Positions 1-40,367 of a stretch of 40,367 bases of DNA are shown here, piece after piece. A program made the position numbers and the translations under genes. Numbering within the stretch: position 1 is the first letter of the stretch; the number at the start of each line of letters is the position of its first letter. Under the pieces are notes generated by a model. The model was not told the DNA's origin. It ran no database searches and saw only the letters and a list, made by a program, of their open reading frames with translations. Origin of the DNA: a virus; IMG/VR virus record IMGVR_UViG_3300031576_000146, positions 1 to 40,367 of that record; one strand, written 5' to 3'.

Positions 1-465
1 ATGTCCCCCACGAAAATAATTCCCGATTATCGTTTCGTGAAAACCAACCGCAAGCTCTACAAATGGTTTCGGGATACTGGTTATACTCACGAAGAAGCCT
101 CGCGCCATTGCACCGTCAAGCTCACGCCAAAACAACTCAAAGAGGAAATAGAATCTAAGTTCCCCAACGAATTTCTCTACGACCGCCATCAAGAACTTTT
201 AATGAAGGAAGAAATAAAAACGGTGTGGAATAAACAAACCAAGCAATGGGAACAGATGTCTGTCGGCATGGACGCGGACGCGGTAGCCAAAGGTCTTGAC
301 CTTGCGTACCGTTTGAAAGGATACCTCAAGTCTGACAACAAGGTGGATGTTAATTTTTCAATCTTCAATGATTTCTCCGACGCTGAATTGGACATAATCA
401 TTGCGGGCAATGTTTCACCGTCCGCGCCGACAAAACAAGTGGTTGATGTTCCACCCACTCTATGA
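1..465 (+). CDS. Putative small terminase subunit (TerS-like)
   Basis: This 154-residue soluble protein ends four bases into the large terminase start (ATGA-type overlap), the usual place of a small terminase subunit, which recognises phage DNA and hands it to the packaging motor. Positions 20-60 are basic and helical and could form a DNA-binding helix-turn-helix region, but I cannot show one clearly. The C-terminal third is acidic. Because the genome is circular, the frame stays open upstream across the contig joint. A second in-frame ATG lies 12 codons earlier at 40205 and adds a short N-terminal extension beginning MSPAK. Neither ATG has a Shine-Dalgarno sequence. The functional call rests on position and size rather than recognised sequence, so another packaging-related role is possible. 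Confidence 0.6.
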   Translation: MSPTKIIPDYRFVKTNRKLYKWFRDTGYTHEEASRHCTVKLTPKQLKEEIESKFPNEFLYDRHQELLMKEEIKTVWNKQTKQWEQMSVGMDADAVAKGLDLAYRLKGYLKSDNKVDVNFSIFNDFSDAELDIIIAGNVSPSAPTKQVVDVPPTL

Positions 466-1991
466 GCATTGATATAGACATCTCCTCCTCAAAACAGGAA
501 CTCATCAGTCAGTTTTCGGAAAATGAAGAATCGCGCCGTCTTGCCAGAGAGGCGAAGGCTTTTCGCATACAGAATGAAAAACTCCGCTACTACGAGCCGA
601 ACGGCAAATGCGAAGAATTCATCAACATGGTCAAATCGGGCAAGGTTTTCATCTGCCTGTTTTCTGCCGCCAACGGCATAGGAAAAACGGCGGTAGGAGT
701 GAACCTGCTCGCTCATCTCATCTACAAGCCGCAAAATCCCTGGTTCCAGGAAGGCGTATTCGACGACTGGAAGTTCCCCAAAAAAGCCCGTATCGTGTCC
801 GACCCCACCACGGTGTCCCGCACGCTCATCCCCGAACTGGTGAAATGGCTGCCCTTGAAGCAATATGAAGCCAGCAACGGGACAAAGCATTTCCTTTCGC
901 AGTGGAAGGTTCCCGCCACAGGATGGGATTTCGACATAATGACGTACGACCAAGACCCGAAGGAGTTTGAGTCGGCGACGTTGGGCTATGTGTGGTTTGA
1001 CGAGCCGCCTCCGCTCTCGATTTTCAAAGCCACCGTCGCCCGTATGCGCCTTGGCGGCATTATCGTCATCACCGCTACCCCTCTCACTGGCTCCGCGTGG
1101 ATGTACGACGAGATAGTCTGCAAGCCAGAGAAGGGTCTGCGCGAGTATGTGCACGCGGACATAGAAGCGAATTGCAAGGAACACGGGGTGCGCGGGCAGT
1201 TGGAGCACGGCAATATCCAGGCCATGATTGCCAACTATACCGAGGATGAGCGGCAGGCGCGTATCCACGGCCGCTTCCAGCATTTGACGGGTCTTATCTT
1301 CAAAAAATTCAACCGCGATGTCCACGTCATCACCCCTTTCCGCGATTGGTCGCACCTGGCGGCCATAGAAGCTCTCGACCCTCATCCGCGCAACCCTGAT
1401 GCGATTCTTTGGGTGGGGAAGGACGTAAAAGGGCGTTATTACGTTCTTGATGAATTCTACGGCAAGACCAAATTGAATGAACTGGCGCAGATTATCCACA
1501 CCAAGGCGGCGAAGTTCCGCGTGGTGAAGCGTTTGGCAGACCCCACCATTTTCATAAAAGACCAGCATACCGATACTTCGCTCGCTGACCGCCTGGAAGA
1601 ACTCGGCCTGGAGTACGATTCTGGTTCCAAGGAGCGCGAGTACGCCATCCGCACTATCGAGGATATGCTCGATTACGAGCGGAAAGACGCGGAATTCATA
1701 AAAGCCCCCATGCTGTATGTCTGCTCGAACTGCGAGCGGACGATTTGGGAATTCCAGCACTGGCAGTGGGATGACTGGCGCGGGCGCACGATGGAGCGCA
1801 AAGACCCGCGCGAGAGTCCTGTTGACAAAGACGACCACATGTTAGAGAATTTAGGCAGGACGCTGATAGAAGATGTCTCTTTGGACGACCCCGTACTCAA
1901 TCGCTGGCAGATTCGTTCTCCCCTTGAAACTTTATTTGAGACTCCATCCCTTGCGGTCACAAGGGCTGGCAGAGAGAAATTATATCGCTAA
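462..1991 (+). CDS. terL: Terminase large subunit (packaging ATPase/nuclease)
   Basis: This 509-residue protein has the layout of a phage packaging motor. A Walker A loop, AANGIGKT, lies at residues 69-76 (Lys75). A Walker B strand, YVWFDEPP, ends in Asp180-Glu181, and a coupling motif, TATPLTG, lies near 204-210. The C-terminal half looks like an RNase H-type nuclease, with acidic candidates Asp306 (EALDPH), Asp360 (LADPT) and Asp457/458 (DKDDHM). It translocates DNA into the procapsid and cuts the concatemer. Length is typical of the family. The start overlaps the upstream gene by four bases, implying coupled translation. Motif order and spacing make the assignment secure; whether packaging is cos or headful cannot be read from it. 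Confidence 0.95.
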   Translation: MSIDIDISSSKQELISQFSENEESRRLAREAKAFRIQNEKLRYYEPNGKCEEFINMVKSGKVFICLFSAANGIGKTAVGVNLLAHLIYKPQNPWFQEGVFDDWKFPKKARIVSDPTTVSRTLIPELVKWLPLKQYEASNGTKHFLSQWKVPATGWDFDIMTYDQDPKEFESATLGYVWFDEPPPLSIFKATVARMRLGGIIVITATPLTGSAWMYDEIVCKPEKGLREYVHADIEANCKEHGVRGQLEHGNIQAMIANYTEDERQARIHGRFQHLTGLIFKKFNRDVHVITPFRDWSHLAAIEALDPHPRNPDAILWVGKDVKGRYYVLDEFYGKTKLNELAQIIHTKAAKFRVVKRLADPTIFIKDQHTDTSLADRLEELGLEYDSGSKEREYAIRTIEDMLDYERKDAEFIKAPMLYVCSNCERTIWEFQHWQWDDWRGRTMERKDPRESPVDKDDHMLENLGRTLIEDVSLDDPVLNRWQIRSPLETLFETPSLAVTRAGREKLYR

Positions 1992-2003
1992 TTCTCTATT
2001 CGT

Positions 2004-2252
2004 ATGCAAGATGAATCCAAAGACACAAGCGGCACCGCAGGAACCGCGTCGGGAGATGGCATGGATATGCCGTCGCCTGCCGCGACGATTCCGCAATCGG
2101 AAAACCCCGTCATGCAGAGCACGCCCCCCGTGGTTGCGCCCGTTGGCTGCGACCACAAATCGCTTCCCGCGAAACTGGGTGCTGGCTCTGCGTTTTCATG
2201 CCCGCGTTGCTTACGCACCATCACGATTGAAGAAATCAACAAGATGAAGTAG
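2004..2252 (+). CDS. Small zinc-ribbon protein between terminase and portal
   Basis: An 82-residue protein. Its first half is disordered and rich in Ser, Thr, Pro and Gly. The second half carries CDHK at about residues 49-52 and CPRC near 66-69, a plausible four-ligand Cys/His zinc site. It lies between terminase and portal genes, 12 bases after the terminase stop. The start is TATG without a Shine-Dalgarno sequence. I do not recognise a named family; a packaging accessory or DNA-contacting role is a guess from position. An overlapping frame runs through the same bases but lacks any motif and is taken as a shadow. Confidence 0.65.
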   Translation: MQDESKDTSGTAGTASGDGMDMPSPAATIPQSENPVMQSTPPVVAPVGCDHKSLPAKLGAGSAFSCPRCLRTITIEEINKMK

Positions 2253-2271
2253 GAGTATCATTGGGTAGTTC

Positions 2272-4164
2272 ATGCCGTACCTTTATCCCGCGTCCATATT
2301 TGAAGCCGTCCGCAGGGAGCGGAAGGACTTTTTGAACAGTCAAATTGAGATTGTTCCTGGTTATCTGTTTTCGCAATACGAAACCGTGAAGCGGTCGCAC
2401 CTCTATTATAATTCCCGATTTGAGTCGGGTGAGTTCGAGAAAATCAACAATCAGTTGCGCAAGAAGATTTTTTTCAACATCAATAAGTGGCGGTGCGACG
2501 TGGCGACAAAAATGCTTGACATAGACACCAAGGACTTCCGTCTCATTCCCGAAGATTATAACACTGAATGGATTGTGTATCTTTTGGAGCGCAGGCTGAA
2601 AGACTGGCTGACTACCCACGAGCTTGGAATCGTGCTCAATGAAGTCACGCGCAAGCTCCCCGTGTATGGCACAGTCGTGCTGGAGAAAACTAGGGACGGC
2701 GTGGAGGTAACGGACTTGCGTTATTTTATGAACGACCAGTCGGCGAAGTCGCTTGACACCGCGTCCTACATAATCAAGAAGGACTTGATGACTCCCTCCA
2801 TGCTTCGGAAAATGAGCGGCGTATGGGACAATGTGGACATAGCGATTGAGCGGTATTGCAAATTTACGGGCAAGTCGTATGAAGATTCCGAAGGATTCAA
2901 TAAAGCGGAAGGCACCCCCGACGCGGAAATCTACACGCGCTATGCCGAAGTGCCGCTGACGTGGTTTACGGAAAAAGAAAGCGACATGAATACGTATGTC
3001 CGCGCCAAGTACGTCGTGGCGGGTGTGGATGATACGCTTAAAGGAGAGGACGGCAAGCAGGTAGTAGGCGAGAATGGGCTGGTGTTGTGGAAGGAGAAAA
3101 TCAAGGAGCTTCCTTTCCGCGAAGTGCATTACCAAAAAACCGAAGGCAGGTGGCTTGGTATTGGCGTGGTAGAAGATACCTTCCAGCCGCAGGAGCGCAT
3201 GAACGAGGTGAAGAACCAGCAAGGAAAATCTTTGGAACTTTCAGGGAAGCACGTGTATCACTCGCCCGACCGATTGAAAGGCGCGAATGTGCTTACTGAC
3301 GTAGAGGACGGTTCGGTGATTCGCTCGAAGTCTGGCATTACCGCGCTTGATACCGTCAATCGCAACTGGTCGGCGTTTCAAGCCGAGGTCAATGATTATG
3401 AAAAACTCGCCGACCGCCTGACGTTCTCGTATGACATCGTGCGCGGCGAGGCCACGCCCGCGTCCGCGACGGCGACCGCCGTGTCCGAGCAGTTGAACCA
3501 AGCAAGTTCCATCTTCGATTACAAGCGCGAGAATATCGGATTGTTCCTTGGAGGCTTCATAAAGACTCTGGTGTTTCCTGAATTCATTAACGACATCGGA
3601 GAACTGCACTCGTTCAGGGTTTCGGGAAGCCTTGATGACATTGAAAAGACCCGTATGCTCGTCGCCAAGGCGGTGTTGCGCCAGGAGATATGGGAGAAAA
3701 TGCTTATTAACGGGCGCGTGATGACGCAACAGGAACGCGGCGCGAGATTGCAGGAACTCCAGGACAATTTTAGGACGGTGAAGGAAAGCCTGTGGCTCAA
3801 AGTAGTGCGTGAGTTTTTCCAGAATCTTAACTATCATCTCACGCTGGAAATCACGGGTGAGGCGAAGAACGTCTATGCGCAGTTGCAGAACGCCCAGTCT
3901 ATGCTCACGCTCCTTGTGCGCAATCCCGACGTGCTGCGCAATCCCCTTATTAAGAAAGTCATGTTCAAGTTCATGTCGGCAATCGGCATGTCGCTCACCG
4001 AGTTGGAGGAGGTTGAAAGCGAATTGACGGATTTCCAGTCAGTGAACCCCACCGAAGTGGCACAAAAGATTGAAGGCACGACCCCCGCCAAGCGCGGGCG
4101 GCCGTCGTTGCAGGAAGCGGGGCAGGCTCGCGCGAGCTTGCAGCGTCAAATGTCGCTCGTATGA
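2272..4164 (+). CDS. Portal protein
   Basis: A 630-residue protein directly downstream of terminase, of the size expected for a podovirus-type portal. The portal ring occupies one capsid vertex, docks the terminase and conducts DNA. The sequence is helical and charged, with a conserved-looking middle section around residues 285-345 (YQKTEGRWLGIGVVEDTFQP, then MNEVKNQQ) typical of portal stem and wing regions. An Ala/Thr-rich segment near 395-410 follows, and a long helical C-terminus. Its stop overlaps the next gene in ATGA. A GGAG-like sequence lies too far upstream of the start (about 20 bases) to be a normal ribosome binding site. Confidence 0.8.
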   Translation: MPYLYPASIFEAVRRERKDFLNSQIEIVPGYLFSQYETVKRSHLYYNSRFESGEFEKINNQLRKKIFFNINKWRCDVATKMLDIDTKDFRLIPEDYNTEWIVYLLERRLKDWLTTHELGIVLNEVTRKLPVYGTVVLEKTRDGVEVTDLRYFMNDQSAKSLDTASYIIKKDLMTPSMLRKMSGVWDNVDIAIERYCKFTGKSYEDSEGFNKAEGTPDAEIYTRYAEVPLTWFTEKESDMNTYVRAKYVVAGVDDTLKGEDGKQVVGENGLVLWKEKIKELPFREVHYQKTEGRWLGIGVVEDTFQPQERMNEVKNQQGKSLELSGKHVYHSPDRLKGANVLTDVEDGSVIRSKSGITALDTVNRNWSAFQAEVNDYEKLADRLTFSYDIVRGEATPASATATAVSEQLNQASSIFDYKRENIGLFLGGFIKTLVFPEFINDIGELHSFRVSGSLDDIEKTRMLVAKAVLRQEIWEKMLINGRVMTQQERGARLQELQDNFRTVKESLWLKVVREFFQNLNYHLTLEITGEAKNVYAQLQNAQSMLTLLVRNPDVLRNPLIKKVMFKFMSAIGMSLTELEEVESELTDFQSVNPTEVAQKIEGTTPAKRGRPSLQEAGQARASLQRQMSLV

Positions 4165-4418
4165 TTTTGGATACCGACCAAAAATTGATTAAGACGCTCA
4201 CGCTCTATCCAGAGTTTCCCGCGTTTGAGCGCGTGCTGCGCGAGCGGTTAGACGCGATTCGGGATGTGACGACCATTAACGAAGCGGGCAACGTGGAGGC
4301 GCAAACGCTTGGTAGGATTGCGGCGTACAAGGAATGGATGGATTTTTTTGAGGAATTAGATATACTAAAAGAGGCGCAAGAGACCAACCCGCAAGAGGAC
4401 GCGAATAAGTGGCGGTAA
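4161..4418 (+). CDS. Hypothetical protein downstream of portal
   Basis: An 85-residue, mostly helical, acidic protein coupled to the portal gene by an ATGA overlap. It has no transmembrane segment, signal peptide or cysteine motif. Its place between portal and scaffold suggests a head-morphogenesis accessory, but nothing in the sequence identifies a function. The overlap and TATG start support it as a real gene. Confidence 0.65.
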   Translation: MILDTDQKLIKTLTLYPEFPAFERVLRERLDAIRDVTTINEAGNVEAQTLGRIAAYKEWMDFFEELDILKEAQETNPQEDANKWR

Positions 4419-4561
4419 AATCCGTCTTAAAGCCAGGGCTGGTATTTGAGACGGGATTCACCTCCATCATAAGGTCGTGAGTGGCGGGCACTCATCAACA
4501 ACCCGTTCGTGCGCTGGGCACATCAACCCAGAGCGAGTTTACTGACATAACTCATCAAAAT
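4419..4561 (+). other. Short intergenic leader before the scaffold gene
   Basis: About 140 bases between two head genes. It carries the 8-mer CTCATCAA at 4491 and 4551, with a further copy inside the scaffold gene at 4591 and a near copy (CACATCAA) at 4519. A GTG at 4481 is in frame with the scaffold gene and could give a longer N-terminus, but the ATG at 4562 has the TATG context used across this genome. I see no convincing promoter. Confidence 0.35.
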
Positions 4562-5131
4562 ATGTTAGACGAACAGGACGAGAACCAGCACTCATCAAAC
4601 GCTGGCGGGGAGGACGGCCTCGGAAATGATACGTCCAACGCGGGTGATGAGGATAACGCAGGCGGACAAAACGGAGGAGATGACACCGATGACGGTGAAG
4701 TCACTCCTGAAAAGTACGCCGCCCTCAAAGCCGAGAAGGACAAGCTGGTGGGCAGGACTAAATTCCTAGAACAGCAGATTGTCAAACACAAGAAAGATGT
4801 TCCTTCAAAAATCAAGGTCGAGGAGACATCTAAGGAGATTTCTTCCGTAGTGCAACGGATGGAAGCAATGGAGCAGCGTCAGTTGCTTCGGGACGAAGGG
4901 TATTCGGGAGACGAAATTGCCCTCATAGTAAAGATGGGAGGCAAGGACTCTCTCGATAAAAACCCCGTCGTCAAGAAAGCGATTGAAGTTATGCGCCAGG
5001 AGAAGAAGTCGAAAGACGCTTCCCCCGCTTCATCCCCCAAGTCCCCCGTGTACCAAAAGTACACCCAGGAAGATTTGGGCAAAATGACTTCGGCTGAACT
5101 CTCTAAGATTCTTCCTCACGCCGAAGTGTGA
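4562..5131 (+). CDS. Putative capsid scaffolding protein
   Basis: A 189-residue protein from the ATG chosen here. The first 50 or so residues are strongly acidic and rich in Gly, Asn and Asp. A predicted coiled coil follows (about 50-115, with regular Lys/Glu/Leu spacing), then a basic, Pro/Ser-rich C-terminal stretch. This composition and the position just before the major capsid gene fit a scaffolding protein, which templates procapsid assembly and then leaves. Scaffolds diverge quickly, so the call is architectural. The start at 4562 is preferred over an in-frame GTG at 4481 because it has the TATG context. Confidence 0.75.
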   Translation: MLDEQDENQHSSNAGGEDGLGNDTSNAGDEDNAGGQNGGDDTDDGEVTPEKYAALKAEKDKLVGRTKFLEQQIVKHKKDVPSKIKVEETSKEISSVVQRMEAMEQRQLLRDEGYSGDEIALIVKMGGKDSLDKNPVVKKAIEVMRQEKKSKDASPASSPKSPVYQKYTQEDLGKMTSAELSKILPHAEV

Positions 5132-5154
5132 CCATTGACATTTTACCTGTCTGG

Positions 5155-5174
5155 TTCGCTCGGTCGTGAGCGAA
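5155..5174 (+). other. Hairpin upstream of the major capsid gene
   Basis: A perfect 7-bp inverted repeat (TTCGCTC and GAGCGAA) with a 6-base loop, ending ten bases before the capsid start. No T-run follows, so it is not a classical terminator. It may act as an mRNA 5' stability or processing element for the highly expressed capsid gene. Confidence 0.5.
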
Positions 5175-5184
5175 GCTAGACTGT

Positions 5185-6099
5185 ATGGCTTCTACTACAA
5201 CTGGTTTGACCCAGTTGATGAGCACATACTACGACAAGCGTTTCCTTGAACGGGCAAAAGCGGCCATCACATTCGATTACGGTGCCGACGTGAAGAAAAG
5301 GCCTCGCAATCAGGGTAAGACCGTGAATTTCACGCGCTTTACTCCGCTTGCAGCGCAGACTACGGCTTTGACCGAGGCGACAAACCCCTCGGAAGTGGCG
5401 ATGACGGCAACGACCGTCTCCGCCACCGTCGCGGAATATGGCGCGTTCACCAAGGTGGGTTCTCTCTTTGACCTTACGTCCATTGACGAAAGGCTGGAGG
5501 AACACACTGACGTGCACGCCATAAACGCGGCAGAGACCGTTGATATTCTCACGCGCAACGAATTGAGTTCTGGCGCGACTGCTCGTCTCGCCAATGGACG
5601 CGCGGCTCTTACTGACATCACCGCCACTGACATTCTCAATGGCATGGAAGTGAGGAAGGTCGTGCGTACTTTGAAGGCGAACAAGGCAATGCGTTTCTCC
5701 AATGGGTATTTCCGCGCCATTGTTCAGGAGTTTACCGCCTATGACCTCATGGGCAACTCCGAATGGCTTGACGCTTCTCGGTACGTGAGTACCGACGCGA
5801 CCATCAAAGCGGGAATGTTGGGCAAGTTTGCGGGCGTGGAGTTCGTTGAATCCAATCAGCACTCCACCGAATCCTCAACCGTCACGGTCTATCACAACAT
5901 TTTCTGCGGTGCGCATGGCTACGGTGTCGTTGACATCGCCAGCATGAGCGAACCGAAGATTTACGTGAAAACCCCTGGCGAGCAGGATACGTCAAACCCG
6001 TTAAACATGTTCTCAACCGTTGGCTGGAAGGTGACGTTCGTAGCAAAAGTGCTGAACTCGACGTGGGTCATCAACTTAAAAACTGGAGCAACGGCATAA
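5185..6099 (+). CDS. Major capsid protein, N4-gp56 family type
   Basis: A 304-residue protein with the N-terminal pattern of N4-gp56-type capsid proteins. It has a TTTGLTQLMSTYYDKRFLERA-like opening, then a GKTVNFTRFTPL strand, then an ALTEATNPSE-like E-loop segment and a YGAFTKVGSLFDLT region. It forms the HK97-fold icosahedral shell. It follows the scaffold gene and is flanked on both sides by RNA hairpins. There is no sign of a fused protease or an Ig-like insertion. The start is TATG without a Shine-Dalgarno sequence. Confidence is high from motif order and context. Confidence 0.9.
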   Translation: MASTTTGLTQLMSTYYDKRFLERAKAAITFDYGADVKKRPRNQGKTVNFTRFTPLAAQTTALTEATNPSEVAMTATTVSATVAEYGAFTKVGSLFDLTSIDERLEEHTDVHAINAAETVDILTRNELSSGATARLANGRAALTDITATDILNGMEVRKVVRTLKANKAMRFSNGYFRAIVQEFTAYDLMGNSEWLDASRYVSTDATIKAGMLGKFAGVEFVESNQHSTESSTVTVYHNIFCGAHGYGVVDIASMSEPKIYVKTPGEQDTSNPLNMFSTVGWKVTFVAKVLNSTWVINLKTGATA

Positions 6100-6158
6100 A
6101 CTGTTGCTACGGCTTAATCGGCTTGGGGGGAGGAGTCCCTGCGAATCTTCCCAAGTCG
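6087..6158 (+). other. Tandem hairpins at the 3' end of the capsid gene
   Basis: Two adjacent stems. The first pairs AGCAAC (6087-6092) with GTTGCT (6103-6108) and holds the capsid stop codon in its loop. The second pairs CGGCTTGGG (6119-6127) with CCCAAGTCG (6150-6158), nine pairs including one G-U, and encloses a smaller GGGA/TCCC stem. No T-run follows. They may stabilise the capsid mRNA or attenuate downstream transcription. Confidence 0.5.
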
Positions 6159-6175
6159 AGCAGGGGCATTAAGCT

Positions 6176-6508
6176 ATGCGTATTGAAGATTTCGAGATAG
6201 AACTTAAACAACTTAACGCCGATTTGACGATACAAGTAAATCCCCACATCCCCGCGATGGCGGGCGTGTACTTCAAGGGAAAATTCCTATGCGCGTGTCC
6301 TGCGGGTCAGATTTTTGACGAAGTTCACGATGGATATGGAGTCGAGGGTTTTAATGGGCGCATGATTACTCATCGTACCAGACCCAAGGTGTTGCAAATC
6401 GTCAAAGACATTCTCGTGAAGATGAAAGATTCCGATTATCTGGACGCGCTGTTCGGCACGGGGGCGTACAGTGATGAAAAACTCGGCAATCCCAAAAAAG
6501 CCATATGA
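6176..6508 (+). CDS. Hypothetical protein after the capsid gene
   Basis: A 110-residue soluble mixed alpha/beta protein. It starts with an acidic helix and contains a short strand-turn segment AGVYFKGKFLCACPAGQIF near residues 29-47. There are two cysteines, too few for a classical zinc site. The stop overlaps the following glycosyltransferase start (ATGA), so the two are probably translated together. I do not recognise the family. Placement in the head block suggests a virion or assembly role, but the pairing with a glycosyltransferase leaves an accessory role open. Confidence 0.6.
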   Translation: MRIEDFEIELKQLNADLTIQVNPHIPAMAGVYFKGKFLCACPAGQIFDEVHDGYGVEGFNGRMITHRTRPKVLQIVKDILVKMKDSDYLDALFGTGAYSDEKLGNPKKAI

Positions 6509-7626
6509 CCCGTCGCAAGAAAATTTTGATGATTTACACCGATTGGGCGGTGAGCAAGGAGAGAGAGAAGAAAAATGCTTACGGCGGGTGTGGGTACTAT
6601 CGGGTGATAAAACCTGCACAGTATCTTCGGCGATGGTTTGACGTGGACGTGTGTGGTGACGTGCGGCGAAAGTTTGGCACGACCGCAAGTGAGGTGTGGC
6701 CGAAGGTGTTTGGCGAATACGACTTGGTGTGGACGCGCTATATTGAAGTTCCTCGCGCCGCCAGCAATCTTCTCGCTTGCGCCGAGTATTTCAACAAGCC
6801 AGTGCTCATTGATATAGACGATAATTACCGCGCGGTGACTGACCCGCAATCAAATGCCTATGATGTGTATAAAAAAGGGGAGGAACCGCGTTATGGTGTG
6901 GACGCTCAACTGTCGCTCTGTAGCGGCGTGACGGTGACGACCAAGCCCTTGAAGAAAGTTCTCTCGCGTTGGAATAAGCGCATATTCGTATTGCCGAATT
7001 GCTGCGATGTCGCCGATTGGCCGTTGCAAAAACGCACCTACGCCGATGGCAAGGTGCGTGTCGGGTGGGCGGGTTCAGTCACGCACATGCGCGACCTGCG
7101 CATGATACAAGAGGTATTTCGCTGGCTCTTGGAAAAATATCCGCATGTCGAATTGCACCTTATCGGCGGCATACCGATTCAACTAAAACCAGAGGTCTAC
7201 TCCTGGATTGGGGGACACGTCAACCGCCTTGTCTTGGCGGGCGGCACGTCGGGGTGGGAGGGGTTCCCGAATCTTTTGGTAGAGCACGGTCTCGATATTG
7301 GCATTGCTCCGTTGGCGCAGGACGCATTTAACACATGCAAGTCTCACATCAAATGGATGGAATACTCCATGCTGGGTATTCCCACCATAGCTTCCAAGGT
7401 GTATCCTTATCACAAAAGGGTGCAGTGGACGCGGACGATTCAACACGGCAAGACTGGCTTTATCGCGGAGAGCGTGGATGATTGGAAGCGGTATCTGAGT
7501 CTCATGGTCGAAAGCAGGACGGAACGGCTGAAAATAGCCAAGCAATCCTACGAATTTATAAAAGGTCACTGGCAATACTCCAGCCACATTCATAAGTGGA
7601 GGCAAGTAATTGAAAAATTTATTTAG
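6505..7626 (+). CDS. Glycosyltransferase, GT4-like (GT-B fold)
   Basis: A 373-residue enzyme resembling GT4/family 1 glycosyltransferases, which move a sugar from a nucleotide-sugar to an acceptor. Visible features are an N-terminal strand (KKILMIYTD), a VLIDIDDNY segment at about residues 100-108, a central VRVGWAGSVTH switch between the two Rossmann-like domains, and a C-terminal half with a HLIGG strand. It also has a LDIGIAPL segment and a KWMEYSMLGIPTIAS block, which forms the usual donor-binding region. No membrane segment is present, so it should act in the cytoplasm. It sits between capsid and connector genes, suggesting it decorates virion proteins, although a host-surface target is possible. 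Confidence 0.8.
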   Translation: MTRRKKILMIYTDWAVSKEREKKNAYGGCGYYRVIKPAQYLRRWFDVDVCGDVRRKFGTTASEVWPKVFGEYDLVWTRYIEVPRAASNLLACAEYFNKPVLIDIDDNYRAVTDPQSNAYDVYKKGEEPRYGVDAQLSLCSGVTVTTKPLKKVLSRWNKRIFVLPNCCDVADWPLQKRTYADGKVRVGWAGSVTHMRDLRMIQEVFRWLLEKYPHVELHLIGGIPIQLKPEVYSWIGGHVNRLVLAGGTSGWEGFPNLLVEHGLDIGIAPLAQDAFNTCKSHIKWMEYSMLGIPTIASKVYPYHKRVQWTRTIQHGKTGFIAESVDDWKRYLSLMVESRTERLKIAKQSYEFIKGHWQYSSHIHKWRQVIEKFI

Positions 7627-7630
7627 TGAT

Positions 7631-7978
7631 ATGGCTACTGAAATTACTACTGGCTTATCTCCCATTCTCGCGCCGTCGGTTGCCCGCACCGCTACGGGCG
7701 GAGGCGAAATATACGATACGGGAGAGGCGAAAGAATTTGTGGTGACGCTTGATGTGTCTGCGGCAAGCGGCACGACTCCTACGCTCGATGTGAAATTGCA
7801 GCACTCTGCCTATGATTCCGTGTATCAGGACTTGAGCACCGCGTTTACGCAAAAGACCGCCGTCTCGAAAGAAACGAAAGTGTTTACCCAATTCCACCGT
7901 TACGTGAAGGCGACGTGGACGATTGGCGGCACGACTCCCAGCTTTACCTTTTCCATAAAGGGAACGGCGAGAAAATAG
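7631..7978 (+). CDS. Small beta-rich virion protein (putative)
   Basis: A 115-residue beta-rich protein. It has regular strand segments (FVVTLDVSAASGTTPTLDVK, then RYVKATWTIGGTTPSFTFSI) resembling small structural proteins found between capsid and connector genes. The ATG at 7631 is preferred because it lies just after the upstream stop and has the TATG context; an in-frame TTG at 7610 would overlap the upstream gene. A decoration or head-completion role is inferred from fold pattern and position only. Confidence 0.6.
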   Translation: MATEITTGLSPILAPSVARTATGGGEIYDTGEAKEFVVTLDVSAASGTTPTLDVKLQHSAYDSVYQDLSTAFTQKTAVSKETKVFTQFHRYVKATWTIGGTTPSFTFSIKGTARK

Positions 7979-7981
7979 CGT

Positions 7982-8713
7982 ATGCAATTCAACGACACAG
8001 GCGCAAACAAAAATGGGCTGATTCAGCACTGCGAGACGTTGCTGGATTTGCCGTTGGCGGAAATTTCTGGCGATACGACCAAGCTCGCGCACTTCACGCG
8101 CCTGATTAACATTGGCTACCATAAAATAGCCATTTTATTGTGGAACAAATCTGGTTCGTGGGAATTCGATGATTCCAACAATACCGATTTTCCGATTGCC
8201 AGCACGAACATGCTGGATAGCCAGCGCGACTACGCTCTTCCCTCCACCGCGTTGAAAATGTACCGCGCGAGCGTAAAGCAAACCAATGGGGAATACAAGC
8301 GTCTTGAATATCTTGATGAGCAGGATTTTGAAACTGGTCTGCATAATGAGACGAAAGGATTTCCCACGCATTACTATCTTTTCGGAGATTCCATTTGGCT
8401 TTTCCCCAAGCCGTCGTCCACAGAGGTGACCCTCGCCAGTGGATTGCAGTTGTGGATAGCCCGAGAAGTTACGGAATTTACTACGGGCGACACTACGAAA
8501 GTTCCTGGATTTCCCACGCCTTTTCATCATATTCTCGCTCTGTATGCTTCGTTTGTGTACGCTTCGGTGAAGGGTCTTTCTATGGTAAACTCATTGAAGG
8601 AGATGTTGTTCGGTTCCGAGCTTCCAGAGCTTGCGGAATTCGAGGAGGTGAAGAATAGGGATGAGAAAATTGTCATACGCGCCGCCACAATGACGCGCGG
8701 GTCGTATACTTAA
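7982..8713 (+). CDS. Putative head-tail adaptor/connector protein
   Basis: A 243-residue protein with an N-terminal helical region (LIQHCETLLDLP, then LTRLINIGYHK-type helices). A beta-rich middle follows that ends in WLFPKPSSTEVT, then a C-terminal helical section (FHHILALYASFVYASVK). This order resembles adaptor proteins that bind under the portal in short-tailed phages, and it begins three bases after the preceding stop. I cannot name a specific family. A tail-nozzle-associated protein is an alternative. Confidence 0.6.
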   Translation: MQFNDTGANKNGLIQHCETLLDLPLAEISGDTTKLAHFTRLINIGYHKIAILLWNKSGSWEFDDSNNTDFPIASTNMLDSQRDYALPSTALKMYRASVKQTNGEYKRLEYLDEQDFETGLHNETKGFPTHYYLFGDSIWLFPKPSSTEVTLASGLQLWIAREVTEFTTGDTTKVPGFPTPFHHILALYASFVYASVKGLSMVNSLKEMLFGSELPELAEFEEVKNRDEKIVIRAATMTRGSYT

Positions 8714-8747
8714 AGGTCGGGGATAGTAATGTTTTGACTTACACTTT

Positions 8748-9257
8748 ATGTTTAAGCTCAAAGAAAAAATACGGGACAGTATCGGTGTAAAAGGATTCTA
8801 CCGTCTACAAATTACCGAAAATAAGAAGTCAGGTGAGACGAAAGTTGTGGGCGATAGCGGATGGTTCAAAAACGCCGTGACGAATGACGGGTTCGACCAG
8901 TACCTTGTGCGGCTGATTGGCGCACAGGCTTCTTCCAAACAAATCAGCCATGTGGCACTTGGCACGGGTGGTGCGCCTGCCGCGACCGATACGACGCTTG
9001 CGGGTGAAATCACTCATGCGTCGAACAGCCGCAAGGCCGTGACCGCTTCTTCGGTGTCGTCCAAAACGCAGCGGTTCACCGCGACGTTTGCTTCTTCCGA
9101 TTCGTTCGTGACCGCAACGGCGAACATCTCGAACATCGGGCTGTTTCAACAGTCGAACACGAACACGGCAACGCTGTTCGCGGGCAATACGTTCACGTCG
9201 TCCGCGCTGGCCACGAACCAGAACGTGAACATTACTTACGAGATTCGGTTCTCATAA
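8748..9257 (+). CDS. Virion structural protein, tail/fibre-associated
   Basis: A 169-residue protein. The segment GWFKNAVTNDGFDQYLVRLIG, followed by SHVALGTGGAP and a Ser/Thr-rich beta region, is a recurring pattern in phage tail and fibre-associated proteins. The second half (residues about 85-169) reads as alternating Thr/Ser/Ala strands with few charges, as in beta-sandwich surface proteins. It lies after the connector and before a methyltransferase/glycosyltransferase pair. The exact role is unknown. Confidence 0.6.
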   Translation: MFKLKEKIRDSIGVKGFYRLQITENKKSGETKVVGDSGWFKNAVTNDGFDQYLVRLIGAQASSKQISHVALGTGGAPAATDTTLAGEITHASNSRKAVTASSVSSKTQRFTATFASSDSFVTATANISNIGLFQQSNTNTATLFAGNTFTSSALATNQNVNITYEIRFS

Positions 9258-9268
9258 TCAATAAGCGT

Positions 9269-9772
9269 ATGAGCAGGGACATACAGGCGATTCTCAAGGA
9301 ACACAACTTGGGAATCAAGCTCGATATTGGTTGCGGAGCGAATAAACAGGCGGGTTTCGTGGGCATTGACCTGCGCGACCTGCTAAGCGTTGACATCGTG
9401 CACGATGTTGAATCCTACCCTTGGCCACTGCCTGACGAGTGCGTCTCGTTTGCAGTGGCCTCTCATTTGGTGGAGCATATCAATCCCGCCAAAGGCATAT
9501 TCCTCGGTTTTATGAATGAGGTGTGGCGGGTGATGAAGGTGGGCGGACAGTTTATGATTGCCCTTCCGTATGCGGGAAGTTTCGGTTATTGGCAAGACCC
9601 GACGCATTGCAATGGCTGTAATGAGGCGACGTGGGCGTATTTTGACCCCGAACATGCGAGCGGTCTTTATAACATCTATACGCCGAAGCCGTGGAAGATT
9701 AACCAGAATGTCTGGCAAATTAACGGCAACATGGAAGTAGTGCTGGAGAAGCGAAGGGAGGCCAAAGTATGA
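9269..9772 (+). CDS. Class I SAM-dependent methyltransferase
   Basis: A 167-residue Rossmann-type methyltransferase. The SAM-binding loop LDIGCGANKQAG is at residues 18-29 and the following GIDLRD acid strand end is visible. The ASHLVEHI block and RVMKVGGQFMIALPY complete a type-11-like core. The substrate is unknown. Its stop overlaps the next glycosyltransferase start (ATGA), so the two may modify the same glycan or virion target. It is short for the family, which leaves little room for a separate substrate domain. A second enzyme of the same general class lies on the minus strand at 25679-26131. Confidence 0.85.
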   Translation: MSRDIQAILKEHNLGIKLDIGCGANKQAGFVGIDLRDLLSVDIVHDVESYPWPLPDECVSFAVASHLVEHINPAKGIFLGFMNEVWRVMKVGGQFMIALPYAGSFGYWQDPTHCNGCNEATWAYFDPEHASGLYNIYTPKPWKINQNVWQINGNMEVVLEKRREAKV

Positions 9773-10596
9773 ACAAAAAGCACATTCCCTTCATTCATAA
9801 AGCGCATATCAACACGGGCGAATGGACGCGGCGCATACTTATCGGTACGCCCTGCACAGGGCTGGTGCGTATGGAATGGGTGCTGGCGCGGTACGGACAG
9901 ATAATTCCCGCGAATTGGTCGCACGTTGACCAAATCCAATGGATGAACGCTTATGCGCCGATTCGCTACATGATTGCCGACGCGCAGAATATCATCGTGA
10001 AGTCGGCGGTTGAGGAAAAATTCGAGTGGCTGTTGTTGCTTGAGCAGGATAACGTATTGCCGCCCAATGCGTTTATCATCCTGAACGATTACATGCGAAA
10101 AAAGACCGTCCCCGTGGTAAGCGGCCTTTATTTCACCAAGAGCGTGCCTGCCGAACCGCTTGTCTATCGCGGCAGGGGGAACTCCTACTTTACCGATTGG
10201 AAGTTTAACGATAAAGTATGGGTAGACGGCGTGCCGATGGGAACCACGCTGATTGATGGCAAACTTTTGAAGGCCATGTGGGATGAAGCTGAGGAATACA
10301 CGGTTAATCACGTCAAGGTGCGTCGCGTGTTTCGCCAGCCAGATTCTTATTGGCAAGACCCGCAATCGGGAAGTTACGAACGCACGACAGGCACGACCGA
10401 CCTTGATTGGTGCACCCGTGTTATCAAAGGTCATTATTTTGGAAAATCGGGTTGGAAGGCGTATGAGAAAAAGAAGTATCCCTTTCTGATTGATACCCGT
10501 ATTTTCGTAAGGCACATAGACCAAAATGGCGTTCAATATCCTATCGAAATTCCGCGAGAGTATCAGCCGAGCGCGAACTGGAAGCCAAGAGTGTAG
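9769..10596 (+). CDS. Glycosyltransferase, GT-A/GT2-like
   Basis: A 275-residue enzyme with GT-A characteristics. The opening strand is RILIGTPCTG (residues 22-31). The LLLLEQDNVLPP segment (about 88-99) is a candidate for the metal-binding DxD-type site in EQDN form, and a later TTDLDWCTRVIK acceptor-side segment is present. A structural-phage GT2 of this kind probably transfers a sugar to a protein or glycan. It is coupled to the upstream methyltransferase, forming a modification pair in front of the large fibre genes. Donor and acceptor cannot be determined. Confidence 0.75.
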   Translation: MNKKHIPFIHKAHINTGEWTRRILIGTPCTGLVRMEWVLARYGQIIPANWSHVDQIQWMNAYAPIRYMIADAQNIIVKSAVEEKFEWLLLLEQDNVLPPNAFIILNDYMRKKTVPVVSGLYFTKSVPAEPLVYRGRGNSYFTDWKFNDKVWVDGVPMGTTLIDGKLLKAMWDEAEEYTVNHVKVRRVFRQPDSYWQDPQSGSYERTTGTTDLDWCTRVIKGHYFGKSGWKAYEKKKYPFLIDTRIFVRHIDQNGVQYPIEIPREYQPSANWKPRV

Positions 10597-10708
10597 CGCG
10601 TGCGAGGCGGCGAAGCGCGAGGATGAGGAGGAAGCGATGAAAAAATCGCCTCCTGATTTGGGCGTAAGCGTGAATGAGGAAGTCGGACTTAAAGATAAGC
10701 TCGTATGA
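10526..10708 (+). CDS. Possible small acidic protein overlapping the glycosyltransferase end
   Basis: A 60-residue frame that begins inside the glycosyltransferase gene and ends in an ATGA overlap with the following small gene. After residue 20 it is very rich in Glu/Asp/Lys. The coupling supports it, but the 70-base overlap and -1 A at the start weaken it. A shorter start at 10637 is possible. No function is recognised. Confidence 0.35.
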   Translation: MAFNILSKFRESISRARTGSQECSACEAAKREDEEEAMKKSPPDLGVSVNEEVGLKDKLV

Positions 10709-10923
10709 AATCTCTTTCCGTATGCGTGCATGAAAGCGTGCGCGTGCGCGATATAACCATATTCGGCACAAAAGTTCATTTGGCAATGGATAGATTCTTT
10801 TTTCGTTCAAACCGCGCACACATTGCAAAAGGTTTGAGTATACTATTTGCAGGAGTGCAGTCATTCAGCAATCCTCCGAATAGCGAGTTTATAATTCATT
10901 TTGCACAGCGCACAACCGCGTAA
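10705..10923 (+). CDS. Small hypothetical protein ending in a terminator
   Basis: A 72-residue basic protein with a TATG start and no membrane segment. Its stop codon lies in the loop of the terminator hairpin that follows, so the last translated codons overlap the terminator stem. Ribosomes reaching the stop would cover the stem and could reduce termination. No family is recognised. It could also be non-coding sequence in front of the fibre gene. Confidence 0.4.
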   Translation: MKSLSVCVHESVRVRDITIFGTKVHLAMDRFFFRSNRAHIAKGLSILFAGVQSFSNPPNSEFIIHFAQRTTA

Positions 10924-10940
10924 GGCGGTTGCGCGTTTTT
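10908..10940 (+). terminator. Intrinsic terminator before the giant fibre gene
   Basis: A stem pairs GCGC and AACCGC on the left with GCGGTT and GCGC on the right around a short loop, followed by a run of five T. It stands six bases before the start of the next gene and so separates the head/modification block from the fibre block, perhaps as a partial terminator. Confidence 0.75.
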
Positions 10941-10945
10941 AGTTT

Positions 10946-13900
10946 ATGGCGCGCAGATACGTTTCAGGATTTGAATTTAATTCAACGACGGCGGGTCACG
11001 AGTTTGACCAGCTTACTGGCACTCCTTCTATCGTGACTACAATCGTTCATTCGGGAACGTATGCTTTGCGCTGCAATGCAAGCAATCAATACGTGAGGAA
11101 GCAAGTAGAGTCGTCTGCGGGAACAGGACAGCAATACTTGAAAATTTCTCTCTACATTGCCGCGCTTCCTACCACGAGCTTCGTAGAAATTATGGGGATG
11201 GGTTCTTCAGGTGCTCGTACCGTGACTGTCGGTCTTGATTCCAATGGTAAACTCGGCATTTACAGTGCAGGAACATTGCAAGGCTCAGTGGGAAGCACCG
11301 CCCTAAGCACGGGGCAATGGTATACCGTGGAACTTTTGGGCGGGTACGGCGCGAGCACCCAGCGAGAAATAAAAGTGGACGGCGTTTCTTACGTCACCGC
11401 GACCTTCACGAACTCGACGGCCTGGAACTACATCGAAGTAGGGCTTCGCGGTACAGCGAATAGCGCAGACCTCTACATTGACGATGTAGTTCTTGATAAC
11501 TCGGCATACCCAGGTGCCAGCAATCTGGTAATGCTGAAACCAAATGCGGCTGGGGATAACGCGGAATGGACTCCTTCTACAGGAAGCAACTATGCGACGG
11601 TGGATGAAGTCGGTGTGGACGACGCGGATTACGTGAGCACGACCGTAAGCGCGGAAGTTGATTTGTACAACATGGAGGCGATGCCAGAAACGCCCGAAAG
11701 TATCAATGCAGTGTATTTCGGCGTGCGCCAGAAAATAACCAACACTTCTTTCTCAACCATAAAGATACGGGTGCGCGACAGCGGCACGGACAGCGACAGC
11801 GCGGCAATGCCAATGGCAACCATCGCCGCGTTTAAGACGTTTCCCGACGGCTCGTTTTCAGACCAAAATTATGTGGAAATGCACCTGCTCACGACAAAAC
11901 CGTCGGGAGGCGCATGGACGGAAAGCGCAGTGAACGCAATGCAGGTGGGTATCATATCCACCATTTTGTTTACCAATACCTGCACGGTTTCAAAGTTGTG
12001 GGCGTATGTCGAGTATATTCCCGTGACAGTCTACACCATCAACGTCTCTGACTCCATCACAGTCGCGGAAAGCATAACAGTCGCCCAGGTCTATACCCTC
12101 AAACCTTTTGATTCTATTACCGTATCGGAATCAGTGAACGTCGCGCAAGTTTACGCGCCGAACATTTCAGATTCCATTACCGTAAGCGAATCAATTACGG
12201 TGCGGGCGGACATGAATTCAAATATCTCAGACGCGATTGCCGTGACCGAGAATATTATCATGCTCATTACGAAATTTGTGAGCGTGAATGACGCAATCAC
12301 GGTATCCGAATCGGTGAACGTCGCCCAGGTCTATACCTTGCAGCCGTTTGATTCTGTTGCTGTTGTCGAATCAATCACCGTCGCTCTGGCGCAGCAGATA
12401 AGCGTGAATGACGCAATCGTAGTGAGCGAAGCGGTCACGATGTTGGTGACAAATTTCATAAATGTGAATGACGCGGTTTCTGTGATAGAAAGCGTGACCA
12501 CGCTGGTGACGAGTTTTATAGATAAGAGCGAAGCGATAACGGTCACAGACGCGCCGAACGTCGCTCTGGCGCAGCAAATAAGCAAGAGCGAAGCGATAAC
12601 TATTTCAGAATCAATCACCGTCCGCGTGGACATGAATCCGAACGTATCGGATTCCGTCACGGTCGTAGACTCTCCCACCGTCGCTCTCGTTCAACAAATC
12701 AATAAAAATGAATCCATCACGGTGGATGAATTCATTGACCTTGACTTGAATTATGCGCTTTCGGTTTCAGATACGGTCACCGTTGTAGACGCACCGAATG
12801 TCGCTCTCGTTCAACAAATCAATAAAAATGAATCCATCACCACTGTAGATTCTCCTAATGCCGCTCTGGCGCAGCAGATAAGCGTTTTTGATTCTATCTC
12901 TGTCGTAGAGTTTCACGCGGCGGGAATTGAAGGCATTGAACTTTCTCCAAGCGTATTCGACGCAATCACGGTCTTAGAGAGCGTGACGGTTCGGGCTGAC
13001 ATGAATCCAAATCGGTTCGAGGCGGTGACAATAAGCGAAGCGGTTACGATGTTAGTGACGAGCTTCGCAGACAAAAACGACGCAGTAACGGTCGTTGACG
13101 TGCCCAATGTTACGCAAGTTTATACACTTGCTCCTTCTGATTCCGTCACGGTCGTAGACTCTCCCAACATCGCTCTGGCGCAGCAGATAAGCGTGAACGA
13201 ATCCTTCACGGTCACGGAGAGCGTGACCATGCTGGTAACGAATTTCATCAATGTGAGTGACGCGGTTTCCGTGACTGAATCGGTAATCTTTGTTGTGGTA
13301 AAACTAGTGAATGTATTTGACGCGATAACGGTTGTTGACTCGCCGAGCCTCACGCATGAGTTGAATGTTAATTACTGGTTCATGGCTGATTTCGAGGGGG
13401 TGTTGGACGGATTCGCATTGAATTGCGGCGGTATACCGACGAGCAGTTATGATACGGGAATTCACGCTGCGGAACAGTCAATAAAATTGTGGGCAACGGG
13501 AGGGGACGGCCTGGCCTGTATGCACAAGAAGATTCCCAGCGGAATCACGGCGGGCGATGTATTGTACTTTTGGTCGAAGGGCTATTCTCGTTTTCAGATT
13601 TGGAACTCAACTTTAGGTTCAAGAATACCTGGCACAGTGACGCGGGTGAAAACTGGCGCGACCTATAGCGGCACGAGCACGCTTCTCTACAGTGTTTTTA
13701 ACGGCGGCGCGTCGTTTACGGATTGGGAACTGTTCAAATTTGTTCCCAGCGCAACTAATACGACTGATGTCATTCGTCTTTATTTTTATGCGAACGGCGT
13801 GGTGGGAGAATCAAATGCCGCGTGGTATGACAAAGTTTCTCTGTATGACCATTCCGAACCTGTTATTGTAACTGAGAGTGTAACCTTGCTTGTCACGAAT

Positions 13901-14542
13901 GTCATTAGCGTATTTGACGCGATTACCGTTGTAGACTTTCCTAATGCCGCTTTGGCGCAACAAGTGAGCGTAAGCGACGCAATCGCGGTCACTGAGGCGA
14001 TAACGGTACGAAGCGACCTGAATCCGAATGTTTCTGATTCTATCACGGTGAATGAAGCGGTCACGATGTTGGCGACGAGCTTTATAGATAAGAGCGAATC
14101 CATCGCCATCGTAGACGCTTCCACCGTTACTCTCATTCAACAAATAAGCGTCTTTGATTCCATCGCAGTTTCGGAATCGGTGAACATCACGCAAGTCTAC
14201 ACCATCAATGTTTCTGATTCTGTCGCGGTCGCCGAAAGTTTCAGTCTGGTCTATTCGCTTGGCGTAAGCGTATTTGAGGCAATAGTGGCAACTGAATTCA
14301 TTGACCTTGACTTGCATTGGTCGGTGTCGGTGGCTGATACCATCACGGTAACCGAATCGGTGACGCTGATTATACCTATCCTGCTTATCAATGTATCAGA
14401 CTCGATTGTCGTGTCTGAGAGCGTGACAGCCTATGCGGGATGGGTGTTTCAAACTAAGTCTGCCGCCGCGTCCTGGTCGAGCGCGTCAAAATCAACGAGC
14501 GGATGGGATTTTCAAGACAGGTCAAGTTATCGCACTTGGTAA
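10946..14542 (+). CDS. Giant beta-repeat tail fibre/adhesin protein
   Basis: A 1198-residue virion surface protein. Residues 1-190 look like a LamG/concanavalin-type jelly roll (strand-rich, with a DLYIDDVVLDN end). Residues about 195-365 form a second beta domain. From about 365 to 805 and again from 970 to 1160 the protein is built of units close to SDSITVSESVTV with a linker of about eight to ten residues, roughly three dozen in all. A carbohydrate-binding-like jelly roll (about 808-972, NYWFMADFEG to VSLYDHSEP) interrupts the repeats. The C-terminus carries WSSASKSTSGWDF, a signature shared with the next protein. It most likely reaches out to bind host glycans. DNA repeats include a 41-base exact duplication. 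Confidence 0.75.
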   Translation: MARRYVSGFEFNSTTAGHEFDQLTGTPSIVTTIVHSGTYALRCNASNQYVRKQVESSAGTGQQYLKISLYIAALPTTSFVEIMGMGSSGARTVTVGLDSNGKLGIYSAGTLQGSVGSTALSTGQWYTVELLGGYGASTQREIKVDGVSYVTATFTNSTAWNYIEVGLRGTANSADLYIDDVVLDNSAYPGASNLVMLKPNAAGDNAEWTPSTGSNYATVDEVGVDDADYVSTTVSAEVDLYNMEAMPETPESINAVYFGVRQKITNTSFSTIKIRVRDSGTDSDSAAMPMATIAAFKTFPDGSFSDQNYVEMHLLTTKPSGGAWTESAVNAMQVGIISTILFTNTCTVSKLWAYVEYIPVTVYTINVSDSITVAESITVAQVYTLKPFDSITVSESVNVAQVYAPNISDSITVSESITVRADMNSNISDAIAVTENIIMLITKFVSVNDAITVSESVNVAQVYTLQPFDSVAVVESITVALAQQISVNDAIVVSEAVTMLVTNFINVNDAVSVIESVTTLVTSFIDKSEAITVTDAPNVALAQQISKSEAITISESITVRVDMNPNVSDSVTVVDSPTVALVQQINKNESITVDEFIDLDLNYALSVSDTVTVVDAPNVALVQQINKNESITTVDSPNAALAQQISVFDSISVVEFHAAGIEGIELSPSVFDAITVLESVTVRADMNPNRFEAVTISEAVTMLVTSFADKNDAVTVVDVPNVTQVYTLAPSDSVTVVDSPNIALAQQISVNESFTVTESVTMLVTNFINVSDAVSVTESVIFVVVKLVNVFDAITVVDSPSLTHELNVNYWFMADFEGVLDGFALNCGGIPTSSYDTGIHAAEQSIKLWATGGDGLACMHKKIPSGITAGDVLYFWSKGYSRFQIWNSTLGSRIPGTVTRVKTGATYSGTSTLLYSVFNGGASFTDWELFKFVPSATNTTDVIRLYFYANGVVGESNAAWYDKVSLYDHSEPVIVTESVTLLVTNVISVFDAITVVDFPNAALAQQVSVSDAIAVTEAITVRSDLNPNVSDSITVNEAVTMLATSFIDKSESIAIVDASTVTLIQQISVFDSIAVSESVNITQVYTINVSDSVAVAESFSLVYSLGVSVFEAIVATEFIDLDLHWSVSVADTITVTESVTLIIPILLINVSDSIVVSESVTAYAGWVFQTKSAAASWSSASKSTSGWDFQDRSSYRTW
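12034..14430 (+). repeat. Coding tandem repeats of the giant fibre gene
   Basis: Repeated units of about 60-66 bases, with frequent near-identical blocks. One block of at least 41 bases is exact at 12680-12720 and 12800-12840, exactly 120 bases apart. The array is broken by a unique domain around 13365-13860. Such repeats could change copy number by recombination. Confidence 0.85.
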
Positions 14543-14545
14543 TGT

Positions 14546-15712
14546 ATGGCTACCATATTTTCAGAAGATTTTAACCGCGCCGATTCTAACACTGTCGGCA
14601 ATGGTTGGGGCGAGGAAGAAGTCGCCGCAGGAGACGCGAAAATCGTTTCCAACAAGCTCGCGCTGCTTACGGCGGACGCGGCGGTCATCCACCGTTCTCC
14701 GCCTGCGGGACAATACAAGAGCATTATCATCCGTTTCATTGTCGAGTTTGACACCGCGTCTGGCACGGGCGGCGTAGCGGTGCGTTATAGTACGGGCGGC
14801 AGGAATGTCCATTCGGGAAGTCTCGTAATAGACATAAGTACGAATGGAACGACAGGAACTCTTAATGTGTTGGATGATGGCGTAAGCAAGGGGTCGTTCA
14901 CGAAAGCTCTCGCTACCGCCACGCAGTATAACGTGCGATGGGACATCCATCCCGACCATTCGATGGACGTGCGGTTGTGGCAAGTGGGCAGCGGAGAGCC
15001 TGCCTCGCCTGATTTGACCATTGCCGCCTTTACTCCCGCAAACACGGATACGCTGTGGGCAATCGGCAATCGCAATGGCATACGGTTCGATTCGTTCACT
15101 GTGGATGAATTGTTCGAGATTTTTGACCCGCAGGTGGTGACGGTGACCGATGTTCCGAACGTCGCTCTCGTATTGCAAATAAGCGTGAATGAGACGATAG
15201 CCGCCGCCGATGTTCCTTCGTTGGCCATCGTCACTTCCATAACTATCAGCACTTCAGATTCTATTACGGTAAGCGAGGCGGTGACAATCTTGCAGCAAAA
15301 TCTTTTTGTGAGCGTATTTGACAGCGTAGCGATTGCGGAATCAACGTCCTTAAATGTACCAGGATACTCCTATGCCGTAAGCGTCAATGACGCAATCGCG
15401 GTCGCGGAGTCAATGACTGTGCGCAGCGACCTTAATCCGAACAGGAACGATACGGTTTCGGTGGTTGATTCTCCTATAGTGAGCGTCGTTCATCAAATTT
15501 CTCTATCTGATTCAATAGCGGTAACTGAGTTTATTGACATAGACCGAGGAGACGTATTGCGCGTTTCGGTCAACGATTCCATCGTTGTAACCCTTGCAGG
15601 CGCGATGATTGCCAGTCCTCCCTATCAAAAACAGTCAAAAAATACTACAATATGGTCATCAGGAGCGAAACAAACGTCAAGTTGGTCATTTATGCCTTCA
15701 AGCGACGAGTAG
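14546..15712 (+). CDS. Second beta-repeat fibre protein, smaller paralogue
   Basis: A 388-residue protein with the same plan as the giant fibre upstream. Residues 1-195 form a LamG-like jelly roll (EDFNRADSNTVGNGW opening, with VAVRYSTGG and TLWAIGNRNGIRFDSFTVDEL strands). About ten SDSITVSEAVTI-like repeats follow, then a C-terminus with IWSSGAKQTSSWSF matching the giant fibre's signature. It begins three bases after the giant fibre stop. The two probably form different fibres, or tiers of one fibre, joined to the tail through the shared C-terminal motif. Duplication from a common ancestor is likely. Confidence 0.7.
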   Translation: MATIFSEDFNRADSNTVGNGWGEEEVAAGDAKIVSNKLALLTADAAVIHRSPPAGQYKSIIIRFIVEFDTASGTGGVAVRYSTGGRNVHSGSLVIDISTNGTTGTLNVLDDGVSKGSFTKALATATQYNVRWDIHPDHSMDVRLWQVGSGEPASPDLTIAAFTPANTDTLWAIGNRNGIRFDSFTVDELFEIFDPQVVTVTDVPNVALVLQISVNETIAAADVPSLAIVTSITISTSDSITVSEAVTILQQNLFVSVFDSVAIAESTSLNVPGYSYAVSVNDAIAVAESMTVRSDLNPNRNDTVSVVDSPIVSVVHQISLSDSIAVTEFIDIDRGDVLRVSVNDSIVVTLAGAMIASPPYQKQSKNTTIWSSGAKQTSSWSFMPSSDE

Positions 15713-15715
15713 ACT

Positions 15716-17272
15716 ATGGCAATAGTACCCATCACCATTCATCAAATTCTGGGCGGTTGGTCGCCAAGCGAGAATTTCGGTTCTCCAGGACAATTCATCG
15801 CGTCCCTTGGCGTTGACCCTGAATTGCCCAAAAACGACTCTGATAAGACGATTTCTGGTCTTATTCGCCCTACGGCAATGGCTAAATTTTCTGCTACAAC
15901 CGTCACGGGCGCACCCATGTGGATAATCCCCAATCCTGTGGACGCTGATAAGAACTTCGTGTATGCGACGGACGGAAAAATCCACTTGATTACTTCCGCT
16001 CTGGCTATGGGCACGGACGTGGCGACGCTTGCCACGGCTGGCGGTAACGGCGCGGCATATTACAAAAACTTCGGTTATTTTGCGCGAAACACGGACATTG
16101 CGCGGTATCGCGCAGACGGCGCGGTCGCCATAGATACGTCATTCTGGGTGACTACCTTGGCAAAAACCGCACTGGCGAATAAGGCTTATCCCTCCATTCG
16201 CGGCGTTGCCATCCCCAATCACGCCATGCACGTCCATCCCTCCAACAGCCGCCTGTATGTGTGCGATGTGGATTCCGACGACAAAGGCTGTCTCCACATG
16301 ATAAATACCAAGAAAGGAACAGTAGAGGGGGACACCAATGACACGACTACGCCATCGGCGTATAAAGCAATAAGTTTCGGTTATAAAGAATACCCCGTCG
16401 CGCTTGACTCGCTGGGAACGCAACTGGTCATCGGCTGTATCAACAGCGTAAACGCGAGCGTGATGAACTCCAGGGCGTTCTCAATTATTATTTGGGACAC
16501 GACTTCAAGCACGTATCAATCAGTAGCGCACCACTATGCCGACCCGCTCGTGACGGCGGTGAAGAACGTGAATGGAGTCATCTACGTGTTTTCTGGCACG
16601 GCAAACGGAGGGTGCAGGATTTCGTATCTCTCGTCATCTCACTCTTTGAAGCAGATTGCGTATATTCCCAACGCCGCCCCGCCATTCGCGGGCGCGACGG
16701 ATTCATGTTTCGAGCGCGTCATTTTTGGCGGCTTCACGACGATACCCGAAGATACGGGCTGCTTATTTGCGCTCGGCTCAAAGGAGTCTCGCATGGGATT
16801 GGGCGTGCACAACATCTATAAAGCGAACGTGGACGCGGGAAGCAATCCTATCGTCACCTGCGCCAAGTATCTTGAACTTACTTCGCATAAAGGAATACAG
16901 CCCGTTATTGGATGGAAGACGGGAACGGCGCAGGGTCTTGATAAAACAAGCACCACGTATGGCACCTGGTATTTGTGGAGCGAGCGGTTCCGCATAGGAC
17001 AGGAATTCACCATCAAGAAAATCGTCATCCCGCTTGCTCAAGCGGTCGCGGCGAACATGACTATCACTCCTAAAATCTATACCGACCAGGGACTCGTAAG
17101 CACCGCGCTGCGGGCAATCAACAACACTAATTTCAGTGGATTAAAACAGGCGGTCTTTAACGACCCCGTGAAAGGCAATAACGATTTCTACCTTGAGTTG
17201 AAAGGCACGGGCACGGTTCTGTTGACGGTCTCCGTGCCGATTAGAATTTTAGTTGACGTGCATGGCCAATGA
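15716..17272 (+). CDS. Virion protein with beta-propeller-like composition
   Basis: A 518-residue, strand-rich protein with repeated short blade-like segments (NFVYATDGKIHLIT, RLYVCDVDSDDKGCLHMIN, GVIYVFSGTANGG, RVIFGGFTTIPEDTGCLFALGS). They suggest a propeller in residues 60-400. A beta-sandwich C-terminal domain follows, in which a KTSTTYGTWYLWSERF stretch leads into fibre-like strands. It lies between fibre genes and is probably part of the tail hub or baseplate. No specific family is recognised. Its end overlaps the next gene by 11 bases. Confidence 0.6.
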   Translation: MAIVPITIHQILGGWSPSENFGSPGQFIASLGVDPELPKNDSDKTISGLIRPTAMAKFSATTVTGAPMWIIPNPVDADKNFVYATDGKIHLITSALAMGTDVATLATAGGNGAAYYKNFGYFARNTDIARYRADGAVAIDTSFWVTTLAKTALANKAYPSIRGVAIPNHAMHVHPSNSRLYVCDVDSDDKGCLHMINTKKGTVEGDTNDTTTPSAYKAISFGYKEYPVALDSLGTQLVIGCINSVNASVMNSRAFSIIIWDTTSSTYQSVAHHYADPLVTAVKNVNGVIYVFSGTANGGCRISYLSSSHSLKQIAYIPNAAPPFAGATDSCFERVIFGGFTTIPEDTGCLFALGSKESRMGLGVHNIYKANVDAGSNPIVTCAKYLELTSHKGIQPVIGWKTGTAQGLDKTSTTYGTWYLWSERFRIGQEFTIKKIVIPLAQAVAANMTITPKIYTDQGLVSTALRAINNTNFSGLKQAVFNDPVKGNNDFYLELKGTGTVLLTVSVPIRILVDVHGQ

Positions 17273-18440
17273 ATTCACTCAATTTTATCTCCCCACCAGC
17301 CAGCCGCTAAGCAACATAATTCCCGTCGGCGGCGATTCGGTGATTGCGAGCGGCGGACTCACCTCGCAGAATTTCGCGCAGGGAAAATCTGGTTTCAAAT
17401 TCGGGTATGACGGCGAAATCGAGATTAACCTTGAAAGCGGCAAGCTGCGCGTGGCGGGATATGACATCATCGGCAACCTTTATAATTTGATGGCGGACGG
17501 CAGCGACGGCGATTACACGCTGGACGCGAGCCAGGCAGCCGTAACAAATTTGTTCAGCAAGTCGGGCACGACATTCACGCTGTTGCGCGACGCATATTTC
17601 GGCACACTTATCCTTCCCGTCGGATTCACGCTCAAAGGCAATGGATTTTTCCCGTTCTTCAAGACCAAATTTTTGTGCGATGGCGATTATAACACGAACG
17701 GAAATAATGGCGGCAATGCCAGCGCGGAAACGGGCGGCGCGGCGGGAGCGGTCGCATTTGCCGACGCGACGCTGTTCGGCGGCAAGGCGGGCAAGGCGGG
17801 CGCGAATGGAAAAGTGGATACCGAGGGCAACGGTACGGCGGGCACGACAGGCGATAACACTACCTCATCCTTGATTAACGCGGCAGGCGCGTATGGCGGC
17901 AGGGGAGGCAATCCTCCCGTTACGTATTCTGGCGGCGCAAGAGGAAGCGGAGGCACCACTACGATAGCCAAATCACAGCCCCGCGTGCTCGTCTACGGCT
18001 TCCTTATGCGCGATTTGGCCACCGCAGCCCTTACGTACTATCAAATGGCGGCAGGGGCTGGTTCTGGCGGCTCAGGAGGGCTTTCTGACACGGGTGGGGG
18101 CAATAAATCAGGCGCAGGAGGCGGTTCTGCTTCTTCGGCGGGCGTATTGGCCTTTGCCGCCAAGGAACTCGCGGGTAGCGGCACTATACGCGCGGTAGGA
18201 GGCATAGGAGGCAATGGCAGTGCCACGTCGGGCGGAGGAGTCCGTGCGGGCGGCGGGGGAGGAGCAGGAGGCGGCGCGGGCGCACCTATCGCGGCGTTCT
18301 ATAATAAAAAAACAGGCACGGTGACATTCAGCGTCGCGGGCGGTATAGGCGGTACGGGCGGCGCGGGTTCTGGCGCGGGCGAGAACGGTGAAAACGGACA
18401 GGATGGCGCGGCGGGCATTGCGTATGAGTTCCAAATTTAG
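17262..18440 (+). CDS. Glycine-rich receptor-binding adhesin (putative)
   Basis: A 392-residue protein with an N-terminal attachment-like region (about 1-145). From about 148 onward many polyglycine stretches (GGNGSATSGGGV, GAGGGAGG, GGIGGTGGAGSGAG) are separated by short hydrophobic or polar loops. Such sequences are known from T-even-type adhesins, where polyglycine type II helices hold variable loops that recognise the host receptor. The ATG at 17262 is used rather than a TTG nine bases upstream. It overlaps the previous gene by 11 bases. The loops between the Gly runs are the likely specificity determinants. Confidence 0.7.
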   Translation: MANEFTQFYLPTSQPLSNIIPVGGDSVIASGGLTSQNFAQGKSGFKFGYDGEIEINLESGKLRVAGYDIIGNLYNLMADGSDGDYTLDASQAAVTNLFSKSGTTFTLLRDAYFGTLILPVGFTLKGNGFFPFFKTKFLCDGDYNTNGNNGGNASAETGGAAGAVAFADATLFGGKAGKAGANGKVDTEGNGTAGTTGDNTTSSLINAAGAYGGRGGNPPVTYSGGARGSGGTTTIAKSQPRVLVYGFLMRDLATAALTYYQMAAGAGSGGSGGLSDTGGGNKSGAGGGSASSAGVLAFAAKELAGSGTIRAVGGIGGNGSATSGGGVRAGGGGGAGGGAGAPIAAFYNKKTGTVTFSVAGGIGGTGGAGSGAGENGENGQDGAAGIAYEFQI

Positions 18441-18460
18441 TTTAATTAAGCTATACCTTT

Positions 18461-20350
18461 ATGCCAAGCGTAAAATTATACTATAAGAATCCCACGACAG
18501 GAAAGGTGACTCCCAATGATGTCAGCCCCATTGATGTGAGTTATTGGAAAAGCCAGGGATGGACGGATACGCCGCCTGCTCCTGGAATAACTCCTGCGCC
18601 TGTTGCTCCGCCTAAAAGCGGCACGCCTTCGGCCGTTCCTTCACCGTCGTCGGTTCCTGCGGCGATTCCCGCCGTTCCCGATTCAGTTCCCGTCGCTCCA
18701 CCTCCTCCCGTGGAGCAAGCCGCGCCGCCTTCTTCGGGACAGGGCATTAAAGTGAGCCAGCCTGGCGCACCGACGCTCATTGAGCGCGTCATCAGCACGC
18801 CAGGGTCGCTGATTGCGAATGACGCTTACGTGCAAGGCGTGGTGAAAGCGATTACGGGAACACCCGCTACTAAAGAACAGCTTGCGCAATACGTCGGCAA
18901 GAGCGTGGACGAGGTGAAAAAGGGACTGATTCCTGCGTCGCTTTTAGGCAATAAGATTGACGTGACTAAGCCAGTTGAAATCTCGAATCTTGGAGGGACA
19001 GTGCCCCCTCCTCCTCCCGCGAAGATTGATTCGGACGAGTCATTCCGTGATTCATTTGTGAATTTTGTGCGAGACCTCCTTCCGAAAATGACCACGGCGT
19101 TTTCGCAGCAAAGCAAAGCGGAGAAAAGCCTTGAAGGACGTGAAGGGGAATTGGAAAAATTGTACGCAAAGGCGGGGATATTAGGTGAACGCCAACTTGC
19201 GCTGGAAGAAAAATTCAAAGTGCCAGAGTTCATGCAAAAGGCGGAAGAAAAGGCTCTGGAAATCCAGCAGCGCGTGGCGGAATATGATGAACTTCAAACG
19301 AGGGTGCAAGGCCAGCCTGGCGTGGTATCGAGTTTGATTACGGGTGAGGTGGCGCAACTGCAACGCCAGAAAGCCTCGGACATCGCCGTGCTCTCGGCGC
19401 AGCACGCGCTCCTGCAAGGCAGGTTCACCACCGCGACTTCCCTGGTTGACCGTGCGTTAAAAATCGAATTCGGCGACCTGGAACGGCAGATAGACATCAC
19501 CAAGGAATTCATCAATCTTAATGAAAAGACGGTTGACCGCGAGGACAAGCGCAAGATGGACATGCTGTCGCTCATCACGAATTACGAAAAAGAATTACTC
19601 GACCAGCAGAAGGCAGACCGCGACCAGAATTACAAGCTGATGATTGAAGTGGCCAAGCAGGGAGGCGACCCTGATGTGATTGACGTGACCGCCGACCCCT
19701 CCGAGAACTTGAAGGCTGCGGCTCCTTTTATCGCGCAGTCTGCGGTGGAATTCAAAATCATTGACGATGAGATAAAGGGCGTGAAAAAGCTCATCGGCTA
19801 CAACGCGAAAGGTGAAATCGTGCGTGAGACGGTGTTGGGCGGCATTAAGGCAAAAGGAGGCGCGGGTGACGGGGGAGACGGCGGGAAGGTTACTCCCGAA
19901 CTTCTCGCGGAAGCGCAAGCGTGGGCGCGTATCATTAAAGATAATCCCAATTACGATATTGAATCCGTGCCTTTGAAGCCTGAGGGCTTGCGCACGCAAG
20001 CGATGTTAGAATTGGAAAAGCTGGTGGCTACGGAAAAAATGACTGACGTTTCGCAGGATAAGGTGGAGGATACGTATATCGAAAATACGAAACAGGGCAT
20101 ATCTCTGCAAGAACAAATCGAGTCAATCCATGTTAATCCCACCATACGAAACAAGGAACAAGCTATTAAATGGATGGTTGCGCGGGCGCAAACTCCCGTG
20201 TACAAAAATATAAGCGAGAAGGAAATAATAGAAAAAGGCAAAGAAATTTTGCCTAAATTTGGAGAAGCGTTTGGGGGAGCATCGGAAGAAATATTCGGCG
20301 CACCCGCTCGCGCGGCAGTGAATTTTTTTGATAAACTGTTTGCGAAATAA
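18461..20350 (+). CDS. Internal/ejection virion protein with Pro-rich linker and coiled coil
   Basis: A 629-residue protein. Residues 1-30 form a short ordered segment. Residues about 35-105 are a Pro/Ala/Val-rich flexible linker, and from about 205 to 400 the sequence is a long charged helical coiled coil. A helical C-terminal domain follows. There is no signal peptide or membrane helix. It is paired with the 1056-residue protein just downstream, separated by two bases, as podoviral internal or ejection proteins often are. A tape-measure role is unlikely because there are no other long-tail genes. Confidence 0.55.
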   Translation: MPSVKLYYKNPTTGKVTPNDVSPIDVSYWKSQGWTDTPPAPGITPAPVAPPKSGTPSAVPSPSSVPAAIPAVPDSVPVAPPPPVEQAAPPSSGQGIKVSQPGAPTLIERVISTPGSLIANDAYVQGVVKAITGTPATKEQLAQYVGKSVDEVKKGLIPASLLGNKIDVTKPVEISNLGGTVPPPPPAKIDSDESFRDSFVNFVRDLLPKMTTAFSQQSKAEKSLEGREGELEKLYAKAGILGERQLALEEKFKVPEFMQKAEEKALEIQQRVAEYDELQTRVQGQPGVVSSLITGEVAQLQRQKASDIAVLSAQHALLQGRFTTATSLVDRALKIEFGDLERQIDITKEFINLNEKTVDREDKRKMDMLSLITNYEKELLDQQKADRDQNYKLMIEVAKQGGDPDVIDVTADPSENLKAAAPFIAQSAVEFKIIDDEIKGVKKLIGYNAKGEIVRETVLGGIKAKGGAGDGGDGGKVTPELLAEAQAWARIIKDNPNYDIESVPLKPEGLRTQAMLELEKLVATEKMTDVSQDKVEDTYIENTKQGISLQEQIESIHVNPTIRNKEQAIKWMVARAQTPVYKNISEKEIIEKGKEILPKFGEAFGGASEEIFGAPARAAVNFFDKLFAK

Positions 20351-20352
20351 AT

Positions 20353-23300
20353 ATGGCGAATCTTTTTGACCAATCATTCGCGCCCGACAAGAAACAGCCG
20401 TCTCGCGCTCCCCAGCCCTCCGTAAAAAAGGGAGGGAATCTTTTTGACCAATCATTTTCTCCCACGCCTTCAACTTTGCCGCGCGTGAAATCTCCCGAAC
20501 TGCGGACGCTGAAAGGGCTGGAGAAGCAGGCTGATTTCGCAGGCATGAAGGAACGCGCTGATAAGCTCATTCAGAATAAAGGAGAAGACCCTAAAGTAAT
20601 TTTTAGCGGCGGGGTGGTATCCGATATTTTCGACGGTTTGAACATTTTGCAGCACGGCGTGACGGGAATCATCCAAGGTAAAGGGTTCGCCAAGGGCATA
20701 AAGACGCGGGCGAGCTTCTCCGACAAGGACGCGCTCGGCAAGAGCGGCGTGCCTGGCATGATAGCGGGAGTGGCATTGGACATTGCCGTAGACCCGCTCA
20801 CCTACATAGCACCGTTCACCGTTATCAAAAAAATTCCTGGCGCAGTCAAAGTGTTGAAAGCGGCGAAGGCTGCGGGAGCGGGCATAAAGGTTCCCTTATC
20901 GGGAGGAAAAACAATCGGAGAATTCCTCGGCAGGGGATTCATTTACCGATTCGGGCAAGACCCCATTTATAAAGAAATGGCGGAGCGGAACGACCGCAAT
21001 CTCGCGGTGGGATTCCAAAACATGATTGAACTCGCCAAGCCTCTTACTTCTCTCGACGCGAAAACGCAGCGCAAAATAGCGGAATTCAGAAAATCAGGCA
21101 AGCTCGAATCCCTGCCGAAAGACCTGCTCGCTAAAGCCAAGCCCGCGTTTGACGAACTCGACCGATTGGGGAATGAAGCGGTTAAACTCGGCTTGCTCTC
21201 AAAAGAAACCTATGAAGAAAACGTGGGACGCTATCTCGCGCGTTTGTACCGCAAACACGAGATTCCTGGCGGCCTGGCGGACGAGATTAAGACCATGTTC
21301 GACTCTAAGGCCATCCGCGCCGCCCGCGACCGTTTTATGAAGCGCAAGGACATTCCTGAAGATTTGCGCATGGCAATGGGAGAAATCATGGAGGCGGGGT
21401 ATCCTACCGCCAAATCGCTTATCCAGTTGACGCAAGCGATTGAGCGCACGAAGTTTTTTAACGAAGTCGCCAAAAAATTCGCCAGCGATTACGCGCAGGA
21501 AGGCATGAAACGCCTGCCTGCGGGAGCGCGGGGAATTCTCACCTCTGCGGGCGCGGAAAAAATAGGCATGTTCAAGAAATTAAAAAATCTCAACAAAGAA
21601 CTGGAACCTCATTTGAGAGAACTTAGCTCTACATTCAGGCAAGACAAGAAGTTTCTCACCGAACTGCGCGGCATGAAAAGGGAATTGAAAAATCTCGGCA
21701 AGACGCAGCGCGATGAGTTTGCCAACTTCTTTGCGAAAGGGCAGGCGGTCGAGAAAATAGTTCCTGGCGTGAAGCGAATCGGCACGCTGCCGCATCGCTT
21801 GGAACGCCTGCGCGGCGTATTGAACAAATACAATACGTTCGCCGACGTGCAGGCGAACAAATCACTCGCTTCCCAGCTGGAAAAATTCGAGGCGGGAGGA
21901 CATCTCGAACGCGCGGGGTTTTCCAAAGCGGAAGATTTGTTCGATTTCGTGAAACATCCGTTCAAGATTACGCCCGCGAAAGAGACTTTGACGGTGGAAT
22001 TCGGAAGCGCGAAGAAGCTCGTGAGCTTGCAGAGAAAAATAGAGAATCTTTTGGAAAAGAAAGAATTTTTGAGCGACGTGCAGAAAACCAGCCTGAACGA
22101 CTCGATGATATTCCTGGAAAAAACCATCAATTCAATCCAGTTCCAAAAGGAAGGAATTGTGGATAAAATATCCCGCCTCCATTTGGGCGAGCTTGCGGGC
22201 AGATACGTTCCCCAACCAATATTCGATGACATTCAGCAAATCATCAAAGCGAAATCATGGGGGCAAAAACTACAGAGCCAGATTGTTGGCGGATTCAAAT
22301 TCGGCAAGGTAGTGATGAACCCCGCGACGCACGCCCGCAACATCATGTCGAACTTCATCTTGAACGATTTTGAAGGACTTGCTCCCTGGCGGCTGGACAT
22401 CTACGCGCGAGCGGCGCGTGAAATCGCTAAAAAAGGCGACCTCTATCAAGAAGCGAGAAAATTCGGTCTCGGTCTTGACACCTTAGCGGCAAATGAATTG
22501 AAAGATTTGCTCGTCGGCGCGAGGGGCAAGTGGTCGCAACGCGCGAAAAAAGCCATTGACAGCATGAGCAACATATATCAGAAAGAGGAGGAATGGGCGA
22601 AGATGGCGCAATACATATTTCAGCGCGTCTCGAAAGGGCTTGAGCCAGAACAAGCCTGGAAGATTGCCGAACGCGCCACCTTCAATTACGCGCAGGTCAC
22701 TCCCATGATTCGCAAGATTCGTGAAAGCATTATCGGCTACCCTTTCATCACCTTTACCTACAAAGCCACGCCACAGGTCATCAAGACGCTGGGCACCAAG
22801 CCGCAAAAGCTCGGCAGGATAGGTAAAATAAAAAACGCGCTCGAAAACCAGGCGGACATTGCCGAACTCAATAAAGAACGCGCCACCGAACCCGCGTGGG
22901 TTCGTGACGGCTTCTATGTGCGCCTTCCTGTCAAAGATAAAATAAAGGTGGGAGGAAAAACAAAAGAGCGCAGCCTATATCTCGACCTTACCTACATCAT
23001 CCCGTTCGGCGACCTGGTAAGCGGTGAATTTGTCCAGCGCGACATCAAGCGCGAAACGGGATTGCCTGAAGATGTGGTTACGTCGCAATTCAAGCGTTCC
23101 CCCGCGCTGAACCTCATCCGTGAAGTCGCCCGCAACCAGGATTTTTACGGCAATAAAATCTGGCGTGAAAGCGACACCACCGAAAAGCAGCTTGGCGACA
23201 TGTTCAGACACATGGCCAAGACGTATTTGCCGCCCGCGATTGCCGACCAAATTCCAGGCGGGATACGACCGACGGGAGAACGGAGGGAAGGCACTATAGA

Positions 23301-23523
23301 GCGCGTTTTGAAGCAGGAGAAGGGCATTGAGGAGGGGGGCGTGCAAACGCGGACGCTCATGGAAGAAATGCTGCGCCAGGTGGGTTTGAAGATACAGCCA
23401 GTAGACATTGATTTGCAGGAGTCATTCGCTGACATCGAACGCCGCCGCGCCCTTGAAACATTCCTGAAAGAGAAGGGAATAATCAAAGAGTTCAAAGCAC
23501 CATTCGTTCCCAAAGCGAAATAA
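20353..23523 (+). CDS. Large internal virion/DNA-ejection protein
   Basis: A 1056-residue protein, the second largest in the genome. Its first 40 residues contain the motif NLFDQSF twice (residues 3-9 and 29-35), encoded by an identical 20-base stretch. A hydrophobic, glycine-rich segment (about 105-190) could insert into a membrane. It is followed by long helical regions and a conserved-looking block (about 650-800) with KVVMNPATHARNIMSNFI and YPFITFTYKATP, a pattern found in large phage polyproteins of the internal or ejection type. It probably enters the host with the DNA. No lysozyme or RNA polymerase motif was seen. Confidence 0.65.
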   Translation: MANLFDQSFAPDKKQPSRAPQPSVKKGGNLFDQSFSPTPSTLPRVKSPELRTLKGLEKQADFAGMKERADKLIQNKGEDPKVIFSGGVVSDIFDGLNILQHGVTGIIQGKGFAKGIKTRASFSDKDALGKSGVPGMIAGVALDIAVDPLTYIAPFTVIKKIPGAVKVLKAAKAAGAGIKVPLSGGKTIGEFLGRGFIYRFGQDPIYKEMAERNDRNLAVGFQNMIELAKPLTSLDAKTQRKIAEFRKSGKLESLPKDLLAKAKPAFDELDRLGNEAVKLGLLSKETYEENVGRYLARLYRKHEIPGGLADEIKTMFDSKAIRAARDRFMKRKDIPEDLRMAMGEIMEAGYPTAKSLIQLTQAIERTKFFNEVAKKFASDYAQEGMKRLPAGARGILTSAGAEKIGMFKKLKNLNKELEPHLRELSSTFRQDKKFLTELRGMKRELKNLGKTQRDEFANFFAKGQAVEKIVPGVKRIGTLPHRLERLRGVLNKYNTFADVQANKSLASQLEKFEAGGHLERAGFSKAEDLFDFVKHPFKITPAKETLTVEFGSAKKLVSLQRKIENLLEKKEFLSDVQKTSLNDSMIFLEKTINSIQFQKEGIVDKISRLHLGELAGRYVPQPIFDDIQQIIKAKSWGQKLQSQIVGGFKFGKVVMNPATHARNIMSNFILNDFEGLAPWRLDIYARAAREIAKKGDLYQEARKFGLGLDTLAANELKDLLVGARGKWSQRAKKAIDSMSNIYQKEEEWAKMAQYIFQRVSKGLEPEQAWKIAERATFNYAQVTPMIRKIRESIIGYPFITFTYKATPQVIKTLGTKPQKLGRIGKIKNALENQADIAELNKERATEPAWVRDGFYVRLPVKDKIKVGGKTKERSLYLDLTYIIPFGDLVSGEFVQRDIKRETGLPEDVVTSQFKRSPALNLIREVARNQDFYGNKIWRESDTTEKQLGDMFRHMAKTYLPPAIADQIPGGIRPTGERREGTIERVLKQEKGIEEGGVQTRTLMEEMLRQVGLKIQPVDIDLQESFADIERRRALETFLKEKGIIKEFKAPFVPKAK

Positions 23524-23524
23524 T

Positions 23525-23863
23525 ATGGCCGTGAAGAAATACGAACAACTTGCGCAAAAGACGGTGCGTGTCGTGGAAAACAACACCAATGCGCTCAAAG
23601 AATTTTCTGCCTCTCAAAAGGAGATGTCGCAGAACGTAAACTCGACCATGAACATCATTCATCAAAGCCTCACGACGGTCATCTCCACCATGCAGGAGCG
23701 CGAGAAACTGCGCATGGAAGCGGAAGCGTCGCGGGAATCAGACGGCAAGACGCGGGAAAAGAATTATCAGAAGTACATAGTATGGCTGGTCATCATCGCC
23801 ATCTTGCTTGCGGGCGGCGCGACAGTGTTTCAAATCGCCGCAATTTTGTCAAAAAGCACTTGA
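23525..23863 (+). CDS. Coiled-coil protein with C-terminal membrane anchor
   Basis: A 112-residue protein: residues 1-80 are a charged coiled coil and residues about 84-107 (YIVWLVIIAILLAGGATVFQ) form one membrane-spanning helix near the C-terminus. Its place at the start of a lysis-like block (multi-span protein, M23 endopeptidase, holin-like protein) suggests a spanin-like or holin-associated role, though no lipobox or classical Rz pattern is seen. It starts one base after the previous stop with a TATG. Confidence 0.55.
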   Translation: MAVKKYEQLAQKTVRVVENNTNALKEFSASQKEMSQNVNSTMNIIHQSLTTVISTMQEREKLRMEAEASRESDGKTREKNYQKYIVWLVIIAILLAGGATVFQIAAILSKST

Positions 23864-23865
23864 TT

Positions 23866-24162
23866 ATGTTCGTGACTGCTTTACTCTATACTCTTTCTTC
23901 GATGATGATTGCGGCGATGATAGTGACGTATGCCATCGCGTATTACTACAGCCGCAATCGTCTTATCATAGGATTTGTCCTGTTTTTATCGGCGACATTG
24001 ATGGTGAGTTTTTCCGCTTCTTATTTTTACTGGACGGGATTTTTCGGCACGAATTCCATGATTCTGCCGTATCCCAGTTTCCGCACGGCGTTCCTGTTCT
24101 GCGCGACAACGTACTTGTTCGCGCAGACTTGGAAGCAGAACGGGAATTTAAGAAAATTTTAG
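23866..24162 (+). CDS. Multi-span membrane protein, holin candidate
   Basis: A 98-residue protein with three likely transmembrane helices at about residues 3-25, 33-57 and 70-90, and a short charged C-terminus (TWKQNGNLRKF). Small three-span proteins next to an endolysin gene are often class I holins, which open the inner membrane at a set time. It begins two bases after the upstream stop and ends one base before the endopeptidase gene. The ATG at 23866 is chosen because the upstream part of the frame overlaps the preceding gene. Confidence 0.6.
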   Translation: MFVTALLYTLSSMMIAAMIVTYAIAYYYSRNRLIIGFVLFLSATLMVSFSASYFYWTGFFGTNSMILPYPSFRTAFLFCATTYLFAQTWKQNGNLRKF

Positions 24163-24163
24163 T

Positions 24164-24919
24164 ATGAAGTTCCTCAATCCTTATCACCCAGAACCAGTAA
24201 TTAAGTTTACCCACATGCCCCTATCTGGCATGAACGCGCTTGGCGTATCTCAAGGATTCGGCCTTAACGGCGTGGCGTTTTATAAAGAAATGGGTATGCT
24301 CGGCCATAATGGCCAAGACTTGAAAATCAAGACCCAGAACAAAGACGCATGTTACGCCGTGTGTAATGGCATAATAGCCTCCGCGCAGATGTTCGGCGAC
24401 GGCGGTTACGGCATTTATATCAATACGCCGCATTTTAAGTGGCAGGAACAGGAGATGTATTTGCAGGTAGTCTATTACCATCTCTACCCCCCTTTGGGGA
24501 GAAAGCAAGGCGAGCCTATCTTGGGAGGCGAAGAACTGGCGTTCTGCGACAATACGGGCAAGTACACCACGGGGGCGCACCTGCACTTCGGCGTTAAAGC
24601 GTTCTATAAGCGCGAGGACGGCGTATGGATTAAAGACGATACAAACGGTTTTAAGGGCGCAATCAACCCAGAACCGTTTTACGCGACTAAGGAATTCGAG
24701 CTGCTCCCCGTAGACACCCGTTACGGACGCGCGATTGATAAAATCGCGGAAGGGTACTGGAACGCAGTGCACCGCAAATACGCCGTCGGAAGGCTTGCCA
24801 AATACGGACGCAAGCTCGGCACGCGCGAATTCAACGGATTCGTATACGGCAAATGGGATATTGACACTATCTTGAATGACGCGCTGTTTGTCACGTGGAC
24901 TATAAAACCCAAAAAATAA
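24164..24919 (+). CDS. M23-family peptidoglycan endopeptidase (endolysin)
   Basis: A 251-residue zinc peptidase of the LytM/M23 type. The HxxxD metal site is His48 to Asp52 (GHNGQD), His106 lies in YYHLYP, and the HxH pair is His139/His141 in GAHLHFG, the expected order and spacing. It cuts peptide cross-links of the cell wall. There is no signal peptide, so it would need the neighbouring holin candidates or would be a virion enzyme. Residues about 175-251 form an extra domain of unknown function. Confidence 0.85.
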   Translation: MKFLNPYHPEPVIKFTHMPLSGMNALGVSQGFGLNGVAFYKEMGMLGHNGQDLKIKTQNKDACYAVCNGIIASAQMFGDGGYGIYINTPHFKWQEQEMYLQVVYYHLYPPLGRKQGEPILGGEELAFCDNTGKYTTGAHLHFGVKAFYKREDGVWIKDDTNGFKGAINPEPFYATKEFELLPVDTRYGRAIDKIAEGYWNAVHRKYAVGRLAKYGRKLGTREFNGFVYGKWDIDTILNDALFVTWTIKPKK

Positions 24920-24941
24920 AAACCAACCCATGAGGTGAATC

Positions 24942-25124
24942 ATGCTGCAACTTACGCAAGTCCATGCCCCGTATTGCGGCGGCACAATGGTGTGGAACCA
25001 GAAAAAGCAGGCATTCGTTTGCGAAAAATGCAAAGGCGAAGAAAAAGTCCAAGACATTATTACGAAATTCGTCAATGATGAAGTGCGCGTCCAAGACCGC
25101 GCGACAAAACCGACGGTCATTTGA
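24942..25124 (+). CDS. Small zinc-ribbon protein
   Basis: A 60-residue protein with a PYCGG turn near residue 11 and VCEKC at about 26-30, giving three Cys and a nearby His as a possible zinc site. It is one of the few genes here with a clear Shine-Dalgarno sequence (GAGGTGAAT seven or so bases before ATG). A stable hairpin follows its stop codon. The function is unknown. Confidence 0.6.
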   Translation: MLQLTQVHAPYCGGTMVWNQKKQAFVCEKCKGEEKVQDIITKFVNDEVRVQDRATKPTVI

Positions 25125-25135
25125 CCGCCTGCCTA

Positions 25136-25163
25136 AAGGGACTGTCACCGCTAACAGTCCCTT
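25136..25163 (+). terminator. Strong hairpin downstream of the zinc-ribbon gene
   Basis: AAGGGACTGT and ACAGTCCCTT pair perfectly over ten positions around an 8-base loop. The following GCTATACTT has only a weak T content, so it may be a partial terminator or an mRNA 3' stabiliser before the last holin-like gene. Confidence 0.6.
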
Positions 25164-25218
25164 GCTATACTTAGCCTAAAGGTCGTACCTGTATTCAGTA
25201 ACCGAAAGGAATTGCAAT

Positions 25219-25410
25219 ATGGATACTCCAATATGGAAAAAGGTCGCTTCATCCCGTCAATTTTGGACGATTGCGCTCATGTTTGTCGTAAACGGAATCG
25301 GAGCGATTCGAGAACTCATACCCTCCAGTTTGCTCCCCGTTATAGACGCTATTCTTGGCTTAGCTGCGGTTTATTTCCGCGTGAAGCCAAGACAATCATT
25401 TACACAATAG
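25219..25410 (+). CDS. Two-span membrane protein, holin-like
   Basis: A 63-residue protein. Residues about 13-29 (RQFWTIALMFVVNGIGAI) and 34-53 are two hydrophobic helices separated by a short turn with an Arg-Glu pair, and the C-terminus is basic. This matches small two-span holins. An AAAGGA sequence lies about 12 bases upstream of the TATG start. It is the last larger gene of the late strand. Confidence 0.6.
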   Translation: MDTPIWKKVASSRQFWTIALMFVVNGIGAIRELIPSSLLPVIDAILGLAAVYFRVKPRQSFTQ

Positions 25411-25413
25411 CTT

Positions 25414-25470
25414 ATGTCTGGACACAAAGACAAGAAAAAGAGTAGTAAGAAGAAACCAAAGCCGTACTAG
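25414..25470 (+). CDS. Lysine-rich 18-residue microprotein
   Basis: A complete short frame starting three bases after the holin-like stop with TATG and reading MSGHKDKKKSSKKKPKPY. Ten of 18 residues are Lys, His or other basic-region residues. Its placement, context and extreme composition suggest a real peptide that could bind nucleic acid or membranes, but it is too short for proof. Confidence 0.45.
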   Translation: MSGHKDKKKSSKKKPKPY

Positions 25471-25504
25471 ACGTGCCATCGTTTTTTGCGACAAGAAAAA
25501 CAGG

Positions 25505-25533
25505 AAACCCCATTTTATTGGGGTTTTCTTTAT
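25505..25533 (+). terminator. Intrinsic terminator ending the late operon
   Basis: AAACCCC and GGGGTTT pair perfectly around an ATTTTATT loop and are followed by TTCTTTATT. It stops plus-strand transcription and, because AAA precedes the stem, may also work weakly on the other strand. Confidence 0.85.
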
Positions 25534-25596
25534 TGGTCGGGTGTGGATAACCCCTAAACTCAATCTTGACAATGAGTGGACGACGTTAGAACCTAA

Positions 25597-25622
25597 CACA
25601 AAACCGCCCTTTCATAAGGCGG
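25597..25622 (-). terminator. Intrinsic terminator ending the early minus strand
   Basis: On the minus strand CCGCC, an AT-containing loop and GGCGG are followed by TTTTGTGTT. It lies just beyond the last minus-strand gene (methyltransferase) and would end that transcript. Confidence 0.75.
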
Positions 25623-25678
25623 CTATGCGCTATGTCACACATTGGAACCCTAAAACCACTATCATAATAGCATATATT

Positions 25679-26131
25679 TCATTTGATTGCAAGCGCGTAG
25701 AGGTCGCTTCCCTTATTTTTCACGTCTACGAACCCAAAACCAGCGCGTCGCAGGTCATGTTTGAGTTTCGAGGCGGTAAAACCGTTCTTATGATATTCGC
25801 CATCATGGCCTTGACTGCCATAGAGCGTTCGCAGCCATTTTTCATCTCCCTTCGTGGCGATAAATTGCCCGCACGCATACTCCAAATCAGGACAATAAAT
25901 CTCCAGCTTGCCGACAGGCATGAGGACGCGGTGCCAGTCTGAAACAACAAACTCCCACTCGGCGCGGGAAAAATGTTCTATGCAGTGGGATGAATAAAGA
26001 GCTTCGATTGAGCCGTCGGCATACGGGAGCGGCGTGCGCAGGTCGTGGCGCACATCCGTGCCGCCAAGAAAGAAATCCACCGTAAGGTAATCGTCATGCC
26101 GATTCGTGCCGCCGCCAAGATTGAGTTTCAT
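25679..26131 (-). CDS. SAM-dependent methyltransferase, type-11-like
   Basis: A 150-residue enzyme with a SAM-binding LNLGGGTN loop at residues 3-10, an acidic VDF strand end, an ALYSSHCIEHFS block and the RVLMPVGKLEIYCPD beta strand. These match the core of small class I methyltransferases. The start is the ATG at 26131, which overlaps the resolvase stop (ATGA) and has T at -1; a longer start would run back into the resolvase. Its substrate is unknown. It is the last gene of the early strand. Confidence 0.8.
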   Translation of the reverse strand: MKLNLGGGTNRHDDYLTVDFFLGGTDVRHDLRTPLPYADGSIEALYSSHCIEHFSRAEWEFVVSDWHRVLMPVGKLEIYCPDLEYACGQFIATKGDEKWLRTLYGSQGHDGEYHKNGFTASKLKHDLRRAGFGFVDVKNKGSDLYALAIK

Positions 26132-26514
26132 AGGTATATTTTCCTGCCGATGGTCTCGCACTCGGCTTCCGTGATTGACCGCATGGACGACCGCGCTTGG
26201 TATTCAAGCCAGTGCTCCACGTCCATAAGATAGCAGCACCTTCGTTTGCGCGGCTCGAAAAACATCACTACCACATACGCGCCCGCCTTCACCAGTGAAA
26301 AGCAATCGAAAGGCTTATAGCCCATCGCCATGTCGGAAATCTTAAACGCCAGCGTCCCCACCTTTACCCGACGGAGAGCTTGTGCTTGATGTTCCTGTAA
26401 AGCGCGGAAGGGAAGCCGTGGAGTTTTTGCCAGCTTCAGTTCGTAAGCCGCCGACCACGGGGCTTGAGTTTTCAGCCACGCCGTGAACAGGCTTTGAAAT
26501 TGACGCTCGGTCAT
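26128..26514 (-). CDS. RecU/Hjr-like Holliday-junction resolvase (PD-(D/E)XK)
   Basis: A 128-residue nuclease resembling RecU-type junction resolvases. The catalytic segment AAYELKLAKT gives the E-x-K pair at about residues 23-25. PFRALQEHQAQAL carries the conserved HQ helix, and KPFDCFSL provides a D-containing strand in the family order. Such enzymes cut branched recombination or replication intermediates before packaging. The ATG at 26514 gives the core without a Cys-rich N-terminal tail that belongs to another frame. It overlaps its neighbours on both sides and is next to an SF2 helicase gene. Confidence 0.75.
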   Translation of the reverse strand: MTERQFQSLFTAWLKTQAPWSAAYELKLAKTPRLPFRALQEHQAQALRRVKVGTLAFKISDMAMGYKPFDCFSLVKAGAYVVVMFFEPRKRRCCYLMDVEHWLEYQARSSMRSITEAECETIGRKIYL

Positions 26515-26638
26515 AGTATTCCCACACGGGCATGATTTGACGGCACTTATCACAGTGTCCCATGTGCATACGGCCGATGTCAATCGCCGTTACGGCGGGA
26601 TTCGCGGCGCATTGTTGGCAGAGCCAGAGAGATTTCAT
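26342..26638 (-). CDS. Zinc-ribbon protein with long out-of-frame overlap
   Basis: A 98-residue frame whose first 45 residues hold CQQC (7-10) and CDKC (29-32 or so), a clear zinc ribbon with a WEYYD end. Its last half (Ser/Gly-rich) is read out of frame through 173 bases of the resolvase gene. It starts by ATGA overlap with the upstream gene. Only the first half looks conserved-type; the tail may be incidental. A regulatory or nucleic-acid-binding role is likely but unproven. Confidence 0.6.
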   Translation of the reverse strand: MKSLWLCQQCAANPAVTAIDIGRMHMGHCDKCRQIMPVWEYYDRASISKPVHGVAENSSPVVGGLRTEAGKNSTASLPRFTGTSSTSSPSGKGGDAGV

Positions 26639-26907
26639 ATTTGCGGTACTTTAATTTTTCCTTGCATGGCGGCGATGACGAGCAGTTCTTCGGGCTTGAT
26701 TTCAAAGTGTTCCAGCGCGGCCAGGAAGGCCATGACGATTTGCGTTTTACTGACTTTGGCGGCCACAATCTGTATGGCGCATTTCTGCATATCCGACATA
26801 TCCACCGCTACGATGAGACCAGGATTCTCTCGCGTCATAATATCGGCCATCTTGTCGAACAGTTCGATTCTGGCGGTATCCACTTGTTCTTTCGTGAGCG
26901 TATCCAT
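26635..26907 (-). CDS. Hypothetical helical protein
   Basis: A 90-residue soluble helical protein with no cysteine cluster or membrane helix (MDTLTKEQVD opening, AALEHFEIKPEELLVIA near the end). It lies between the helicase and the zinc-ribbon gene and ends in an ATGA overlap with the latter. Its start is TATG. Function unknown; a small partner of the replication/recombination genes is an inference from place. Confidence 0.65.
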   Translation of the reverse strand: MDTLTKEQVDTARIELFDKMADIMTRENPGLIVAVDMSDMQKCAIQIVAAKVSKTQIVMAFLAALEHFEIKPEELLVIAAMQGKIKVPQI

Positions 26908-26919
26908 AGGTTCAGTATA

Positions 26920-28266
26920 TTACGATGTTGCCGCTTGCTCAATCGGCCAGCCCATCTTCTTATAAAACCTGCGGCGCATAATTCCCTGGACGTAGAATAC
27001 CTTATTGCCCATGTCATTGATGTCTATGATGAGAGGGTCTTTCTTCCCCTCGAAAATGCGGAGGATTCTTCCCGCCGACTGTTCGGTAAGGATGTCGCTT
27101 TTCACGTCTCCCGCCAGAATAAGCGTGTCCAGGATTGGTATATCCGTGCCTGTGGACAGCATTGAATAAGTGCCCAGTAAAGCATTGAATTCAATTCGTC
27201 CGCTGCGGAGGCTATTAAGTAACCCTGCCCTTTCTTGCGCAGAATCTTTGGAATCAATCGTATGGAGTCCGTCACCAGGAAGAAGGCTTGCGAGGTATTG
27301 ATAATGCTCCACGCGCTTCGTGAGGATAAGCACTTTCCGTCCGCGCAGCATTTCTTCACGAGCCAAACGAGCGATGAGAAGATTCCTTTCTTCGCGCCTG
27401 ATTTGAGCGTTGACCATGAGGGCATATTCGTCAAGAATTATTTGTCCGTAATAAGGTGCCATACGCACGAGCGGCGTTTTCTGCGGCAGTTTCTCGGACA
27501 CGATGATGTCCCCAAAAATGAATTGGATGGCCTTCCCTTGCCCGTCGGTGCGCCTGGCGGTCGCCGTCATGCCGAACAGGCACTTGGGCGCGAACGATTC
27601 GATTATCTCCATCCTGATGGGAGTGACCGCCGTGTGGCACTCGTCCACAATGACCATACCGAATCGGTCTCTTAGCGACTTCCGAAGATTTGGTCGGGAT
27701 TGAAGGGTCTGAAAGGTTCCGACTGAAACGTCTTTGACTTCCTCTTTATCCCCTTGGATGAATCCGACCTCATAGCCGAAGTAGCTTTTGAACGCTTCGG
27801 CGAACTGGTGCGCGATGTGGGTGCGCGGGACGATGAGGAGCGTCGAGAGACCTTTATGCTGAATGAGTTTTGCGGCGATGGCCGTCGTTTTCCCAAACCC
27901 CGTGCCCAACTGGATGACTCCGCAGGCGCGGCGAGAAATTTCATCAAATGCTCCTTTTTGATAGTCCCGCAAATCAACCACTCCTGCACAAGTTCCATCA
28001 GCAATCGCTCGTTCACTGGTACGGTGATTGATTTCAGACGCGAATCGAGCAACATGCGCAACATTGCCCCTTCCAATGGCGAGATAGCCGTCTTGTTCTT
28101 CATAGTAGCGAAAATACTCTGGTACGTTATAAAGTGCCCTGCGATTCCCCATGCGAAGCAACTGGTGGTATTTAGGATTGGGAATCGTGAGCAGTTGTTT
28201 GATTTCGGTTTTGGTTTGCGGGCTTGCGTCGAAGATGTAGAGTTTGTTAGAGACCAGGAGATTCAT
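26920..28266 (-). CDS. SF2 DNA helicase (UvsW-like)
   Basis: A 448-residue superfamily 2 helicase. Motifs in order are a LRDYQ Q-type motif at 99-103, Walker A GTGFGKT at 121-127, DECH at 208-211, TAT at 234-236 and motif VI QSAGRILR at 396-403. The N-terminal 95 residues form a small extra domain. Enzymes of this type unwind or remodel branched DNA and help phage recombination or origin restart. The start at 28266 is chosen because it overlaps the preceding stop (ATGA); its -1 base is C, one of the rare exceptions. It is beside a junction resolvase gene. Confidence 0.9.
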   Translation of the reverse strand: MNLLVSNKLYIFDASPQTKTEIKQLLTIPNPKYHQLLRMGNRRALYNVPEYFRYYEEQDGYLAIGRGNVAHVARFASEINHRTSERAIADGTCAGVVDLRDYQKGAFDEISRRACGVIQLGTGFGKTTAIAAKLIQHKGLSTLLIVPRTHIAHQFAEAFKSYFGYEVGFIQGDKEEVKDVSVGTFQTLQSRPNLRKSLRDRFGMVIVDECHTAVTPIRMEIIESFAPKCLFGMTATARRTDGQGKAIQFIFGDIIVSEKLPQKTPLVRMAPYYGQIILDEYALMVNAQIRREERNLLIARLAREEMLRGRKVLILTKRVEHYQYLASLLPGDGLHTIDSKDSAQERAGLLNSLRSGRIEFNALLGTYSMLSTGTDIPILDTLILAGDVKSDILTEQSAGRILRIFEGKKDPLIIDINDMGNKVFYVQGIMRRRFYKKMGWPIEQAATS

Positions 28267-28751
28267 GGAATATGAGTTTGAATCATTGGATTTTCTCGAT
28301 ACCATGCTTCATACTCTCCGCTATCCATTAAAGACGAGAGAGAAGGGACTTCTCTTATTGTTTTGTAATCAATGCCAGTTATTTCTCCCGTAACTGGATT
28401 TTTGAGAACCTTCATTGGAATTTTGTAAAAACCCTTAAAAAAAGAACCACATCTTTCCATATTAAGGCCATACAATCCTTTGGTTCCTTCATCATCATTG
28501 TGTTCTGGCGTAAACACTAAACCTCCAAATTTTTTCCAATCACCAAAACGAGTGTATTCGATTTTACCTATCAGGTTGCGAACATCTTTCATCTTGAAAA
28601 TAAAACGATTATTATTTCGGCACCATTGATACACTCTCCACAATGCTACTACCAGTCCTTTGTAGAGCGATATTTCTCTTAGACTTACTTTATGAACATG
28701 CCCACAAGAATAACACTGGCAGGTTTGAACTATCCCTCGTGCGTTACTCAT
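28263..28751 (-). CDS. Hypothetical Cys-containing protein in an AT-rich island
   Basis: A 162-residue protein. Near its N-terminus it carries CQCYSCGHVH (residues about 11-20), a partial zinc-ribbon, followed by helical and aromatic-rich regions (VYQWCRNNNRF, YTRFGDWKKFGGLVF). Its DNA is clearly richer in A and T than neighbouring genes, which hints at later acquisition. The start at 28751 has TATG context; earlier start choices would lie in a non-conserved, less plausible leader. Similar Cys-motif proteins occur in phages, but I cannot name a family. Confidence 0.6.
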   Translation of the reverse strand: MSNARGIVQTCQCYSCGHVHKVSLREISLYKGLVVALWRVYQWCRNNNRFIFKMKDVRNLIGKIEYTRFGDWKKFGGLVFTPEHNDDEGTKGLYGLNMERCGSFFKGFYKIPMKVLKNPVTGEITGIDYKTIREVPSLSSLMDSGEYEAWYRENPMIQTHIP

Positions 28752-28909
28752 AAAAATAGAATAAAAATGGCGGGAGGATTCAGAGCTTCGGGTTACGACC
28801 CCTACGCGCAACCTTACCTCCAACGCGATGATGGAACGGCACCACGCGCCTGCCTAACCAACAGCGCATGAATAGAACATGCTTCGCCACTCTGTTATTT
28901 TGTTGACGA
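28752..28909. other. Intergenic stretch between the Cys protein and the FP-repeat protein
   Basis: About 160 bases. A short inverted repeat GCATG/CATGC sits near 28867-28885. A tRNA-like 3' end reads on the minus strand but no acceptor partner is found. No gene or clear promoter was seen. Confidence 0.4.
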
Positions 28910-29107
28910 CTAGACTACGGGGAAGGAAGGAAAGGTAGGGAATGTCGGAAATTCTGGGAACTCAGGAAATGCGGGAAATGCGGGAAATTCCAATTCCAAC
29001 TTCGGCGGTTTCGGTGGCGACGGCGGTTTCGGAGGAGTGGGAATTTTAGGAAAAGTGAATCCCAAAATTCCGACAACCAAGGCAACCGCAAGGATTGATT
29101 TCTTCAT
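28910..29107 (-). CDS. Secreted Pro/Phe repeat peptide
   Basis: A 65-residue protein. Residues 1-18 are a typical signal peptide (MKK, then a hydrophobic SILAVALVVGILGF core). A proline-rich spacer with PPKPPSPPKPPK follows at about 24-36. From residue 41 the C-terminus consists of eight FP steps in which the intervening residues occur in pairs: A, A, E, E, T, T, S. No cysteines occur. It is probably exported and extended, but no family is known to me. Its TATG start follows the upstream stop by seven bases. Surface binding, superinfection exclusion and lysis support are all possible and unproven. Confidence 0.6.
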   Translation of the reverse strand: MKKSILAVALVVGILGFTFPKIPTPPKPPSPPKPPKLELEFPAFPAFPEFPEFPTFPTFPSFPVV

Positions 29108-29114
29108 AGATTCT

Positions 29115-29372
29115 TTACTGCGCCTTATCTTGATACTCTGGCGGCAGGCTCGACCCAAGTGCCTCAAGACACTTCCCTGCCCACATTTTTGCTTCGATTA
29201 GCTTGATATGGACTTGCGACATGGGCTTGACGTAGAGCTTGCCCTTCGTGTTTTTCAACTCATCCGCCCACTGGATTGCCGCGTCAATGGACTTCCTGAA
29301 CTCGTGAATCGCCGCGTCGTCGGCGGTGGCCGCTTTGGACGCTTCAAGGTGCTGTTCGATTTGTGCAGACAT
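29115..29372 (-). CDS. Acb2/DUF7681-like small protein (candidate anti-CBASS sponge)
   Basis: An 85-residue helical protein. The segment HIKLIEAKMWAGKCLEALG (about residues 55-73) resembles the KLEEAxMWA helix typical of the Acb2/Tad1-like small phage proteins, some of which bind cyclic nucleotide immune messengers. It is directly beside a DUF2829 (Tad2-family) gene, which strengthens an anti-defence reading. Binding residues cannot be checked from sequence alone, and several phage proteins of unknown function share the same helix. The call is tentative. Confidence 0.5.
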   Translation of the reverse strand: MSAQIEQHLEASKAATADDAAIHEFRKSIDAAIQWADELKNTKGKLYVKPMSQVHIKLIEAKMWAGKCLEALGSSLPPEYQDKAQ

Positions 29373-29383
29373 ACGGTAAAAAG

Positions 29384-29623
29384 TTACTCGGTTACATACC
29401 AGTCATCAGCCAACAGGTCGGTCTGGCTCGCCGTCCACGGCACCTTGATAAGAGGGTCGGGCGCGGCGATATTGATAAAGATATACGGCATGGTCATCTT
29501 GCTATGCTCATCGGGCGTTTGCAATTCCAGCCACATGCCTTTCAAATGCCACCCGTCGCGGGTGATTTTCTTGCCTTCTTTGAGCGCGGTAAGCGCGTCG
29601 GAAAACGTAAGATAGGGAGGCAT
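29384..29623 (-). CDS. DUF2829 protein, Tad2-family anti-Thoeris candidate
   Basis: A 79-residue protein with strong DUF2829 features: LTFSDALTALKEGKKITRDGW at the N-terminus and VPWTASQTDLLADDW near the C-terminus. The family includes Tad2, which captures the signal molecule of the Thoeris defence system and prevents its toxic effector from acting. The length is typical. The ATG at 29623 gives the family's normal start. The family match is strong; the ligand actually bound is inferred and might differ. Confidence 0.85.
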   Translation of the reverse strand: MPPYLTFSDALTALKEGKKITRDGWHLKGMWLELQTPDEHSKMTMPYIFINIAAPDPLIKVPWTASQTDLLADDWYVTE

Positions 29624-29633
29624 ACGAAATGGG

Positions 29634-29708
29634 TTATTGACGATACAACTTCGAGAGGAAAAGGCATACCACGGCAATCATGGCGACGGTAAATATCAAC
29701 TCACTCAT
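29634..29708 (-). CDS. 24-residue single-span membrane peptide
   Basis: A complete frame with a TATG start that overlaps the upstream stop by eight bases. The product begins MSELIFTVAMIAVVCLFLSK and is nearly all one hydrophobic helix with a basic end. It fits exactly between the upstream gene and the Tad2-family gene. Size and composition suggest a membrane peptide, possibly a regulator of a host membrane protein. It is too short for homology evidence. Confidence 0.5.
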   Translation of the reverse strand: MSELIFTVAMIAVVCLFLSKLYRQ

Positions 29709-30033
29709 AGCGCGGATTGCTCTCTCTCATCTCGAAAATTCGACCTTTCAAAAACTTGACTTGTTGAAACATGGCGTACGGGTCTTCTTTCGCGTCGTGG
29801 TTCCAGTATTCCTGCGCCGCCCTGTCAACCTCCCCAGACCCTAAAGGATTATTGTGCATGGTCGAAAACGTGAACCGCGCCCTTCCGTTCGATTCTTCCA
29901 TTATCTCTATCTGCGGATTTTCAAACACGAGCGAGAGATACGCGGCAAGACCGAGGTCGGTGGTGCTAAAGACGCTATTGGCGCGTTTCGTATCATTTTG
30001 CGGCAGTACCCTCATGTGGCGGTATTGATTCAT
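29701..30033 (-). CDS. DUF5659-like hypothetical protein
   Basis: A 110-residue soluble protein with FSTTDLGLAAYLSLVFENPQIEI in the first half and an alternating strand region after it, resembling DUF5659 proteins of phages and plasmids. No catalytic motif is visible. The ATG at 30033 has T at -1; another ATG two codons upstream (30039) overlaps the previous stop as TAATG, so either could be used. Function unknown. Confidence 0.6.
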   Translation of the reverse strand: MNQYRHMRVLPQNDTKRANSVFSTTDLGLAAYLSLVFENPQIEIMEESNGRARFTFSTMHNNPLGSGEVDRAAQEYWNHDAKEDPYAMFQQVKFLKGRIFEMRESNPRYE

Positions 30034-30038
30034 AACCA

Positions 30039-30344
30039 TTATTTATGGGTTGTTTTATAAGAATCGTGCACTGCCTGGACAGGCTGCGGGACAGGCTGTT
30101 CTTCGGTCTTTAAGAGCACAAAATTGAGGCAGGTGATGGATTTGGCTTTCACCTGGGGGGTTTTCCCCTCAAACTCGGTCTTGATTGATTGCATGATACC
30201 GTCAATGTTCACGTGCGCGGCGAACGGAATGACGATATTAGAGTGCCCGAACGTAAGACCGCCTTCCTCTAACGCCATTATCCAAGGGACGTAATAGAAG
30301 TAGAGCGTAACGGTTTCTTTCTTGAAAGGATTTTTAATAGCCAT
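30039..30344 (-). CDS. Hypothetical soluble protein
   Basis: A 101-residue mixed alpha/beta protein: an aromatic strand VTLYFYYVPW near residue 12, a basic/charged middle, and a proline-containing tail. It starts with TATG and its stop shares a base with the next gene. It is unlike any family I can name and has no membrane or metal motif. Overlap with the preceding gene is 67 bases. Confidence 0.6.
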   Translation of the reverse strand: MAIKNPFKKETVTLYFYYVPWIMALEEGGLTFGHSNIVIPFAAHVNIDGIMQSIKTEFEGKTPQVKAKSITCLNFVLLKTEEQPVPQPVQAVHDSYKTTHK

Positions 30345-30550
30345 AGCTTGATTCTGGCAAATAAATTAGGTGCGACCTTTCGGTATATCGGCTCGGTAAA
30401 AATCGCGCCGTGCCGTTGCTCGAATATTCTTTTTTCAATCAACCGCCTTCGCGCCATCCATCCAGATGACTGGAACAGGGGAACATGGCGGGAGATTTCA
30501 TCTTTTGTTATGAGGCGATGGGCGAGCGCGAGCTTTTCTTTGTGGGTCAT
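30278..30550 (-). CDS. Hypothetical basic protein
   Basis: A 90-residue basic protein. Residues 1-48 are helical and charged (MTHKEKLALAHRLITKDEISRHVP, then ARRRLIEKRIFEQRHG); the last 40 are strongly basic with a hydrophobic LFARIKLWLLKIL stretch. It overlaps the neighbours on both sides, 67 bases downstream and 53 upstream. It might bind nucleic acid or membranes. TATG start. No family recognised. Confidence 0.5.
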   Translation of the reverse strand: MTHKEKLALAHRLITKDEISRHVPLFQSSGWMARRRLIEKRIFEQRHGAIFTEPIYRKVAPNLFARIKLWLLKILSRKKPLRSTSITSLG

Positions 30551-30737
30551 ACTGTTTTTCCAATCTTATCATCTCAAATTTGTAAGTTAAAAAATTTCCT
30601 TCTTTTTTTGGAATCGTGAGCAGTTTGTATATGGTATTGCACGAACGGCATAGTGTGCTTCTTTCGTAGACCAACAACATCAATTTACTGCAAGTAACGC
30701 AATAACATTGAATTTTGAACGGCGTTAAAAGTTTCAT
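30498..30737 (-). CDS. Zinc-ribbon microprotein
   Basis: A 79-residue protein with CYCVTC near residues 11-16 and CRSC at about 30-33, a standard two-knuckle zinc ribbon, and a basic tail ending in HNKR. The ATG at 30737 overlaps the upstream stop (ATGA). It is one of several such ribbons in this stretch and may bind DNA, RNA or a host protein. Confidence 0.6.
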   Translation of the reverse strand: MKLLTPFKIQCYCVTCSKLMLLVYERSTLCRSCNTIYKLLTIPKKEGNFLTYKFEMIRLEKQYDPQRKARARPSPHNKR

Positions 30738-30928
30738 ACCTGGAACTGGCACTGGAAACAATAGTGGAAAAAATTGCCCGTATGCACAGATGAGGGACGA
30801 ATCTGCCATCCACGCGTCTTGCATTTCTCTATGCAGTCTCCCCAGAATTCCCCTTCCACCGTAAGGGAATTGCCGCAGTGGTCGCACGTCATGGTCATCT
30901 CCGCGCCTATCTCGTCGAACTCAATCAT
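30734..30928 (-). CDS. Zinc-ribbon microprotein
   Basis: A 64-residue protein with CDHC at residues 15-18, Cys32 and Cys36 in the middle and CFQC near 57-60, enough ligands for one or two zinc sites. It has a TATG start and an ATGA overlap with the next gene. The HYCFQC end resembles ribbon proteins of other phages. The function is unknown. Confidence 0.65.
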   Translation of the reverse strand: MIEFDEIGAEMTMTCDHCGNSLTVEGEFWGDCIEKCKTRGWQIRPSSVHTGNFFHYCFQCQFQV

Positions 30929-30932
30929 AGCG

Positions 30933-30986
30933 TTACGCTTTTTTGCACAAATAGAAGAACGCGGCCGCGAAAATTATTAACCACAT
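30933..30986 (-). CDS. 17-residue membrane peptide (possible)
   Basis: A short frame reading MWLIIFAAAFFYLCKKA: one hydrophobic helix with a basic end. It ends four bases before the next start but has A rather than T at -1. It fills an otherwise empty gap. Existence is uncertain. Confidence 0.35.
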   Translation of the reverse strand: MWLIIFAAAFFYLCKKA

Positions 30987-31007
30987 TATGTCATCGGGGG
31001 ACACAGG

Positions 31008-31157
31008 CTATGCGCGTTTACTGACGTGAAAATCCTCCAACAGCCCACACGTTGAGCACTCAAAACAGGTTATCATGTCGGCTCCCGCGTAGAAGGAGTA
31101 CGGATTGCCGTAGTTCCAGCCTAGCAGGTGCGCGATACGATGAAGGGAGTGTTTCAT
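31008..31157 (-). CDS. 49-residue Cys-rich protein
   Basis: A small protein with CFECSTC at residues 31-37, a compact three-Cys knuckle, preceded by an aromatic GWNYGNPYSFYAGA segment. Its ATG overlaps the upstream stop (ATGA) and has T at -1, supporting real translation. Probably metal-binding. No family recognised. Confidence 0.55.
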   Translation of the reverse strand: MKHSLHRIAHLLGWNYGNPYSFYAGADMITCFECSTCGLLEDFHVSKRA

Positions 31158-31351
31158 ATAGAAAATACCTTGTAGACGACTGCGGCAAAATTAGAATGGT
31201 AAATATCGTCCGCTCGGGATACGGCAGAATATCCCCAGAATTTCACATCAGTAACCTCCCTATTGTGTCCATCGCTGAACGACGCAAGAAAGTCATTCAG
31301 GGATTTACTTCCTTCACTTGTTGAAAGATTGAAAATTTTTACTTGCGTCAT
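31154..31351 (-). CDS. Cse60-like small protein
   Basis: A 65-residue protein beginning MTQVKIFN, with a loop and a LNDFLASFSDGHNREVTDVKFW middle, and AAVVYKVF at the end. This resembles Cse60-family proteins of firmicutes and phages, whose role is unclear. Both ends overlap neighbours in ATGA style. The similarity is by eye and the biological role remains open. Confidence 0.5.
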   Translation of the reverse strand: MTQVKIFNLSTSEGSKSLNDFLASFSDGHNREVTDVKFWGYSAVSRADDIYHSNFAAVVYKVFSI

Positions 31352-31566
31352 AGATTTTTAGTTAATGGTTTTTTCTCCTGGCACTTATAGCACAGGATTT
31401 TGGTTACGTCGTACTCAAAGAATCGGAGGACGGCGGGGGAGACGATTGCGCCGCACGCGACGCAGACAAATTTCATGCAGCGGTGAAACGCCCACCCCCG
31501 CCAATCCACACCCAGTTCTTCTTTGAGGTGAAGGTTGTAGTTGACGTTTTTTTCTCGCTCGGTCAT
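31348..31566 (-). CDS. Zinc-ribbon protein
   Basis: A 72-residue protein with FVCVACGAI (Cys34 and Cys37 or so) and ILCYKCQEK (about 58-61), a clear two-CxxC ribbon separated by about 20 residues. The start has A at -1, an exception in this genome, and follows the upstream stop by four bases. Function unknown; a nucleic-acid or protein adaptor is likely. Confidence 0.6.
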   Translation of the reverse strand: MTEREKNVNYNLHLKEELGVDWRGWAFHRCMKFVCVACGAIVSPAVLRFFEYDVTKILCYKCQEKKPLTKNL

Positions 31567-31570
31567 TGGG

Positions 31571-31807
31571 TTACTTCTTTATCAGCATGTCTTTTGCCAC
31601 CCATACCGCGTCGCAGGCGAGATTGTGGGAGATTACCTCAATACGCTCCTTGCTCAAATCCTTGTCTCCTCCCATCGAGTGCGGGATGGTACGCTTGAAC
31701 TGTTGGAAAAACAACTTCCAGTATTTCTGCTCCCTGCTGTTGAATTTACGCCACAGTGCAGGACTGGCTTCTTTGATTGGTTGTCTCTTTTTCATAACGA
31801 TTGTCAT
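31571..31807 (-). CDS. Hypothetical basic helical protein
   Basis: A 78-residue protein rich in Lys and Arg, with a helical end (SHNLACDAVWVAKDMLIKK). The first ATG overlaps the previous stop as TAATG; a second ATG, four codons on at 31795, has T at -1. Both are possible. It lies downstream of the OB-fold gene. No family recognised. Confidence 0.55.
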   Translation of the reverse strand: MTIVMKKRQPIKEASPALWRKFNSREQKYWKLFFQQFKRTIPHSMGGDKDLSKERIEVISHNLACDAVWVAKDMLIKK

Positions 31808-32274
31808 TACATTGGCGGAAGTGTGTTGCCCTCGAACGGCACTTCGGTATCCGTATCTCCTCCGTCCGCTATCATGCCGATCTTGCCCGCGCGGTATGCT
31901 TCGAGCATGTCCATCTTCATCTCTCCCTGCGAGTAGACTTTGAGCACCTTGGCAGGTTGTTTGCCGCGTCCTGACGAGGGAATCTCCTTAACGAACTTGA
32001 CTCCGACGTACTGACCGAATCGGGCTTGTTCCAGTCCTGGCAGCACGCGCGGATTGCCGAACTTTCCCCATACGGTGATGACCTGGCCGTCATCGGTAAG
32101 CAGATTATAAATAGTCACCTTGGCTCCAGGGGTATCCTTCATCTTGTCGTCAATGACCCGTTTATCCACATAAACTCCCGTATACGAATCCCCCACTTTA
32201 TCGAACTTCGCGGACACGGGCTTCAACTCATTCTCATCGCCGAATAAATCCTTTGGCTTTGCTTTGGTAGGCAT
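31807..32274 (-). CDS. Putative single-stranded DNA-binding protein (OB-fold)
   Basis: A 155-residue protein with an OB-fold-like strand pattern: SYTGVYVDKRVI, then KVTIYNLLTDDGQVITVWGKF, then YVGVKFVKEI and AKVLKVYSQGEM. A flexible acidic C-terminus follows, ending in PPM. This is the common design of phage ssDNA-binding proteins. It lies in the replication neighbourhood opposite the primase/ATPase genes. It has a TATG start. The fold call is by pattern; an alternative beta-barrel binding function is possible. Confidence 0.55.
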   Translation of the reverse strand: MPTKAKPKDLFGDENELKPVSAKFDKVGDSYTGVYVDKRVIDDKMKDTPGAKVTIYNLLTDDGQVITVWGKFGNPRVLPGLEQARFGQYVGVKFVKEIPSSGRGKQPAKVLKVYSQGEMKMDMLEAYRAGKIGMIADGGDTDTEVPFEGNTLPPM

Positions 32275-32283
32275 AGATTGTTA

Positions 32284-32511
32284 TTATTTTAACACTATTC
32301 TTGCTTTGGGATTCGACCCTGGGACGTATTCGTGCACGTCCAAACCCGTAACTTTCTTGATTGCGACCGCCTTAGAAAACCACACGTCTTTAGCCTGTCC
32401 GCTCATAAGGCGCATAAGGGTAGGGCGGGAAATACCCGTAACGCGGGCAATATCGTACAGAGAGCGTCCCGTGAGTTTGTAATAATCCTTGAGTTTATTG
32501 GAGGTAGCCAT
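32284..32511 (-). CDS. XRE-family helix-turn-helix regulator
   Basis: A 75-residue Cro/CI-type regulator. A helix-turn-helix is visible from about residue 12 to 40: LTGRSLYDIARVTGISRPTLM. There is little beyond the domain, so it is Cro-like in size. It is transcribed divergently from the primase gene across a switch that contains a 15-bp palindrome. It probably represses its own promoter, the primase promoter, or both. The start at 32511 is used; a TTG four codons upstream is less likely and would overlap its own promoter. Confidence 0.8.
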   Translation of the reverse strand: MATSNKLKDYYKLTGRSLYDIARVTGISRPTLMRLMSGQAKDVWFSKAVAIKKVTGLDVHEYVPGSNPKARIVLK

Positions 32512-32522
32512 ACTTGTCCACA

Positions 32523-32551
32523 AGTATATACCCCCTAAAAATCAATGTCAA
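32523..32551 (-). promoter_or_regulatory. Promoter of the XRE regulator
   Basis: On the minus strand a -35 TTGACA (32551-32546) and a -10 TATACT (32528-32523) are separated by exactly 17 bases. The predicted start lies only about five bases before the regulator ATG, so the mRNA would be almost leaderless. The -35 overlaps the left half of the neighbouring palindrome. Confidence 0.8.
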
Positions 32552-32561
32552 GCGTCTTGAC
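32547..32561. promoter_or_regulatory. Candidate XRE operator palindrome
   Basis: A perfect inverted repeat GTCAAG-CGT-CTTGAC overlaps the -35 box of the regulator's own promoter. A further CTTGACTA half-site recurs 22 bases downstream of the right arm's copy and overlaps the -35 of the primase promoter. Spacing suits cooperative binding by the adjacent XRE protein. Confidence 0.65.
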
Positions 32562-32578
32562 TAGGATATGTAAGAACC

Positions 32579-32607
32579 TTGACTACCTTTTGTACTGGGT
32601 TTATAAT
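32579..32607 (+). promoter_or_regulatory. Promoter of the primase/ATPase operon, predicted leaderless
   Basis: A consensus-quality sigma-70-type promoter: -35 TTGACT at 32579-32584, a 17-base spacer, and -10 TATAAT at 32602-32607. The ATG at 32614 is seven bases past the -10, so the expected transcription start is the A of the start codon or within a base or two of it. This predicts a leaderless mRNA. Confidence 0.85.
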
Positions 32608-32613
32608 GTGTCT

Positions 32614-33231
32614 ATGTCATCTCTCACCATCCGAGCAATCATGGAACGGATACTCGATGAAAAAGAGCACGAAACTTACCTTCCGCTCGATAAAGACATG
32701 TTGCGAGAAGCGGAAAATCATCACAGGATACTGTTGCGCGACGAACGAATGGCGAACCCCGCCGCCGCGCTGTTCAAAAACGAACTGCGGGACATTTTGA
32801 AAGACAAAAAGGCTGAATTCAACGAGGCTGACCAGGCGCGAAAGAAGGCGAAAGGCGTTATACCTCCCTGGCTGGGAGGAGCGGTTGCCGAACTCATGCA
32901 ACCGACTGTGGATAAACTGGGAAAAACCGTTCTTCATCTCAAATTCCTCATTGCCATAAAAAAATCGGAAGAACCTCAACCTATGCAGGGAAAACTCACT
33001 GACCGAGAAATTGAAGCGGCAAAAAATCATCCCATCGGGAATATCCTGGAAATACGCAGGGGAAAAATGTCGCTGTGCCCTTTCCATAACGACAAACGGC
33101 CTTCGATGTACTGCAAAAACAATTACGCATACTGCTTCGTGTGCGGATGGAAGGGCGACGTGATTGCCGTGTTCATGCAGTTGAATAAAGTGGATTTTGT
33201 CACCGCCGTTAAGCAGCTTGCGTATGCCTAG
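32614..33231 (+). CDS. CHC2 zinc-finger primase domain protein without TOPRIM
   Basis: A 205-residue protein. Its C-terminal 50 residues form a DnaG-type CHC2 zinc-binding domain: Cys155, His158, Cys174 and Cys177 (LCPFHND and YCFVCGWKGD), followed by FMQLNKVDFVTAVKQLA. The N-terminal 140 residues are helical and not recognised. No TOPRIM catalytic domain exists in this protein or the next one, so it cannot be a full primase by itself. It may load the host's primase or the ATPase coded next, with which it overlaps by eight bases. The start at 32614 is supported by the promoter position and TATG. Confidence 0.8.
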   Translation: MSSLTIRAIMERILDEKEHETYLPLDKDMLREAENHHRILLRDERMANPAAALFKNELRDILKDKKAEFNEADQARKKAKGVIPPWLGGAVAELMQPTVDKLGKTVLHLKFLIAIKKSEEPQPMQGKLTDREIEAAKNHPIGNILEIRRGKMSLCPFHNDKRPSMYCKNNYAYCFVCGWKGDVIAVFMQLNKVDFVTAVKQLAYA

Positions 33232-34714
33232 ACAACCCGCCCCCCCCAAACTCATTCGTTACGGATTCATTGACGACGAGGCGCAAGTGATTGTAGAGTC
33301 GGTGTGGACTGCGGAAAACGCAATCAAGTACCTCGTGTACCACATTCCGACGGGCGAATTTGACCTGGCGGATTCTTACGTTATACAAAGGTACAACCTG
33401 GAAATTTTCCCGCCCCCCACCACGCACGAGTTTCTCACCAGCAAATGCCCAGTGCTCTTACCGCGCTTCAACGGAACGCTTGATTTACAACGCTTTGACT
33501 ATGATACGCTCGACAAACGGCTGAAAGAGTACCTTGCCGATTGGCTCACGCTCTCCCCCGCCTATATCGTGGTGCTTGCCGCGTTCATAAAATTCACCTG
33601 GGTGCACGAACGCAGCGAAGTGAAACCATACCTCAACATTTGGGGCGACAAGGGCACGGGAAAATCGAGCATTGTGGAGGTGGCCTTGCAGTGGACGTGC
33701 CGTTACGGTAATTATACGGCGGGGGGGGTTTCTTCGTCCGCGCTTCTGCGCCACGTTGATTTGTTTTTCGGCACGGAATTTCTGGATGAGAATGAAATAA
33801 TGGAAACAAGCGATGAAGGGAAAAAACTGGCGCAGATTCTAAGGGGAGGATACAAAGATTCGGGAACGTACATGATGTCCGAACAGCAAACGGGAGGAAA
33901 AAACTTTTATCCTAAAATTTTTAACACGGGGTGCCCCAAGGTGATTGTGGGGCGGCACCCCATCAAAGACGACGCGCTGCGCTCGCGCTGCCTGGAGATG
34001 GAACTCAAACCAATCGAGGTGCCGCCAGAGAAACGGCGGCATACGGAGAAATGGTTTCAGAGGGAGCGGCAATCAAAGGGGCAGGAATTGATTGACCTTC
34101 TTTTTCTCTACCGCCTCATCGAATACCCAAAGCGGTACGACAAGGCTCCTGACCTGTTCGGTTATGAAGCGCGGCTCTCGGACACGTCGCAGCCTTTTTA
34201 TTACTGCCTGCACAGCGACAAAGACAGGAAGTTGTATCTGGAATTCATCAATGACAATATAAAAGAACTCTTGGCGGAGCGCATGGAAAGCATGGAGGGA
34301 AAATTGCTTATTCTCATACGCGATTCAATAACGCTAAATCCATTGCAATCTCTTGGCGTGCTCCTGGGGAGCACTTCCCGCGACGTGAGGATAACGCTGC
34401 AAGACCTCGCCGAAGCGTTCAAGGCGCGGTTTGAACCTGACATGGAAGACCGCGACTTCAAAAAATTCCTGAACCCCTACAAGGTGGGGAGAAAAATCGC
34501 GGGCATGGGTCTGAAAACTAAACGTATAGGAGGCGGAGGGAGAATCATTGACCCGTACTCGTTCGATATTTTGCCAGAGTTGTATAAACGATACGGCCTC
34601 CCCGCTCCCGTGACTCAAGTGTCTGCGCCAACGGAGGCAGGCGAGGAGGAGAAAATGTCGGCGGAAAGTCCTGAACAGCTAACCCTGACGCAAGAAGTAG
34701 CCGACGCGCTGTAG
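33224..34714 (+). CDS. Replicative AAA+/SF3-like ATPase (helicase)
   Basis: A 496-residue protein with Walker A GDKGTGKS at 141-148, Walker B-like TEFLDENE with Asp188-Glu189, and a possible arginine finger in LRSRCLEME near 253-258. The layout fits phage replicative ATPases related to SF3/DUF927-type helicases. N-terminal residues 1-110 form a separate small domain, and the C-terminus is acidic. It follows the CHC2 protein on the same transcript and likely unwinds the origin or fork. It does not look like a DnaB-type RecA helicase. Confidence 0.8.
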   Translation: MPRQPAPPKLIRYGFIDDEAQVIVESVWTAENAIKYLVYHIPTGEFDLADSYVIQRYNLEIFPPPTTHEFLTSKCPVLLPRFNGTLDLQRFDYDTLDKRLKEYLADWLTLSPAYIVVLAAFIKFTWVHERSEVKPYLNIWGDKGTGKSSIVEVALQWTCRYGNYTAGGVSSSALLRHVDLFFGTEFLDENEIMETSDEGKKLAQILRGGYKDSGTYMMSEQQTGGKNFYPKIFNTGCPKVIVGRHPIKDDALRSRCLEMELKPIEVPPEKRRHTEKWFQRERQSKGQELIDLLFLYRLIEYPKRYDKAPDLFGYEARLSDTSQPFYYCLHSDKDRKLYLEFINDNIKELLAERMESMEGKLLILIRDSITLNPLQSLGVLLGSTSRDVRITLQDLAEAFKARFEPDMEDRDFKKFLNPYKVGRKIAGMGLKTKRIGGGGRIIDPYSFDILPELYKRYGLPAPVTQVSAPTEAGEEEKMSAESPEQLTLTQEVADAL

Positions 34715-34940
34715 AGGAGAGCGCAATTTGCCGCGTCGGCACTTCGTCATAGAGACGGCAAAAACAACACACGCGCCAAAAGAGCATGGCGCGTGAGCCG
34801 TCGGGTGCGCGGTATTCCGCGTGATAACGGCGATAGTCTGTCCTCCAATGGTGCTTGCTGCACGCCACGGATGGCGTATCAGTGAGAGAAACGGGGGATG
34901 AGGGGTTTGATTCTTCGTGAGGCATATCCGTTGTTGGCAT
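34545..34940 (-). CDS. Cys-rich protein antisense to the ATPase gene end
   Basis: A 131-residue frame with CSKHHW near residue 27 and WRVCCFCRLYDE at about 56-67, a good Cys/His zinc-ribbon core. The last 60 residues are proline-rich and basic. It starts with TATG inside the lysin gene's 3' end (62-base overlap) and its 3' end runs 170 bases antisense into the plus-strand ATPase gene. The zinc motif and context suggest it is real, but the antisense part is unusual; the protein may matter only up to about residue 75. Confidence 0.5.
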   Translation of the reverse strand: MPTTDMPHEESNPSSPVSLTDTPSVACSKHHWRTDYRRYHAEYRAPDGSRAMLFWRVCCFCRLYDEVPTRQIALSSTARRLLLASGLAVQDFPPTFSPPRLPPLAQTLESRERGGRIVYTTLAKYRTSTGQ

Positions 34941-35517
34941 AACAGCCATTGTGGCATTGAATGGCCTGCGTGCGGTATGTGGGATAACCATACGCCTTCA
35001 AGCGTTGCGCCGTCCATTGGAACGCGAAGGCCGCGTCCATAGTTTGCGCTTTCGCAATGTGGCGGTGCACGCAACGATTGATATGAACCCACCCAGTCGA
35101 ACAGCCAGAATCTCCAGAGAAATCCCGCCAACCACCTGTTTCGTGGTAAGAGATGGCAAGGATGATATTGCGGCAGTCAAGGCTCTTGAATCCCTGGTTG
35201 GCGCAGGCGCGGGTTGCTTCCGCTTTCAAACCCACAGGAGCCTCTATGTTACTCACCGTAACGCTCTTGGATTGAGTTTGGGAGGGTAAAGGCTCAACGG
35301 GGTGAGTAATTGACGCAGGAGCCGCCTCTGCGTGCGCCGAGAGAGAAATCTCAACGGGGTGAGTATCCGAGACGTAAGTCAAATCGTAGTAAAACGGAGT
35401 AAAAAACCATAAGAACACAAATAAGATGAGCATGTCAAGGTAGAGTAAGCACCCGATTATCTGTTTTCTTCGCTGCGCTACCATTGCGTGGTAGCGAGCC
35501 ATGTATGAGTTTAGCAT
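34879..35517 (-). CDS. Membrane-anchored lysozyme/transglycosylase-like lysin
   Basis: A 212-residue protein with a membrane helix at about residues 20-44, a flexible linker (45-95) and a C-terminal lysozyme-like domain. The domain holds a SYHETGGW segment with a candidate catalytic Glu126, then SGCSTGWVHINRCVH and aromatic-rich helices. It cuts the glycan strand of peptidoglycan. The N-terminal anchor suggests control by a signal-anchor or pinholin-type mechanism. It is far from the M23 endopeptidase lysis block and lies on the early strand. TATG start. Glycosidase versus transglycosylase cannot be separated. Confidence 0.7.
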   Translation of the reverse strand: MLNSYMARYHAMVAQRRKQIIGCLLYLDMLILFVFLWFFTPFYYDLTYVSDTHPVEISLSAHAEAAPASITHPVEPLPSQTQSKSVTVSNIEAPVGLKAEATRACANQGFKSLDCRNIILAISYHETGGWRDFSGDSGCSTGWVHINRCVHRHIAKAQTMDAAFAFQWTAQRLKAYGYPTYRTQAIQCHNGCYANNGYASRRIKPLIPRFSH

Positions 35518-35551
35518 AGTATTGGTTTTTATTTAATAATCCACCTTTGGA

Positions 35552-35592
35552 GGGAGACTGCCCCGCCCCTTGCGGGCACGGGGAAGTCTCCC
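35552..35592 (-). ncRNA. Long GCAA-capped hairpin between small membrane gene and lysin
   Basis: A 41-base element in the leader of the lysin gene. In the minus-strand RNA it forms an 8-pair base stem (GGGAGACT/AGTCTCCC), one mismatch, a CCCCG/CGGGG stem, a small internal loop and a CCC/GGG stem closed by GCAA, a GNRA tetraloop. No T-run follows, so it is unlikely to be a terminator. It could be a structural or regulatory RNA. Confidence 0.6.
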
Positions 35593-35642
35593 TGGGCTGG
35601 TTAGGCTAGGCGCGAGAATCCTCGGCTGCATGACTTTTTTTG

Positions 35643-35762
35643 TTAGCCTATCCACAATCTTAACGCGAACGTGAACGCGGCGGCGGCGATTATAAATGCT
35701 GCGCCCGTAATAACTTCGCTAAGAATGTTTTTGATTAGGCTCTCTGGCCTTTCGTTCTGCAT
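35643..35762 (-). CDS. 39-residue membrane protein, possible pinholin/anti-holin
   Basis: A small protein with a short polar N-terminus (MQNERPESLIKNIL) and one hydrophobic helix from about residue 16 to 36 (VITGAAFIIAAAAFTFALRLW), typical of pinholins and single-span membrane regulators. It is directly upstream of the membrane-anchored lysin and flanked on both sides by structured DNA. The TATG start at 35762 is preferred over a longer frame, which would lie across a hairpin and read a low-quality leader. Confidence 0.55.
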   Translation of the reverse strand: MQNERPESLIKNILSEVITGAAFIIAAAAFTFALRLWIG

Positions 35763-35794
35763 AGCACGCGGATTGTTAGTTGATAAGTGAGGAA

Positions 35795-35820
35795 GGGGAG
35801 AAGGCTTGCGCCCTCTCCCC
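35795..35820 (-). ncRNA. GNRA-capped 11-pair hairpin
   Basis: In the minus-strand RNA it pairs GGGGAGAGGGC with GCCUUCUCCCC around GCAA, with one G-U pair. On the plus strand the same position would be an A-C mismatch, so the fold is better in the minus-strand RNA, which is the strand of the flanking genes. Confidence 0.6.
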
Positions 35821-35845
35821 GACCTTGGGCGTTTGATTGCCCTTG

Positions 35846-35907
35846 CCATGAGAGATAGGGTGGGAAGGAATAGGTAGCGACCCTATCGCTCCCATCATGT
35901 CTCATGG
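35846..35907 (-). ncRNA. Nested 16-pair stem with asymmetric bulge
   Basis: CCATGAGA pairs with TCTCATGG and, inside it, GATAGGGT pairs with ACCCTATC, separated by 12 unpaired bases on one side and directly stacked on the other. The loop is 18 bases. Both stems are perfect. Confidence 0.6.
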
Positions 35908-35986
35908 TAAAGACAATCAAATTTTGTTTGCACCCTCTCATCGCATGACGCGACAACGCGCGAATGATTATGTTGCGGTTAATAAA

Positions 35987-36940
35987 TTAGCTGATAAGAG
36001 GTATCTGGTAGATACCTGCGGGCAAGGAGTGTTTTGCGAACTTCTTGCCCTTGTGGGGTAAGGGTACTATGATGGGGAGCTTCGGCAAACGCTTGAAAAG
36101 AGGGATGACGCTTTCAGGCTCGTAGCTGTAGAACAAACTATACGTTTTCCAATCGGTATGCAGTATGACTTCGCGGGAGGCTATCAGGTAGCCAATTTTA
36201 GCCGCTTTGTCTATGAGGAGGGCAACGCCGCTCATGCCTTTCGCGTTTACTTCGGCACGTATGCTTTCGGCGGTGGCGGGCTTGGGCAGGTTGATGAGGA
36301 ATTGCAATGAGTCAGAAGGGTCTGCTTTCGGAATGACTGCAGGCTTGGACAAAACTATCTGCGCGGTTGCTTCTCCCGCAACGCCTAGCGCGTTTTGAGT
36401 AGCTACTTCCAGCTTCATTATGCGGTTGGCGATTGACTGATGGCGCGGACAAGATAAATCTCCTTTGTGCTTGCAACACTCCTCGCAATCCTCCAACTTG
36501 TCGTACAATTCCGATAGCTCTTTTTCCGCCTTTGTTTCCTCGCTCGGTTCATCGTCAGGCGTTAGCTCCTTCCATCCAAATCCCGTCTGGCGATAACTGC
36601 CGTATGCGCCGTATGCGCTCACAAAGCCGTTATGCGCCAAGAGATAGCCGTCATACTCAAAGAAATGCACGTTTTCCTCGCTTACGGTTCCCGTAGACGC
36701 GGTGCGCGTATGGAGGGACACGATAAACGGCCGCTCACGGCACTGGTCTATTTGTTCATACGTCTGCGCCAACACGCCCGCGTAGTCTTTGAGACTGCGA
36801 AATACTTGCGTGCCTGCGGCGGCATTGACGTATGAGCTTATGCCGTGCGGTTCGCGCACCAGTTGAGCCTCCTGCAAGGCTATGAGCTTGCTCATTGCAT
36901 GATTAGGCGCGGTCTGCACGCCTATAAGAAGTTTACACAT
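35987..36940 (-). CDS. Class II glutamine amidotransferase (Ntn hydrolase)
   Basis: A 317-residue GAT-II enzyme. Its second residue is Cys (MCKLLIGV), the expected N-terminal nucleophile after Met removal. It has SLHTRTASTG with Arg79 near residues 75-84 and LLAHNGF with Asn103-Gly104, the oxyanion and glutamine-binding residues. These enzymes free ammonia from glutamine for a partner. The C-terminal 150 residues are not recognised. The start at 36940 is required by the Cys2 rule and overlaps the amidoligase stop by eight bases. The partner is therefore most likely the amidoligase just upstream. Confidence 0.85.
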   Translation of the reverse strand: MCKLLIGVQTAPNHAMSKLIALQEAQLVREPHGISSYVNAAAGTQVFRSLKDYAGVLAQTYEQIDQCRERPFIVSLHTRTASTGTVSEENVHFFEYDGYLLAHNGFVSAYGAYGSYRQTGFGWKELTPDDEPSEETKAEKELSELYDKLEDCEECCKHKGDLSCPRHQSIANRIMKLEVATQNALGVAGEATAQIVLSKPAVIPKADPSDSLQFLINLPKPATAESIRAEVNAKGMSGVALLIDKAAKIGYLIASREVILHTDWKTYSLFYSYEPESVIPLFKRLPKLPIIVPLPHKGKKFAKHSLPAGIYQIPLIS

Positions 36941-37763
36941 AGGCCACCTCCACTTGCTCACGCGGCGCGTCGATGGAAACACGCTCATGCGGCACAAACT
37001 CCACTAAATCGCGCAATAGAATCAGCTCGGAATGCTCGTCAATGCGCAAACGATGGCCACTCACTTTTTCATCGGGATACTTTCTTACGCTCGCCTCTCC
37101 TTTTTCCAGCTCTCCCTCCTCGTGATGGCGCAATGCCGTCTCGGCCGCCTCGTCTTTGAATCTTTTTATGGCGAGACAGGTGAATTGCAGGTATCGCTTC
37201 AGGGTGCGCGGCGCGGCGGCGGGGAATATGCGAAACTCGATTGTGCCGTGAGACTCAAACGCGGGCTTAAAATTCACTCCATAATAGCGTGACTCGGAAA
37301 ACGCTATATCCTGGTTGCTGCGCTCGTTCGGTAATCGGCAAAAACGGTTATTCTCTCGCCGCGTGACCACGCCGCGAAATTGGCGGGATAACTCTGCGCG
37401 GAAAAAATCGTAGAACTGGATTGACCAAATCTCAACGGGCACGCGGTTAAAAGAAACGTGCACATGGAATCCCATAGACGCATTCCAGTGGAAGTATTTG
37501 TACTTGCGGCCGCGCTCCAGGATTGAAAATAATTCTTTGAGCTTGGCCTTGTCCAGGCGGTTATCCAGGCGGTAGGGGCGTGAGACAAATTCTTCCGCGC
37601 AAAGACTGTTACAATGGTTCTTTTGATATTGTCTTGTGTGGCGGCACTCACGGATTGACCCGTCAGGCTTGAATAAGCCGAACTCTGATAACTGGCGGCG
37701 CAAGTCAACGGAAAACTCCCCCTCAATCTCAAATCCTATTTTGGCAATGCGCAACGGAGTCAT
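36933..37763 (-). CDS. Amidoligase-family enzyme (Amidoligase_2-like)
   Basis: A 276-residue protein with the hallmarks of glutamine-synthetase-fold amidoligases: IGFEIEGEF at residues 9-16 with Glu12 and Glu14, GFHVHVSF at 98-105 with His100 and His102, and HGTIEFRIF at 172-180 with Glu176 and Arg178. Such enzymes join a carboxylate to an amine using ATP. Coupled to a glutamine amidotransferase gene it probably forms an amide, or makes a peptide bond using ammonia channelled from glutamine. The substrate could be a phage protein, the host wall or a small molecule. Confidence 0.85.
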   Translation of the reverse strand: MTPLRIAKIGFEIEGEFSVDLRRQLSEFGLFKPDGSIRECRHTRQYQKNHCNSLCAEEFVSRPYRLDNRLDKAKLKELFSILERGRKYKYFHWNASMGFHVHVSFNRVPVEIWSIQFYDFFRAELSRQFRGVVTRRENNRFCRLPNERSNQDIAFSESRYYGVNFKPAFESHGTIEFRIFPAAAPRTLKRYLQFTCLAIKRFKDEAAETALRHHEEGELEKGEASVRKYPDEKVSGHRLRIDEHSELILLRDLVEFVPHERVSIDAPREQVEVAYV

Positions 37764-37767
37764 AGGA

Positions 37768-38238
37768 TTATACCTCGACCGTTACGCTGCCTTTGACGGT
37801 GTAGTCAGCCATGAAATCGCGGTAGTAGCGTTTGACAAACTGCACCATGCGGCGCACTGCCTCGCTTGCTTCCGCGAAAGGAATCTCCTCGTTCAGCTTG
37901 ATAGTACCCTTGCCCCCTACGGTTCGCAAAAACGCGATGTTAAATTTTCCCTCTTCGACGACTGATTGACCGTAATCGTCAAACAGGTTGTGTTCCTCTA
38001 ATAGGCGGCGGTACGCCAACGAATCCAATAAACTCGGAATCGTGTAGAACGTAAGCCCCGCCCACTTGGCGGACTCTTTCACGCCGCTTGACTTTGATTT
38101 GAAAATCGCCTCCAGGGCTTCATCAGTCTTGAAATCAAGAAAAATGTCGCCATTGCGGCGGTACAAGTCAATAACTATCTTTGACGGCGGTTTCGGCATG
38201 GTTGCGGTATCCGCCTGGTTAATTCCTGGCACTGTCAT
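37768..38238 (-). CDS. Hypothetical protein, possible third amidation component
   Basis: A 156-residue soluble protein: a strand-rich start (KIVIDLYRRNGDIFLDFKTDEAL), a middle helix (AYRRLLEEHNLFDD) and a Gly/Lys/Thr strand segment (VGGKGTIKLNEEIPFAEASEAVRRM). It lies four bases upstream of the amidoligase and is probably cotranscribed with it. I cannot name a family. Carrier, substrate or regulator of the amidation pair are the obvious possibilities. TATG start. Confidence 0.6.
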   Translation of the reverse strand: MTVPGINQADTATMPKPPSKIVIDLYRRNGDIFLDFKTDEALEAIFKSKSSGVKESAKWAGLTFYTIPSLLDSLAYRRLLEEHNLFDDYGQSVVEEGKFNIAFLRTVGGKGTIKLNEEIPFAEASEAVRRMVQFVKRYYRDFMADYTVKGSVTVEV

Positions 38239-38294
38239 ATAAAAAGGCTTTCCTCACGGCGCGAATCGCGTCATGCGGTGAAGGGGTGCAAGTT

Positions 38295-38325
38295 GCTGGT
38301 ATGCGGTAACAAGAGGGAGGAGAGA
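38295..38325. repeat. Inverted repeat, copy A
   Basis: A 31-base sequence that matches the reverse complement of 39221-39251 with 28 of 31 identities. It stands between the ArdC-like gene and the amidation cluster. The two copies bracket a 900-base, three-gene block. Confidence 0.8.
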
Positions 38326-38352
38326 AAAAATTGATAATCATTAAGGTGCCGT

Positions 38353-38763
38353 CTATTGCAGGGGTTCTACCTGGCTTTTATGGAATAGTTTGTACATTTT
38401 CGGGTACAGGCGAACACTTGCCCGTTCTTGTTCGCCGTCAACGGCAGGCGCGGCATGGTAATCCTGGCCGAACTTTTTCCATACTATGCCGTCTACCTTG
38501 GCGTGTTCGCCCTTCATTACTTTGAAACCTACCTCGCGCCATCCTTGGAACGTGCGCATGTCAACGTAGGGTATGCCGTCGAGATGGAGGGAGCGCATTT
38601 GATTGAGAACAAAATAAAATGACCAATAACTGTAATTGCCGCCGTGCAGCTTGTGGAGGGTTTTGGCTTCCCCATCGGAGTCTGCCGTTTTCTTGGCCGT
38701 GTGCCATCGTTCGCGCAATGACGTGAAATAGGCTCGTTTTTGCTCTTGGGTATAGGTTTGCAT
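38353..38763 (-). CDS. ArdC N-terminal-domain-like protein
   Basis: A 136-residue protein with the pattern of the ArdC ssDNA-binding domain: a helical start with LRERWHTAKK, then TFQGWREVGFKVMKGEHAKVDGIVWKKF and an end with YPKMYKLFHKSQVE. ArdC proteins protect entering DNA from restriction or bind it for transfer. Here the metallopeptidase half found in larger family members is missing, as it is in some phage versions. The ATG at 38763 has the TATG context. The match is by motif pattern and is good but not certain. Confidence 0.65.
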   Translation of the reverse strand: MQTYTQEQKRAYFTSLRERWHTAKKTADSDGEAKTLHKLHGGNYSYWSFYFVLNQMRSLHLDGIPYVDMRTFQGWREVGFKVMKGEHAKVDGIVWKKFGQDYHAAPAVDGEQERASVRLYPKMYKLFHKSQVEPLQ

Positions 38764-38773
38764 AGGCGTGCGG

Positions 38774-38977
38774 TTAGCTTTTCGAGAGACGAGACTGTTT
38801 GACGAAACTATCGCAATCGAAAGACGAATCTTCATTCGTGAAAAAATTGCAAAGCAAATCGAGGAGCGTGTCTTTATCCACCAGCACGGTATCATTCGCA
38901 CTTTCGCTTTCCTGGCCTATGATGGTGGAATGGCGAATCGTGTTCGCTAATTGTAGATAGTAGGTTCTTGGCAACAT
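38774..38977 (-). CDS. Small acidic hypothetical protein
   Basis: A 67-residue acidic protein with LVDKDTLLDLLCNFFTNEDSSFD in the second half. TATG start. It lies between the ArdC-like gene and the first early gene. No family, membrane segment or zinc site is visible. An acidic small protein next to an anti-restriction candidate could be a DNA mimic, but charge alone does not establish that. Confidence 0.55.
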   Translation of the reverse strand: MLPRTYYLQLANTIRHSTIIGQESESANDTVLVDKDTLLDLLCNFFTNEDSSFDCDSFVKQSRLSKS

Positions 38978-38983
38978 AGGGGA

Positions 38984-39205
38984 TTAGGTTAGTGATTTGT
39001 CGAGACTTGGAATCCATCCGCTCATTACCATGTCGCCCTCGCGGGCGGATTGGTAGTGAGGAATGAGAGAGCCGTAACGCTCGCGCTCCTCAACTGAGAG
39101 CGCGGCATGTTGTTTTTTCGCAATGCGCCATGCTTCGCGCATGGTGCGGGCTTTGACGTGCTCGCTCCTCCAGGATTGAGACGTTAAGAATGTGTATTCG
39201 TTCAT
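38984..39205 (-). CDS. First early-strand gene, hypothetical
   Basis: A 73-residue helical protein beginning MNEYTFLTSQSWRSEHVKARTMREAWRIAKK. It is the first gene downstream of the minus-strand promoter near 39350 and one of the few with a Shine-Dalgarno-like sequence (GAGGTGAGG before TTATG). That sequence runs on from inverted-repeat copy B. The function is unknown; early position suggests host takeover or defence evasion. Confidence 0.6.
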   Translation of the reverse strand: MNEYTFLTSQSWRSEHVKARTMREAWRIAKKQHAALSVEERERYGSLIPHYQSAREGDMVMSGWIPSLDKSLT

Positions 39206-39220
39206 AAGAAATTCCTCACC

Positions 39221-39251
39221 TCTCTCCTTCCCCTTGTTACCGCATACTAGC
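39221..39251. repeat. Inverted repeat, copy B
   Basis: Pairs with 38295-38325 (three mismatches in 31). On the minus strand its GGAGAGA end leads into the ribosome-binding region of the 39205 gene. It includes GTTACC, the core of the iterons that follow. Confidence 0.8.
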
Positions 39252-39346
39252 GTTAGGTTTTCAACGTGCGCTCGCTGCCATCCAAAACGCCTGTGCAATA
39301 TGCTTGTGTTTCAATCGGTACATGAATCTCCCAGGCTGTTATACAC

Positions 39347-39375
39347 ATGGTACCATGAGGGCAAAAAACAGTCAA
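39347..39375 (-). promoter_or_regulatory. Candidate early promoter for the minus strand
   Basis: On the minus strand -35 TTGACT (39375-39370) and -10 TACCAT (39352-39347) are 17 bases apart. The -10 lies in a perfect 12-base palindrome CATGGTACCATG (39346-39357). The TACCAT core also resembles the iterons, suggesting that the same protein might bind both. Confidence 0.5.
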
Positions 39376-39413
39376 GAGTCTTTACTATTAGGGCTTGGGA
39401 GGCGTTGCGGCGG

Positions 39414-39866
39414 ATTACCACTTTTTTCCGATATTACCATTATTATAACACATATTACCATTTCTTTCCCTTATTATGCCGTTTCGTGTTTTGAAATGGT
39501 AATGGGTAAAAATGGCTAACGCTAGAGAAGGAATGGCATGACTTGACAAATTATTACCATTTCATAACAGAGGATGAGGGTACATGTGCCTAAAAGAGCG
39601 TATTACCATTTCGATGACTACTTGGTTACCATTTACTACTTTTCGTAGTGAAAACACTAAAAAAAAATAAATTATAGGAGAGTATATAAAGGGAAAATAT
39701 GGTAAATAGTATACATACCATGTATGCAGCGATTGAAATGGTAATGTGGTAAAACGTGTATTACACCATTTTTATAGGGTTATTACACCATTTGTCAAGG
39801 GGAAAGTAAATGGTAAAGGAAGTTACATACTTTTGCACACCCTTTCTGTCTGCTTTTTACCATGCG
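39414..39866. repeat. Iteron array (TTACCATT), candidate replication origin
   Basis: Eight exact TTACCATT copies on either strand: forward at 39434, 39455, 39554, 39603 and 39626, and reverse (AATGGTAA) at 39495, 39737 and 39809. Most extend to ATTACCATTTC. Near copies occur at 39415, 39699, 39748, 39761, 39783 and 39858. A 13-base palindrome CATACCATGTATG lies at 39714. The segment between 39640 and 39720 is strongly AT-rich, suitable for melting. Confidence 0.75.
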
Positions 39867-39986
39867 AATCAGCCGCGCACTGACGCTTTTTCAGCGCGTT
39901 TCGCTTCCCGTATTGATAAAATACTGATAAACTGAACTCGTGAATCACTTCATTGCACACCCTCGCTTGCTCTTTTTACCCTCGCA
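39833..39986. repeat. Imperfect direct repeat starting TTGCACACCCT
   Basis: An 11-base exact match starts at 39833 and 39953, exactly 120 bases apart. Similarity continues for about 20 more bases, each copy reaching a TTTTTACC run. A GCACACC core recurs once more near 39992. It lies on the terminase side of the iterons. Confidence 0.55.
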
Positions 39987-40086
39987 CACCATTTCTTGAC
40001 CCGCAATACTTGGCTAACCTTAGCTTAAAATTAGCTCATGCGTCGCATAATAGTTCTTGTGCGACCCTCGAAAAAATAAAAAAATA

Positions 40087-40121
40087 GGGTGGGGGGCGGG
40101 CGGCACACCCACCCCGCCTGC
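40087..40121. other. G-rich hairpin near the terminase genes, possible cos/pac element
   Basis: GGGTGGG pairs with CCCACCC, and the left arm has three long G-runs that could alternatively form a G-quadruplex. A-rich or T-rich tracts flank both sides. On the minus strand it looks like a terminator. Its place just upstream of the small terminase gene also fits a packaging-site landmark. Confidence 0.45.
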
Positions 40122-40132
40122 AAAAAAAATCT

Positions 40133-40183
40133 ATGAGTCCCATGTCGAGAGCGCGAAAAATTTTTCCATCATTTTCTCTCTAG
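40133..40183 (+). CDS. 16-residue leader peptide candidate upstream of terminase
   Basis: A short TATG frame reading MSPMSRARKIFPSFSL and ending at TAG 21 bases before the first terminase ATG. It shares the MSP start with the two in-frame starts of the small terminase. It may be a leader or a chance frame. Confidence 0.3.
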   Translation: MSPMSRARKIFPSFSL

Positions 40184-40204
40184 TCAACCTCCTTTACTTT
40201 TCTC

Positions 40205-40367
40205 ATGTCCCCCGCCAAATCTCCTACGACAATTCCCATCATGTCCCCCACGAAAATAATTCCCGATTATCGTTTCGTGAAAACCAACCGCAAGCTCTAC
40301 AAATGGTTTCGGGATACTGGTTATACTCACGAAGAAGCCTCGCGCCATTGCACCGTCAAGCTCACGC
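40205..40367 (+). CDS. 5' end of the small terminase gene (continues at base 1)
   Basis: The frame open at the right edge is the beginning of the gene at position 1, because the contig is circular. It adds 12 codons in front of the ATG at 40241/1. The 11-base sequence TCATGTCCCCC occurs at both ATGs, so the extended protein starts MSPAK and repeats MSPTK 12 residues on. Neither start has a Shine-Dalgarno sequence. Confidence 0.6.
   Translation, partial: MSPAKSPTTIPIMSPTKIIPDYRFVKTNRKLYKWFRDTGYTHEEASRHCTVKLT
40241..40367. repeat. Exact 127-base terminal direct repeat
   Basis: Identical to bases 1-127. A length of 127 equals a common assembler k-mer, so this is most likely an overlap left from circular assembly rather than a biological terminal repeat. 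It shows that the genome is complete at about 40,240 bp and circular or circularly permuted. Confidence 0.95.

Follow-up and report, generated by a model that had tools for sequence, protein, structure and literature searches.

Conservation of gene neighborhood provides strong evidence that three adjacent phage genes--encoding a class II glutamine amidotransferase (GAT), an amidoligase and a third protein (termed here p3)--work together as one functional module that includes p3, because the three stay together, with their order changed, in otherwise unrelated phages. The explanation favored here, and one that we consider reasonably probable, is that they constitute a three-part, phage-encoded module for amide bond formation, within which p3 would serve as the dedicated, non-enzymatic partner of the two enzymes. 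This p3-type cassette is a version of an already known phage amidoligase and GAT set, plus one new protein family. Because this version is compact--two enzymes plus p3, which no full-length case found is lacking--the question of its substrate can be tested by co-expressing three genes. It also points to a possible pattern in the classical cassette, where an unstudied small gene likewise lies directly before the amidoligase.

Cassette layout and conserved linkage

The stretch of DNA analyzed (termed here the window) is IMG/VR virus record IMGVR_UViG_3300031576_000146. It appears to be a complete phage genome of about 40.24 kb (the record having 40,367 bases), because its first and last 127 bases (1-127 and 40241-40367) are identical, forming a direct terminal repeat; its gene content, which includes a head-tail adaptor and a major head protein along with a terminase large subunit, marks it as a tailed phage. 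Among named phages, those nearest in capsid protein are of the Bacillus Page type, with about 35% identity. The three cassette genes are packed tightly on the minus strand (Table 1), just as the preliminary description had stated: four bases separate p3 from the amidoligase ATG, and the last eight bases of the amidoligase gene are also the first eight of the GAT gene. (A longer, TTG-started GAT frame, extending to 36997, was discarded because the catalytic Cys must come right after the initiator Met.)

Table 1. Locations of the cassette genes and of other features discussed in the text
Feature	Location	Strand	Size	Remarks
p3	window 37768..38238	-	156 aa	third protein without known family
Gap, p3 stop to amidoligase start	window 37764..37767	-	four bases	close coupling
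Amidoligase	window 36933..37763	-	276 aa	Pfam PF12224, glutamine-synthetase-like COOH-NH2 ligase
Overlap of GAT start and amidoligase stop	window 36933-36940	-	eight bases	
Class II GAT	window 35987..36940	-	317 aa	ATG start
Putative zinc site inserted in GAT	window 36440..36487	-		C152-x2-C155-x8-C164-x2-H167
Gene just upstream of p3	window 38353-38757	-		same strand as cassette
ORF	window 34879-35517	-	212 aa	N-terminal hydrophobic stretch; presumably the lysin of the preliminary description
M23 peptidase	window 24164-24919	+		family-supported
Glycosyltransferase (phrog_7162) and two methyltransferase-like genes	window 6505-7626, 9269-9772, 25679-26161	+, +, -		
Small gene phrog_11055 at amidoligase start	L023:3265-3825, L025:1462-2010, L027:1483-2031, L028:1324-1875			in classical phage cassettes

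Judged by homology, the three reading frames are not due to chance, because each has 30-43% identical homologues in two other phages, with best E-values ranging from 1e-24 to 1e-42. These phages are represented by the IMG/VR virus contigs G001 and G002 (8.4 and 48.4 kb, respectively), in both of which p3, the amidoligase and the GAT lie side by side; hence the linkage proposed in the preliminary description, which had named its absence as evidence against such a system, is conserved in all three instances of the p3-type cassette (the window, G001 and G002), the G001 instance being an 8.4-kb fragment. The gene order is p3-amidoligase-GAT in the window and in G001 and p3-GAT-amidoligase in G002, so that p3 comes first in each. 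When all window ORFs were compared with those of G002 and of the 8.4-kb G001 fragment (at E<=1e-4), the three cassette proteins alone were common to the window and G001, and these three together with an M23 peptidase (34% over 160 aa), and nothing else, were common to the window and G002. G001 and G002 share terminases at 62%, so the two are relatives, which leaves fewer than three independent comparisons. On a fourth contig (G003/L008) there is a solitary, truncated GAT (L008:7980-8498), which lacks the N-terminal Cys, the C-terminal part, and an accompanying amidoligase and p3, and which retains the Arg, the HNG and the CxxC...CxxH motif described below; it reads as either a decayed or a repurposed copy.

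The two enzymes

The amidoligase matches the Pfam family Amidoligase_2 with a score of 37.2 bits (E 3.9e-9), which is above the cut-off of 22 and bears out the earlier identification; its G001 and G002 relatives score 36.8 and 39.4 bits. PF12224 is the sole family matched (with no match to the PafA/Dop family or to a PDB chain), and scans of genome contigs using the p3 and amidoligase alignments detected no relatives. The motifs GFEIEGEF, HxH, RY...N and HGTIEFR are invariant or nearly so in the two relatives, the invariant residues being E12/E14/E16, H100/H102, R159, N164 and E176/R178 (alignment A2). The glutamine synthetase (GS)-like motifs GxExExE, HxH and ExR are thus kept and, moreover, coincide with invariant positions of the classical phage amidoligases (alignment A6), to which the window protein is homologous (profile match, E 1.8e-8). 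Membership in this family predicts that the amidoligase forms amide bonds in an ATP-dependent manner.

The GAT scores under the curated Pfam cut-offs (17.1 bits versus 23 for GATase_4 and 15.5 versus 27 for GATase_6), and therefore it is described here as GAT-II-like by motif and by fold, not by curated profile. Regarding motif, C2, R79 and H103-N104-G105 are invariant in the three full-length members (alignment A3), so that the Cys2/Arg79 pair noted in the preliminary description is intact in the window and in both full-length relatives. Regarding fold, an AlphaFold model, which owing to its mean pLDDT of 47 and low TM-scores is taken as a guide to fold identity only and not to geometry, retrieves the glutaminase domain of GlmS as the best of 350,542 PDB chains (E 4e-4, probability 0.99), which points to an Ntn fold. 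In these terms the earlier class II assignment stands. Like the GlmS/EgtC-type class II GATs, the cassette protein has an N-terminal Cys, R79 and HNG, and its model retrieves EgtC as well, though weakly; it differs from them in being a stand-alone protein, in sharing only 10-12% identity, and in having an insertion of about 100 residues between HNG and the presumed Gln-binding Asp. This Asp would be D210 of the window GAT, which is invariant and is followed by an SG[VM] stretch (TGM in G001) resembling FSGAAAV of the LUZ24 GAT. The insertion holds a C-x2-C...C-x2-H motif that is invariant in both full-length relatives, that is kept in the truncated L008 copy and that is missing from the LUZ24 and L016 GATs with which it was compared by alignment; such a motif suggests possible zinc binding. 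GAT-II homologues may act as amidases instead of donating ammonia, which counts against reading the cassette GAT as an ammonia donor.

p3

The window p3 has homologues in G001 (40% identity, E 7e-37) and in G002 (43%, E 1e-42), both of which have an additional N-terminal stretch of about 75-90 aa that is SH3/KOW-like (based on a weak Pfam match in G001). Beyond these three phages p3 is a new protein family without a detectable relative: it matches no Pfam or PHROG family and no PDB sequence; searches of named phages with each of the three p3 queries gave no relative (the one match, at E 0.2, being at chance level), as did a search of plasmids with the G001 p3 as query; and single-protein scans of viral sequences returned known loci only. 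A fold search using an AlphaFold model of p3 (pLDDT 71) gave a best PDB match at E 0.4 and a best viral-library match at E 0.028, both of which were treated as noise. Two specific candidates were ruled out by hhalign, namely, identity with gp17 of LUZ24 (probability 0.3%) and identity with the PA11-type partner (probability 0.8%, no detectable homology).

The C-terminus of p3 (...KGSVTVEV in the window) is distinctive inasmuch as all three sequences stop at the same residue, G[SK][VI][TS][VI]EV (alignment A1, n=3), unlike the N-terminal end of p3 and the C-terminal ends of the two enzymes, which vary freely. This tail is predicted to be poorly ordered (pLDDT 53-60), and the model places a strand at 153-155. 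No other ORF in the three records has a similar tail except for a 74-aa frame that ends in VEV and is unrelated, and the partner family of the classical cassette has no fixed C-terminal end.

Relation to known systems

Phage amidoligase and GAT sets have already been described as predicted 'peptidoglycan modification' modules, a label that is attached, as prediction only, to a cassette of podoviruses of the LUZ24/phiEco32/RIO-1 type (PMC5498523, PMC10580990, PMC11945000). In agreement with the view taken in the preliminary description that no role is established, none is proven for the cassette, and the literature on these predicted modules yielded no biochemical support for a phage cassette of this kind. 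Reportedly, phage amidoligase cassettes were predicted by Iyer et al. 2009 and in the papers citing that work, and for over a decade since then have had no proven substrate.

The podoviral bearers named for comparison are phiEco32, RIO-1, PSA-HP1, LUZ24, PA11 and tf; in LUZ24, PA11, KZY1 and their relatives the cassette consists of a COOH-NH2 ligase, a small hypothetical protein, the amidoligase, the GAT and an ATP-grasp protein, to which LUZ24 adds a cyclotransferase. Common to this cassette and the p3-type version are an Amidoligase_2 and a class II GAT within one tightly packed phage operon, homologous amidoligases, and, immediately ahead of the amidoligase, a small non-enzymatic gene--the place that p3 occupies in the window and in G001. 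In the classical cassette this small, conserved gene (phrog_11055 or phrog_4877) mostly overlaps the start of the amidoligase, as it does in PA11, KZY1, T5S1 and GP100. Because the classical cassette keeps a small non-enzymatic gene just before its amidoligase, p3 probably plays a similar partner role, being, by this analogy, a functional counterpart and not a homologue of the classical protein. The two versions differ in that the phrog_11055 and phrog_4877 proteins are unrelated to p3, in that the p3-type GAT bears the inserted CxxC...CxxH and scores under the Pfam cut-offs, and in that the podoviral cassette has a COOH-NH2 ligase (PF14395) and a gamma-glutamyl cyclotransferase (GGCT; PF06094), whereas neither was found in the window (G000), G001 or G002 by searches that detected both in LUZ24, the positive control. 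The ATP-grasp profile PF08443 (RimK) matched nothing in the window, G001 or G002, nor did it detect LUZ24's own gene, the control.

A wider scan found six further, more distant virus amidoligases, near which lie a canonical GAT (in L016) or a gamma-glutamyl cyclotransferase (in L017, L019 and L020), and p3 was detected at none of these loci. Such pairings of an Amidoligase_2 with a GGCT or a GAT, as seen in PF12224 neighborhoods, resemble the p3-type cassette in that an enzyme processing glutamine or glutamyl groups neighbors the amidoligase; they differ in lacking p3 and in the Pfam scores of their amidoligases, which are 85-125 bits versus 37 here. On the 245-kb virus contig L018 there are two divergent amidoligase-like genes (7587-8801 and 11319-12998), about 2.5 kb apart.

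In Pup/PafA tagging, a GS-fold ligase acts on the C-terminal residue of a small protein. The p3-type cassette would resemble that system in pairing an amide ligase of the GS fold with a small protein whose C-terminus is fixed; p3, however, is not Pup-like either in length or in its end (...EV versus ...GG[EQ]), and the amidoligase matches PF12224 and not PafA/Dop.

Proposed mechanism and candidate acceptors

Within a three-part amide-bond-forming module, the GAT, judging from its motifs and fold, would hydrolyze glutamine by means of its N-terminal Cys and release ammonia; the GS-fold amidoligase, judging from its family, would activate a carboxylate with ATP and join it to ammonia or to another amine; and p3, which the conserved linkage makes a member, may by analogy present or recruit the substrate. 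Such a module is supported by the intact catalytic motifs of both enzymes and by the proximity of the genes, which is kept despite the swapped enzyme order in G002. Counting against it are the small number of p3-type instances known (three, of which one is a fragment) and the solitary GAT of L008. The acceptor might be a host wall peptide or p3 itself, or else some other protein or a small molecule.

Of these, the host wall peptide ranks first by analogy with published predictions, and it can be put forward only tentatively. Acidic residues of host peptidoglycan peptides would then be amidated or otherwise altered, possibly tuning lysins or blocking superinfection; this reading is a choice of target inside the best explanation, and we regard it as possible but short of probable. 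It draws on the homology of the window amidoligase to those of phiEco32/RIO-1/LUZ24-type cassettes and on the predictions published for these homologous cassettes (PMC5498523, PMC10580990, PMC11945000), yet that published support is itself prediction, and the COOH-NH2 ligase and GGCT genes are missing from the window, G001 and G002 even though both searches were positive for the LUZ24 control. Nor does the neighborhood lend the support that the preliminary description saw in the nearness of a lysin gene: the 212-aa neighbor has no lysin match, the only lysin with family support (M23) lies about 11 kb from the cassette, and no lysin family occurs among the flanking genes tested beside the G001 and G002 cassettes.

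The fixed end of p3, with other termini free to vary, raises the alternative that p3 is the substrate--that is, that carboxylates of p3, most likely in the flexible C-terminus, are amidated or joined to an amine by the two enzymes, so as to create a switch or tag. The predicted disorder of the tail, the near absence of similar tails from the other ORFs (the 74-aa VEV frame aside) and the lack of a fixed end in the classical partner family are in its favor. Only three sequences are involved, however, and a terminal beta-strand that docks onto an enzyme (cf. the modeled strand) would be equally conserved; moreover, we know of no Amidoligase_2 that acts on a protein C-terminus. On balance, p3 as substrate seems unlikely. 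Its most specific form is a self-contained protein-modification system, in which the GAT-fed amidoligase would modify the C-terminal carboxylate of p3, the latter being the modified or tag protein; this is hypothesized because a fixed free carboxylate adjoins the gene for an amide-forming ligase, and it is rated quite improbable because there are three sequences and a docking strand explains their conservation equally well. A role in auxiliary nitrogen or small-molecule metabolism, in which a glutamyl amide or similar metabolite helps the infected cell, is suggested by Phage-ZRK32, a planctomycete phage with a GAT, an amidoligase, a glutathione synthase and a GGCT, for which a contribution to nitrogen use has been reported (PMC10945688); but the evidence given there is correlational, no GGCT or COOH-NH2 ligase gene occurs here, and p3 is left unexplained, which makes this role unlikely. 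Modification of a host or defense protein, as part of host takeover or counter-defense, might be read from the gene next to p3 on its upstream side, within the same strand block, which shows similarity to ArdC-N (E 0.009) and matches phrog_25027 (1.6e-6); inasmuch as the ArdC-N similarity is weak and the window shares no ArdC-like gene with G001/G002, this reading is quite improbable.

Genomic setting

Several other features of these genomes may be noted. The ArdC-N similarity of the gene upstream of p3 is under the cut-off, and phrog_25027 is a family of unknown function. The 212-aa ORF has no Pfam, PHROG or PDB sequence match. Among the glycosyltransferase and methyltransferase-like genes of the window (Table 1), those at 6505-7626 and 9269-9772 sit amid structural genes. 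A phage protein encoded at L003:1348-2133 has MinC-C/FapA-like beta-solenoid similarity that is under the cut-off. Upstream of the minus-strand block, window positions 39400-39820 are AT-rich and apparently non-coding, with repeated AATGGTAAT/ATTACCATT motifs; this may be a control or origin region.
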